Source of the DNA: a virus
DNA: 34,513 bases
IMG/VR virus record: IMGVR_UViG_3300021963_000382
Coordinates: 1 to 34,513 of that record
Strand: one strand, 5' to 3'
The first letter of the stretch is position 1; each line of letters begins with the position of its first letter. Of this stretch, positions 1 through 34,513 are shown one piece after another. The notes beneath the pieces were generated by a model. That model was not told the DNA's origin, ran no database searches, and saw only the letters and a list, made by a program, of their open reading frames with translations. The position numbers were made by a program, and so were the translations under genes.

Positions 1-2
1 CT

Positions 3-158
3 GATAGGTTCGGTGTTGGGCATTGGGATATGCCAGAGTGTAAAAAGTTCGCCGAGTTGATTGTTCGGGAATGTGCCGAAGTTGGTTCTAAATTCAGTCA
101 AGCACATCCTTTAGATATTCAATATCAAATTAAAAGGCATTTCGGAGTTGAAGAATGA
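3..158 (+). CDS. NERI/HFGVEE family small protein (5'-truncated)
   Basis: The reading frame is open from the window edge and ends in TGA at 156-158, overlapping the next ATG (ATGA). The visible 51 residues carry the two hallmarks of a small protein family repeated in this window: a central KKFAELIVRECAE segment and the C-terminus HFGVEE. The N-terminus lies outside the window. Function is unknown. It is the first of at least three close copies in tandem here. Confidence 0.8.
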   Translation, partial: DRFGVGHWDMPECKKFAELIVRECAEVGSKFSQAHPLDIQYQIKRHFGVEE

Positions 159-364
159 ACGAACGAATTAAAGAACTTGCTGAACAGGCTGGCGTATCTA
201 TTACAGCCGCTAATAAAAATGGAGTCTTTACCTTACTTCCAGATAGCCAGAAAAAGTTCGCCGAGTTGATTGTGCGGGAATGTGCTAAGAGAGTAGATTA
301 CTGGGAATCAAGACAAGGTGAACATGCTGATGATTTACTAAAACATTTTGGAGTTGAAGAATGA
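155..364 (+). CDS. NERI/HFGVEE family small protein
   Basis: 69 residues. It starts MNERIKELAEQAG, has the central KKFAELIVRECAKR segment and ends HFGVEE. The start overlaps the upstream stop and its own stop overlaps the next start, both by ATGA, so translation is probably coupled. The charged helix-rich composition suggests a small cytoplasmic protein. No catalytic motif is seen and the function is unknown. Paralogues lie at 3-158, 504-719, 22529-22828 and 23218-23463. Confidence 0.85.
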   Translation: MNERIKELAEQAGVSITAANKNGVFTLLPDSQKKFAELIVRECAKRVDYWESRQGEHADDLLKHFGVEE

Positions 365-507
365 ACGATATTGAAATGGCAATTGTTGCGGTGTTGATGT
401 TTATTCAAGGTATTACCGTTGGATATATTTTGTGGGCACCTGCAACACCTTTTAAACAAGGACTTGTCGACGGTTTGTCATTGAAGTTTTTGTGGGGTAA
501 GAAATGA
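361..507 (+). CDS. small single-pass membrane protein
   Basis: 48 residues. Residues 6-25 form one hydrophobic helix (AIVAVLMFIQGITVGYILW), followed by a short basic tail ending GKK. It overlaps both neighbours by ATGA and sits between two NERI-family genes. The overlaps and the clean membrane helix argue that it is a real gene. Function is unknown. Confidence 0.75.
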   Translation: MNDIEMAIVAVLMFIQGITVGYILWAPATPFKQGLVDGLSLKFLWGKK

Positions 508-719
508 ACGAACGAATTCAACAACTTAAAGAACAGGCTAGAGACTTTTATTTGCTACAAGAAGATTTAGATTGTTCAACAAAACAATTACATGAATTAG
601 TAGACGCAAAGTTCGCCGAGTTGATTGTAGGGGAATGTGCCAACATTAGTGATGCTTCCTTTCATAACGGATCTGCTGGATATCTAGCAATTCTAAAACA
701 TTTCGGAGTTGAAGAATGA
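504..719 (+). CDS. NERI/HFGVEE family small protein
   Basis: 71 residues with the family pattern: MNERIQQLKEQA at the start, AKFAELIVGECAN in the middle and KHFGVEE at the end. The segment between the conserved blocks differs from the sister copies, as expected for diverged duplicates. ATGA overlaps join it to both neighbours. Function is unknown. Confidence 0.85.
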   Translation: MNERIQQLKEQARDFYLLQEDLDCSTKQLHELVDAKFAELIVGECANISDASFHNGSAGYLAILKHFGVEE

Positions 720-925
720 ACAAGCGTAAAATCACTACACGGGTTATCTTTGATGGTGTTATAGATAATACCTTTACACAGATGCGACAAGTGTATACTG
801 ATGACAAGGGTGAGTATGTAAATTGCAACCGCAATCGGTATCACATTGAGAATGATAGTTTTGACATTGTTTATACTACAGGTCGGGCGATTTCAGTTAA
901 AGAATTGTTTAAGGGCATGATATGA
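716..925 (+). CDS. small hypothetical protein
   Basis: 69 residues, MNKRKITTRVIFDGV at the start. Alternating polar and hydrophobic residues suggest a mostly beta fold. There are no cysteine pairs, membrane helix or catalytic motif. It is joined by ATGA overlaps to the NERI-family genes on both sides, so it is co-translated with them. Not recognised. Confidence 0.75.
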   Translation: MNKRKITTRVIFDGVIDNTFTQMRQVYTDDKGEYVNCNRNRYHIENDSFDIVYTTGRAISVKELFKGMI

Positions 926-1056
926 ACGAGTTTTTAAAAGAATTAGTAATTGAAGCTGGTGCACCTGATGAAGTATTGAACGAAATGTGGTTCAATATTT
1001 TCTGTCAAAATTTTGCACACTTACTTATTAGTGAAATGGAAAGAAGTGAAGAATGA
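922..1056 (+). CDS. short divergent NERI-like protein
   Basis: 44 residues starting MNEFLKELVIEAGAP and ending SEMERSEE. It resembles the NERI family at the N-terminus (MNE-x-x-KEL) and in the NFAHLLISE segment (compare KFAELIVRE), but it lacks the HFGVEE tail. ATGA overlaps on both sides support translation. It is probably a shortened or diverged member. Function is unknown. Confidence 0.65.
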   Translation: MNEFLKELVIEAGAPDEVLNEMWFNIFCQNFAHLLISEMERSEE

Positions 1057-1895
1057 AAATAGCAGTATGTAGTGATTTGCACTTAGAGTTTCAGGACATC
1101 ATCCTCAAGAATGAAGAGGGTGCAGAGGTCCTGATCCTCAGCGGCGATATTATGATTGCAGAGGATTTGCACAATCATCCACCCGTACATCCAATGGATC
1201 CAGTCAACATCCCTAACTTAGGGCGCAGACAAGAGACTGCACTACGATTCCGTGACTTCCTCAGCCGGTGTAGTTTTCAATTCCCACATGTAGTTTATAT
1301 TGCGGGTAATCACGAATTCTATCATGGTCGTTGGAGTGCTAGTTTAAATCACCTGCGTGATGAGTGTGCAAGATATCCCAATGTTTACTTCCTTGAAAAC
1401 GATATCAAGGTTATCGGTGAAGTGTCCTTCATTGGTGCTACATTATGGACAGACTGCAATAAAGGTGACCCATTAACATTACATGCACTAAACGATATGA
1501 TGAATGACTATCGTGTCATTCGTAATGATGAACTTGGCTTCACTAAGTTGCGGCCAGCACATACTATGCATCGCCATCACCAAACTATGTCATACTTGAA
1601 GGCTGTATTGCCTGACTTGAAAGACAAGAAGGTTGTGTTTGTTGGTCATCATACGCCAAGTCATCAAAGTATCCATGAAAGGTACAAAGGTGACTATTTG
1701 ATGAACGGCGGTTATCATAGCGAATTGAGTGAATTCATTTTGGATCACCCAGAAATTGTACTATGGACTCATGGTCACACACATGAACCAATGAACTACA
1801 TGATCGGGACTACTAGAGTTTTTTGCAATCCTCGCGGATATGCAGGTCATGATAAAAATGCAGATGTGTTTAAACTAGCATATATAGATGCATGA
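1053..1895 (+). CDS. calcineurin-like metallophosphoesterase
   Basis: 280 residues. It has all the metal-binding blocks of the metallophosphoesterase superfamily: SDLHLEF (D8, H10), GDI (D32), GNHEF (N86, H87), VGHH (H199, H200) and WTHGHTH (H240, H242). Such enzymes use two metal ions to hydrolyse phosphomono- or diesters; the substrate cannot be read from sequence. It follows an ATGA overlap and itself overlaps the putative glycosyltransferase gene. A second, shorter metallophosphoesterase lies at 28016-28618. Confidence 0.9.
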   Translation: MKIAVCSDLHLEFQDIILKNEEGAEVLILSGDIMIAEDLHNHPPVHPMDPVNIPNLGRRQETALRFRDFLSRCSFQFPHVVYIAGNHEFYHGRWSASLNHLRDECARYPNVYFLENDIKVIGEVSFIGATLWTDCNKGDPLTLHALNDMMNDYRVIRNDELGFTKLRPAHTMHRHHQTMSYLKAVLPDLKDKKVVFVGHHTPSHQSIHERYKGDYLMNGGYHSELSEFILDHPEIVLWTHGHTHEPMNYMIGTTRVFCNPRGYAGHDKNADVFKLAYIDA

Positions 1896-2599
1896 ATCAT
1901 TTGTTTATTGTAACCAGTGCCATTAATACACGATTTGGTCATCACACTAGGGAAGACAGAATACTGCAAACCTTACACACCTTAAAAAGTGTGTATGATA
2001 AAGCACCAGGTTCAAAGATTGTTGTAGTAGAATCATCCGCCATTACTTTGGAACAAGATATGATTGATAAATTTCAAGATGCCACACATTGTTTTATTAA
2101 CATGTCTGGTAATGAAATATTGTCTGATATTCACGATAATAATGAGAATTGGGATATTGTCAAAAACATGAGTGAAATTATGTGCTTTAATAGCGCATTA
2201 AAGATGCTAGGTGATTCTGATATGTTAGATGGTATTGATCGTATACATAAACTATCGGGTAGGTATAGGTTGAATGATAAGTTCGACCTTAACCTATATG
2301 AGAAACACAAAAATAAAATTATAGTGGGCAAAAAATTACCCACTCCTTTCAACAAGGTAGTTGATATTCCTTATCAATATGTATCTAGGCTTTGGTCCTG
2401 GCCTATGAAGCATCATACAAAAGTAAAAAAGTTTTACAGTGAAGCCTTGTCTGAATTAGATACCCGTTTACGTGCTGGAAGGTATGCTGATATAGAACAC
2501 TTGCTTTATAAAAATTTGCCAACTAAGTTAGTGTATGAAGCCGAAGTAGTGGGTGTAGAAGGAAATTTAGGTCAGAATAACCGTTTTGTTCAGAATTAG
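1892..2599 (+). CDS. putative glycosyltransferase
   Basis: 235 residues. The N-terminus (LFIVTSAINTRFG) and the pattern of a first beta strand followed by a helix resemble GT-A nucleotide-sugar transferases. The segment IHKLSGRYRL resembles a KLSGRY stretch seen in several such enzymes. No clear DxD metal motif is visible. It overlaps the phosphoesterase gene by ATGA. A role in modifying host surface glycans or phage DNA is possible but only inferred. Confidence 0.5.
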   Translation: MNHLFIVTSAINTRFGHHTREDRILQTLHTLKSVYDKAPGSKIVVVESSAITLEQDMIDKFQDATHCFINMSGNEILSDIHDNNENWDIVKNMSEIMCFNSALKMLGDSDMLDGIDRIHKLSGRYRLNDKFDLNLYEKHKNKIIVGKKLPTPFNKVVDIPYQYVSRLWSWPMKHHTKVKKFYSEALSELDTRLRAGRYADIEHLLYKNLPTKLVYEAEVVGVEGNLGQNNRFVQN

Positions 2600-2632
2600 G
2601 ACAAAAAATCTATTCTAGGTAACCATAAGTTG

Positions 2633-2661
2633 TTGCTTTACTAGAGTAGTTCATATATAAT
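2633..2661 (+). promoter_or_regulatory. sigma70-type promoter for the winged-helix gene
   Basis: TTGCTT at 2633-2638 and TATAAT at 2656-2661 are separated by 17 bp. The predicted start is about 40 nt upstream of the ATG at 2709, which has AAGAGGA as a ribosome-binding site. Confidence 0.65.
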
Positions 2662-2668
2662 TACTCTA
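2642..2668. promoter_or_regulatory. inverted repeat around the -10 box, possible operator
   Basis: TAGAGTA at 2642-2648 and TACTCTA at 2662-2668 are perfect inverted arms, 13 bp apart, enclosing the -10 box. This is where a repressor would sit. The downstream gene encodes a predicted DNA-binding protein, so self-repression is possible (inference). Confidence 0.45.
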
Positions 2669-2708
2669 CGTTGTAATTCACAGCGATTCATTTAAGAGGA
2701 ATATAAAG

Positions 2709-2963
2709 ATGAAAGTAACTAAGCAAGCACGTGTCCTAGAGGCACTAACCAAAGGTGAAGAACTCACCGCAAAGCAAATCGCCGCACGTTTCGGTGTTAA
2801 GAACCCAACCGCAACCATCAGCGACCTTCGCTTGAGTGGTTTTGCAGTTTACGCTAACAAGCGTACCAACAAACTTGGTGGTACTTATACCAAGTACCGT
2901 TTGGGTACTCCTAGCCGCGCAGTAGTTGCCGCAGGCTTCCGTGCTTTGGCACACTCAGTCTAA
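2709..2963 (+). CDS. small winged-helix/HTH DNA-binding protein
   Basis: 84 residues. The segment KQARVLEALTKGEELTAKQI followed by AARFGVKNPTATISDLR reads as a helix-turn-helix, and SGFAVYANKRT as a basic wing. It is a single-gene unit with its own promoter, a possible operator and a strong terminator, and its codon choice is GC-richer than its neighbours. It is probably a phage regulator or abundant DNA-binding protein. The target is unknown. Confidence 0.7.
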   Translation: MKVTKQARVLEALTKGEELTAKQIAARFGVKNPTATISDLRLSGFAVYANKRTNKLGGTYTKYRLGTPSRAVVAAGFRALAHSV

Positions 2964-2982
2964 GATAATCTTAGCTAAGAAT

Positions 2983-3006
2983 AAAGGGTGACTAGTCACC
3001 CTTTTT
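2983..3006 (+). terminator. intrinsic terminator
   Basis: A 10-bp perfect stem (AAAGGGTGAC / GTCACCCTTT) with a TA centre is followed by T residues. It closes the winged-helix unit just before the next promoter. Confidence 0.85.
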
Positions 3007-3009
3007 CTG

Positions 3010-3038
3010 TTTACATTAAATCATTTTTGTGCTATAAT
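3010..3038 (+). promoter_or_regulatory. sigma70-type promoter of the cupin operon
   Basis: TTTACA at 3010-3015 and TATAAT at 3033-3038 with 17 bp between. AAAAGGAG follows at 3043-3050, and the ATG at 3057. This fixes the start at 3057 rather than an upstream in-frame ATG at 2988, which lies inside the terminator. Confidence 0.8.
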
Positions 3039-3056
3039 ACACAAAAGGAGTATTCA

Positions 3057-3581
3057 ATGAGTTTGTTGCACAAGATAATGAACAAGTTAGGTCGTTATCG
3101 TTTAATTCCTGATCGTAGAACTGGTGATGATTATATGCACCGCTACTATCTTTTTCTCAAAGACCGCAAATGGTTTCCATTTAATCTAACACTACATAAA
3201 ATTGTAAAAAGTGATGACCCAATCTTTCACGATCATCCTTGGGGCTATATGACAATTATTCTTAAGGGTGGTTATTGGGAACATACTCCTGTCTTTGATA
3301 ATGAAGGTAAAAAGTTTGCAGAGTTTCAAACATGGCGTGGCCCAGGTAGTATCATCATACGCAAAGCAAATGAATATCATTGGCTTGAACTTGATGACAA
3401 TATAGGTCCTGCAACAACATTATTCTTCATGGGACCGCAAGTGCGTGATTGGGGATTCTTAGTCAACAAGACAAGAACAAAAACTCAATGGATACAGCAC
3501 GAAAATTATTTGACTAACTATCAGGATTATCACAAACGATATATTGAACCAAAAATTTCAATGAGTAAGAAAAAGCCATGA
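3057..3581 (+). CDS. cupin-fold protein
   Basis: 174 residues. HDHPWGYMTIILKGGYWEH followed later by GPGSII and NEYHWLEL gives the two cupin motifs, with His and Glu placed to bind one metal ion. Cupins include dioxygenases, isomerases and sugar epimerases; no specific subgroup is recognised. The start is chosen from the promoter and the ribosome-binding site AGGAG. It overlaps the MazG-like gene by ATGA. Confidence 0.7.
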   Translation: MSLLHKIMNKLGRYRLIPDRRTGDDYMHRYYLFLKDRKWFPFNLTLHKIVKSDDPIFHDHPWGYMTIILKGGYWEHTPVFDNEGKKFAEFQTWRGPGSIIIRKANEYHWLELDDNIGPATTLFFMGPQVRDWGFLVNKTRTKTQWIQHENYLTNYQDYHKRYIEPKISMSKKKP

Positions 3582-3859
3582 ATGACGAAACTAGAGAAGT
3601 ATTATTAATCCTGCAAGAGGAATGTGCCGAAGTAACACAAGCAATCAGCAAGTGTTTTCGTTTTGGTCCTGATCAATTGAAGCCAGGCAAGGAACGCACT
3701 AATATCAATATGCTTGAAGAAGAAATTGGCGACTTGATGGCTATGGTTGAGTTGCTTACTGACATGAACATTGGAGTTACTGTTAGTGGAATTCAACAAG
3801 CAAAAAAGAACAAATTTGAAAAATTGAAACAATGGTCTAACCTTACTATTAATAAATAA
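3578..3859 (+). CDS. MazG-like nucleotide pyrophosphohydrolase
   Basis: 93 residues, the length of a single-domain MazG-like protein. The metal-binding pattern is seen as EECAE (E15, E18) and EEEIGD (E49, D52) on two predicted helices. This family hydrolyses nucleoside triphosphates to monophosphates and pyrophosphate. Phage versions are thought to clean or adjust nucleotide pools or affect alarmone levels. It sits between the cupin gene and genes leading to dCMP deaminase, consistent with nucleotide metabolism. Confidence 0.85.
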   Translation: MNDETREVLLILQEECAEVTQAISKCFRFGPDQLKPGKERTNINMLEEEIGDLMAMVELLTDMNIGVTVSGIQQAKKNKFEKLKQWSNLTINK

Positions 3860-3863
3860 TATT

Positions 3864-4208
3864 ATGTCTATAATTGATTGGTTCGTTTTATTGGGTGGTA
3901 CTTACATAGTCTTTAAGGTTGGGGAAATCTATGGCTATTGGACCTTTGCTAAATCAAGATATCTTTCTGATTTGGAAACAGCTTTGGACGAAGAAAAACC
4001 CGTAGTAGAAATTTACAAGTTGCATACTGAAAAAATCAATGATATACTATATTTGTTCAACTATGATACTAAAGATTTTGTATGCCAATCTAATACTATA
4101 GAAGGTCTAGCAAAACTCGCCAATGAGTATAAAAATATAAAATTGGCAGCAGTAGTACATGATGAAAAATTATTTCTATTTCATAATGGCAAAGTAAAAG
4201 AACAATGA
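3864..4208 (+). CDS. membrane-anchored hypothetical protein
   Basis: 114 residues. Residues 3-20 (IIDWFVLLGGTYIVFKVG) form one N-terminal membrane helix, followed by an acidic helical stretch and a beta-rich tail ending VVHDEKLFLFHNGKVKEQ. It overlaps the next gene by ATGA. Not recognised. Confidence 0.7.
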   Translation: MSIIDWFVLLGGTYIVFKVGEIYGYWTFAKSRYLSDLETALDEEKPVVEIYKLHTEKINDILYLFNYDTKDFVCQSNTIEGLAKLANEYKNIKLAAVVHDEKLFLFHNGKVKEQ

Positions 4209-4744
4209 AAATCAATATAAAGAACTTCCCTAAAAATGGACATCGTAGAAAGTCATCTATTCAGATAGATAAGTGGGACACATGGAACATGGATAACACT
4301 CTTGCACAGATTATCTATCCAATGTTGTTACAGCTTAAAGCTACTAAACACGGATTGCCTAGTGAATTTGTAAATGATATCGGTGGTGCAGATTACGAAG
4401 AACAAGGTAGTTTTGATTTTTATAAAGAAACACATGATGAAGCCTGGAAAAAGGGTGCAGAACGCTGGGATGAAGTATTAGACAAGATGATTTGGAGTTT
4501 TGGACAAATTGCATATGAAGATTATGATGACAAATATCATCATGGTAAAGGTGACTATGATTGGGTAAAAACTGATAAAACATATCCTAATCCAATTACA
4601 GGCAAAGTAGAAGCAACATATCAAATGGTTGACAAGAATCCCAATGATCATTGGTATGACTATATTGGTCATAGATTACACGAAGAACGTATACAAGAAG
4701 GTCTTGATTTGTTCGGTAAATATTTTCGTAATCTTTGGGATTGA
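4205..4744 (+). CDS. conserved phage protein of unknown function
   Basis: 179 residues, rich in Trp, Tyr and acidic residues. The segment DKWDTWNMDNTLAQIIYPML and the later AERWDEVLDKMIWSFGQ resemble a protein often found in T4-like phages, but I know no function for it. No cofactor motif or membrane helix is seen. It is translationally coupled to the membrane protein upstream. Confidence 0.75.
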   Translation: MKINIKNFPKNGHRRKSSIQIDKWDTWNMDNTLAQIIYPMLLQLKATKHGLPSEFVNDIGGADYEEQGSFDFYKETHDEAWKKGAERWDEVLDKMIWSFGQIAYEDYDDKYHHGKGDYDWVKTDKTYPNPITGKVEATYQMVDKNPNDHWYDYIGHRLHEERIQEGLDLFGKYFRNLWD

Positions 4745-4745
4745 T

Positions 4746-4991
4746 ATGAATGCATTTGGACATATGGTGACTACGTTATCTAGGGATGCGTATAAAGATA
4801 ATGGTTTTACACCCATCAGTAAAGATGAATATGAGATATTCTGTAAAGAGTATATTTTTGAAAAGTTAAAAGGTGTAAGTTTTGGAGTGGCCTTTCAAAA
4901 AAGATTTGGTATAAAAGATAGAGTACTAACTATGTTTAGTGAACAATCAGTTTGTATGACACACATTGAATATTGTAAATACGTTAAATGA
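4746..4991 (+). CDS. small hypothetical protein
   Basis: 81 residues from the ATG at 4746, one base after the upstream stop. An in-frame ATG at 4629 lies inside the previous gene and is not used here. The protein is basic and helical (FEKLKGVSFGVAFQKRFGIKDR). It ends in an ATGA overlap with the dCMP deaminase gene. Not recognised. Confidence 0.7.
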   Translation: MNAFGHMVTTLSRDAYKDNGFTPISKDEYEIFCKEYIFEKLKGVSFGVAFQKRFGIKDRVLTMFSEQSVCMTHIEYCKYVK

Positions 4992-5509
4992 AACAAAAAT
5001 TTATTGATTACTTCATGGATGTAGCTGAACGCACAAGTCAGCTAAGTTATGCTATACGATTGAAAGTGGGTGCTATCATTGTTAAAGATGATAGAATAAT
5101 TTCAATTGGTTATAATGGCATGCCCAGTGGTTGGGATAATACTTGCGAAGATATTGTTTGGGATAACCAGGGTGCCAGTGGTTGGCTTGATCCAGAAGAA
5201 TTTTTAGAAAAATATCCATATCAAATGTTCCACGAAGAAGCACAAAGGCTTGTGGCATGTGGATTGAAAACTAAACCAGAGGTATTACATGCGGAATCGA
5301 ATGCAATTGCGAAACTTGCTAAGTCTAACGAGTCTGGTGTGGGTGCTACTTTGTTTATTACCCATTCTCCATGTTTGGACTGTGCCAAACTTATCTACCA
5401 AAGTGGTATTAACAACGTTCTATACCGTAACTCTTATCGTAGCGATGATGGTATAAATTTCTTAACCAAGAGCGGAGTCAATGTCACCCGACACCCAGTA
5501 CAAAACTGA
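4988..5509 (+). CDS. dCMP deaminase
   Basis: 173 residues. The zinc site of the cytidine/dCMP deaminase superfamily is clear: HAE (H101, E103) and PCLDC (C129, C132). The insertion between GYNGMPSGWDNTCED and the HAE motif is typical of the T4-like enzyme. It converts dCMP to dUMP for thymidylate synthesis. The operon context (MazG-like protein, small proteins) fits phage DNA precursor supply. Confidence 0.92.
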   Translation: MKQKFIDYFMDVAERTSQLSYAIRLKVGAIIVKDDRIISIGYNGMPSGWDNTCEDIVWDNQGASGWLDPEEFLEKYPYQMFHEEAQRLVACGLKTKPEVLHAESNAIAKLAKSNESGVGATLFITHSPCLDCAKLIYQSGINNVLYRNSYRSDDGINFLTKSGVNVTRHPVQN

Positions 5510-5681
5510 AATTGACATTAAGTTTGGCCAGCTTGCACCGATAATGCATTGGTGCCAAACTCAATGCACAAATGATTGGGGATATACAATAGTTGATAGT
5601 GCTGGATTTCATCCTGGAAAATATGAATTTTATTTTGAGGATGAGAAAGATTATGTTAACTTTATACTTTGGAAAAAATGA
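5481..5681 (+). CDS. small hypothetical protein
   Basis: 66 residues. The ATG at 5481 lies within the end of the dCMP deaminase gene in another frame and is preceded by GGAG, which supports this start. The protein is aromatic and acidic and probably beta-rich (GKYEFYFEDEKDYVNFILW). It ends with an ATGA overlap to the next gene. Function is unknown. Confidence 0.65.
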   Translation: MSPDTQYKTEIDIKFGQLAPIMHWCQTQCTNDWGYTIVDSAGFHPGKYEFYFEDEKDYVNFILWKK

Positions 5682-5929
5682 AATACTATACCTTTTACCG
5701 TGAATCAAATAACTTTGATGATATCTTAAATGATGTTAATCTAAAAAAGAACGTAGATGAAACTGTTCGTTGGTCTAACCACTTGCTTATTGGTATCAAC
5801 GAGTATATCAAAGATATTGACAAAATCTATAGCTATGTAACATTGAAGTACGGGGATGATATGAGAAATAATCTAACCAAAGATTATTCCCCTATTCCAA
5901 ATGTTGACTATATTCCTGTAAGGAAATAG
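5678..5929 (+). CDS. small hypothetical protein
   Basis: 83 residues starting MKYYTFYRESNNFDD. This start overlaps the upstream stop by ATGA and is preferred over an ATG three codons upstream. Mostly helical, charged, with no membrane helix or known motif. It is the last gene of the first plus-strand block. Confidence 0.65.
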   Translation: MKYYTFYRESNNFDDILNDVNLKKNVDETVRWSNHLLIGINEYIKDIDKIYSYVTLKYGDDMRNNLTKDYSPIPNVDYIPVRK

Positions 5930-5930
5930 G

Positions 5931-6242
5931 TCAGACTTGTTTTGAAGGTCTGATGGGGATAAATTCAAAATTTTCACCCACACCAATAATACAACTAAGT
6001 TTTTCTTTCGTAGCCACTAGACTCCAAGACTTAGTTGCAGGGTTAACCCATATACTCATTTTGCTTTTTGCAACATCTTCGGTATCGCCGAATGCAATAG
6101 GTATCTCACGATATTTCTTTGATAGTAGTTCTACTACAATTTTAGTGTCATCACACTGAGCATCAAAAGTTAATATTTGTGCTTCGGCATATGCAAAAGA
6201 ACTGATGCATAAAAAAGGGATTATTAAAAATTTATACATCAT
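5931..6242 (-). CDS. secreted/periplasmic small protein
   Basis: A lipid-like N-terminus MMYKFLIIPFLCISSFAYA-EA reads as a signal peptide with a likely cut after AYA. The mature part of about 80 residues holds two cysteines (QCDD and LSCIIG) that could form a disulfide. The start at 6242 overlaps the stop of the RCC1 gene; 6239 and 6248 are alternatives. An export role, perhaps at lysis or on the host envelope, is inferred from the signal peptide only. Confidence 0.65.
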   Translation of the reverse strand: MMYKFLIIPFLCISSFAYAEAQILTFDAQCDDTKIVVELLSKKYREIPIAFGDTEDVAKSKMSIWVNPATKSWSLVATKEKLSCIIGVGENFEFIPIRPSKQV

Positions 6243-7705
6243 CCCCATGTAGTACCAATTTGCACTGGACTACTCCTGTTAATACTTGTTCCATCGCCTA
6301 CCCTAAAATAGTTATATGAGCCGCCGCCGTTTCTTCCCCAAACAAATAATTGATTACTTGAATTATATGCCATAGCTCCATCATATCCAGCGGCAACTTT
6401 TGTCCAATTAGAGTTAGAACCAAGTTGTACCGGGCTGCTACGATTTCCAAAATTGCCACCTCCTATATTTGCTCCCAACTGACCATAGAAATTATATCCC
6501 CAGGACCATAGTGTGTTATCGGATCTGATTGCCAATGTAAAATATCCACCACCGGCAACAGATGTCCAAGATCCAGCTACCTGTACAGGACTACTTCTTC
6601 TAATAGTAGTATCATCACCAACACCGCCCCCTAGCGCATTATTTCCCCATGACCATAATTTTCCGTCAGATTCAAGTGCAAGGCCGCCGCCTGCACCTCT
6701 CAAAGCTACATAAGTAATAGTTTTACCGGATAAAATTTGTACCGGGCTTGATTTGTTAATTGTAGTACCGTCACCGATTAATCCTAAACTATTACTTCCC
6801 CAAGCCCATACAGTCCCGTCACTTTTAAGACCGATTGAAGAAGTATAACCAATTGAGGCCATTGTCCAAGATCCTGCAATTTGAGTTGGATTACTTCTAT
6901 ATTGTGCCGCAATACCATCACCAAAAGCTCCGTAATCAGTATATCCCCATGCATATAATTGACCTAAATTATTAATGGCCCCAGCCATTAATGATGTAGC
7001 TTCACCAGAACTTAACGCCAATCGTGTCCAATTTGTACTTGAACCTATTTGAGTTGGACTTGATCTGGAAACATTTGCACCACTAACTCCAAGCCCCAGT
7101 CTACCCACACCTTCATCTCTTCCCCAACTCCATAAAGTACCATCAGATTTTATGCCAAACCCGGCACCTCCCATTCCCATAATAGACAAGAAACTTCCAC
7201 CAATTGTTACAGGTGTTGATCTAGTAATTGATGTACCGTCCCCTACACTGCCTATTTCACTACCTGCACCTTGATTATTCAATCCCCAGCCATATGCTAT
7301 CCCATTGGTAGTATTAATCACATACGTATTGTATTCGGCAGTTGCAATTTGATTACTGATAATAGATTGAGCAGGTGTAATACTATTACTTGCACTACTA
7401 GGTGAACTTGTACCTAATTCATTAGTGGCGGTTACAGTAAATGTATATGATACACCGGTTGTTAATCCAGAAACATCTATTGTACCACTACCCGATTGAC
7501 TCAATGTTCCCGTAATACTTCCGGGACTACTAGTTGCTGTGTAGGTTGTTATTGTTCTACCACCATTGAATGTAGGTGCAGTGAACGTCACTGTGGCTGC
7601 AGTACTGCCATTTGCAGTAGCAACTCCAATTGTAGGAGCATCAGGTGCTCTTTCTATTGCAAAAGAGGCACCACCTGTTAAACTAAATCCACCTGATATT
7701 ATCAT
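6239..7705 (-). CDS. Fn3 plus RCC1-type beta-propeller protein, probable virion surface protein
   Basis: 488 residues. Residues about 22-112 form a fibronectin type III domain (APDAPTIG ... YTFTVTATNELGTSSPS). From about 130 to the end there are seven RCC1-type blades, each with a variant of LKSDGTVWAWGSN followed by GDGTT-RSSPVQI. Such propellers and Fn3 domains occur on phage tail appendages and bind surface glycans or proteins. A GATAAATA late-type box lies 24 bp upstream of the ATG, fitting a structural gene. Direct evidence for virion location is lacking. Confidence 0.85.
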   Translation of the reverse strand: MIISGGFSLTGGASFAIERAPDAPTIGVATANGSTAATVTFTAPTFNGGRTITTYTATSSPGSITGTLSQSGSGTIDVSGLTTGVSYTFTVTATNELGTSSPSSASNSITPAQSIISNQIATAEYNTYVINTTNGIAYGWGLNNQGAGSEIGSVGDGTSITRSTPVTIGGSFLSIMGMGGAGFGIKSDGTLWSWGRDEGVGRLGLGVSGANVSRSSPTQIGSSTNWTRLALSSGEATSLMAGAINNLGQLYAWGYTDYGAFGDGIAAQYRSNPTQIAGSWTMASIGYTSSIGLKSDGTVWAWGSNSLGLIGDGTTINKSSPVQILSGKTITYVALRGAGGGLALESDGKLWSWGNNALGGGVGDDTTIRRSSPVQVAGSWTSVAGGGYFTLAIRSDNTLWSWGYNFYGQLGANIGGGNFGNRSSPVQLGSNSNWTKVAAGYDGAMAYNSSNQLFVWGRNGGGSYNYFRVGDGTSINRSSPVQIGTTWG

Positions 7706-7728
7706 TTTATACTTATCAAAATCATCTA

Positions 7729-7881
7729 CTATTTATCAGACTTTGATTCTAGCTTATCTTGTATTGGTCCGGTCTTTTTTGCTTCTTCTAACATTTTTTC
7801 TGTCGCAGGACTAGTGCGATGTGGAGGATATACATGTTTATGTGGCTCATTTTTTCTAGGTTTTCTTTTATACCAACTCAT
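7729..7881 (-). CDS. small basic protein
   Basis: 50 residues, MSWYKRKPRKNEPHKHVYPP at the start, then HRTSPATEKMLEEAKKTG. The ribosome-binding site AGGAG lies 6 bp before the ATG. The basic, proline-rich N-terminus and helical C-terminus resemble small proteins seen in related phages, but no function is known to me. Its stop overlaps the late promoter box of the RCC1 gene. Confidence 0.7.
   Translation of the reverse strand: MSWYKRKPRKNEPHKHVYPPHRTSPATEKMLEEAKKTGPIQDKLESKSDK
7730..7737 (-). promoter_or_regulatory. T4-type late promoter box GATAAATA
   Basis: GATAAATA on the minus strand, 24 bp before the RCC1 gene ATG. It overlaps the last two codons and stop of the small gene at 7729-7881. 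Confidence 0.45.
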
Positions 7882-7893
7882 TTTTTCTCCTAT

Positions 7894-7913
7894 AAAAAAG
7901 CCCCTTTCGGGGC
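7894..7913 (-). terminator. intrinsic terminator
   Basis: GCCCC-GAAA-GGGGC followed by TTTTTT on the minus strand, just after the stop of the gene at 7917-8123. Confidence 0.9.
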
Positions 7914-7916
7914 ATA

Positions 7917-8123
7917 TTATTCTTTCTCTAAGTATTCGTCAATACGTTGTTTTGCTTCTTCCATACTGGCTGCATAAATTTTAAATCTACCAATATTTTT
8001 ACTTATTTTAACATCATATGGTATGACACCACTTAGTGTTTTACCATCCGGAATCTCTACTTCAATCGTGAATTCTCTTAAATTTTTAATACGATTGACA
8101 AGGCTTTTCATATCTACACTCAT
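7917..8123 (-). CDS. small hypothetical protein
   Basis: 68 residues with a beta-rich middle (FTIEVEIPDGKTLSGVIPYD) and a helical end (MEEAKQRIDEYLEKE), possibly a small alpha/beta fold. A perfect TATAAATA box lies 16 bp before the ATG and TAGGAG is the ribosome-binding site. A terminator follows the stop, so it can form a single late transcription unit. Function is unknown. Confidence 0.75.
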   Translation of the reverse strand: MSVDMKSLVNRIKNLREFTIEVEIPDGKTLSGVIPYDVKISKNIGRFKIYAASMEEAKQRIDEYLEKE

Positions 8124-8139
8124 ATAATCTCCTATAAAG

Positions 8140-8147
8140 TATTTATA
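8140..8147 (-). promoter_or_regulatory. T4-type late promoter box TATAAATA
   Basis: Exact TATAAATA on the minus strand, 16 bp upstream of the ATG at 8123. This matches the T4 late promoter -10 consensus. Confidence 0.55.
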
Positions 8148-8168
8148 GTATCATATTACTCATAATAT

Positions 8169-8486
8169 TTATTGTTTTTCCTTAACCTGCTCAGTTATTG
8201 TCGCTGGACATCTAGATGCGTTGTTAAAGTATGTTTTAAAAACATGTTGTTTATCTGACCCATCACATGCATAGTCACATACTTTTAATCCTTCTTTAGT
8301 CACAAATGAGTTGTGTAACTTACAAGTTTTGGTTACAATCTCATAGTGTTTTTCTTTTTTTGCTGATATCTGTGCTTCAATTTTTATAGGCACTGATATG
8401 CTTATATTGACATAATTTGGAATCATTGGTGCAATTAAAGTCACCGCTGCTCCGATGCCAATTATTTTTTTCTTTAATGGGCTCAT
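8169..8486 (-). CDS. membrane-anchored or exported protein with cysteines
   Basis: 105 residues. Residues 8-25 (IIGIGAAVTLIAPMIPNY) form a signal anchor or signal peptide after a KKK cluster. The rest carries four cysteines (TCKLH, KVCDYACDG, RCPAT) that could form two disulfides outside the cytoplasm. It follows the small membrane protein at 8493-8639 by six bases. Function is unknown. Confidence 0.7.
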   Translation of the reverse strand: MSPLKKKIIGIGAAVTLIAPMIPNYVNISISVPIKIEAQISAKKEKHYEIVTKTCKLHNSFVTKEGLKVCDYACDGSDKQHVFKTYFNNASRCPATITEQVKEKQ

Positions 8487-8492
8487 CTATGA

Positions 8493-8639
8493 TCATCTAT
8501 AGTTTTTGGTATAAAACCAAATAAATGTCATTAGTCCTGTTCCAATCAAGATAAGGAACAGATAAAATAATAGGATAAATTTGCCAAACCCAACGTTGTC
8601 AAATACCCATTCTAAAAAAGTGTAGTTATTTTTCTTCAT
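8493..8639 (-). CDS. small membrane protein
   Basis: 48 residues with one long hydrophobic helix (FILLFYLFLILIGTGLMTFI) between aromatic flanks and a basic tail. The ATG lies inside the end of the upstream gene (14-base overlap), which suggests coupled translation. Function is unknown; small proteins of this type accompany phage membrane or lysis functions, but nothing here proves that. Confidence 0.7.
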   Translation of the reverse strand: MKKNNYTFLEWVFDNVGFGKFILLFYLFLILIGTGLMTFIWFYTKNYR

Positions 8640-9453
8640 TTGGTGCTAACAGTTTTTTATTCTGTTCCAAGTTTTTTTCATCAAGATATCTAATTGCTTC
8701 TAATATTTTTTCAGTTCTCAATTTTTTTTCTTTTTCCAATTCTTGTTGATATGTTTTTTGTTCTAATTCTGGCCATCTTTTTTTCTTGTCGTGATATAAC
8801 CATGTCCAGAATCCTGCCATTAATAATAAGATGACTAGTATGCCGCCAATCAACGAGATTTCTAGTGAAAGAGTTTCCATTCGTTTTCTGCGTTTTGCTG
8901 CTTTAATTGCATCTTCTTTTTCTTTTACTTTTCTAGCAACTTTTTGTTCTTCAATAATTTGCACACGCATATCTTGGAATCGTGTCCACAAATCTTTCAG
9001 GTCTGCTGGTACATGGTAAATCATTTGCTCACGCAATTCAACTTCCATCTGTTCAAGTCTGGAACGAATTAGAACCCGTTGCAATGCTCTACGGCTCAGT
9101 GACACATCCCCAGTATAAACTTCTTTGGATTTCTTTTCTTCTTCATAAAACAATTCTTCAATCTTGTCCATAGCATCAAAGAATGTTCCCAACTGGTCTC
9201 CAATAATTGACATAATATCATTTGGATCTTTTGATAGGTTTTCCTTTATTTCTTTTTTCTTTTGCTCAAACTGTTGCTTTTGTTCTCTGGTAACAGGTTT
9301 ACCTTCGTGTTGTTTATTGAATTGCTTGTCTAAATCATCAAGTACGCCTTTTACATCACCGGCAGCACTTTTAATATCTTTGTACAGTTGGCAACCCTTC
9401 TTTACGGCGGCTACAGCGCCGTTGGCAAGTGCGAGAAGGGTTAACGGATCCAT
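8626..9453 (-). CDS. coiled-coil membrane protein
   Basis: 275 residues. The N-terminal half is rich in Lys and Glu heptads (residues 30-75 and 100-190). A single membrane helix lies at about 199-221 (LIGGILVILLLMAGFWTWLY), and a second charged helix follows. CAGGAG precedes the ATG at 9453. It is followed by two more membrane proteins, so the three may form an envelope complex. Function is unknown. A 26-bp perfect palindrome lies just upstream. Confidence 0.75.
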   Translation of the reverse strand: MDPLTLLALANGAVAAVKKGCQLYKDIKSAAGDVKGVLDDLDKQFNKQHEGKPVTREQKQQFEQKKKEIKENLSKDPNDIMSIIGDQLGTFFDAMDKIEELFYEEEKKSKEVYTGDVSLSRRALQRVLIRSRLEQMEVELREQMIYHVPADLKDLWTRFQDMRVQIIEEQKVARKVKEKEDAIKAAKRRKRMETLSLEISLIGGILVILLLMAGFWTWLYHDKKKRWPELEQKTYQQELEKEKKLRTEKILEAIRYLDEKNLEQNKKLLAPNEEK

Positions 9454-9467
9454 AGTTGGACTCCTGG

Positions 9468-9493
9468 ATTATAGTAATCTAGATTACTATAAT
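9468..9493. repeat. 26-bp perfect palindrome
   Basis: ATTATAGTAATCT and AGATTACTATAAT meet without a spacer at 9480/9481. It lies between the stop of the DUF4337-like gene (9495) and the ribosome-binding site of the gene at 9453. It could be a protein-binding site or an RNA hairpin in front of that ribosome-binding site. It has no T tract. Confidence 0.8.
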
Positions 9494-9494
9494 A

Positions 9495-10034
9495 TTAAAT
9501 TGGTATCCAAAGCCAAATAGCTTGGCTCATCAATAACATTGCTAGACCACCGACACCTAAACTAGCCCAATACAGTCGTGTATTTACAGCAAGAATACTA
9601 GCGGTTAGCAACACGATAGCAATCTGTAATAATGATCCTGCATATGTATACCATGGGCTACGTTGTTTAGCTACTGAACGTTCATCTTCCAATTTACGTG
9701 CTTTAGCCATCAATTCCTTCTTGCCTTCATTGGTCTTAGGATCACTTTCGTAACGGTCTATCTTAGCTTGTAATGCTTCCATTTTCTTTGTGTCTTTGAC
9801 ACGGTCTGCATCATCATAAGCCATTTCAGCCAATGTTTGTTTGATTGATTTTGCTTGATAGAATGCCCAAGTATTGTTAGCATCAATTGTGTTGTTCAAT
9901 ATCTTGCTACTATTACTCCCGCCCATCAATGTATTGATAGCTAGACAAGCCGCAAGAATACAGATTACCCAACCTGCTTTATCCTTGATTTGCGCCTCAC
10001 GTTCTGACCGTGATAATGTTTTAACCTCTGCCAT
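9495..10034 (-). CDS. DUF4337-like membrane protein
   Basis: 179 residues from the ATG at 10034, preceded by AAGGAG. There is a membrane helix near residues 22-38 (GWVICILAACLAINTLMGG). The segment NNTWAFYQAKSIKQTLAEMA is the hallmark of DUF4337. A charged helical middle follows, then two C-terminal membrane helices (LLQIAIVLLTASILA and LGVGGLAMLLMSQAIWLW). The family is found in bacteria and phages and has no assigned function. Confidence 0.8.
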   Translation of the reverse strand: MAEVKTLSRSEREAQIKDKAGWVICILAACLAINTLMGGSNSSKILNNTIDANNTWAFYQAKSIKQTLAEMAYDDADRVKDTKKMEALQAKIDRYESDPKTNEGKKELMAKARKLEDERSVAKQRSPWYTYAGSLLQIAIVLLTASILAVNTRLYWASLGVGGLAMLLMSQAIWLWIPI

Positions 10035-10080
10035 TCTAGTCTCCTTTATAGTTATAATTATATAAATATTTATTGGTTTT

Positions 10081-10108
10081 TTTATCAATATAACTGTGTA
10101 TTGATAAA
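10081..10108. repeat. inverted repeat in the divergent intergenic region
   Basis: TTTATCAATA at 10081-10090 and TATTGATAAA at 10099-10108 are perfect 10-bp arms around 8 bp. They lie between divergent genes and overlap a GATAAATA box. No T tract follows, so an operator is more likely than a terminator. Confidence 0.5.
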
Positions 10109-10110
10109 TA
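10103..10110 (+). promoter_or_regulatory. T4-type late promoter box GATAAATA
   Basis: GATAAATA ends 20 bp before the ATG at 10131. The same box precedes the fibre genes at 13415 and 14788. Confidence 0.4.
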
Positions 10111-10130
10111 TCAATGTGAAAATACGAGAA

Positions 10131-10664
10131 ATGACTATAAATAACCCAATGCCACATTTATACTTAGACATGGATGGGGTACAAGCTGACTTGTTCCATG
10201 CTGTAGCAGAACGTGAAAAAGTAAATCATTGGGACGATATCCCAGATCAAAATGAAGCGATAACTAGATTAAGTTTAGAAGGACCAGATTCAGTATATGA
10301 TCTGTTCCGCAATCTAAAACCTTTGTCCGGCGGTCAAGTTATCATTAAATGGTTGCACGATAACAAGATTCCATTCACTGTGCTAAGTGCGCCATTACGT
10401 AATGAGCAAGAGGCTAGTAAAAAAGCCAAACGTGATTGGCTAGATCAATACAATCCGGGCACTAGTAATGATGCTATCTTTACTAAACGTAAATTCAAAT
10501 ACGCAGTTACTGATGGGAGACCCAATGTGTTGGTGGATGACTTTAATTACTATTTGCACAGTTGGGCAGAGGCTGGCGGCATTGCAGTTAAACACAGCGA
10601 TGCAAGCACAGACCACACTATCAAACAATTGACGAAAATATATGAATCCTATTTGGGAAAATAA
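10131..10664 (+). CDS. HAD-family 5'(3')-deoxyribonucleotidase-like phosphatase
   Basis: 177 residues. HAD motif I is LYLDMDGV (nucleophile D13, general acid D15), motif II is TVLSAPL, a conserved Lys region follows, and the last acidic motif is VLVDDF. The 5'-nucleotidase C type is suggested by DMDGV and the following cap region. It would dephosphorylate (deoxy)nucleoside monophosphates. The ATG at 10131 is preferred over the upstream TTG and GTG; ATG 10149 is an alternative. There is no strong ribosome-binding site. Confidence 0.75.
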   Translation: MTINNPMPHLYLDMDGVQADLFHAVAEREKVNHWDDIPDQNEAITRLSLEGPDSVYDLFRNLKPLSGGQVIIKWLHDNKIPFTVLSAPLRNEQEASKKAKRDWLDQYNPGTSNDAIFTKRKFKYAVTDGRPNVLVDDFNYYLHSWAEAGGIAVKHSDASTDHTIKQLTKIYESYLGK

Positions 10665-10685
10665 GTATTGACATATTGATAAAAA

Positions 10686-10871
10686 ATGAGTACAATGAAA
10701 AAACATAGTTCAAGTTCTACGTCTTATGAGGTCGTCACTCATAAAGATGAAAACGATGATTTATTATTACCAATTCCCCCTGAACTTCTAAGAGCATTAA
10801 ATTGGAAAGAGGGAGACGAGATTGCTATTGAATTGGATGATAAAGGTAACTATGTTTTTACTAAGGCATAA
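10686..10871 (+). CDS. AbrB/MazE-type SpoVT domain protein
   Basis: 61 residues. After a polar N-terminus, LLLPIPPELLRALNWKEGDE followed by IAIELDDKGNYVF is the swapped-hairpin AbrB fold used by transition-state regulators and antitoxins. It may bind DNA as a dimer. No toxin gene follows, so an antitoxin role is not supported. Start 10686 is uncertain; ATG 10695 is also possible and neither has a clear ribosome-binding site. A related domain opens the protein at 19901-20368. Confidence 0.7.
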   Translation: MSTMKKHSSSSTSYEVVTHKDENDDLLLPIPPELLRALNWKEGDEIAIELDDKGNYVFTKA

Positions 10872-10873
10872 TT

Positions 10874-11272
10874 ATGACATACGGAGTTAATACATCTATA
10901 ACGGTAGCGCCATCTAATAATACACAACCATATGTGTATACAACAACCAACACAGGTAGTATCAATTGGGGAACTAGCAACGGGTATACAATTGGAAATA
11001 GTGGTCTTAGCCAAGACCTTAAAAGTCAAACATTAACTGTTAAGGGTAATGCAGAGTTTGAAGGTGATGTTACTTTTGAAGGTGATGTTGCTATTAAAGG
11101 TAAGTCAATTAAAGAGTCACTATTAGCTATTGAAGAACGGTTAGCTATATTACGCCCCAATGAAGAACTAGAAGAAAAATGGGACAATTTGCGAGAACTA
11201 CGCAAAATGTATATGGAACTTGAAGCCGAAATTATAGAGAAAGAAAAGATGTGGGCTATACTGAAAAAGTAG
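10874..11272 (+). CDS. conserved phage protein with beta-rich N-terminus and coiled-coil C-terminus
   Basis: 132 residues. The N-terminus is rich in Thr, Asn and Ser. A repeat-like beta segment follows (VKGNAEFEGDVTFEGDVAIK), then a coiled coil from KESLLAIEERLAIL to the end. This architecture resembles a conserved protein often found in marine T4-like phages near structural genes. A virion or assembly role is inferred. It starts three bases after the AbrB-like gene. Confidence 0.7.
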   Translation: MTYGVNTSITVAPSNNTQPYVYTTTNTGSINWGTSNGYTIGNSGLSQDLKSQTLTVKGNAEFEGDVTFEGDVAIKGKSIKESLLAIEERLAILRPNEELEEKWDNLRELRKMYMELEAEIIEKEKMWAILKK

Positions 11273-11275
11273 TAC

Positions 11276-11304
11276 TTGACAGATATTCCGTTTTCATATA
11301 TAAT
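11276..11304 (+). promoter_or_regulatory. consensus sigma70 promoter
   Basis: TTGACA at 11276-11281 and TATAAT at 11299-11304 are both perfect and separated by 17 bp. The next ATG (11311) begins six bases after the -10 box, so the message could start at that codon. Confidence 0.85.
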
Positions 11305-11310
11305 ATGTAC

Positions 11311-11340
11311 ATGTTCAACACTATGACCTACGTATTATGA
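11311..11340 (+). CDS. possible leaderless nine-residue leader peptide
   Basis: ATG at 11311 opens MFNTMTYVL and stops with TGA at 11338-11340, overlapping the next ATG (11337) as ATGA. It begins where transcription from the perfect promoter should start. Translation of this peptide could deliver ribosomes to the next gene, which lacks a ribosome-binding site. This is inference; nothing proves the peptide is made. Confidence 0.35.
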   Translation: MFNTMTYVL

Positions 11341-11723
11341 CTATGCATCTCGCACATCCCGCTCTATCAACGGGCGGTAAACGTAAGGGTAAACAAAAAT
11401 TCCGCAATGCTACTGAGGCCCGCAAGGCGCGTGAGTTACAAGCAGAGTGGGAACAGAATCAAGCTAAATGGTCTACTATGTCACCCAAAATGACTGCGCC
11501 CAAACGTGAGTCATTGGTCTATTCATTATCTACACCTGCTGGTCGTACTACCAGCAATCACATACCTAGCCGCAATACAGGTGACGGTATTGGCAATACT
11601 AAGCAAATTCCACAATACACTGGTACTAAGATTATCGGCATAGGTACCATGCACAAGTCTAATGCTGTCCCTATTTTTAGTGACGAACAAGCAAAAGACA
11701 TTTCAACAATGCGCCGAAATTAA
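11337..11723 (+). CDS. basic hypothetical protein
   Basis: 128 residues. The N-terminus is basic ([20 protein letters not shown]), followed by a polar, low-complexity middle rich in Ser, Thr and Pro. There is no membrane helix or known motif. The basic, disordered appearance would suit nucleic-acid binding or a virion scaffold role, but this is a guess. Start 11337 is chosen because it overlaps the leader stop; 11343 is an alternative. Confidence 0.65.
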
Positions 11724-11745
11724 AAGGAGTTTTAAAACTAAACAC

Positions 11746-11961
11746 ATGGCTAAAGAAGAAGGTATTAAAATGGACGGCAAGGTAATCGATGTATTACCCA
11801 ATGCTATGTTCCGTGTAGTAATGAATGCAGGACCTACTGTAATAGGGTACATCAGTGGTCGTATGCGACAACATGATATTAAGATACTGTTGGGCGATAC
11901 AGTTGAAATAGAATTTAGCCCCTACGATTTGACTAAAGGCAGAATCACCCGCCGTCGTTGA
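11746..11961 (+). CDS. infA: translation initiation factor IF-1
   Basis: 71 residues, against 72 for the E. coli protein. [19 protein letters not shown], then [26 protein letters not shown] and [15 protein letters not shown] follow bacterial IF-1 from end to end, including the OB/S1 fold. IF-1 binds the ribosomal A site during initiation. The start is set by this similarity; AAGGAG lies upstream but unusually far (about 17 nt). It leads an operon with the SOD-like, GNAT-like and ErpA-like genes, overlapping the next start by TTGA. Confidence 0.93.
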
Positions 11962-12527
11962 CTAAATACTCTACAATGTATGATATTGTAGAGAGAATTG
12001 CCGAAGCAAACACACGAAAAATAGAGATAGATAAACTATCCTATAGTCTTTCCGACCTAAATCCAGTAATGAGTAAAGCCACCATGGAATATCACTATGG
12101 TGATTTAGCCCACGGCTATGCTAAACGATACAATAATGACGAGGGTGACACAGATTTTAACTATGCAGGAGCAATTCTGCACAACATTTATTTCAGTCAA
12201 TTCCGTGAACCGAGGGATGATAACACTGCTAATGGTCCTGTGCTGAATTTAATCAAACGTAGATATGGATGGTGGAGAGATTTTAAAGAACAATTCAAAC
12301 TGGAAGCCATGATGATACAAGGCAGTGGTTGGATTTACATGTCATATACTGGTGAGATTAAAACTATTGTAAACCATGAAGTCCGCGATGATATCCTTAT
12401 ACTAGTTGATTGGTGGGAACATGCTTGGGCATTAGACTATCAAGCAGACAAAAGACTATACCTAGAAAATATTTGGAAGATAATGAACTGGGGTCATATC
12501 AATACACGTTGGGGTAAGAATTTATGA
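11958..12527 (+). CDS. Fe/Mn superoxide dismutase-like protein
   Basis: 189 residues. The four metal-ligand regions are recognisable: [13 protein letters not shown] (H46), AILHNIYF (H75), LVDWWEHAW (D151, H155), then [20 protein letters not shown], which follows the SOD C-terminus. The spacing between the first two ligands is shorter than in the E. coli Fe enzyme, so a helix is trimmed. Activity is likely but unproven. The TTG at 11958 overlaps the IF-1 stop; ATG 11976 is an alternative start. Confidence 0.8.
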
Positions 12528-13066
12528 GAATGACAGAAATAATTCAAATGCCACCTGTCAAAAAGAACATTGATATTAATGCGTTGTATAAGATTGCATT
12601 GAATGATATTAAGTCAGGGGTAGCATCAAGACTTGTTGGATTAGATATAGGAGTTCCAAACATTATTGTTCGTAGTCCTGGAATGTATCAAATCTATATA
12701 TTTGACCAAAACAAGAATCCTGTTTTTTATGCAGGCATGAGTAAGTTCCATGATGGATTTAAAACGGGTGCAGTAGCTAGTGCTGTTGAGGCTCGCGGCA
12801 AAGGCTATGGATGGAAGATTTATAACGCAATGTCACAGTATCTTAAAATTCCGTTGTACAGCGACAGTACACAGACTGATGATAGCAGAATAGGCATTTG
12901 GCAGCAACTTATTAAGAATTTCCCAAATAGGGTGGTAGGATATGATCAAATATCTAAAAAGAATGTAGGTATTGAAAATATCTATCAAAATTTACCGCAA
13001 GACAAACTCAAAGGCGTAGATGACGAAACACGCAGACAAACACTTTTATTGAAATTATTACCATGA
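12524..13066 (+). CDS. GNAT-like hypothetical protein
   Basis: 180 residues. The segment [20 protein letters not shown] resembles the acetyl-CoA loop of GNAT acetyltransferases (RGKGYG), followed by [13 protein letters not shown] and a helix [20 protein letters not shown] like the GNAT C-terminal half. The N-terminal half is poorly matched. It is joined by ATGA overlaps to the SOD-like and ErpA-like genes. Assignment is moderate to weak. Confidence 0.5.
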
Positions 13067-13389
13067 ATTTAATCATATCAGAATCAGCAACCTCTAAGAT
13101 TGCAGATATTATAGCAGAAGAAGGCAACCCTACACTAAGACTACGCATGTTTGTGCAGGGCGGAGGATGCTCAGGATTTAGTTACGGGTTCACCCTAGAT
13201 GACATTAAAAATGAAGATGACTGGGAGATTCCTGCCGGTTCGTCAAGTGTCCTGGTCGATGCAATGTCGGCTCAATACGTAGATGGTTCAGTGGTAGACT
13301 ATAAAGAAGACCTAAACGGCTCTAGTTTTAGCATCAAGAATCCTCAAGCTGTAACTACATGTGGATGTGGCAGTTCATTTAGTGTTTAA
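13063..13389 (+). CDS. A-type Fe-S cluster carrier, ErpA-like
   Basis: 108 residues, the usual family length. The three cluster-binding cysteines are present: [11 protein letters not shown] (C36) and [11 protein letters not shown] (C100, C102). The C-terminus and [16 protein letters not shown] match ErpA better than IscA. It would deliver Fe-S clusters to apo-enzymes. Being in one operon with a superoxide dismutase-like protein suggests protection or supply of Fe-S proteins during infection. A late promoter box follows directly. Confidence 0.9.
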
Positions 13390-13397
13390 GATAAATA
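13390..13397 (+). promoter_or_regulatory. T4-type late promoter box GATAAATA
   Basis: GATAAATA lies directly after the ErpA-like stop and ends 17 bp before the ATG of the fibre-like gene. The next fibre-like gene has the same box at the same distance. Confidence 0.55.
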
Positions 13398-13414
13398 CAT
13401 AATAGGGACAAAAT

Positions 13415-14764
13415 ATGGCTATTTCAGGACAACAAATCATAAATATAGGGGCAGAAAATCAGGTTTCTGGCAGTGATTCCTTGTATGAGGCCTTCAACAA
13501 GTCACAGAATAACTTCACACGCTTATTCAATGTAGCTAGCCCATACAACACATTCAACCCTGGCACAGGGGTATCCACATATGCTAACAGCAGTTCTGGT
13601 ACAGTAACTATAACCAATACCGGAGTTACATCTATTGTCGCTGGTACTGGAATTACTATATCAGGTGCTACAGGAGCAGTAACAATTTCTGCTAGCGGGA
13701 ACGGTAACGTAGGGGTAACTAGTGTTGGGATAGAATCTACTACCTTAGTAGTTGCCAATACTCCTATTATTAGTGCTGGTAATATTTCAGTAGAAATGGC
13801 TGCAATCCCACCAAGCGTAGATTTTGCGGCTGGAGAATACATTGCTCCAACCATGACAGTTGACGAGTATGGCAGAGTAGTTGCAATTGCAAATGGCTCA
13901 GGCGTTGGAACTGTAACTAGTATAGCACTGACCGCAGTAGGTAATGGATTGCAAATAAGTGGTAGTCCTATAACTGACTCCGGTACAATAGAAATTGTTA
14001 ATACTGGTGTAACAAGAATCAATGCAGGAGAAGGAATAACTCTTAGCGATACAACAGGTGAGATTACTATTTCATCTACCAATATGAATTATGGAACTGT
14101 TACTCGTATTGACTTTTCAAGTAACAATTTAACTATCAGCGGGTCACCAGTAACATCTACCGGTAACATCACAGTAGACATTCCAGATAATATTACATTA
14201 GCTGGTAATGTCATTGCAAATTATATATTAGCAAATACAACATTAGCAACTTCAGGTAACTTGACAGTATCAGGAAATGCAACAATGGGTATTGTTACCG
14301 GTACTACATTCAATGGTAATTTTATCGGGCCATTGACAGGTACAGTGGGTGCTACTACTCCATATTCTGGTAATTTCACAGCAGTTACTGCTACGGGAAA
14401 TGTTGGTGCAAACAATGTAAATGTGACTACAGCAGTAACTAGTACAGGATTGGTTGCAAATAGCAACAGTGGTTATTTAAAATTTACTAATACTGCTGGT
14501 AATTATACTGGGTTCTTTACACCAAGTTCTATATCAGATTCATCATATTATGTACCAAATGTAACTGGTACAATATATAGCGTATTAGGCATAAAAGATG
14601 ATGCCGCAACAAAACAATTGGGTTGGAAGACAGTAGTTACTCAAACTATTTCCGTAACACTAAGAGACGGCAGTACTACTGTTACATGTCCTCCTGATGT
14701 GGTACAAAGAGATTACATGTTAGAAGCAAGAGACGGTTCATTTATCCGTGTTGCTATAAGTTGA
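13415..14764 (+). CDS. tail-fibre-like repeat protein
   Basis: 449 residues of low-complexity beta structure rich in Gly, Thr, Ser, Asn and Val. Three or more repeats follow the pattern GTVTSI...NGLQISGSPITDSGTIEI. The C-terminus (VTQTISVTLRDGSTTVTCPP ... RDGSFIRVAIS) is better folded. This is typical of phage fibres or baseplate-attached proteins. The late-type promoter box upstream and the similar gene downstream support a virion role. The conserved N-terminus MAISGQQIINIGAENQ could be the attachment part. Confidence 0.8.
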   Translation: MAISGQQIINIGAENQVSGSDSLYEAFNKSQNNFTRLFNVASPYNTFNPGTGVSTYANSSSGTVTITNTGVTSIVAGTGITISGATGAVTISASGNGNVGVTSVGIESTTLVVANTPIISAGNISVEMAAIPPSVDFAAGEYIAPTMTVDEYGRVVAIANGSGVGTVTSIALTAVGNGLQISGSPITDSGTIEIVNTGVTRINAGEGITLSDTTGEITISSTNMNYGTVTRIDFSSNNLTISGSPVTSTGNITVDIPDNITLAGNVIANYILANTTLATSGNLTVSGNATMGIVTGTTFNGNFIGPLTGTVGATTPYSGNFTAVTATGNVGANNVNVTTAVTSTGLVANSNSGYLKFTNTAGNYTGFFTPSSISDSSYYVPNVTGTIYSVLGIKDDAATKQLGWKTVVTQTISVTLRDGSTTVTCPPDVVQRDYMLEARDGSFIRVAIS

Positions 14765-14770
14765 TAAATA
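14763..14770 (+). promoter_or_regulatory. T4-type late promoter box GATAAATA
   Basis: GATAAATA overlaps the upstream TGA stop and ends 17 bp before the ATG at 14788. AAGGATTAG is in the ribosome-binding position. Confidence 0.55.
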
Positions 14771-14787
14771 TAAAAAAGGATTAGAAA

Positions 14788-15783
14788 ATGGCAAATAGAT
14801 ATCCATTAATTGTAGACTCAAGTTCAGCTATAATTAAAGAGTTACCATCAGCAGATGGATTAGAATTAGGCAATAGCAATATTGCTAACGTAGGAAATAT
14901 TAACGTAACCTATACTGCAAACTTAGGTGCAGTAGGTAACATTACTATTACTGGCGGAACAAATGGTCAGTTATTGAAAACTAATGGATCAGGTGTATTA
15001 GCTTGGACTAGTGATACTGCGCCACCAGCTGGTAGCAATAGAGAAGTTCAGTTCAACGACAACAGTACTATCAATGCAAGTTCTAATTTTACTTTCAACA
15101 AATCAACATCAGTTCTTACTGTTACAGGTAATATCTCTGTAGGCAATATCACTAGTTCAGGTGTTGCAAATCTAGGTTCAATTGAAACTCCATTGACAAT
15201 GGCTGCTGTAGGTAACGTCAGTGGCGGTAACCTTGTAGCAAGTTTAGGTACAGTAAGAGTTAACACTTCATTGCCAGGTGGGACACCCGGTAATGGTACA
15301 GTGTCACTTGACATGGCTAACAACCAAATGGCTGTGTATCACGATAGTAGTTGGAGATACGCACCAATAACAAATAATTTTTCTTTTACAACAGGAACAA
15401 ATACATTTGCAGTTACTGGAAACATTAATGTTGACACCAATGTTAGAGCAGGTAATGCCGTCATTATTAATAACACCGGTTTTGTCATAATGAATACAGT
15501 ATCAACAAACAGCAAGTTTGTTGCATTACAGGCTCCTGCTAGTATTGGCTCGCTTGCATACATTGCATGGCAATTGCCTAATACTGCAGGTAACGTAGGT
15601 GAGTTCTTAACTACAGACGGGGCAGGTGTAATGGGTTGGAGTCCAAATCTTGCAAGTAGTTCTACCCCACTTAGTGCAGGTGCATCGGGCACTCCAGGAC
15701 AGATTGCATTTGATTCAGGTTATATTTATGTGTGCGTTGCAAGTAATACTTGGAAACGGGCGGCACTTGCTACTTGGCCATAA
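14788..15783 (+). CDS. tail-fibre-like protein
   Basis: 331 residues, again rich in Gly, Asn, Ser and Thr. The motifs GNINVTYTANLGAVGNITIT and GGTNGQLLKTNGSGVLAW, and later GEFLTTDGAGVMGWS, are common in phage fibre shafts. The end (GTPGQIAFDSGYIYVCVASN followed by TWKRAALATW) is typical of a fibre C-terminal module. It is the last gene of the block and runs into a strong bidirectional terminator. Confidence 0.8.
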   Translation: MANRYPLIVDSSSAIIKELPSADGLELGNSNIANVGNINVTYTANLGAVGNITITGGTNGQLLKTNGSGVLAWTSDTAPPAGSNREVQFNDNSTINASSNFTFNKSTSVLTVTGNISVGNITSSGVANLGSIETPLTMAAVGNVSGGNLVASLGTVRVNTSLPGGTPGNGTVSLDMANNQMAVYHDSSWRYAPITNNFSFTTGTNTFAVTGNINVDTNVRAGNAVIINNTGFVIMNTVSTNSKFVALQAPASIGSLAYIAWQLPNTAGNVGEFLTTDGAGVMGWSPNLASSSTPLSAGASGTPGQIAFDSGYIYVCVASNTWKRAALATWP

Positions 15784-15810
15784 AAAAAGCCCCGATTAAG
15801 GGGCTTTTTT
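15782..15810. terminator. bidirectional intrinsic terminator
   Basis: AAAAAAA, then stem GCCCC with loop GATTAA and GGGGC, then TTTTTT. It serves the plus-strand fibre genes and the minus-strand gene ending at 15809. Confidence 0.92.
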
Positions 15811-16027
15811 ATTTTGCTAAACGTTCTAACATATAGTCTGTATACTTTGCTTGACACATTGATACAGCATCATGGAAGGGCCATTCAATATAAAACGGAC
15901 AACCGTTTTCCCACTTACGATACTTTTTAAAATATCCTAGTTGCCGAAGGTCTTCCTTTTTGCTTGGATCAAACTTTCGGCGCTTATCGGCAAATTCGTT
16001 TAGCCTAGTCCAAATTTGAAAAGACAT
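15809..16027 (-). CDS. small hypothetical protein
   Basis: 72 residues, basic and aromatic (MSFQIWTRLNEFADKRRKFD, later WENGCPFYIEWPFHDAVSMC). It holds two cysteines and no membrane helix. It starts directly after the stop of the gene at 16028 and ends at the shared terminator. It is the last gene of the large early-type minus block. Not recognised. Confidence 0.7.
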   Translation of the reverse strand: MSFQIWTRLNEFADKRRKFDPSKKEDLRQLGYFKKYRKWENGCPFYIEWPFHDAVSMCQAKYTDYMLERLAK

Positions 16028-16216
16028 TTAATCACGATCCATTTTGCTAGCTTCAACGATGACGGCATTTACTTCTTCCAAAGTAGGGCACATAATCTTA
16101 GCAGTCTTCCAATCATCTTCATGGTCACGACCTGACACTTCAACCATATAACCGTTATCATAAAAATAAACAGTTACACTGTCACCGGCTTTTTTCAATT
16201 TATCACTTACTTTCAT
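16028..16216 (-). CDS. small hypothetical protein
   Basis: 62 residues. The beta-hairpin-like segment SVTVYFYDNGYMVEVSGRD is followed by a helix TLEEVNAVIVEASKM. AAGGAA precedes the ATG. It is probably a small alpha/beta cytoplasmic protein; conserved-looking but without known function. Confidence 0.7.
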   Translation of the reverse strand: MKVSDKLKKAGDSVTVYFYDNGYMVEVSGRDHEDDWKTAKIMCPTLEEVNAVIVEASKMDRD

Positions 16217-16235
16217 TTTGTTTCCTTATGTAACG

Positions 16236-16267
16236 GAATAAGGGCGTTGCACCCTTATTCGTTTTTT
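16236..16267 (+). terminator. terminator-like hairpin pointing against the surrounding genes
   Basis: GAATAAGGG, loop CGTTGCA, CCCTTATTC, then GTTTTTT read on the plus strand. All nearby genes are on the minus strand, where no T tract follows the stem. It may stop antisense transcripts or protect mRNA 3' ends. Confidence 0.6.
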
Positions 16268-16643
16268 AAACAGTAGCTTCCTGTACGTCAGCGGGCGCAG
16301 TAGCCTTGACAGAGGTTTTAACACGTGCTTTGATAGCATCAATGCTAGGCTTAGCCTTAGAAGCCTTAACTTTAACTTCACCTTTACTAGAGGTCTTCTC
16401 ACGATCCGCAAGACTATCACTGATAGTAGCCTGATCCTCAGCACTTTGGAAATCTGCATGAGTAGCCAGATACTTGAGTGCATCAACCTTAGTCATTTCT
16501 GAGGGCAACTCAACGAGGTCAATGCGAGTAGCACCACCCTTACTGAATTGTTTAACACGGCGAACCATGTCATCAGTGAAACGAACCTTAGCATTGCCGT
16601 TGTGAACAGTAATACCTGCGACTTTAAAGAGAGTTTTAGCCAT
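16266..16643 (-). CDS. hypothetical protein with Lys/Ala-rich tail
   Basis: 125 residues from the ATG at 16643, preceded by AAAGGAA. The N-terminal part (MAKTLFKVAGITVHNGNAKV ... VKQFSKGGATRIDLVELPSE) looks folded. The last 45 residues are rich in Lys, Ala and Ser, like a nucleic-acid-binding tail. A sigma70-type promoter lies 59 bp upstream. Function is unknown. Confidence 0.75.
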   Translation of the reverse strand: MAKTLFKVAGITVHNGNAKVRFTDDMVRRVKQFSKGGATRIDLVELPSEMTKVDALKYLATHADFQSAEDQATISDSLADREKTSSKGEVKVKASKAKPSIDAIKARVKTSVKATAPADVQEATV

Positions 16644-16701
16644 TTTGATTCCTTTAAAAAATATAGCTAGTTGATAAAAAATGCTTTTCAGCACAGTTAT
16701 A

Positions 16702-16730
16702 ATGATAACACAAAGATGATTTATTGTCAA
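16702..16730 (-). promoter_or_regulatory. sigma70-type promoter, early cassette family
   Basis: TTGACA (16730-16725), 17 bp beginning ATAAATC, then TATCAT (16707-16702) on the minus strand. It belongs to the family that shares the ATAAATC spacer start. Confidence 0.75.
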
Positions 16731-16757
16731 CCATTTGTGTTACCAAAATCTTTTTGT

Positions 16758-17168
16758 TTAGCCCACAATGTAGGGCTTGTTCCATTTGCCGATGTTAACG
16801 TCAACATACCAACCCACGTTAAAGTAATCGGATTGGATATCACTCTTATCCCAATTATCGGCATTCATTGCTTCCATAACTTCGGTCAAAAATGCCTTAG
16901 CATCACCGTCATAGTGTTCATGGAACCAGTAAGGGTTAACATCACAATAACCGTTTGTGTTAGGTTTGAAACCTTTTGCAACCTGATAAAAATTATTACC
17001 GCACACACGATTGGAGTTGGCGATGAAGTCAATCTTGCCTGACTTGAGGGTCAGTACCAAACTTGAGTGATGACGGACACTCAGTGAGCCCTTGATACCA
17101 AACTTTTTCAGAATGGATTTAACTTTAGGGGCAATTTCTGCTTTGCGCTCTTGGGACATGTAAGCCAT
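16758..17168 (-). CDS. conserved phage/plasmid protein of unknown function
   Basis: 136 residues, opening MAYMSQERKAEIAPKVKSIL and KKFGIKGSLSVRHHSSLVLT. This opening resembles a protein found widely in phages and bacterial mobile elements, but no function is known to me. CAGGAGTTTTAA precedes the ATG. It is a one-gene cassette driven by the perfect promoter at 17203-17231. Confidence 0.8.
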   Translation of the reverse strand: MAYMSQERKAEIAPKVKSILKKFGIKGSLSVRHHSSLVLTLKSGKIDFIANSNRVCGNNFYQVAKGFKPNTNGYCDVNPYWFHEHYDGDAKAFLTEVMEAMNADNWDKSDIQSDYFNVGWYVDVNIGKWNKPYIVG

Positions 17169-17173
17169 TTAAA

Positions 17174-17231
17174 ACTCCTGTTGTTTGACTGAATAAGACT
17201 CTATTATATACCCAAACCGATTTATTGTCAA
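17174..17231 (-). promoter_or_regulatory. early promoter plus leader, 58-bp repeat copy 1
   Basis: TTGACA (17231-17226), a 17-bp spacer, then TATAAT (17208-17203). The leader ends in ACAGGAGT, the ribosome-binding site. The 58-bp unit is almost identical at 18188-18245 and 18823-18880. Confidence 0.9.
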
Positions 17232-17235
17232 CCGT

Positions 17236-17373
17236 TTAGAACAAATAATTTAGTACTGAAAAAGTATTAAGACTAAATGCTATTCCGGTTATCCACCAAG
17301 CAAAGGAATACTTATCAGATTCAATAAGCCAATACCCGGTCATTACCATGAAAAAAACACTTAAGATTATCAT
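17236..17373 (-). CDS. small two-helix membrane protein
   Basis: 45 residues. Two hydrophobic stretches (IILSVFFMVMTGYWLI and FAWWITGIAFSLNTFSVLNY) are joined by a short charged turn ESDKYS. It starts two bases after the stop of the HTH gene and ends just before the next promoter. Function is unknown. Confidence 0.65.
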   Translation of the reverse strand: MIILSVFFMVMTGYWLIESDKYSFAWWITGIAFSLNTFSVLNYLF

Positions 17374-17374
17374 T

Positions 17375-17548
17375 TTAAGAATTAATCGTCATAAAAGGAC
17401 TAAGTTCTTCCTCACTAGGTTCCATGTGTTCAAGTGTATCATACACCCAACTCAATGGAATATTAAGAGTCCTTGCAATTTTGGTAGGGTGAACACCATC
17501 TTCCAACATAAGTTGGACTTCCAAATCTAAATCAGACATTTTACTCAT
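17375..17548 (-). CDS. small helix-turn-helix protein
   Basis: 57 residues. LEVQLMLEDGVHPTKIARTL followed by NIPLSWVYDTLEH is a compact helix-turn-helix like those of sigma-factor region 4 or resolvase-type proteins. The rest is acidic. It overlaps the upstream membrane protein gene by ATGA. It is a candidate early transcription regulator of the phage or host; the target is unknown. Confidence 0.75.
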   Translation of the reverse strand: MSKMSDLDLEVQLMLEDGVHPTKIARTLNIPLSWVYDTLEHMEPSEEELSPFMTINS

Positions 17549-17748
17549 TTTGTACTCGCAGTAGTTTTAAACAAAAATCCACACAACACACTAATGCCCC
17601 AGGCCTGTAGCCAGGACACTTCATGCACACCATCAATTGCACCAACCAAACAGCCGTTCCACAACATCATCACCGGCCAACTCAGTAAAAAACTGACGGC
17701 CAATACTAGGGTTATAATGCCTACGACCGTTGTTACAATGTTACTCAT
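17545..17748 (-). CDS. small membrane protein
   Basis: 67 residues from the ATG at 17748 with AGGAG ten bases upstream. There are two membrane helices: VTTVVGIITLVLAVSFLLSW and a second from VSWLQAWGISVLCGFLF. It resembles a membrane protein often found in T4-like phages, function unknown. The ATG lies within the end of the upstream gene. Confidence 0.75.
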   Translation of the reverse strand: MSNIVTTVVGIITLVLAVSFLLSWPVMMLWNGCLVGAIDGVHEVSWLQAWGISVLCGFLFKTTASTK

Positions 17749-17911
17749 TTTCCAACTCCTCTTGATGATAGTATTCCAATTCTTCAACCATGGTTTCAAT
17801 GTTGACTACATGGTCCATTACAAATTCCATTTCACCTAATGCCTCAATCATTAGTTCTTTGGCTTCATTCAATTTGGCAATTGCCAATTGCATTTTTTGT
17901 GCATCAGTCAT
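17741..17911 (-). CDS. small acidic coiled-coil protein
   Basis: 56 residues, almost fully helical, with heptad-like Leu, Ile and Met (QLAIAKLNEAKELMIEALGE) and a strongly acidic tail. It starts one base after the upstream stop and overlaps the next start by eight bases. Its second-last codons contain the AGGAG that serves the next gene. Function is unknown. Confidence 0.7.
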   Translation of the reverse strand: MTDAQKMQLAIAKLNEAKELMIEALGEMEFVMDHVVNIETMVEELEYYHQEELENE

Positions 17912-17912
17912 T

Positions 17913-18182
17913 TCAGACCTCTGAAAATTCGTACATGTATTGTGCCATGCTAGGATCCAATTTGATAAGATCCTTTGCCGCGGCTGTCAATGTGCGATAT
18001 CGGGCTTGCACTTGACTACGGGGCAGTTCGCCGTCGCACGACAAGTTTTCAGGACTCAATGCGGCGTCAATGCTTTCTGCCACTTGCTTACGACCTGCAT
18101 GGGTTTGAATTTCATACTGGCGACCCTTGAACATAGCGTTCCATTTGTTTTGCTGGTCAATGTATGCTTGAAGTGCTTTCAT
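17913..18182 (-). CDS. small hypothetical protein
   Basis: 89 residues from the ATG at 18182, preceded by AACAGGAGTTAAAC. An upstream in-frame ATG lies inside the promoter and cannot be used. The protein is basic and helical (KWNAMFKGRQYEIQTHAGRK, later QARYRTLTAAAKDLIKLDPS). It is the first gene of a five-gene cassette that includes a helix-turn-helix protein and two membrane proteins. Not recognised. Confidence 0.75.
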   Translation of the reverse strand: MKALQAYIDQQNKWNAMFKGRQYEIQTHAGRKQVAESIDAALSPENLSCDGELPRSQVQARYRTLTAAAKDLIKLDPSMAQYMYEFSEV

Positions 18183-18187
18183 GTTTA

Positions 18188-18245
18188 ACTCCTGTTGTTT
18201 GACTGAATAAGACTCTATTATATACCCAAAGTGATTTATTGTCAA
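18188..18245 (-). promoter_or_regulatory. early promoter plus leader, 58-bp repeat copy 2
   Basis: TTGACA (18245-18240), 17 bp, TATAAT (18222-18217). The TGA stop of the upstream gene (18244-18242) lies within TTGACA. Confidence 0.9.
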
Positions 18246-18508
18246 GCCCTATAGGTAGAATAATTACGGATTTTGCTTTGACGGTCAGTGTGGCTTTCGT
18301 TGAATTTAATTTCATAGCCACGCTCACGGAGAGCACCAATCAACACCGACAAGTCACAGTCCTCTTCCAAGAATGCATTGGATCCATTCATGTAGCTATA
18401 AGTACTAATTTTGTCGGCAATGCCAAGTTTGACCAACTTGGATTTAGCAACACGGGCCCAAGCATGACCTGGATCACCAAAAACTTTGATGGAAATTTTC
18501 TTAGACAT
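18242..18508 (-). CDS. conserved phage protein of unknown function
   Basis: 88 residues, starting MSKKISIKVFGDPGHAWARV and containing YSYMNGSNAFLEEDCDLSVL and ESHTDRQSKIRNYSTY. A GNAFLEEDCD-like block with a preceding GDPGHAW motif recurs in phage proteins I have seen, without a known role. Its TGA stop is part of the -35 box of the next promoter. It shares a cassette with the gene at 18527-18817. Confidence 0.8.
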   Translation of the reverse strand: MSKKISIKVFGDPGHAWARVAKSKLVKLGIADKISTYSYMNGSNAFLEEDCDLSVLIGALRERGYEIKFNESHTDRQSKIRNYSTYRA

Positions 18509-18526
18509 TTCTATTCCTTTATCAAA

Positions 18527-18817
18527 TTAAGCAACTTCCAACATGTTAGCGGGCACTCTCCAAGTAGAGGGCTTGTTGGTTTCTGTAACCAGGATAAACT
18601 TTCTGTTTACCTTTTTCACAGTACCAGTGATGACCATACCTGAGCGGCTGTTTGTAAATTTGACAAGTGTTCCGATCCGCATTTCACGTTTATTTTGGTT
18701 GACAATTTGTGACCTTGCAAATTTGATAGCGTCACCGATACTATTCAATTCGTCATTGGTAAAGTTACCGAACATGATAGCTTGATTGACTTGCTGGATT
18801 TGTGAAAGACGTTCCAT
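18527..18817 (-). CDS. small protein with SH3/KOW-like C-terminus
   Basis: 96 residues from the ATG at 18817. The N-terminal half is helical (LSQIQQVNQAIMFGNFTNDE). The C-terminal half (RIGTLVKFTNSRSGMVITGT, then VKKVNRKFILVTE and WRVPANMLEVA) reads as a small beta barrel of the SH3/KOW type. Such domains bind RNA, DNA or proteins. ACAGGAGTTTAAC precedes the ATG. Function is unknown. Confidence 0.75.
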   Translation of the reverse strand: MERLSQIQQVNQAIMFGNFTNDELNSIGDAIKFARSQIVNQNKREMRIGTLVKFTNSRSGMVITGTVKKVNRKFILVTETNKPSTWRVPANMLEVA

Positions 18818-18822
18818 GTTAA

Positions 18823-18880
18823 ACTCCTGTTGTTTGACTGAATAAGACTCTATTATATACCCAAACCGATTTATTGTCAA
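18823..18880 (-). promoter_or_regulatory. early promoter plus leader, 58-bp repeat copy 3
   Basis: TTGACA (18880-18875), 17 bp, TATAAT (18857-18852), then the same leader with ACAGGAGT as copies 1 and 2. The spacer is identical to copy 1. Confidence 0.9.
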
Positions 18881-18891
18881 GCCTGTTAGAC

Positions 18892-19116
18892 TTAAACTTT
18901 AGTATTCATTTTGTCAAGGATTTCTTGAGATTGGAGACGTGAGAGGACAATGCCGTACATGACATATCCGAAAAATCCAAGCACACCTGCACCCAAGACA
19001 TATCGGATAGTTTGTAAATCCATGTTAGTAATTGCCAACTGAAGCAACGCAATTGATCCAAGAATCAATGCAAAGATACCAACAGTTTGAAGTAATGCTT
19101 TTTGTTTCAATGACAT
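18892..19116 (-). CDS. small two-helix membrane protein
   Basis: 74 residues with two membrane helices (LQTVGIFALILGSIALLQLA and IRYVLGAGVLGFFGYVMYGI) and charged ends. AAAGGGAAA lies upstream of the ATG as ribosome-binding site. It is a single-gene cassette with its own promoter at 19146-19174. Function is unknown. Confidence 0.75.
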   Translation of the reverse strand: MSLKQKALLQTVGIFALILGSIALLQLAITNMDLQTIRYVLGAGVLGFFGYVMYGIVLSRLQSQEILDKMNTKV

Positions 19117-19145
19117 TTTAGTTTCCCTTTTAAGTTAATATGTGT

Positions 19146-19174
19146 ATTATAAACCCAAACTGATTTATTGTCAA
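19146..19174 (-). promoter_or_regulatory. sigma70-type early promoter
   Basis: TTGACA (19174-19169), 17-bp spacer with ATAAATC and TTTGGGT blocks, TATAAT (19151-19146). The TGA of the upstream gene (19173-19171) is inside TTGACA. Confidence 0.88.
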
Positions 19175-19329
19175 GCCTCAAAGCCACGATTTTTGTGCTT
19201 GGGTTTACGATTGTAGGCAATTTTGCTTTGCACAACCTTAGGTTTGAACGGTGTGTTTTCTTGGAAAAGCACACGATGGGCCCTGTGTTTGGGCTGTTCA
19301 ATAGTGAAAGATAGGATTTGCTTTTTCAT
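19171..19329 (-). CDS. small basic protein, probably leaderless
   Basis: 52 residues, MKKQILSFTIEQPKHRAHRV at the start and SKIAYNRKPKHKNRGFEA at the end, strongly basic. The ATG at 19329 lies seven bases after the -10 box, so the mRNA would begin at or next to the start codon. An upstream in-frame ATG lies in the -35/spacer region and cannot be transcribed from this promoter. Its stop forms part of the next -35 box. Basic composition would suit RNA or DNA binding (inference). Confidence 0.7.
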   Translation of the reverse strand: MKKQILSFTIEQPKHRAHRVLFQENTPFKPKVVQSKIAYNRKPKHKNRGFEA

Positions 19330-19336
19330 AACCCAT

Positions 19337-19365
19337 AGTATAGCAGAATCCTTATTTATTGTCAA
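19337..19365 (-). promoter_or_regulatory. sigma70-type early promoter
   Basis: TTGACA (19365-19360), 17 bp starting ATAAAT, TATACT (19342-19337). The ATG follows seven bases later. The upstream gene's TGA (19364-19362) lies inside the -35 box. Confidence 0.82.
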
Positions 19366-19598
19366 CTACCTCGGCCAGTGCTATAGTGTGTTCCCTTTGG
19401 GCCTTTTGAAACAAAAGTTCTACCATACAACTCACCCTGGTATTCGTCACTCTTGGCTACATATTTCAATACCAGTTTGATTTTTCTGTCTAAACTGATA
19501 CTAAGCAGACTTTGAGGTTTGAATTCAAGAACCTCAGCATCCACCGTCTGTCCGTTGTCTACACAAGTGACCTTTGTTTTGTCATCATACCGTATCAT
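19362..19598 (-). CDS. small beta-rich hypothetical protein
   Basis: 78 residues from the ATG at 19598. Alternating hydrophobic residues (TKVTCVDNGQTVDAEVLEFK, then LLSISLDRKIKLVLKYV) suggest a small beta barrel; the end is GRTFVSKGPKGTHYSTGRGS. The ATG lies 14 bases inside the upstream gene. Its stop is part of the next promoter. It may be an SH3-like or Tudor-like phage protein, but the family is not certain. Confidence 0.7.
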   Translation of the reverse strand: MIRYDDKTKVTCVDNGQTVDAEVLEFKPQSLLSISLDRKIKLVLKYVAKSDEYQGELYGRTFVSKGPKGTHYSTGRGS

Positions 19599-19908
19599 CT
19601 TTCGCTCCGAAATCAAATGTAACACTTAGGTGTTTGATAGATTTAGTAGTAAAACTGCGCCATTCTTTTATTTCGGTATCAAATACACGCATGGTAGTCT
19701 CAGATACTTTGCGTGGCTTTGCATCTTCTTTAACTTCCACTTTGGGAACAACATCAGGATTAGTTGTGCAACTCATTACCCGCTCAGTACCATCTTTTTT
19801 AGTAAAAGTGACGGTGACTATTTCAGTTTGTAGGGTGCCCCTTAACCATTTGTCAAATTTGTTCCAGTCTTTATCTGTCCACTCAGCAACAAAATTCATA
19901 TCAGTCAT
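19585..19908 (-). CDS. SH3-like phage protein (DUF2693-like)
   Basis: 107 residues from the ATG at 19908. After a helical opening WTDKDWNKFDKWLRGTL comes EIVTVTFTKKDGTERVMSCT, the pattern seen in phage SH3-like proteins of the DUF2693 kind. The C-terminal strand pair is MRVFDTEIKEWRSFTTKSIK. The ATG overlaps the upstream stop by eight bases. The function of this family is not known. Confidence 0.7.
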   Translation of the reverse strand: MTDMNFVAEWTDKDWNKFDKWLRGTLQTEIVTVTFTKKDGTERVMSCTTNPDVVPKVEVKEDAKPRKVSETTMRVFDTEIKEWRSFTTKSIKHLSVTFDFGAKDDTV

Positions 19909-20368
19909 TTTCTTGTTCTTTCCAAGTTGTGAAAAAGTTTTTAATTTTTGTTTCTTCGTCCCAAGAACTACCATAGTCATTGTCCTTATCACACAATGCC
20001 AGTGCTTCTTCTTTTGTGACGATACGATGGCTAACAATTTGTTCACCGATATGTTCTTGGCTAAACTCTTTAGCTTCGTTCATAGTAACAGTATCTAGTG
20101 CCCATAGACTTTTATCTTTGCCATATTTGTCAACGCCAACAGGTACTTCAACCATATAACGCTCACGGAATGTACTGACGCATTCAACCAGTACCCATTG
20201 TGTTGGTTCTATCTTTTTCAAAGTCCAAGTTCCGTCTTTGTTGTCAATCCAATCAAGTGTGTCACCCTCTTTCCAGCCAGCATCTTCCATAAAGTCATCA
20301 GGAAATTCAAGTATAGCGTCACCATTTTCAGGATCTTCTTTAATTTCTAGTGTCCAAGTTTTGTTCAT
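19901..20368 (-). CDS. AbrB-like domain protein with C-terminal extension
   Basis: 155 residues. Residues 1-52 (GDAILEFPDDFMEDAGWKEG followed by DTLDWIDNKDGTWTLKK) form an AbrB-type swapped-hairpin domain. The remaining 100 residues contain beta strands, then acidic and aromatic helices. This combination recurs in T4-like phages. DNA binding is possible. ATGA overlap with the membrane protein gene upstream. Confidence 0.75.
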   Translation of the reverse strand: MNKTWTLEIKEDPENGDAILEFPDDFMEDAGWKEGDTLDWIDNKDGTWTLKKIEPTQWVLVECVSTFRERYMVEVPVGVDKYGKDKSLWALDTVTMNEAKEFSQEHIGEQIVSHRIVTKEEALALCDKDNDYGSSWDEETKIKNFFTTWKEQEND

Positions 20369-20652
20369 ATTACCATCCTTATTAATCCAATTGTGTCAAT
20401 CGTTGTTAGCAGTATATAGTTAGCAAGCATGCCAAAAGATTTCCTAGACCAAGAAGCCCAAGCATACAGGGCACAACCAGTAATCCAAACAGGATATAGA
20501 GCCAAAAGCGGGGGATTAGGGACTGTGAGTGCCATAGTAATACTACATCCAATACTAATAGCCCAAGCAAGCAACTCAATAACAAAGCGAATTCGGTTAG
20601 ACTTAAAATCATCTTTGATCCAAAGAAAAGTGTTTAGGAAAATGTCATTCAT
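20365..20652 (-). CDS. conserved membrane protein
   Basis: 95 residues from the ATG at 20652, which overlaps the upstream stop by eight bases. There are three predicted membrane helices: FVIELLAWAISIGCSITMAL, LLALYPVWITGCALYAWASW and FGMLANYILLTTIDTIGLIR. The helix pattern recalls nicotinamide riboside (PnuC-like) transporters, but it is far shorter. Function is unknown. Confidence 0.75.
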   Translation of the reverse strand: MNDIFLNTFLWIKDDFKSNRIRFVIELLAWAISIGCSITMALTVPNPPLLALYPVWITGCALYAWASWSRKSFGMLANYILLTTIDTIGLIRMVI

Positions 20653-21181
20653 CCATAACTTCTTTTGGTTCATGTTCCTCTATTACCTTTTTTAGAATTT
20701 CTTCAACCATTTGATTGAGAGTAATATCACGCTTGTGTGCTTCCATACACAACTTTAACATTACATCATCTTCCAAATCAATAGGAACTTGAACACGTTT
20801 ATCAAATTCTTTTCCGTTAAACATAGCTTCTGCCTTTTCTAAGAAATCTTCTTCTGTTTCTAAATCAACCCACTTAACTTCATCCCATGCTTTTTTCCAT
20901 TTAACTTTGCGTGATTTGGCTTCGGCAATCATACTATCTTTGAATTCAGGATTCAACCAACGATAGGGTCTCATGTTTTTATCTTCATCAAACCAATTAG
21001 CTTCTTTGATGGTCGCATCTGCCTCATAAATTTCTTGTGTCTTGGTACTGTAAAGTACAGACACATAGGCAAACTCACTTTCGTAACTTAAATATCGTGC
21101 GTTAGGATAACAGTTCCAACCATAGTCACTACCCTCAGTAATACGGTGATCAGTGATTTCGTTAATCTGTTTTAGATTCAT
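20645..21181 (-). CDS. protein with C-terminal ribbon-helix-helix-like domain
   Basis: 178 residues. Residues 1-80 are aromatic and beta-rich. From about 130, VQVPIDLEDDVMLKLCMEAH and KRDITLNQMVEEILKKVIEE read as strand, helix, helix of an Arc/MetJ-type ribbon-helix-helix. That would make it a DNA-binding regulator. It starts 20 bases inside the upstream gene. Confidence 0.65.
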   Translation of the reverse strand: MNLKQINEITDHRITEGSDYGWNCYPNARYLSYESEFAYVSVLYSTKTQEIYEADATIKEANWFDEDKNMRPYRWLNPEFKDSMIAEAKSRKVKWKKAWDEVKWVDLETEEDFLEKAEAMFNGKEFDKRVQVPIDLEDDVMLKLCMEAHKRDITLNQMVEEILKKVIEEHEPKEVMDE

Positions 21182-21365
21182 GTTTCAACTCCATATAAGG
21201 TTCAATTGTGTTATTATATATCTGTTCCATTGTTTTGTAAAGCATTTTGGCATCCTGCTCAGTCATACCTGATGTCCAATTTGGTTCGCCGTGTTCTTTG
21301 CGTAACCCATAATCATGCCGATATGTATAACACATATCAGTAATAATTTCTTCTTTTGTTTTCAT
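21162..21365 (-). CDS. small hypothetical protein
   Basis: 67 residues from the ATG at 21365 (ATGA overlap). DMCYTYRHDYGLRKEHGEPN then WTSGMTEQDAKMLYKTMEQI form a charged, helical protein without membrane segments. A motif of CYTYRHDYGL followed by SGMTEQD appears family-like, but I know no function. Confidence 0.7.
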   Translation of the reverse strand: MKTKEEIITDMCYTYRHDYGLRKEHGEPNWTSGMTEQDAKMLYKTMEQIYNNTIEPYMELKHESKTD

Positions 21366-21589
21366 TTGAGTCTTATTTTTTTGCATTCGTTAATCACAAA
21401 ATCAGGATATTGATTCTGTGCTCCTAAAACTTGTGTACAATTAAAAGTAATTGTTACTTCATCCAAATCATCATATTCCTGACGCATAAAAAATCCATAT
21501 GCTATTGTGAAAATAAAAATTAGTGCCAATACTAAAAGTACTGGCCGCATCAAATCAGATAATCTATTTGGACTGGGGAATCTGTTCAT
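21362..21589 (-). CDS. small membrane-anchored protein
   Basis: 75 residues from the ATG at 21589 (ATGA overlap). One membrane helix lies at about residues 15-33 (PVLLVLALIFIFTIAYGFFM). The outer part of about 40 residues has two cysteines (FNCTQ and INECKK), suited to a disulfide outside the membrane. Function is unknown. Confidence 0.7.
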   Translation of the reverse strand: MNRFPSPNRLSDLMRPVLLVLALIFIFTIAYGFFMRQEYDDLDEVTITFNCTQVLGAQNQYPDFVINECKKIRLK

Positions 21590-21885
21590 ATATAACAATC
21601 CACTAGTGTACCAATGTAAAATTGATATCTATAATTGTTGTAGTCTGTGCGATTTTTTAAATTTTCGTATTGGTGCATTTCTTCTAAATTTTTACGGAAT
21701 TCACGTTCCTCTTCCAATCTCTTTTGTTCAGTATACTTAATTCTTTTCCAATCATAATATTCATCTACCCTGTCATAATGTTTGTTGAATATTTCTTTAC
21801 GCAATTCAAGTTCATGCTTGTGGCGTAAGGTGTAATCCAACAATGGAGTAGGTGTATCCACTGTTGATTTTACATTAACACTCAT
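21586..21885 (-). CDS. coiled-coil hypothetical protein
   Basis: 99 residues, very rich in Glu, Arg, Lys and Tyr. A long helix runs through ELELRKEIFNKHYDRVDEYY to QKRLEEEREFRKNLEEMHQY. It has ATGA overlaps with both neighbours. Possibly a small scaffolding or binding protein; not recognised. Confidence 0.7.
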   Translation of the reverse strand: MSVNVKSTVDTPTPLLDYTLRHKHELELRKEIFNKHYDRVDEYYDWKRIKYTEQKRLEEEREFRKNLEEMHQYENLKNRTDYNNYRYQFYIGTLVDCYI

Positions 21886-22160
21886 ACACTAACCCAACAA
21901 TTATTCTCGTAATCCCAATGTCTATTATCATAAAAGTGAAATATTAGCGCATATCCAAACAAACCCAATTCAAGTCTAACACCTGCATGGTCACGCCTAG
22001 TTGTCCAGTTAAAATTAAAGTTAAGTAGATATTCACAATCCTGAAACACTTCAATTTCAAAGTACTTGTTTTTGATAAATGTATTCCAGGAACGATTGAA
22101 AATGTGATTGAACGACAACCTAGTGAAAGGGTACTCAATTGAGAATTTCAAATTAATCAT
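21882..22160 (-). CDS. conserved small phage protein, probably leaderless
   Basis: 92 residues, aromatic. NKYFEIEVFQDCEYLLNFNF, RRDHAGVRLELGLFGYALIF and DNRHWDYENNCW resemble a phage family of unknown function. The ATG at 22160 lies only six bases after a perfect TATAAT box and has no ribosome-binding site. It is the first gene of an operon reaching 19362, with ATGA or longer overlaps throughout. Confidence 0.75.
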   Translation of the reverse strand: MINLKFSIEYPFTRLSFNHIFNRSWNTFIKNKYFEIEVFQDCEYLLNFNFNWTTRRDHAGVRLELGLFGYALIFHFYDNRHWDYENNCWVSV

Positions 22161-22166
22161 GTTAAG

Positions 22167-22195
22167 ATTATACAGTATATTTTAAATAAGGGTAA
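22167..22195 (-). promoter_or_regulatory. promoter with perfect -10 and weak -35
   Basis: TATAAT (22172-22167) with TTACCC 17 bp upstream (22195-22190). The ATG follows after CTTAAC. It lacks the conserved TTGACA and ATAAATC parts of the other early promoters. Confidence 0.5.
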
Positions 22196-22214
22196 GTGTT
22201 TTCGGCAAAGTGTA

Positions 22215-22532
22215 TTATAATTTCAACATTGCCCACATTGCTGTCTTTTCCAAATCAGTTTCAAACTCTGGATAGACCTTATCCAATTCTTCTTTGTCAA
22301 TTTCGTTGTAATTCTTGTTTAGTTTTTTGCGGCTCAATTGGTTAACATCATGTTTGCTACCATTAATCAATTTAGTTTGAAGTTTGGCGCCGCGCCGACC
22401 CCAAAAAGTTATATACTTGTTTGTGTGAAAATGCCAAGCTGTACTGACCGGAACATCTTCGGCTAATAGGATTACTCCCCAAACTTTATCATGCTTACCT
22501 TCTTTGCACCAACCAATAAATTCATAGTTCAT
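22215..22532 (-). CDS. WGR-like domain protein
   Basis: 105 residues. The strand-turn pattern DKVWGVILLAED ... NKYITFWGRRGAKLQTKLIN with the core WGRRG, followed by a helix NQLSRKKLNKNYNEID, resembles the WGR domain of PARP-like proteins, which binds nucleic acid. It is the last gene of the GIY-YIG operon. The fold assignment is by eye. Confidence 0.55.
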   Translation of the reverse strand: MNYEFIGWCKEGKHDKVWGVILLAEDVPVSTAWHFHTNKYITFWGRRGAKLQTKLINGSKHDVNQLSRKKLNKNYNEIDKEELDKVYPEFETDLEKTAMWAMLKL

Positions 22533-22828
22533 TCTTCAACTCCGAAATGTTCTGCAAATCCAAAATGTATTGAGATGTTGTGGTGTGCATCCATTAATGC
22601 TTCATTGACACATTCAGTAGTCTCCTCGTGTTCATACAACAGTTCACTTTTGTCAACCATCATACCCTTAATTTCTGACAGACATTCTTGCACAATCAAC
22701 TTGGCGAACTTTTCTAACCCACCCGGATAATTCACATCTTCTTTATAAATTACAAAGGGTTCTGGGTTATTCCATAATTCAGTTTTTAACTTAGCCTGTT
22801 CAGCAAGTTGTCGAATTCGTTCGTTCAT
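22529..22828 (-). CDS. NERI/HFGVEE family small protein
   Basis: 99 residues, the longest copy in the window. It starts MNERIRQLAEQAKLKTELW, has LEKFAKLIVQECLSEIKG in the middle and ends AEHFGVEE. An insertion of about 25 residues lies between the middle and the tail. It overlaps both neighbours (ATGA and TAATG). Sister copies lie about 22 kb away at the window start. Confidence 0.85.
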   Translation of the reverse strand: MNERIRQLAEQAKLKTELWNNPEPFVIYKEDVNYPGGLEKFAKLIVQECLSEIKGMMVDKSELLYEHEETTECVNEALMDAHHNISIHFGFAEHFGVEE

Positions 22829-23214
22829 TATTTAACTCCCCAAGTCTTTACTGCATCTTCCAATACGTCTTCCAACATTTCGGCTTGTTCTTTTTTAGAT
22901 AACTTTTTTAGACCTAAAGCAATCTTTTCTTCATCGGACAATTTCTTCAAAGCCTCACGCCTAGTTTTGGCTACTTGCTTTTTGCGTTCCTCTTTCTCAC
23001 GTGCCTTGCGATCCGCTTCCTGATGTTTCTCCCACCAATCACGAACCTCATCATCTTTCAGAACCAAAAAATCAGCATAACCACTTTTAACCAACTCAGT
23101 CATTGCCTTACAAGCAATGCGAGCCAGCATGTCAGCACGGTCTTTCATTTCTTGGTATTGCCAAGAATCGGTAGGGCTAGAATAACTATCTGATCCATAA
23201 TCTCTACAAGGCAT
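22828..23214 (-). CDS. conserved phage protein with coiled coil
   Basis: 128 residues. The N-terminus MPCRDYGSDSYSS and MKDRADMLARIACKAMTELV resemble a protein found repeatedly in tailed phages. Residues 62-95 are a highly charged coiled coil (HQEADRKAREKEERKKQVAK), followed by a second helix. The stop overlaps the next ATG. Function is unknown. Confidence 0.8.
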   Translation of the reverse strand: MPCRDYGSDSYSSPTDSWQYQEMKDRADMLARIACKAMTELVKSGYADFLVLKDDEVRDWWEKHQEADRKAREKEERKKQVAKTRREALKKLSDEEKIALGLKKLSKKEQAEMLEDVLEDAVKTWGVK

Positions 23215-23217
23215 GAT

Positions 23218-23463
23218 TTACTCCTTTACTCCGAAATGTTGTTTAATTGCATCACGGCACAGTTGAGTACCATCATAAAAATACCCGCCACCAAGATGTG
23301 CATCGCCTTTTTTTTCAACCTTGTTAATTTGTTTTATACATTCGGCAACAATCAACTCGGCGAACTTTTTACGATTGAAACTTTCAGCAGTAGAAGTACC
23401 GTTTAGTCCGCACTTCACTGTTTCAGTTGCCTGTCTTTCAAGTTCTCGAATTCGTTCGTTCAT
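23218..23463 (-). CDS. NERI/HFGVEE family small protein
   Basis: 81 residues: MNERIRELERQATETVKCGL at the start, FNRKKFAELIVAECIKQINK in the middle, IKQHFGVKE at the end. ATGA overlap with the upstream gene. One gene separates it from the copy at 22529-22828. Confidence 0.85.
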   Translation of the reverse strand: MNERIRELERQATETVKCGLNGTSTAESFNRKKFAELIVAECIKQINKVEKKGDAHLGGGYFYDGTQLCRDAIKQHFGVKE

Positions 23464-23693
23464 ACCAATTCTCCTGTTGCATCGTTGACCTTGCCGTAGT
23501 AGACAGCCTCGAATCCGTTGCCGTTCTCAAGCCAACCATTTATGTTCCAGTTATCACGGTGCTGGTTGTAGAATCTCGCCCACATGAGTGCATCTTCACG
23601 GGTGTTAAACTCTTCCTCACGCTTGACCTTGTACAGGTTAGGGCGACCGAGTTCCACGGGGTGGACATAAACAATGTGTACATATTTTGTCAT
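23460..23693 (-). CDS. small hypothetical protein
   Basis: 77 residues, beta-rich and aromatic (TKYVHIVYVHPVELGRPNLY, later WNINGWLENGNGFEAVYYGK). Its codon choice is GC-richer than its neighbours. It overlaps the GIY-YIG gene by TAATG and the NERI gene by ATGA. Not recognised. Confidence 0.7.
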   Translation of the reverse strand: MTKYVHIVYVHPVELGRPNLYKVKREEEFNTREDALMWARFYNQHRDNWNINGWLENGNGFEAVYYGKVNDATGELV

Positions 23694-24031
23694 TACTTTA
23701 CTCCAAATGTGTTCAATGCAGGACGCAATGTGTTAATCAATTCTGTCTCACGTGCATGAGCAGGACGCTTGCCTCTCACAATCTCCACGACACCAAATAC
23801 AAAACTGTCGGCACCTTGCTCACGCAAAGCACGTGACAAACCCCAATTCTTGTTTTCAGTCATGGCACGTTGCATGTGCTTTTGCATGCGGCGATATAAT
23901 GTACGGCGCACGTTGCCTTTGAATGAAAGTGCAGTCAGACCGATGTAGTACTCAAGTGTTACAACATCTTGAATGTAGTAGATCACTTGATTGCGGTCTG
24001 TTCTGCGTTTGCGGTTGATTTTTGAGTTCAT
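23693..24031 (-). CDS. GIY-YIG domain nuclease, probably leaderless
   Basis: 112 residues. The motifs are VIYYIQD and EYYIGLT (the GIY-YIG pair, residues 17-33), R47/R48, H52, the metal-binding E95 in ARETELINTL, and N107. The domain stands alone, without a DNA-recognition tail, so it could be a homing, repair or host-DNA nuclease. The ATG at 24031 lies six bases after a perfect TATAAT, and no ribosome-binding site is present. It leads a six-gene operon. Confidence 0.82.
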   Translation of the reverse strand: MNSKINRKRRTDRNQVIYYIQDVVTLEYYIGLTALSFKGNVRRTLYRRMQKHMQRAMTENKNWGLSRALREQGADSFVFGVVEIVRGKRPAHARETELINTLRPALNTFGVK

Positions 24032-24037
24032 GTGTGT

Positions 24038-24066
24038 ATTATATACCCAATCTGATTTATTGTCAA
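24038..24066 (-). promoter_or_regulatory. early promoter inside a perfect inverted repeat
   Basis: TTGACA (24066-24061), 17 bp, TATAAT (24043-24038). It is embedded in the 15-bp arms at 24039-24053 and 24066-24080. Confidence 0.9.
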
Positions 24067-24080
24067 GATTGGGTATATAA
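24039..24080. repeat. 15-bp perfect inverted repeat around the promoter
   Basis: TTATATACCCAATCT at 24039-24053 and AGATTGGGTATATAA at 24066-24080, with 12 bp between them that holds most of the -35 box. The right arm duplicates the spacer/-10 part of the promoter in inverse orientation. Confidence 0.85.
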
Positions 24081-24083
24081 CTT

Positions 24084-24302
24084 TTAGTCTACTTTTGCAA
24101 ATCCCATGAACATTTCAATGTCATACCAAGCGACTGCTTTAGTATTCATTTCGTAAACAAGCACAGGGTATGCTTCTGTATTAACTTTATCAAAAGTGAC
24201 AAGTTTCTCAAATTGAGATTGAGATTGATCTTCGTCAGACTGGTCCTCAAAAGTAATGTACGCTTTGTTAGTGTTCACAAACATATCAATATCGTAAGAC
24301 AT
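24084..24302 (-). CDS. small acidic hypothetical protein
   Basis: 72 residues from the ATG at 24302, preceded by AAAGGG. It is acidic, with DQSDEDQSQSQFEKLVTFDK and beta-like strands such as AYPVLVYEMNTKAVAWYDIE. It is a single-gene cassette between two promoters. Possibly a DNA mimic or inhibitor by composition, but nothing proves it. Confidence 0.7.
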   Translation of the reverse strand: MSYDIDMFVNTNKAYITFEDQSDEDQSQSQFEKLVTFDKVNTEAYPVLVYEMNTKAVAWYDIEMFMGFAKVD

Positions 24303-24331
24303 AATTGGCCCTTTCAAGTGAATAAGATGCT

Positions 24332-24360
24332 ATTGTATAGCCAAAATGATTTATTGTCAA
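24332..24360 (-). promoter_or_regulatory. sigma70-type early promoter
   Basis: TTGACA (24360-24355), 17 bp, TACAAT (24337-24332). The stop TGA of the Toprim gene (24359-24357) lies within TTGACA. Confidence 0.85.
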
Positions 24361-24878
24361 CAGTGCATTTGTAATACTTTAGTAACATATTCATCACTGC
24401 TATCACCTAGATCCTTTTCTTCAGTAAAAAGTACTACATCTCCAAACTTAGCTAACTTGCGGCCAGCATCATCGTTGTCACACACGGCTACTACTTTTCT
24501 ATTAAGACAAGTAAGCCAGTTGCGTAAGTCGGGACTAGGGTTGTTAGACAGTACTGCTAACGCACTAAATCCACGCTCAGTGAGTCGGGCCGCATCAAAT
24601 AGACCCTCACACACAAACACGACCCCGGGGCTTAAAAACAAACTTTCCACGCCCCATACCGCTAGTGTAGGCTGCTTTCTGTAAGTGTAGTACTTTCCTA
24701 GTAGTGGATTGTTGCCGGGCTTCTTGTCGCCCTCGGGTCTGTATTGTTGAAATCCAACTAATTGACCAGTTAAATTGTATAAGAAAAAAGTAGCAACACG
24801 CTCAACTTCATCTACCATTGGACGATGCAAGTCAACATCAAGGTGTCTGTCTTTGAGGTGTTCTGTTACTGTTTTCAT
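24357..24878 (-). CDS. Toprim-domain protein (primase/helicase-like), probably leaderless
   Basis: 173 residues. The Toprim core is VVFVCEGLFDAARLT (E91) and VVAVCDNDDAGRKLA (D134, D136), followed by KDLGDSSDEYV. The N-terminal third resembles the zinc-less linker of phage primase-helicases but no zinc finger is seen. It is short for a full primase, so it may be a partner subunit or a nuclease-type Toprim. The ATG lies seven bases after TATAAT, without a ribosome-binding site. Its stop sits in the next -35 box. Confidence 0.8.
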   Translation of the reverse strand: MKTVTEHLKDRHLDVDLHRPMVDEVERVATFFLYNLTGQLVGFQQYRPEGDKKPGNNPLLGKYYTYRKQPTLAVWGVESLFLSPGVVFVCEGLFDAARLTERGFSALAVLSNNPSPDLRNWLTCLNRKVVAVCDNDDAGRKLAKFGDVVLFTEEKDLGDSSDEYVTKVLQMHC

Positions 24879-24885
24879 AAATGCA

Positions 24886-24914
24886 ATTATAAACCCAAAA
24901 TGATTTATTGTCAA
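24886..24914 (-). promoter_or_regulatory. sigma70-type early promoter
   Basis: TTGACA (24914-24909), 17 bp with ATAAATC and TTTGGGT blocks, TATAAT (24891-24886), then TGCATTT and the ATG of the Toprim gene. Confidence 0.9.
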
Positions 24915-24960
24915 ATGACTAAGTTAGTTAGTACTAACTAGGGATAATTTCGTTAGTCAT
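24915..24960. repeat. nested inverted repeats in an intergenic region
   Basis: Outer arms ATGACTAA (24915-24922) and TTAGTCAT (24953-24960) enclose the 16-bp perfect palindrome TAGTTAGTACTAACTA (24925-24940). It adjoins the -35 box of the Toprim promoter. The 163-bp gap up to 25077 has no gene; 24961-25032 shows only a weak possible hairpin. Confidence 0.65.
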
Positions 24961-25032
24961 GTGTCAGAGTGCGTGGCCGAAAAAAGAATTGGTCCTGACG
25001 AACCTATACAAAAAATGAATACTATAGTTTTC

Positions 25033-25057
25033 AAAAAAGGTAATACTAGAGTATTAC
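25033..25057 (-). terminator. intrinsic terminator
   Basis: GTAATACT, CT, AGTATTAC then CTTTTTT on the minus strand, 21 bp after the stop of the zincin gene. The plus strand also shows a short T run, so it may work both ways. Confidence 0.75.
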
Positions 25058-25077
25058 TTTTCTAACACATTGTTTAC

Positions 25078-25524
25078 TTAATGTTTAGATTTACGATCCA
25101 TGTAGGATAATGCTTCGCTCAGTATCCCTATTTGCCTAGTGTATGCATCATGTTCCCAAGGCAGGTTAGTGTATTCTTCATAGGTCATGTCATCTGGCAA
25201 TTTGTTTGTGATAAAGATACCATGCCAATAACATTTACCGTCTCTTGTAATCTTCAATGTACCCTTGTGTTTTTGATGTACATGAATCAATTCATGTGCT
25301 AGAATCTTTGGTATCGTGTCAAAAGGTAGATCGTAATTTATCCCTATACGGTTGATGCGATACATATCAATTCCGCCATAGACATTTTCTCCTAAGTCAT
25401 ACAAACAGACTTCTAAGATTTCTGGTAACTCAATGATAGTGGATATAGCTTTAGCAAACGCATCTATGATAGATTCGTGTTTGTAGCTATGCTGATTGTT
25501 TTGATAAAAATATCTAATATCCAC
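25078..25524 (-). CDS. SprT/zincin-like metallopeptidase-fold protein
   Basis: 148 residues. ILAHELIHVHQKH holds the HExxH zinc motif (H77, E78, H81), and a later Glu in LPWEHDAY (E124) can be the third ligand. The preceding GINYDLPFDTIP and the size recall SprT-like or minigluzincin proteins. Substrate unknown. It forms an operon with the GNAT-like gene, three bases apart. Confidence 0.75.
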   Translation of the reverse strand: MDIRYFYQNNQHSYKHESIIDAFAKAISTIIELPEILEVCLYDLGENVYGGIDMYRINRIGINYDLPFDTIPKILAHELIHVHQKHKGTLKITRDGKCYWHGIFITNKLPDDMTYEEYTNLPWEHDAYTRQIGILSEALSYMDRKSKH

Positions 25525-25527
25525 AAT

Positions 25528-25992
25528 TTATTTAGTAGGTTCGATGTTTTCTTGATTTGGTTTGGTGTATTCGTAATTGATAGTGTCTAAGTTTTCACGG
25601 AATACGATTGCCCCGTTACGCAAATGAAATCGTCTTGCCATTTCTGTCTTAGGACTTAATGTTACAAATCTAGTCACACTAGGATAATCACGCTGGATAC
25701 CCTTTACTGCTTCAATTAACAATTGTTGACCTTTACCATTCTTGTAACTCCAAATAGTGTAGAATACTGCGGTTGTAGGTACAATTGCGGTAGTCTTTAA
25801 ATCATTGGTGTTTTCTGGTACAAAGTCATGGAAGCTAACGCAAACCATTGCATCTGGTTTTTCTTCATTAACCAAGGCAGCTACCATTCTTCCATCACTT
25901 ACTCTAAAATCTGTAGGTATTTCAGGTCGTACCGGGTCATCTTTAATGAATTCTAGTAGTTTGTCTGTGAGGTCTTTGATGAAGTGCAACAT
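25528..25992 (-). CDS. GNAT-family acetyltransferase-like protein
   Basis: 154 residues. The GNAT core is visible as DAMVCVSFHDF, then AVFYTIWSYKNGKGQQLLIE (GKG-type acetyl-CoA loop followed by a helix) and FVTLSPKTEMARRFHLRNGA, the usual final strand and helix. The substrate is unknown. A TATAAATA box lies eight bases upstream of the ATG. Confidence 0.65.
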   Translation of the reverse strand: MLHFIKDLTDKLLEFIKDDPVRPEIPTDFRVSDGRMVAALVNEEKPDAMVCVSFHDFVPENTNDLKTTAIVPTTAVFYTIWSYKNGKGQQLLIEAVKGIQRDYPSVTRFVTLSPKTEMARRFHLRNGAIVFRENLDTINYEYTKPNQENIEPTK

Positions 25993-26000
25993 AATATGTG

Positions 26001-26008
26001 TATTTATA
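26001..26008 (-). promoter_or_regulatory. T4-type late promoter box TATAAATA
   Basis: Exact TATAAATA on the minus strand, eight bases before the ATG at 25992. Transcription would then start next to the ATG, so the assignment is less sure than at 8140-8147. Confidence 0.4.
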
Positions 26009-26030
26009 CGATGTGTATAAAATACATATA

Positions 26031-26822
26031 TTATGCACTATAAATCTTAGCCAATGATTTTTCAACCAATCGCTGTCTTTCTTGTTTGCTTTTGGCGCCC
26101 AATACAGTTATGTTATATAACTGATTGTTGGCTTTAACTAACAGTGTAATGCAGAAGCCGGCAGCACTAGTGAAGCCGGTCTTGATTGTGATTATCCCCT
26201 CACGACCAAAATAACTACTAGTAGGATTATTGGCTACTACTTGTGGTTTACGTTTTGGTTCTTTAACAGACTTTTTACGCTTTTTGGATTCTATTGGAGA
26301 AAAAGTTCGTTGTGATTGGGCCGCTGATTGTACTATGTCAAACTCGCTTACTGCTCTGGTTAAGGTTATTATATCTCCAATAGTGCTGTAGTTCATAGGA
26401 CTCAGTCCAGTTGGTTCTACAAAACCAGAACGAAACATGTTCAATTCTTTTGAATATTCGTTCATCTTAGCAACGAATCCTGCCCTACCATTAGGGTAGT
26501 TTTCTGCTAGAGTAATTGCGGCTATGTTGTCACTACTAATCAATGACAAGTTAATCAGTTCTAATCTAGTAAGAATCATTCCTTTACTCAGTTTGGTATT
26601 AGGTGTCTTGTTACTTCGAACCGTTAGTTTTTCTGTTAAGTCTTGATCCGATTTCAATACTGTGTATACTGTCATTAATTTGCTTATGCTAGCAATACTG
26701 ACTTCATCACAGTCCAAAGACCCATTTAACACTGTATCATTGGTTATGTTATACAATACCGTGTTGGGATAGGCAAAGCCAATCAATGGGAAAAATAATA
26801 ATATTACAAGTATTTTACGCAT
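26031..26822 (-). CDS. D-alanyl-D-alanine carboxy/endopeptidase-like protein (S11 family)
   Basis: 263 residues from the ATG at 26822, with a signal peptide MRKILVILLFFPLIGFAYPN. All three penicillin-binding motifs are present: SISK (S45, K48), SDN (S97, N99) and KTG (214-216). It would act on peptidoglycan cross-links or stem peptides in the periplasm. It lacks the C-terminal domain of PBP5-type enzymes, like PBP7/PbpG. A Lys/Arg-rich insert lies at about 180-193. A role in lysis or cell-wall remodelling is inferred. Confidence 0.85.
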   Translation of the reverse strand: MRKILVILLFFPLIGFAYPNTVLYNITNDTVLNGSLDCDEVSIASISKLMTVYTVLKSDQDLTEKLTVRSNKTPNTKLSKGMILTRLELINLSLISSDNIAAITLAENYPNGRAGFVAKMNEYSKELNMFRSGFVEPTGLSPMNYSTIGDIITLTRAVSEFDIVQSAAQSQRTFSPIESKKRKKSVKEPKRKPQVVANNPTSSYFGREGIITIKTGFTSAAGFCITLLVKANNQLYNITVLGAKSKQERQRLVEKSLAKIYSA

Positions 26823-26831
26823 AGAATATTT

Positions 26832-26860
26832 ATTATATAAAAAATACATTAAAATAGCAA
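26832..26860 (-). promoter_or_regulatory. sigma70-type promoter of the peptidase gene
   Basis: TTGCTA (26860-26855), 17 bp, TATAAT (26837-26832). The ATG follows nine bases later, with no ribosome-binding site. Confidence 0.6.
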
Positions 26861-26880
26861 TACAATAGGACATAATAAAT

Positions 26881-28023
26881 ATGGAAATGACATTACTTGA
26901 ACTTGACCAGAAGGCTAAGTACCACTATAGTAGACTAGAATTGCAAGAAGCAATGATGTGTTATGCACAAGCATTTACTGAGTACCCTAATTTAGGACTA
27001 GCATATAATAATTACGGAAACATCATGCGTGAAATGGGGTACCCTGAACGTGCGTATAGATTCTTAGAAACTGCTATTGATATCAGTGATGAAGATAGGG
27101 TAGCACCATTCAATCTAGCGGTAGCATACCTGATTGCAGGTGATCTTAAAAAAGGATGGGAGCAGTTTGAAACTAGATGGCGTTTTAAAAATCACGAACA
27201 TACATTAAATTGGACTACTCAACCAAGATGGGAAGGTCAGGACCTTACAGATAAAATATTGTTAGTAACCTGTGAAGAAGGTGATGGAGATAATATACAG
27301 TTCATTAGATTTGTCCATCAACTTAACGGGACAATAATAATTCAAACTGAGCCTCAACTTAAAAAACTTTTTAAAGAATCATTTAAACATCTAGTAATAG
27401 ACAATACTGAACCTATTCCACATTTTGATTACTGGGTGCCCATACTGAGTTTACCTAGGATTCTAAATGTAACTTATGATAACCTGATATCAAAGACCCC
27501 ATATCTCAACCCAAACAAGAAATCAAGTAATGAATGGAAGAAAAGAATGGGTAGTGGTAAGATACGAGTAGGTGTAAGTTGGAGGGGGAGAACTAAGAAC
27601 TATCCATTTGAATATCTTTTTAAATTGATGCAAGAGAATAGTAATTATGAATGGATCAACTTACAAGCATTGTGTACCGTTGATGAAATCAACCAACTGC
27701 AAAGCATAGGGGTAAAAGATTATTTTAGCAACATTACTAATTGGCATGACACTGCTGGATTAATTAGTAATTTAGATTTTGTGATTACGATTGATACAGG
27801 GTTAGCACATTTAGTTGGTGCTTTAAATAAGCCATGCTTGTTACTATTAGATAGATATAAAACATGCTGGAGATGGTTATTAAATCGCAATGATAGTCCT
27901 TGGTATCCATCATTAACTCTAATTAGGCAAACACAAATACATGGATATGATGAACAACTAACAAATGTTCAAAATCATATAGCCAAAAAAATAGGGGCCG
28001 AAGCCCCTATAAGTTCTACATAG
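26881..28023 (+). CDS. TPR-repeat glycosyltransferase-like protein
   Basis: 380 residues. Residues about 8-115 form three TPR repeats (MMCYAQAFTEYPNLGLAYNN, YPERAYRFLETAIDI, APFNLAVAYLIAGDLKKGWE). The C-terminal part resembles GT-B transferases of the GT9/GT41 type: IRVGVSWRG, then FVITIDTGLAHLVGALNKPC and WRWLLNRNDSPWYPSLTLIR. It may add sugars to proteins or surface glycans. It is the only plus-strand gene in this region, and its last ten codons overlap the terminator of the convergent operon. Confidence 0.8.
   Translation: MEMTLLELDQKAKYHYSRLELQEAMMCYAQAFTEYPNLGLAYNNYGNIMREMGYPERAYRFLETAIDISDEDRVAPFNLAVAYLIAGDLKKGWEQFETRWRFKNHEHTLNWTTQPRWEGQDLTDKILLVTCEEGDGDNIQFIRFVHQLNGTIIIQTEPQLKKLFKESFKHLVIDNTEPIPHFDYWVPILSLPRILNVTYDNLISKTPYLNPNKKSSNEWKKRMGSGKIRVGVSWRGRTKNYPFEYLFKLMQENSNYEWINLQALCTVDEINQLQSIGVKDYFSNITNWHDTAGLISNLDFVITIDTGLAHLVGALNKPCLLLLDRYKTCWRWLLNRNDSPWYPSLTLIRQTQIHGYDEQLTNVQNHIAKKIGAEAPISST
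27985..28010 (-). terminator. intrinsic terminator inside the end of a convergent gene
   Basis: On the minus strand: ATAGGGGC, TTCG, GCCCCTAT, then TTTTTT. It ends the operon 30048-28016 and lies wholly within the coding sequence of the plus-strand glycosyltransferase-like gene. Confidence 0.9.
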
Positions 28024-28618
28024 TAGGTCCGTTGCCAGATTTAAATCCTACTTCACCGCCCTCGTCTTTGATTCGCTTGTATACATCTTCTAATGAGATA
28101 GGACGAAAATCAGTTTGCTCTACGCACACACAATGATATCTTGGATCAATTTCATCGCTATACAAGATAGTACCAGTTTTAACATCATATCCACAAGGCT
28201 TTTTAACACGGTTAGTGTGCAGATGACCATGAATGTTGACACCAAAACGACCCAAACTTTCTTCATGTACTGGGATATGACTTAAGATCATACCATTCAT
28301 AACATGATAAGCCCTCAATTCACGGAAGTATTCACGATATTCTGTGTCACGGAAAATATCATGGTTACCACGAATCAATACCTTGTCACCGTTCAACCGA
28401 TGCATAATGCTCAAACTCTTGCGATTGATAACCACATCACCTAAGTGATAAACCTTATCGTTAGGGCGTACGGTCTCGTTCCAACGCTTGACCATTTCCT
28501 CATCCATCTCTGCAGGATCAGTCCATGGACGAATCTTCGTCACTCCATCACTTTCAGTGAATCTACACACTCCGGCATGACCAAAATGTGTATCACTAAC
28601 TAAAAATACTGATGGCAT
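28016..28618 (-). CDS. metallophosphoesterase
   Basis: 200 residues with the full motif set: SDTHFGH (D9, H11), HLGDV (D61), RGNHD (N85, H86), SHIPVH (H114) and NIHGHLH (H130, H132, H134). The set resembles small YfcE-like or phage phosphoesterases. It is encoded with a P-loop kinase and a dual-specificity phosphatase, suggesting nucleotide or RNA-end processing (inference). Its 3' end overlaps the convergent gene by eight bases. Confidence 0.9.
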   Translation of the reverse strand: MPSVFLVSDTHFGHAGVCRFTESDGVTKIRPWTDPAEMDEEMVKRWNETVRPNDKVYHLGDVVINRKSLSIMHRLNGDKVLIRGNHDIFRDTEYREYFRELRAYHVMNGMILSHIPVHEESLGRFGVNIHGHLHTNRVKKPCGYDVKTGTILYSDEIDPRYHCVCVEQTDFRPISLEDVYKRIKDEGGEVGFKSGNGPTM

Positions 28619-28619
28619 A

Positions 28620-29087
28620 TTAAACCCTCCAAATTTCTTTAAAGCCTTCTTCTAAAGTAGGCTCTTCCCAATTATCAATCATTTGTTGAACCACATCGTC
28701 TGGAATAACTTTACCAGGACGACTAGCCAATCTACGTTTCAATTCATCTGGGTCGGGCACACTGAAAACAACTGCAATATGTTCATACTGTGATGGCAAC
28801 AGTGTGTTGAATTTTCTAGCACGGCTTTTTACAGTGGTACTAGTTTGGTCCCAGATAAAGTCTAATCGGTTAGATTGACAAGTCAATGCATGATTAACCA
28901 TTAAACGAACTGCAACAGGCATATAATCTTCAAACACCTCGGTATATGTTTTACCTTGACGGTGTGCTTCCATTTCAACAAACATATCAGTACCAACAAC
29001 CGGCATACCTAAAGCCCAAGTTTGATTCTTGATCCAAGTACTCTTACCTGCACCCGGTACGCCGATCAATTGATAACATTTGTTCAT
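28620..29087 (-). CDS. P-loop kinase, polynucleotide-kinase-like
   Basis: 155 residues. Walker A is GVPGAGKST (9-17). GTDMFVEMEAHRQGKTYTEV, then FIWDQTSTTVKSRARK and RRLASRPGKVIPDDVVQQMI follow the pattern of the zeta-toxin/T4 polynucleotide kinase group of predicted kinases. It would transfer phosphate from ATP to a nucleic-acid or small-molecule hydroxyl. It lacks the phosphatase domain of T4 Pnk, but a phosphoesterase is encoded next to it. Confidence 0.8.
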   Translation of the reverse strand: MNKCYQLIGVPGAGKSTWIKNQTWALGMPVVGTDMFVEMEAHRQGKTYTEVFEDYMPVAVRLMVNHALTCQSNRLDFIWDQTSTTVKSRARKFNTLLPSQYEHIAVVFSVPDPDELKRRLASRPGKVIPDDVVQQMIDNWEEPTLEEGFKEIWRV

Positions 29088-29344
29088 ACATACTCCTTAT
29101 TCAATCGTTTACGTGCGGCACTTGCGAACTCGCTGATATTGCCGCACTTATCTTCCCAACGCAACAGAGTGCGACAAGTGTAACCAATGTCACGCTTGTT
29201 ATAGCAAACTGCTTCTTGATTCAATTCACCGTTGACCAACACACGGCAGTGGTAGTTGCCGTTGATGTTGCGAACAGTTACTTCATGCTCTACTTCGCCC
29301 AGGATGCAACGCTGGATGCGAACTAGTTGTTTATATCGTTCCAT
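29084..29344 (-). CDS. small hypothetical protein
   Basis: 86 residues from the ATG at 29344, preceded by GAGGAG. It is basic and beta-rich with four cysteines (RCILG, YHCRVL, AVCYNK, YTCRTL) and one more near the end (DKCGN). The number of cysteines may indicate a metal site, but there is no clear pair spacing. ATGA overlap with the kinase gene. Not recognised. Confidence 0.7.
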   Translation of the reverse strand: MERYKQLVRIQRCILGEVEHEVTVRNINGNYHCRVLVNGELNQEAVCYNKRDIGYTCRTLLRWEDKCGNISEFASAARKRLNKEYV

Positions 29345-29366
29345 GTCATTCTCCTCAAATATCAGC

Positions 29367-29849
29367 TTAATAGTTTTTAGGTACAATTAACCCACTATCC
29401 AATGTTACACCATTGATTGTGTGGGCTTCGTTTTCATCATACGTCCATCCCAACACACTCATCATTTTATGTTTGACCAACAAGTTAGGGCTACGAAAAA
29501 TTTCTGTATCATCAAAGCCCATCATAACACCAACCTCACAAACTGCACCACTACGACATACACCAGCGACGCAATGCACAATCACATTACTACGATTAAG
29601 CAATGCTTGCTTTAGTAGTATAACCAAACTATTTGCTTGGTCATCGTTGATTTTCATTTCTGGTTCAATGCATGTATCATTTTCTTCCAAGTCTAGGAAT
29701 TGAAACTGATGCACACTATTGAATTTGTATTTTGGTTCGGGGAACTCCATATCAGTGTCAACAATCTGAATCAACATATTGTTAGGACCAGGATCAATGT
29801 GTAAACCCTTTTTGATATCGCTAAGTGCAACATTTTGAATCCAAGGCAT
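29367..29849 (-). CDS. dual-specificity/tyrosine phosphatase-like protein
   Basis: 160 residues from the ATG at 29849, preceded by GGAGAA. The phosphate-binding loop is HCVAGVCRS (C93, R99), the Cx5R signature, and an upstream Asp-containing loop (LEENDTCIEPEMKINDDQ) could supply the general acid. Such enzymes remove phosphate from proteins or RNA caps. It is encoded with a phosphoesterase and a kinase. An upstream extension of the frame overlaps other genes and is not used. Confidence 0.82.
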   Translation of the reverse strand: MPWIQNVALSDIKKGLHIDPGPNNMLIQIVDTDMEFPEPKYKFNSVHQFQFLDLEENDTCIEPEMKINDDQANSLVILLKQALLNRSNVIVHCVAGVCRSGAVCEVGVMMGFDDTEIFRSPNLLVKHKMMSVLGWTYDENEAHTINGVTLDSGLIVPKNY

Positions 29850-29850
29850 G

Positions 29851-30048
29851 TTATTCTCCAAATTTAAATTCACGTATCCACTCAAATTTAGTGGTAGTAG
29901 GCATCCACTTGAATTGTTGTTTTTTATGCTCAGGTTGTTCAAAATCAGTACAGACCATGATCCAACCTTTCTCTTTACTAAAGCCAACGGTCTCAGTGAC
30001 GCGGATGACTTCAACAATTTTATCTTGAATTTTTGCTATCACAGTCAT
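29851..30048 (-). CDS. small hypothetical protein
   Basis: 65 residues, beta strand-rich at the start (MTVIAKIQDKIVEVIRVTET) and aromatic at the end (KFEWIREFKFGE). AAGGAG precedes the ATG by seven bases. It is the first gene of the five-gene operon driven by the promoter at 30072-30100. Function is unknown. Confidence 0.72.
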   Translation of the reverse strand: MTVIAKIQDKIVEVIRVTETVGFSKEKGWIMVCTDFEQPEHKKQQFKWMPTTTKFEWIREFKFGE

Positions 30049-30071
30049 GTCAACTCCTTCTAATAGAGAGT

Positions 30072-30100
30072 ATTATAACTTATTTGGGTATTATTGTCAA
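30072..30100 (-). promoter_or_regulatory. consensus sigma70 promoter
   Basis: TTGACA (30100-30095), 17 bp, TATAAT (30077-30072). The spacer contains TACCCAAATAAG, so it differs from the ATAAATC-type cassettes. It drives the phosphatase/kinase operon. Confidence 0.88.
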
Positions 30101-30109
30101 GCGCAAGAT

Positions 30110-30192
30110 AGCACCCTAGGTGCGCTAAATGTAAACTAAAGAACTATATAGGAGTATGTAAACTCAATAATGCGGTGTTTTACTAGGGTGCT
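30110..30192. repeat. long-range inverted repeat with an alternative local hairpin
   Basis: AGCACCCTAG (30110-30119) and CTAGGGTGCT (30183-30192) can pair over 63 bases and are followed by TTTAT on the plus strand. The left arm can instead form GCACC-CTA-GGTGC (30111-30123). The 200-bp gap 30101-30302 has no gene. Confidence 0.55.
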
Positions 30193-30202
30193 TTTATAAA
30201 GA

Positions 30203-30257
30203 TTCTATATCTTTTTCACTTACAGAGCCAGTCTTATCGGCTGGGTGTGATATAGAA
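30203..30257 (-). ncRNA. candidate small structured RNA (hairpin) next to the Ro60-like gene
   Basis: TTCTATATC and GATATAGAA (30257-30249 and 30211-30203 on the minus strand) close a 55-nt element. Inside are CAC/GTG pairs, a bulged A run and AGCC/GGCT pairs around a nine-base loop. The shape (terminal stem, bulge, inner loop) recalls Y RNAs that bind Ro proteins. No promoter of its own is seen and the strand is uncertain. Confidence 0.3.
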
Positions 30258-30263
30258 CGCTTA

Positions 30264-30287
30264 TAAAAACAGACACTAGGTGTCTGT
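30264..30287 (-). terminator. intrinsic terminator of the Ro60-like gene
   Basis: ACAGACAC, CTA, GTGTCTGT, then TTTT on the minus strand, 16 bp after the stop at 30303. Confidence 0.9.
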
Positions 30288-30302
30288 CTACTACTATTTA
30301 GC

Positions 30303-31730
30303 TTACGCTAAATCGTAGCGATCCTTCATAACGGTCTTCAACATGATTGCTTCTGGGGAGAAGTCATCCAAGTTGCCAGTTAGAATACTTTGTGCAATTG
30401 CTGGGCTAAATCCTGAGACTAGCGCAACACCTGCCTTGTTAAACTTAACTGGACTGTTACCGTATGCGGCGTTCAAGTTCCAGAACACAACCTTTGGGAT
30501 TGTGTAGCCGGCGCTTTCGTACTTACGTGCAATCATTTCAATTGCTGAATCATCGTGAGACACTCCAGCATCAAATTGCATATCACTGAAGATAACGATT
30601 GTACCTGGCATTTCTGCTTGAGGAACATTGTTATCAACTGCTGTCTTAAGCACCAAATCAAATGCCTTGTTCAAGTCGGTGTTAGCGACTTCACCAGTGT
30701 TCATTTGGTCAATCTTTTGATTGATGTTACCCTTTAGAGTAACCAGCTTTGGAGTACGACTGAAAGTCAAGAACGTATCCTTGAACTTACCAGTGTTCTT
30801 GTCAGCAAAGTACAATCCCAATGAGATTGCAACATCCAAACAAGTCAAAGTACTCTTGCTACCACGACCACCAGCAAGACAAGTCATTGAACCTGAACTA
30901 TCAACCATTGGCAATACATCAGCATCGCCAACAAAGTTAGGTAGTGCATCCCATTGTGCTTGCAATGCATCCAGTTCAGTCTTAGTCATAGACTTACGGC
31001 TGTAACTGTTGATAGCACCCTTCAACACATCATAGGGGAACACTGCGCCTGCGTTAATCTTAACACCGGCTTCGCCCTTAACCAACTTAGTTACATATTC
31101 AGCATAGGTTGTACCATGACGACCAAATGCCTTCTTGTAACGTGCATGTGCCACTGAAGGAACATGGTTGTAGTTGATGTTATCCCAATCGTTAGAACAC
31201 ATTTGTGTTTCAACAACATTAGTTAGAGCAACAAGGCTCTTACGATATTGCTTTGGAGTCATTCCAAAGAATTCACGGATTTCACGTGCAACATCGCCCT
31301 TACGAGGAGTCCACTTTGCAGCCAATCCATTACGGTTACGCAATGCATCGCCTAACATAGTGTATGCTTGTGCCTTAAGAGGCTTAGTCTTAAACACTAG
31401 CAAGTCATCGTAACGACCCAATTCAGGGACCTTACCCAATAAACGGCTAGCGTCTTCTGGGTTAGTCTTTTCCAAGTGAACTAGGATTTGACGGAACAAT
31501 TCACGTTCACCTGAACCACCACGTGCATCACGTGCCCATTGGACAATACGCAATGCCAGATCGGAGTTTTCAACATACGCCGCAGTGAATGCAGGGATTA
31601 TGTTCTTTCCACGGCTTGCACCGATGTTATAGAACAAATCAACGCAGGCATTTGCGGTTGACTTAAGTGCCTTCATACCGTTTGTGGTACGGGCTTCTTG
31701 GTTAGCTACTGCTTCTACAAATGTTGACAT
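30303..31730 (-). CDS. Ro60/TROVE-like vWA protein (DUF2828-like)
   Basis: 475 residues. The helical N-terminal part (ALKSTANACVDLFYNIGASR, then RIVQWARDARGGSGERELFR and VPELGRYDDLL) follows DUF2828, whose layout matches the RNA-binding HEAT ring of Ro60/TROVE proteins. Residues from 270 on form a vWA domain with a complete metal site: DSSGS (276-280), T351 and D383 in IFSDMQF. Ro proteins bind Y RNAs and misfolded RNAs. It has its own promoter, a structured leader, GC-richer codons than its neighbours and a strong terminator. Confidence 0.85.
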   Translation of the reverse strand: MSTFVEAVANQEARTTNGMKALKSTANACVDLFYNIGASRGKNIIPAFTAAYVENSDLALRIVQWARDARGGSGERELFRQILVHLEKTNPEDASRLLGKVPELGRYDDLLVFKTKPLKAQAYTMLGDALRNRNGLAAKWTPRKGDVAREIREFFGMTPKQYRKSLVALTNVVETQMCSNDWDNINYNHVPSVAHARYKKAFGRHGTTYAEYVTKLVKGEAGVKINAGAVFPYDVLKGAINSYSRKSMTKTELDALQAQWDALPNFVGDADVLPMVDSSGSMTCLAGGRGSKSTLTCLDVAISLGLYFADKNTGKFKDTFLTFSRTPKLVTLKGNINQKIDQMNTGEVANTDLNKAFDLVLKTAVDNNVPQAEMPGTIVIFSDMQFDAGVSHDDSAIEMIARKYESAGYTIPKVVFWNLNAAYGNSPVKFNKAGVALVSGFSPAIAQSILTGNLDDFSPEAIMLKTVMKDRYDLA

Positions 31731-31756
31731 ATTGTACTCCTTTCAATGTGTGTTAT

Positions 31757-31817
31757 GCAACAGGATGCGCTTTTGGTTTCATTTATGATTGAAATTTTAA
31801 AGTTGCTGAATGCATCC
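31757..31817 (-). promoter_or_regulatory. pseudoknot-like mRNA leader of the Ro60-like gene
   Basis: In transcript order: GGATGC (31817-31812), GCAAC (31806-31802), hairpin TTTCA/TGAAA (31794-31777), GCATCC (31768-31763), GTTGC (31761-31757). The first pairs with the fourth and the second with the fifth, an interleaved pseudoknot. It ends 13 bases before the ribosome-binding site AAAGGAG. The opening AGGAT-N5-CAGCAA recurs in the noncoding RNA upstream. Confidence 0.55.
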
Positions 31818-31826
31818 TAAAAAAGA

Positions 31827-31855
31827 ATTATATCACTGTTTTGATATAATGTAAA
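31827..31855 (-). promoter_or_regulatory. sigma70 promoter of the Ro60-like gene
   Basis: TTTACA (31855-31850), 17 bp, TATAAT (31832-31827). The predicted message starts just before the pseudoknot leader. Confidence 0.85.
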
Positions 31856-31860
31856 TTGAT

Positions 31861-32299
31861 TTTGGGTAAACGGGATGTTTGTGCCAATTTGTTTATTTTC
31901 TGGTCTGGCCAATCATAGCACCCAGACCCTATCAACATTCATGTTGCCTATCTAGTACTTGTGTCTGTCACTAGAAACATAGTATGTCTTTCCATTCTGT
32001 CAACTATTCCATCATCGCTTAGTTTCCTAAGAGTATTTCTACTGTCTCCCGACCACCTTCTATAGCTTTAGTTGCGTTAAGTTTAAATTGCTGAAATCAT
32101 CCCATACTGAATGAAAACAGGATCGTTGTTGACTGCTTTATTAGCCAGGGCCATCACACCTGGTTTGTTAGTCTTGCTTCAATAGCACCCTTCAACGCTC
32201 GGTGTTTTTAAGCACTCTGCTCCAGTTACTACCACAGTGTCTAACAGTTCATAGTTAATTATGAATTGCTGTACCGATCCTAAAATTTAATCATTCAAT
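31861..32299 (-). ncRNA. candidate large structured noncoding RNA
   Basis: This stretch has no credible reading frame but its own promoter. Hairpins on the minus strand include TTCATA/TATGAA (32265-32248), CCAGG/CCTGG (32163-32145), AGTA-GAAA-TACT (32043-32032) next to CTTAG-GAAA-CTAAG (32031-32018), TCTAGT/ACTAGA (31975-31951), CAACA-TGAA-TGTTG (31946-31933) and GGTCTGG/CCAGACC (31928-31902). GGATCG (32280-32275) can pair with CGATCC (32125-32120) to close a domain. Size, ornate hairpins and position beside tRNA genes recall GOLLD/ROOL-type phage RNAs; a large Y-type RNA partner of the Ro60-like protein is the alternative. The 3' end is not defined. Confidence 0.55.
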
Positions 32300-32305
32300 A
32301 CACGT

Positions 32306-32334
32306 ATTGTATCTGAATTTGTATTTGCCGTCAA
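32306..32334 (-). promoter_or_regulatory. sigma70 promoter of the noncoding RNA
   Basis: TTGACG (32334-32329), 17 bp, TACAAT (32311-32306) on the minus strand, 20 bp after the tRNA-Ser CCA end. The next reading frame is 570 bp away and has its own promoter. Confidence 0.75.
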
Positions 32335-32354
32335 TGACTTTTGGGCAAACTCTT

Positions 32355-32446
32355 TGGCGGAAGCGGTGAGATTCGAACTCACGGAGAGATTGCTCCCTCG
32401 TCTGATTTCAAGTCAGGTACCTTAAACCGGGCTCGGCCACGCTTCC
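32355..32446 (-). tRNA. tRNA-Ser (anticodon UGA)
   Basis: 92 nt with CCA encoded. The acceptor stem is GGAAGCG/CGCTTCC with discriminator G, the anticodon loop CTTGAAA gives UGA, a long variable arm GGGAG/CTCTCC marks a class II tRNA, and the T arm is GTGAG-TTCGAAT-CTCAC. Its first 25 bases also encode the C-terminus of the HNH protein. Confidence 0.95.
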
Positions 32447-32889
32447 TTTTTTCTATTCTTAGATTTATAAGTTGGTAATTGTGAATCACAATTACTACAA
32501 ACAAACCTTAGATTTTCTAATCTATTGTCATTGTTTATACCATTAACATGATCCAAAATTAATGGCATTTCTTTACCTTGCCATTCTGGTCCTATACCAC
32601 AACAAGCACATTTATATTCTATTAAATTTTTTGCTCTTATCCTAGCTTTAATGCTATGCCTAGCATATGTAGAATTTTCAACAAAAATTTGTTCTTCAGG
32701 ATATTTATCATCCCAGTATGCAGGTCTGCCTAATTTCTTTCCTAAATTCCACGGCGTGTTTCCTTTTTGTGCCCCTGCTTTATCGGAATGTCTGTGCTTA
32801 ATTTTATTGGGATTGCTATGACAGGACATCTCATGTGCTGTAAGCGAACCTTTGTTGTTTATTTCTTTATTACAATATTGGCAATTCAT
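32422..32889 (-). CDS. HNH endonuclease overlapping tRNA-Ser
   Basis: 155 residues. A C2H2-like finger opens the protein (C3, C6, H19, H24). A second zinc site CACC (C94, C97) and SNC (C131, C134) flanks the HNH core LDHVNGINNDNRLENLRFVC (H114, N120, N123). This is a typical phage homing-type nuclease. The last eight residues (EAWPSPV and the codon before) and the stop lie within tRNA-Ser. A 10-bp copy of the tRNA 5' end also occurs upstream of the gene. GAGGAAAC is upstream of the ATG. Confidence 0.88.
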   Translation of the reverse strand: MNCQYCNKEINNKGSLTAHEMSCHSNPNKIKHRHSDKAGAQKGNTPWNLGKKLGRPAYWDDKYPEEQIFVENSTYARHSIKARIRAKNLIEYKCACCGIGPEWQGKEMPLILDHVNGINNDNRLENLRFVCSNCDSQLPTYKSKNRKKEAWPSPV

Positions 32890-32954
32890 AGTAGTTTCCT
32901 CACTATTATTTATGCTTTATTGCAATAATTTACTTTTTAGGTGCGTTTATCCAA

Positions 32955-32964
32955 CACGCTTCCT
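32955..32964 (-). repeat. copy of the tRNA-Ser 5' end flanking the HNH gene
   Basis: AGGAAGCGTG on the minus strand, identical to 32447-32438, where it spans the first nine bases of tRNA-Ser. The two copies enclose the HNH gene. The surrounding gap 32890-33095 has no gene but several short hairpins (GGATAA/TTATCC, CTAAGG/CCTTAG, GCGT/ACGC). Confidence 0.6.
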
Positions 32965-33095
32965 ATTTGAATATAACTATGCCAGTACCGGACCAGTTCA
33001 CCTGTTACATTGCGTTTATGTACTATTGCTTGCCCTAAGGATTAGCTAGCTACCTTAGCGACTCATACTGGATAATGTAACTTATCCTCTGCTCT

Positions 33096-33171
33096 TGGTG
33101 GAGGATAACGGATTCGAACCGTTTGCTCCTGGTTGCAAACCAGGTGTGTTAGCCAAGTATACCAATCCCCC
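33096..33171 (-). tRNA. tRNA-Ala (anticodon UGC)
   Basis: 76 nt with CCA encoded. The acceptor stem GGGGGAT/ATCCTCC contains the G3-U70 pair that identifies alanine tRNAs. The anticodon stem-loop CCTGG-TTTGCAA-CCAGG gives UGC, and the T arm is AACGG-TTCGAAT-CCGTT. The D arm is weakly paired. Confidence 0.93.
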
Positions 33172-33181
33172 GAACGTTTAT

Positions 33182-33394
33182 TTATCTTTCAATTTTTTTA
33201 AGACGTTTAAGATACTCACGTCCTACTAAACCTTCTTCAATTTCTGTCAATGCAGTTACAGTAGGTCCTGCTTTAACATTAAGTTTGGCACGATGCCCAC
33301 TTTTTAATTCACGGACACGTTGACTTGCGATAAGAATCAAGTCATAACGATTACCTACAGCTTCTACTGCTTTTTCACTACTGATACGTGCCAT
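33182..33394 (-). CDS. rpoZ: RNA polymerase omega subunit
   Basis: 70 residues from the ATG at 33394. MARISSEKAVEAVGNRYDLI and LIASQRVRELKSGH, then TVTALTEIEEGLVGREYL, match bacterial omega closely; E. coli omega is 91 residues, so the variable C-terminal tail is shorter. Omega clasps the beta-prime subunit and helps assembly. The gene sits between tRNA-Gly and tRNA-Ala and is likely expressed with them. An upstream in-frame ATG lies within the tRNA-Gly region and is not used. Confidence 0.92.
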   Translation of the reverse strand: MARISSEKAVEAVGNRYDLILIASQRVRELKSGHRAKLNVKAGPTVTALTEIEEGLVGREYLKRLKKIER

Positions 33395-33412
33395 ATTTTT
33401 CTTTCTTTGTTT

Positions 33413-33486
33413 TGGAGCGGGATAGGAGAATCGAACTCCTGTCCGAACCTTGGCAAGGTCCCGTTCTACCATTTAACTAATCCCGC
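33413..33486 (-). tRNA. tRNA-Gly (anticodon GCC)
   Basis: 74 nt with CCA encoded. The acceptor stem is GCGGGAT/ATCCCGC with discriminator T, the anticodon loop TTGCCAA gives GCC, and the T arm is AGGAG-TTCGATT-CTCCT. Confidence 0.95.
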
Positions 33487-33494
33487 ATTATCTC

Positions 33495-33569
33495 TGGTGC
33501 ATCGTGAGAGGGTCGAACTCCCGACATTCGCCGTGTAAAGGCGCTACTCTACCACTGAGTTAACGATGC
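33495..33569 (-). tRNA. tRNA-Val (anticodon UAC)
   Basis: 75 nt with CCA encoded. The acceptor stem is GCATCGT/ACGATGC with discriminator A, the D arm is ACTC...GAGT, and the anticodon loop TTTACAC gives UAC. It begins two bases after the methyltransferase stop. Confidence 0.93.
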
Positions 33570-33570
33570 A

Positions 33571-34176
33571 TTATTCTTTTCTAAAAAACTCCACATTAGT
33601 TGATGTTTTCATGTATTGTACACTATTTACTCTTTTAAGTCTACTATCTATTTCACCAAAAACATCAAAGCCATCATCTTGCCAAACAACATAACGATTT
33701 ATATCTACGTCACTCGGAACAAAACGAACAGGTTCATTTACCAGAACAAGATATCCTCCAACCTTTAAATTGTTGTAAATGATATCTATCTCTGTTTTTG
33801 GATCCTGGACGTGCTGTAATACAAATGTACTAATACAAACATCAATTGTATTTGGCATGTTGTATGAATTCATTGGCTTGAATTTTTTAGGCTTAGCCAC
33901 ATAAAGATTAGCAAATGTAAGCATACCATTGCTTATGTCTGTACCAATTACATTGCAATCAAAGGTCTCAATGAGTTTTTTACTAACACGACCCATGCCA
34001 CACCCAAAGTCTAATACAACTGATTCAGAACTAATGATTTTTTGTTTAGCAATTGTATCGACCAAAAAGTTTGTTTCATTCTCAAACTTCTTAGGGTTGT
34101 CCGGATCAGGAGTTAATACTACATCCTTTGCATGTTCAAATGTAGTTACATCAAAAACTTCTTTGATATACGGCAT
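33571..34176 (-). CDS. class I SAM-dependent methyltransferase
   Basis: 201 residues. Motif I is VVLDFGCGMGRVSKKL, motif II is VIGTDISNGML, then IDVCISTFVLQHVQDPKTEI and GGYLVLVNEPVRF complete the Rossmann-type core. The target (small molecule, protein or nucleic acid) cannot be read; there is no DPPY-type DNA methylase motif. It starts directly after the stop of the small basic gene and runs up to tRNA-Val. Confidence 0.85.
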   Translation of the reverse strand: MPYIKEVFDVTTFEHAKDVVLTPDPDNPKKFENETNFLVDTIAKQKIISSESVVLDFGCGMGRVSKKLIETFDCNVIGTDISNGMLTFANLYVAKPKKFKPMNSYNMPNTIDVCISTFVLQHVQDPKTEIDIIYNNLKVGGYLVLVNEPVRFVPSDVDINRYVVWQDDGFDVFGEIDSRLKRVNSVQYMKTSTNVEFFRKE

Positions 34177-34311
34177 TTACTTTCCTTGACCGCGATACTT
34201 TTTGAAAGTGCGTCTAAGAGTTTTGTTCATTGAACTAGTTTTTGCACGACCACCTTGACAGGTGCGTTTAACTACTGCTTTGCGATCTTTTACGCCTGCT
34301 AGCTTAGCCAT
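34177..34311 (-). CDS. small very basic protein
   Basis: 44 residues, [20 protein letters not shown] at the start and NKTLRRTFKKYRGQGK at the end, with about one third Lys or Arg. It resembles a small ribosomal protein in composition, but I cannot match it to one. It overlaps the parvulin stop (TAATG) and abuts the methyltransferase start. RNA binding is a likely but unproven role. Confidence 0.75.
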   Translation of the reverse strand: MAKLAGVKDRKAVVKRTCQGGRAKTSSMNKTLRRTFKKYRGQGK

Positions 34312-34513
34312 TATTGTGTCCTTTGAATTAAGTGATAGCCGAATTGTGTTTGTACAGGTTGACTTAACCCGCCAACATCTAATCCAAATGTAGCATCTTC
34401 AAATGGTTTGACCATTTGACCACGACCGAATAGACCTAGATCACCGCCGTTTTGACCACTTGGACACTTGCTGTGTTGGCGTGCCAATTGACTGAAATCT
34501 TCACCATTGTTTT
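34311..34513 (-). CDS. parvulin-type peptidyl-prolyl isomerase (N-terminus outside the window)
   Basis: The frame is open to the window edge. [40 protein letters not shown] and [20 protein letters not shown] cover most of a PpiC/parvulin domain, including the conserved FGYH. Parvulins speed prolyl bond isomerisation in protein folding. Whether a signal peptide or other domain precedes it is not visible. Its stop overlaps the next ATG. Confidence 0.88.

What the first reader, a model, noticed from the sequence alone, without database searches (positions are those of the whole stretch)
31861..32299. Large structured noncoding RNA candidate beside tRNA genes
About 440 bp has no credible gene but a consensus promoter (TTGACG-17-TACAAT) and at least seven hairpins on one strand. 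Two GAAA-tetraloop hairpins sit back to back (32018-32043), as in RNAs with tertiary docking. Position next to phage tRNAs recalls GOLLD and ROOL RNAs, but I cannot match a family from memory. Position next to a Ro60-like gene also allows a Y-RNA-like partner. Either way it looks like a dedicated RNA.
Basis: partly seen in the sequence, partly recalled or inferred. Interest (0 to 1): 0.82.

Follow-up and report, generated by a model that had tools for sequence, protein, structure and literature searches.

The report
Phage Y-RNA-like partners of Ro60 protein
This stretch encodes small structured RNAs that probably partner with the phage's own Ro60-like RNA-binding protein next door; relatives occur in hundreds of DUF2828-carrying phage sequences, and many of them copy pieces of transfer RNAs, which suggests an RNA-based decoy or RNA-repair system that had been missed.

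Summary
On the minus strand, after a conserved promoter, lie two separate RNA modules: A (32116-32281) and B (31869-32103, with a covarying pseudoknot). A third, short one, C (31759-31818), is the leader of the next gene. That gene (DUF2828, 30303-31730) models as a Ro60/TROVE protein (Z 14.6). All three modules share one architecture: a terminal stem of 7 bp, three bases, CAGCAA, a variable interior, the 3' strand, then GUU. I found 446 such elements, mostly beside DUF2828 genes: 235 sense against 6 antisense, stem letters free but complementary. A model of them hits DUF2828 phages of Escherichia, Vibrio, Campylobacter and others, and none of four phages lacking DUF2828. Rfam gives no family; GOLLD and ROOL fail. 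Interiors mimic tRNA: half of the short elements carry an anticodon-type hairpin, others permuted T-arm/D-arm modules as in YrlA. The terminal part also resembles Dictyostelium Class I RNAs (8 of 8 weak hits fall on elements). Best reading: a new phage family of Y-RNA-like Ro60 partners, likely decoys or scaffolds for tRNA-acting enzymes, with module C giving autoregulation. Protein binding and function are inferred, not shown.

The parts
32306..32334 (-). promoter TTGACG-17-TACAAT in front of modules A and B
   Evidence: conserved in about two dozen distinct relatives
32116..32281 (-). RNA module A: AGGAUCG-GUA-CAGCAA ... CGAUCCU-GUU, 166 nt, 5 helices
31869..32103 (-). RNA module B: GGGAUG(A)-UUU-CAGCAA ... 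(A)CAUCCC-GUU, 235 nt, with a covarying H-type pseudoknot (7th stem pair is an A.A mismatch in the window)
31827..31855 (-). promoter TTTACA-17-TATAAT with extended -10, placed so that RNA would start at about the A of module C
   Evidence: inference for the start site
31759..31818 (-). RNA module C (short class, 60 nt), 5' leader of the DUF2828 gene: AGGAUGC-AUU-CAGCAA-hairpin-GCAUCCU-GUU
   Evidence: weak match to RF01414
30303..31730 (-). DUF2828/DUF7788 protein, 475 aa, Ro60/TROVE fold (helical repeats + vWA domain)
32355..32446 (-). tRNA-Ser(TGA) directly upstream, same strand; first of the neighbouring tRNA genes

Best explanation
Modules A, B and C belong to a large, undescribed family of phage RNAs that serve as Y-RNA-like partners of the phage's Ro60-like protein (DUF2828). 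The protein is proposed to grip the common end of each RNA (7-bp terminal stem + NNN + CAGCAA + GUU tail), while the variable interior is the business end. In many relatives the interior copies tRNA parts: an anticodon arm in short RNAs; T-arm, acceptor-like hairpin and D-arm in permuted order in medium ones. The most likely use is to hold tRNA-like baits that occupy or recruit tRNA-acting enzymes during infection (anticodon nucleases, RNA repair or decay). Module C, in the leader of DUF2828, probably lets the protein shut off its own mRNA. Shown: modules, terminal helix, promoter conservation, Ro60 fold (by model), co-occurrence with DUF2828, tRNA-like interiors in relatives. Inferred: binding, expression in this phage, decoy role (about 0.35 by itself), autoregulation (about 0.5).
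For: Terminal helix: outer, x and y pairs, not used to select the elements, pair in 307, 314 and 303 of 317, with all four Watson-Crick types at x and y; about 1 chance hit in shuffles. In 92 DUF2828 loci: 235 sense against 6 antisense; only a 3-nt spacer and the CAGCAA core give the signal. Same architecture with quite different stem letters in Listeria, Mycobacterium, Aeromonas, Vibrio, Synechococcus and Enterococcus phages. Covariance model: hits at E <= 1.1e-4 in all eight DUF2828 phages that were not in training (SUSP1, CP81, KVP40, Ahp1, Ci1, BF, phiM12, BUCT-ZZ01), none below E 0.58 in four phages without DUF2828. Contigs found by the RNA pattern alone: 39 of 51 with a genuine element carry DUF2828. 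Ro60 fold: top ten structures all Ro60/TROVE, Z 11.1-14.6. tRNA mimicry: 7-nt loop in 98 of 200 short elements against 10.5 in shuffles, loop C-U-NNN-A-A; 58 identical to real tRNA anticodon loops against 3 expected; YrlA-like permuted modules at E 1e-6 to 1e-3. Leader: 79 of 89 DUF2828 genes have a short element within 110 nt upstream. Transcription: in Listeria phage CKA15 three non-coding regions within 2 kb upstream of the Rsr-like gene, same strand, are among the most transcribed (PMC12282133); its three elements lie in the 396-nt unannotated gap just before that gene.
Against: No RNA-seq or binding data for this phage. The window's own A and B carry no recognisable tRNA part, and the module C loop is 8 nt and only loosely like a CAU anticodon loop. 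The AlphaFold model is of medium quality (pLDDT 67). 12 of 51 contigs with genuine elements lack DUF2828, though contigs are fragments. Elements share ancestry, so counts overstate independent events. YrlA of Salmonella was not cleaved by an anticodon nuclease (PMC7790460), so a cleavable bait is not a given; those authors do raise competitive inhibition.
Confidence: 0.68

Rival explanations
1. Scaffold or quality-control RNAs, as for Rsr-Y RNA of Deinococcus: the terminal stem binds the Ro60-like protein and the interior tethers it to a nuclease or to the host tRNA/rRNA machinery, with no decoy role.
For: Known function of bacterial Y RNA with PNPase (as cited in PMC7790460 and PMC12282133); YrlA-like permuted tRNA modules; RtcB-like ligase or RNA ligase genes near DUF2828 in P100plus, BF and 4_4572.
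Against: The wide choice of anticodon loops (UUU, UGU, UCU, GUA, GCU and others) and many RNAs per genome look more like a display than one tether.
Confidence: 0.35
2. Cis elements only: stems in tRNA-array transcripts and in the DUF2828 leader that mark processing sites or let the protein regulate its operon; no free RNA is made.
For: Many elements lie between tRNA genes directly after CCA ends; one lies in the DUF2828 leader in 79 of 89 loci.
Against: Modules A and B have their own conserved promoter and rich, covarying interiors; interiors mimic tRNA; highly transcribed non-coding regions are reported upstream of the Rsr-like gene in CKA15 (PMC12282133).
Confidence: 0.12
3. One large ornate RNA of the GOLLD or ROOL kind.
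For: Position beside tRNA genes; a ROOL-like RNA does occur near DUF2828 in Listeria phages (L207 2468-3019, 86 bits).
Against: No match on the window; modules swap order and occur alone in relatives.
Confidence: 0.03
4. Lure for tRNA-modifying enzymes: the anticodon-arm mimics carry U36/A36 and A37, the substrate features of t6A and i6A enzymes, and would titrate those enzymes.
For: Position 36 is U 71, A 23, C 4, G 0 against U 654, C 515, A 408, G 406 in the phage tRNAs.
Against: Would not explain D/T-arm modules or modules A and B.
Confidence: 0.1

Closest known systems
Bacterial Y RNA YrlA (Rfam RF02553) with Rsr/Ro60
   Same: Next to a Ro60-fold protein; ends joined by a terminal stem; several relatives carry the same circularly permuted tRNA-like module (T-arm before D-arm), with sub-threshold matches up to 44.9 bits.
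   Different: Terminal stem and CAGCAA/GUU signature are absent from the YrlA consensus; no element reaches the gathering score of 69; many RNAs per genome; the window's own modules have no YrlA match.
Dictyostelium Class I RNAs (Rfam RF01414; PMC7919456)
   Same: Short terminal stem with a nearly constant 5' G, the conserved motif just after the 5' strand, a CUGU-like 3' end, variable interior, about 60 nt, many genes. All eight RF01414 matches at E <= 5 in about 138 kb fall on elements.
   Different: All below the gathering score (25-30.6 against 41.5 bits); known only from social amoebae; the known direct binder there is the RRM protein Rnp1A; no shared ancestry shown.
ROOL and GOLLD RNAs
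   Same: Phage or prophage tRNA-array neighbourhood.
   Different: No sequence or structure match in the window.
Putative Y RNAs of Listeria phage CKA15 (PMC12282133)
   Same: Same gene order: tRNAs, abundant non-coding transcripts, Rsr-like gene; the CAGCAA elements lie in that interval.
   Different: The passages read name no motif or family; the top transcript coincides with the ROOL-like RNA, not with the CAGCAA elements.

Membership tests
Y RNA (Ro60-bound RNA), broad sense | encoded next to a Ro60-fold protein gene | tested here: met
   all 12 named DUF2828 phages examined carry elements by model or descriptor (Bill by descriptor only)
Y RNA (Ro60-bound RNA), broad sense | terminal stem pairing the two RNA ends | tested here: met
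   covariation on pairs not used for selection; spacer, core and strand controls
Y RNA (Ro60-bound RNA), broad sense | physical binding to the Ro60 protein | not testable with these tools
   no binding data held for this phage
YrlA (RF02553) | gathering score of 69 bits | tested here: not met
   window none; best relative 44.9 bits
YrlA (RF02553) | permuted tRNA-like module | tested here: inconclusive
   met in about 20 relatives incl. L208 and L211; not seen in the window's A, B, C
Dictyostelium Class I RNA (RF01414) | gathering score of 41.5 bits | tested here: not met
   module C 27.4 bits; best element 30.6 bits
Dictyostelium Class I RNA (RF01414) | terminal stem + CAGCAA-type motif + (C)UGU 3' end | tested here: met
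   compared with the description in PMC7919456
GOLLD / ROOL | match to the family covariance model | tested here: not met
Ro60/TROVE protein (for DUF2828) | helical-repeat ring plus vWA fold of Ro60 | tested here: met
   Z 14.6 to 9kop, 13.4 to phage phiLo Ro60, 13.1 to D. radiodurans Rsr; vWA-only proteins <= 10.2; model pLDDT 67
Ro60/TROVE protein (for DUF2828) | Pfam TROVE sequence match | tested here: not met
   only DUF2828 and DUF7788 at E <= 0.001

The most novel reading that the evidence does not exclude
Phages with DUF2828 carry an arsenal of Ro60-bound RNAs that display chosen tRNA parts, above all anticodon loops of Lys-UUU, Thr-UGU, Arg-UCU and Tyr-GUA type, as baits against bacterial tRNA-cleaving defences; and the Class I RNAs of social amoebae belong to the same kind of Ro60-type RNP.
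Probability: 0.25. Interest if true: 0.95.

Novelty: new variant of a known kind. Interest (0 to 1): 0.88.

Why it matters
DUF2828 is found in 682 phage records of the public collection, including laboratory phages such as KVP40 and P100, yet its RNA partners have no family in Rfam. One signature now finds them, gives the protein a likely job (Ro60-type RNP), may explain abundant unannotated phage transcripts, makes a direct test of tRNA-mimic decoys in phage-host conflict possible, and offers a lead on the Class I RNAs of Dictyostelium.

Tried and rejected
Rfam at gathering level and at E <= 5 for the window: only tRNAs, chance matches and the sub-threshold RF01414 match. Plain folding energy: not significant on the transcribed strand. 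blastn of the region against named phages: mainly the tRNA-Ser. Polynucleobacter-1 RNA in L184: real, but a separate RNA. Module B against E. coli genomes, to see whether it copies rRNA: no match. DUF2828 among solved structures by sequence: nothing relevant; the fold search was needed. DUF2828 among bacterial genomes: only two MAG contigs, each with one element. Exact 17-nt copies of tRNA anticodon arms: none. The strict descriptor missed SUSP1, CP81, Ahp1, Ci1 and BF; the covariance model found them. Scattered single descriptor hits far from DUF2828 are treated as chance. Literature searches found no description of this RNA signature in the held library; the library holds only part of the literature.

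Full report
What is there. The window's minus strand reads tRNA-Ser(TGA) (32446-32355), promoter TTGACG-17-TACAAT (32334-32306), about 440 nt without an ORF of 60 aa or more, a second promoter (31855-31827), and the gene 31730-30303. That gene is DUF2828/DUF7788. An AlphaFold model (pLDDT 67) matches Ro60/TROVE structures first: 9kop, Ro60 of Thermus phage phiLo, Deinococcus Rsr and Xenopus Ro. By VIA-align the ten best rows are all Ro60/TROVE (Z 11.1-14.6, 338-376 residues), above vWA-only proteins (10.2 or less).

Modules. The DUF2828 protein brought 80 related IMG/VR loci. Aligning the 624-nt region to them shows three units: A, B and the DUF2828 leader C. A and B swap order, occur alone or are separated by inserts, so they behave as independent units. 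All begin NGGAU.., then, after the stem, three bases and CAGCAA, and end with the complementary strand plus GUU.

The family. A descriptor that leaves three of the stem pairs free finds 317 elements against about 1 in shuffled sequence; the free pairs are complementary in 307, 314 and 303 cases, with AU, UA, GC and CG all used at two of them. With any stem letters, 92 DUF2828-oriented loci give 235 sense and 6 antisense hits; changing the spacer or the CAGCAA core abolishes most of the signal. Phages whose DUF2828 is only about 30-47% identical carry the same architecture with other stems: Aeromonas 4_4572 (six in tandem), Listeria P100plus (three), Mycobacterium Finnry (three), KVP40, BUCT-ZZ01, Enterococcus Bill. 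Whole genomes show them grouped mostly within about 17 kb of DUF2828, on its strand. A covariance model of 21 short elements then finds elements in SUSP1, CP81, Ahp1, Ci1, BF, KVP40, phiM12 and BUCT-ZZ01, none of them in training, at E <= 1.1e-4, and nothing below 0.58 in four phages without DUF2828. In BF, Ahp1 and Ci1 these lie farther from DUF2828. In reverse, of 51 contigs found only by an RNA pattern and holding a genuine element, 39 carry DUF2828. The 100% pairing follows from selection and is not used as evidence; searches are the fair tests.

Structure of the window's modules. A: 20 relatives, 30 pairs, 92.5% of cells paired (29-45% when slid), 17 pairs with changes on both sides; its terminal stem is invariant in this selection. 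B: hairpin-loop bases GUGC pair with GCAC downstream in 79 of 80 cells, with several pair types, an H-type pseudoknot.

Promoter. TTGACN-17-TAYAATAYRYGTATTGAATGATT is conserved before A or B in about two dozen distinct relatives and also used before protein genes, so A and B are very likely transcribed. C begins where the second promoter would start RNA, and 79 of 89 DUF2828 genes have a short element within 110 nt upstream (1.5% at random positions), 64 with a -10-like box. In 4_4572 the leader stem abuts the ribosome-binding site. This suggests autoregulation; not shown.

tRNA mimicry. Of 446 elements, 87 hold a T-arm; 21 have T-arm then D-arm, the circularly permuted order of YrlA, and three have D, anticodon and T arms in normal order. 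Rfam's YrlA model matches several elements below threshold (44.9, 39.5, 34.4 bits). Of 200 short elements, 98 have a best hairpin with a 7-nt loop against 10.5 in shuffles, with the tRNA pattern C32-U33-NNN-A37-A38; 58 of the 98 loops equal real anticodon loops of these phages' tRNAs (3 expected), mostly Lys-UUU, Thr-UGU, Arg-UCU and Tyr-GUA, never G at position 36. Relatedness inflates these counts. The window's A and B show no such part; C has an 8-nt loop resembling CAU.

Link to Class I RNAs. RF01414 matches module C (27.4 bits) and seven further elements, and nothing else in about 138 kb at E <= 3 to 5. PMC7919456 describes a terminal stem with a constant 5' G, an 11-nt motif next to it and a CUGU end, and found no such RNA outside dictyostelids. 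All matches are below threshold; convergence on a similar binding site is as possible as kinship.

Expression in a relative. PMC12282133 reports for Listeria phage CKA15 three highly transcribed non-coding regions within 2 kb upstream of an Rsr-like gene, on its strand, and suggests Y RNAs; the Rsr-like protein is in purified virions. In the CKA15 record three elements lie in the 396-nt gap just before that gene; the top region, 26,236-26,727, coincides instead with the position of the ROOL-like RNA found in P100plus. The passages read do not give coordinates of the other two regions.

Reading. Family and link to DUF2828: strong. Binding by the protein: inferred from co-occurrence and fold. 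Role: bait or scaffold for tRNA-acting enzymes is the best guess; PMC7790460 raises competitive inhibition of an anticodon nuclease for YrlA. No transcript or binding data exist here for this phage.

Noticed in passing
window 30018-30302, minus strand: Terminator-like hairpin GACAGACACCTAGTGTCTGTTTTT just after DUF2828, then another hairpin-rich stretch and a perfect promoter TTGACA-17-TATAAT (30100-30072) before the next gene.
   Followed up: no
L207 2468-3019 (Listeria phage P100plus); CKA15 about 26,195-26,746: ROOL-like RNA (86 bits, below gathering 99.1) that coincides with the most transcribed region of CKA15 (CKA15_059-061; about 67% of phage transcripts late in infection align to CKA15_059 and 060, PMC12282133).
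   Followed up: partly
L208 5541-5756 (mycobacteriophage Finnry gp55): Annotated ORF overlaps two RNA elements and is probably not a gene.
   Followed up: no
L297 2900-4420 (CKA15_055): The Ro60-like protein is reported in purified virions (PMC12282133), so the RNP might be injected with the genome.
   Followed up: no
L184 9381-9527 and 10841-11140, minus strand; L200 3780-4076: Polynucleobacter-1 RNA (83 bits) in L184 and permuted tmRNA matches in L184 and L200, in phage contigs.
   Followed up: partly
window 32890-33095, minus strand: About 200 nt without an assigned function between tRNA-Ala and the HNH gene.
   Followed up: no
window 33182-33472, minus strand: Small protein with an RNA polymerase omega/Rpb6 match encoded among the phage tRNA genes.
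   Followed up: no
L211 3340-3770 (Enterococcus phage Bill): Three tandem elements each preceded by a similar hairpin-forming repeat (TAGYTCYAACCT..RGAGCATAAAGAA), perhaps a processing signal.
   Followed up: no
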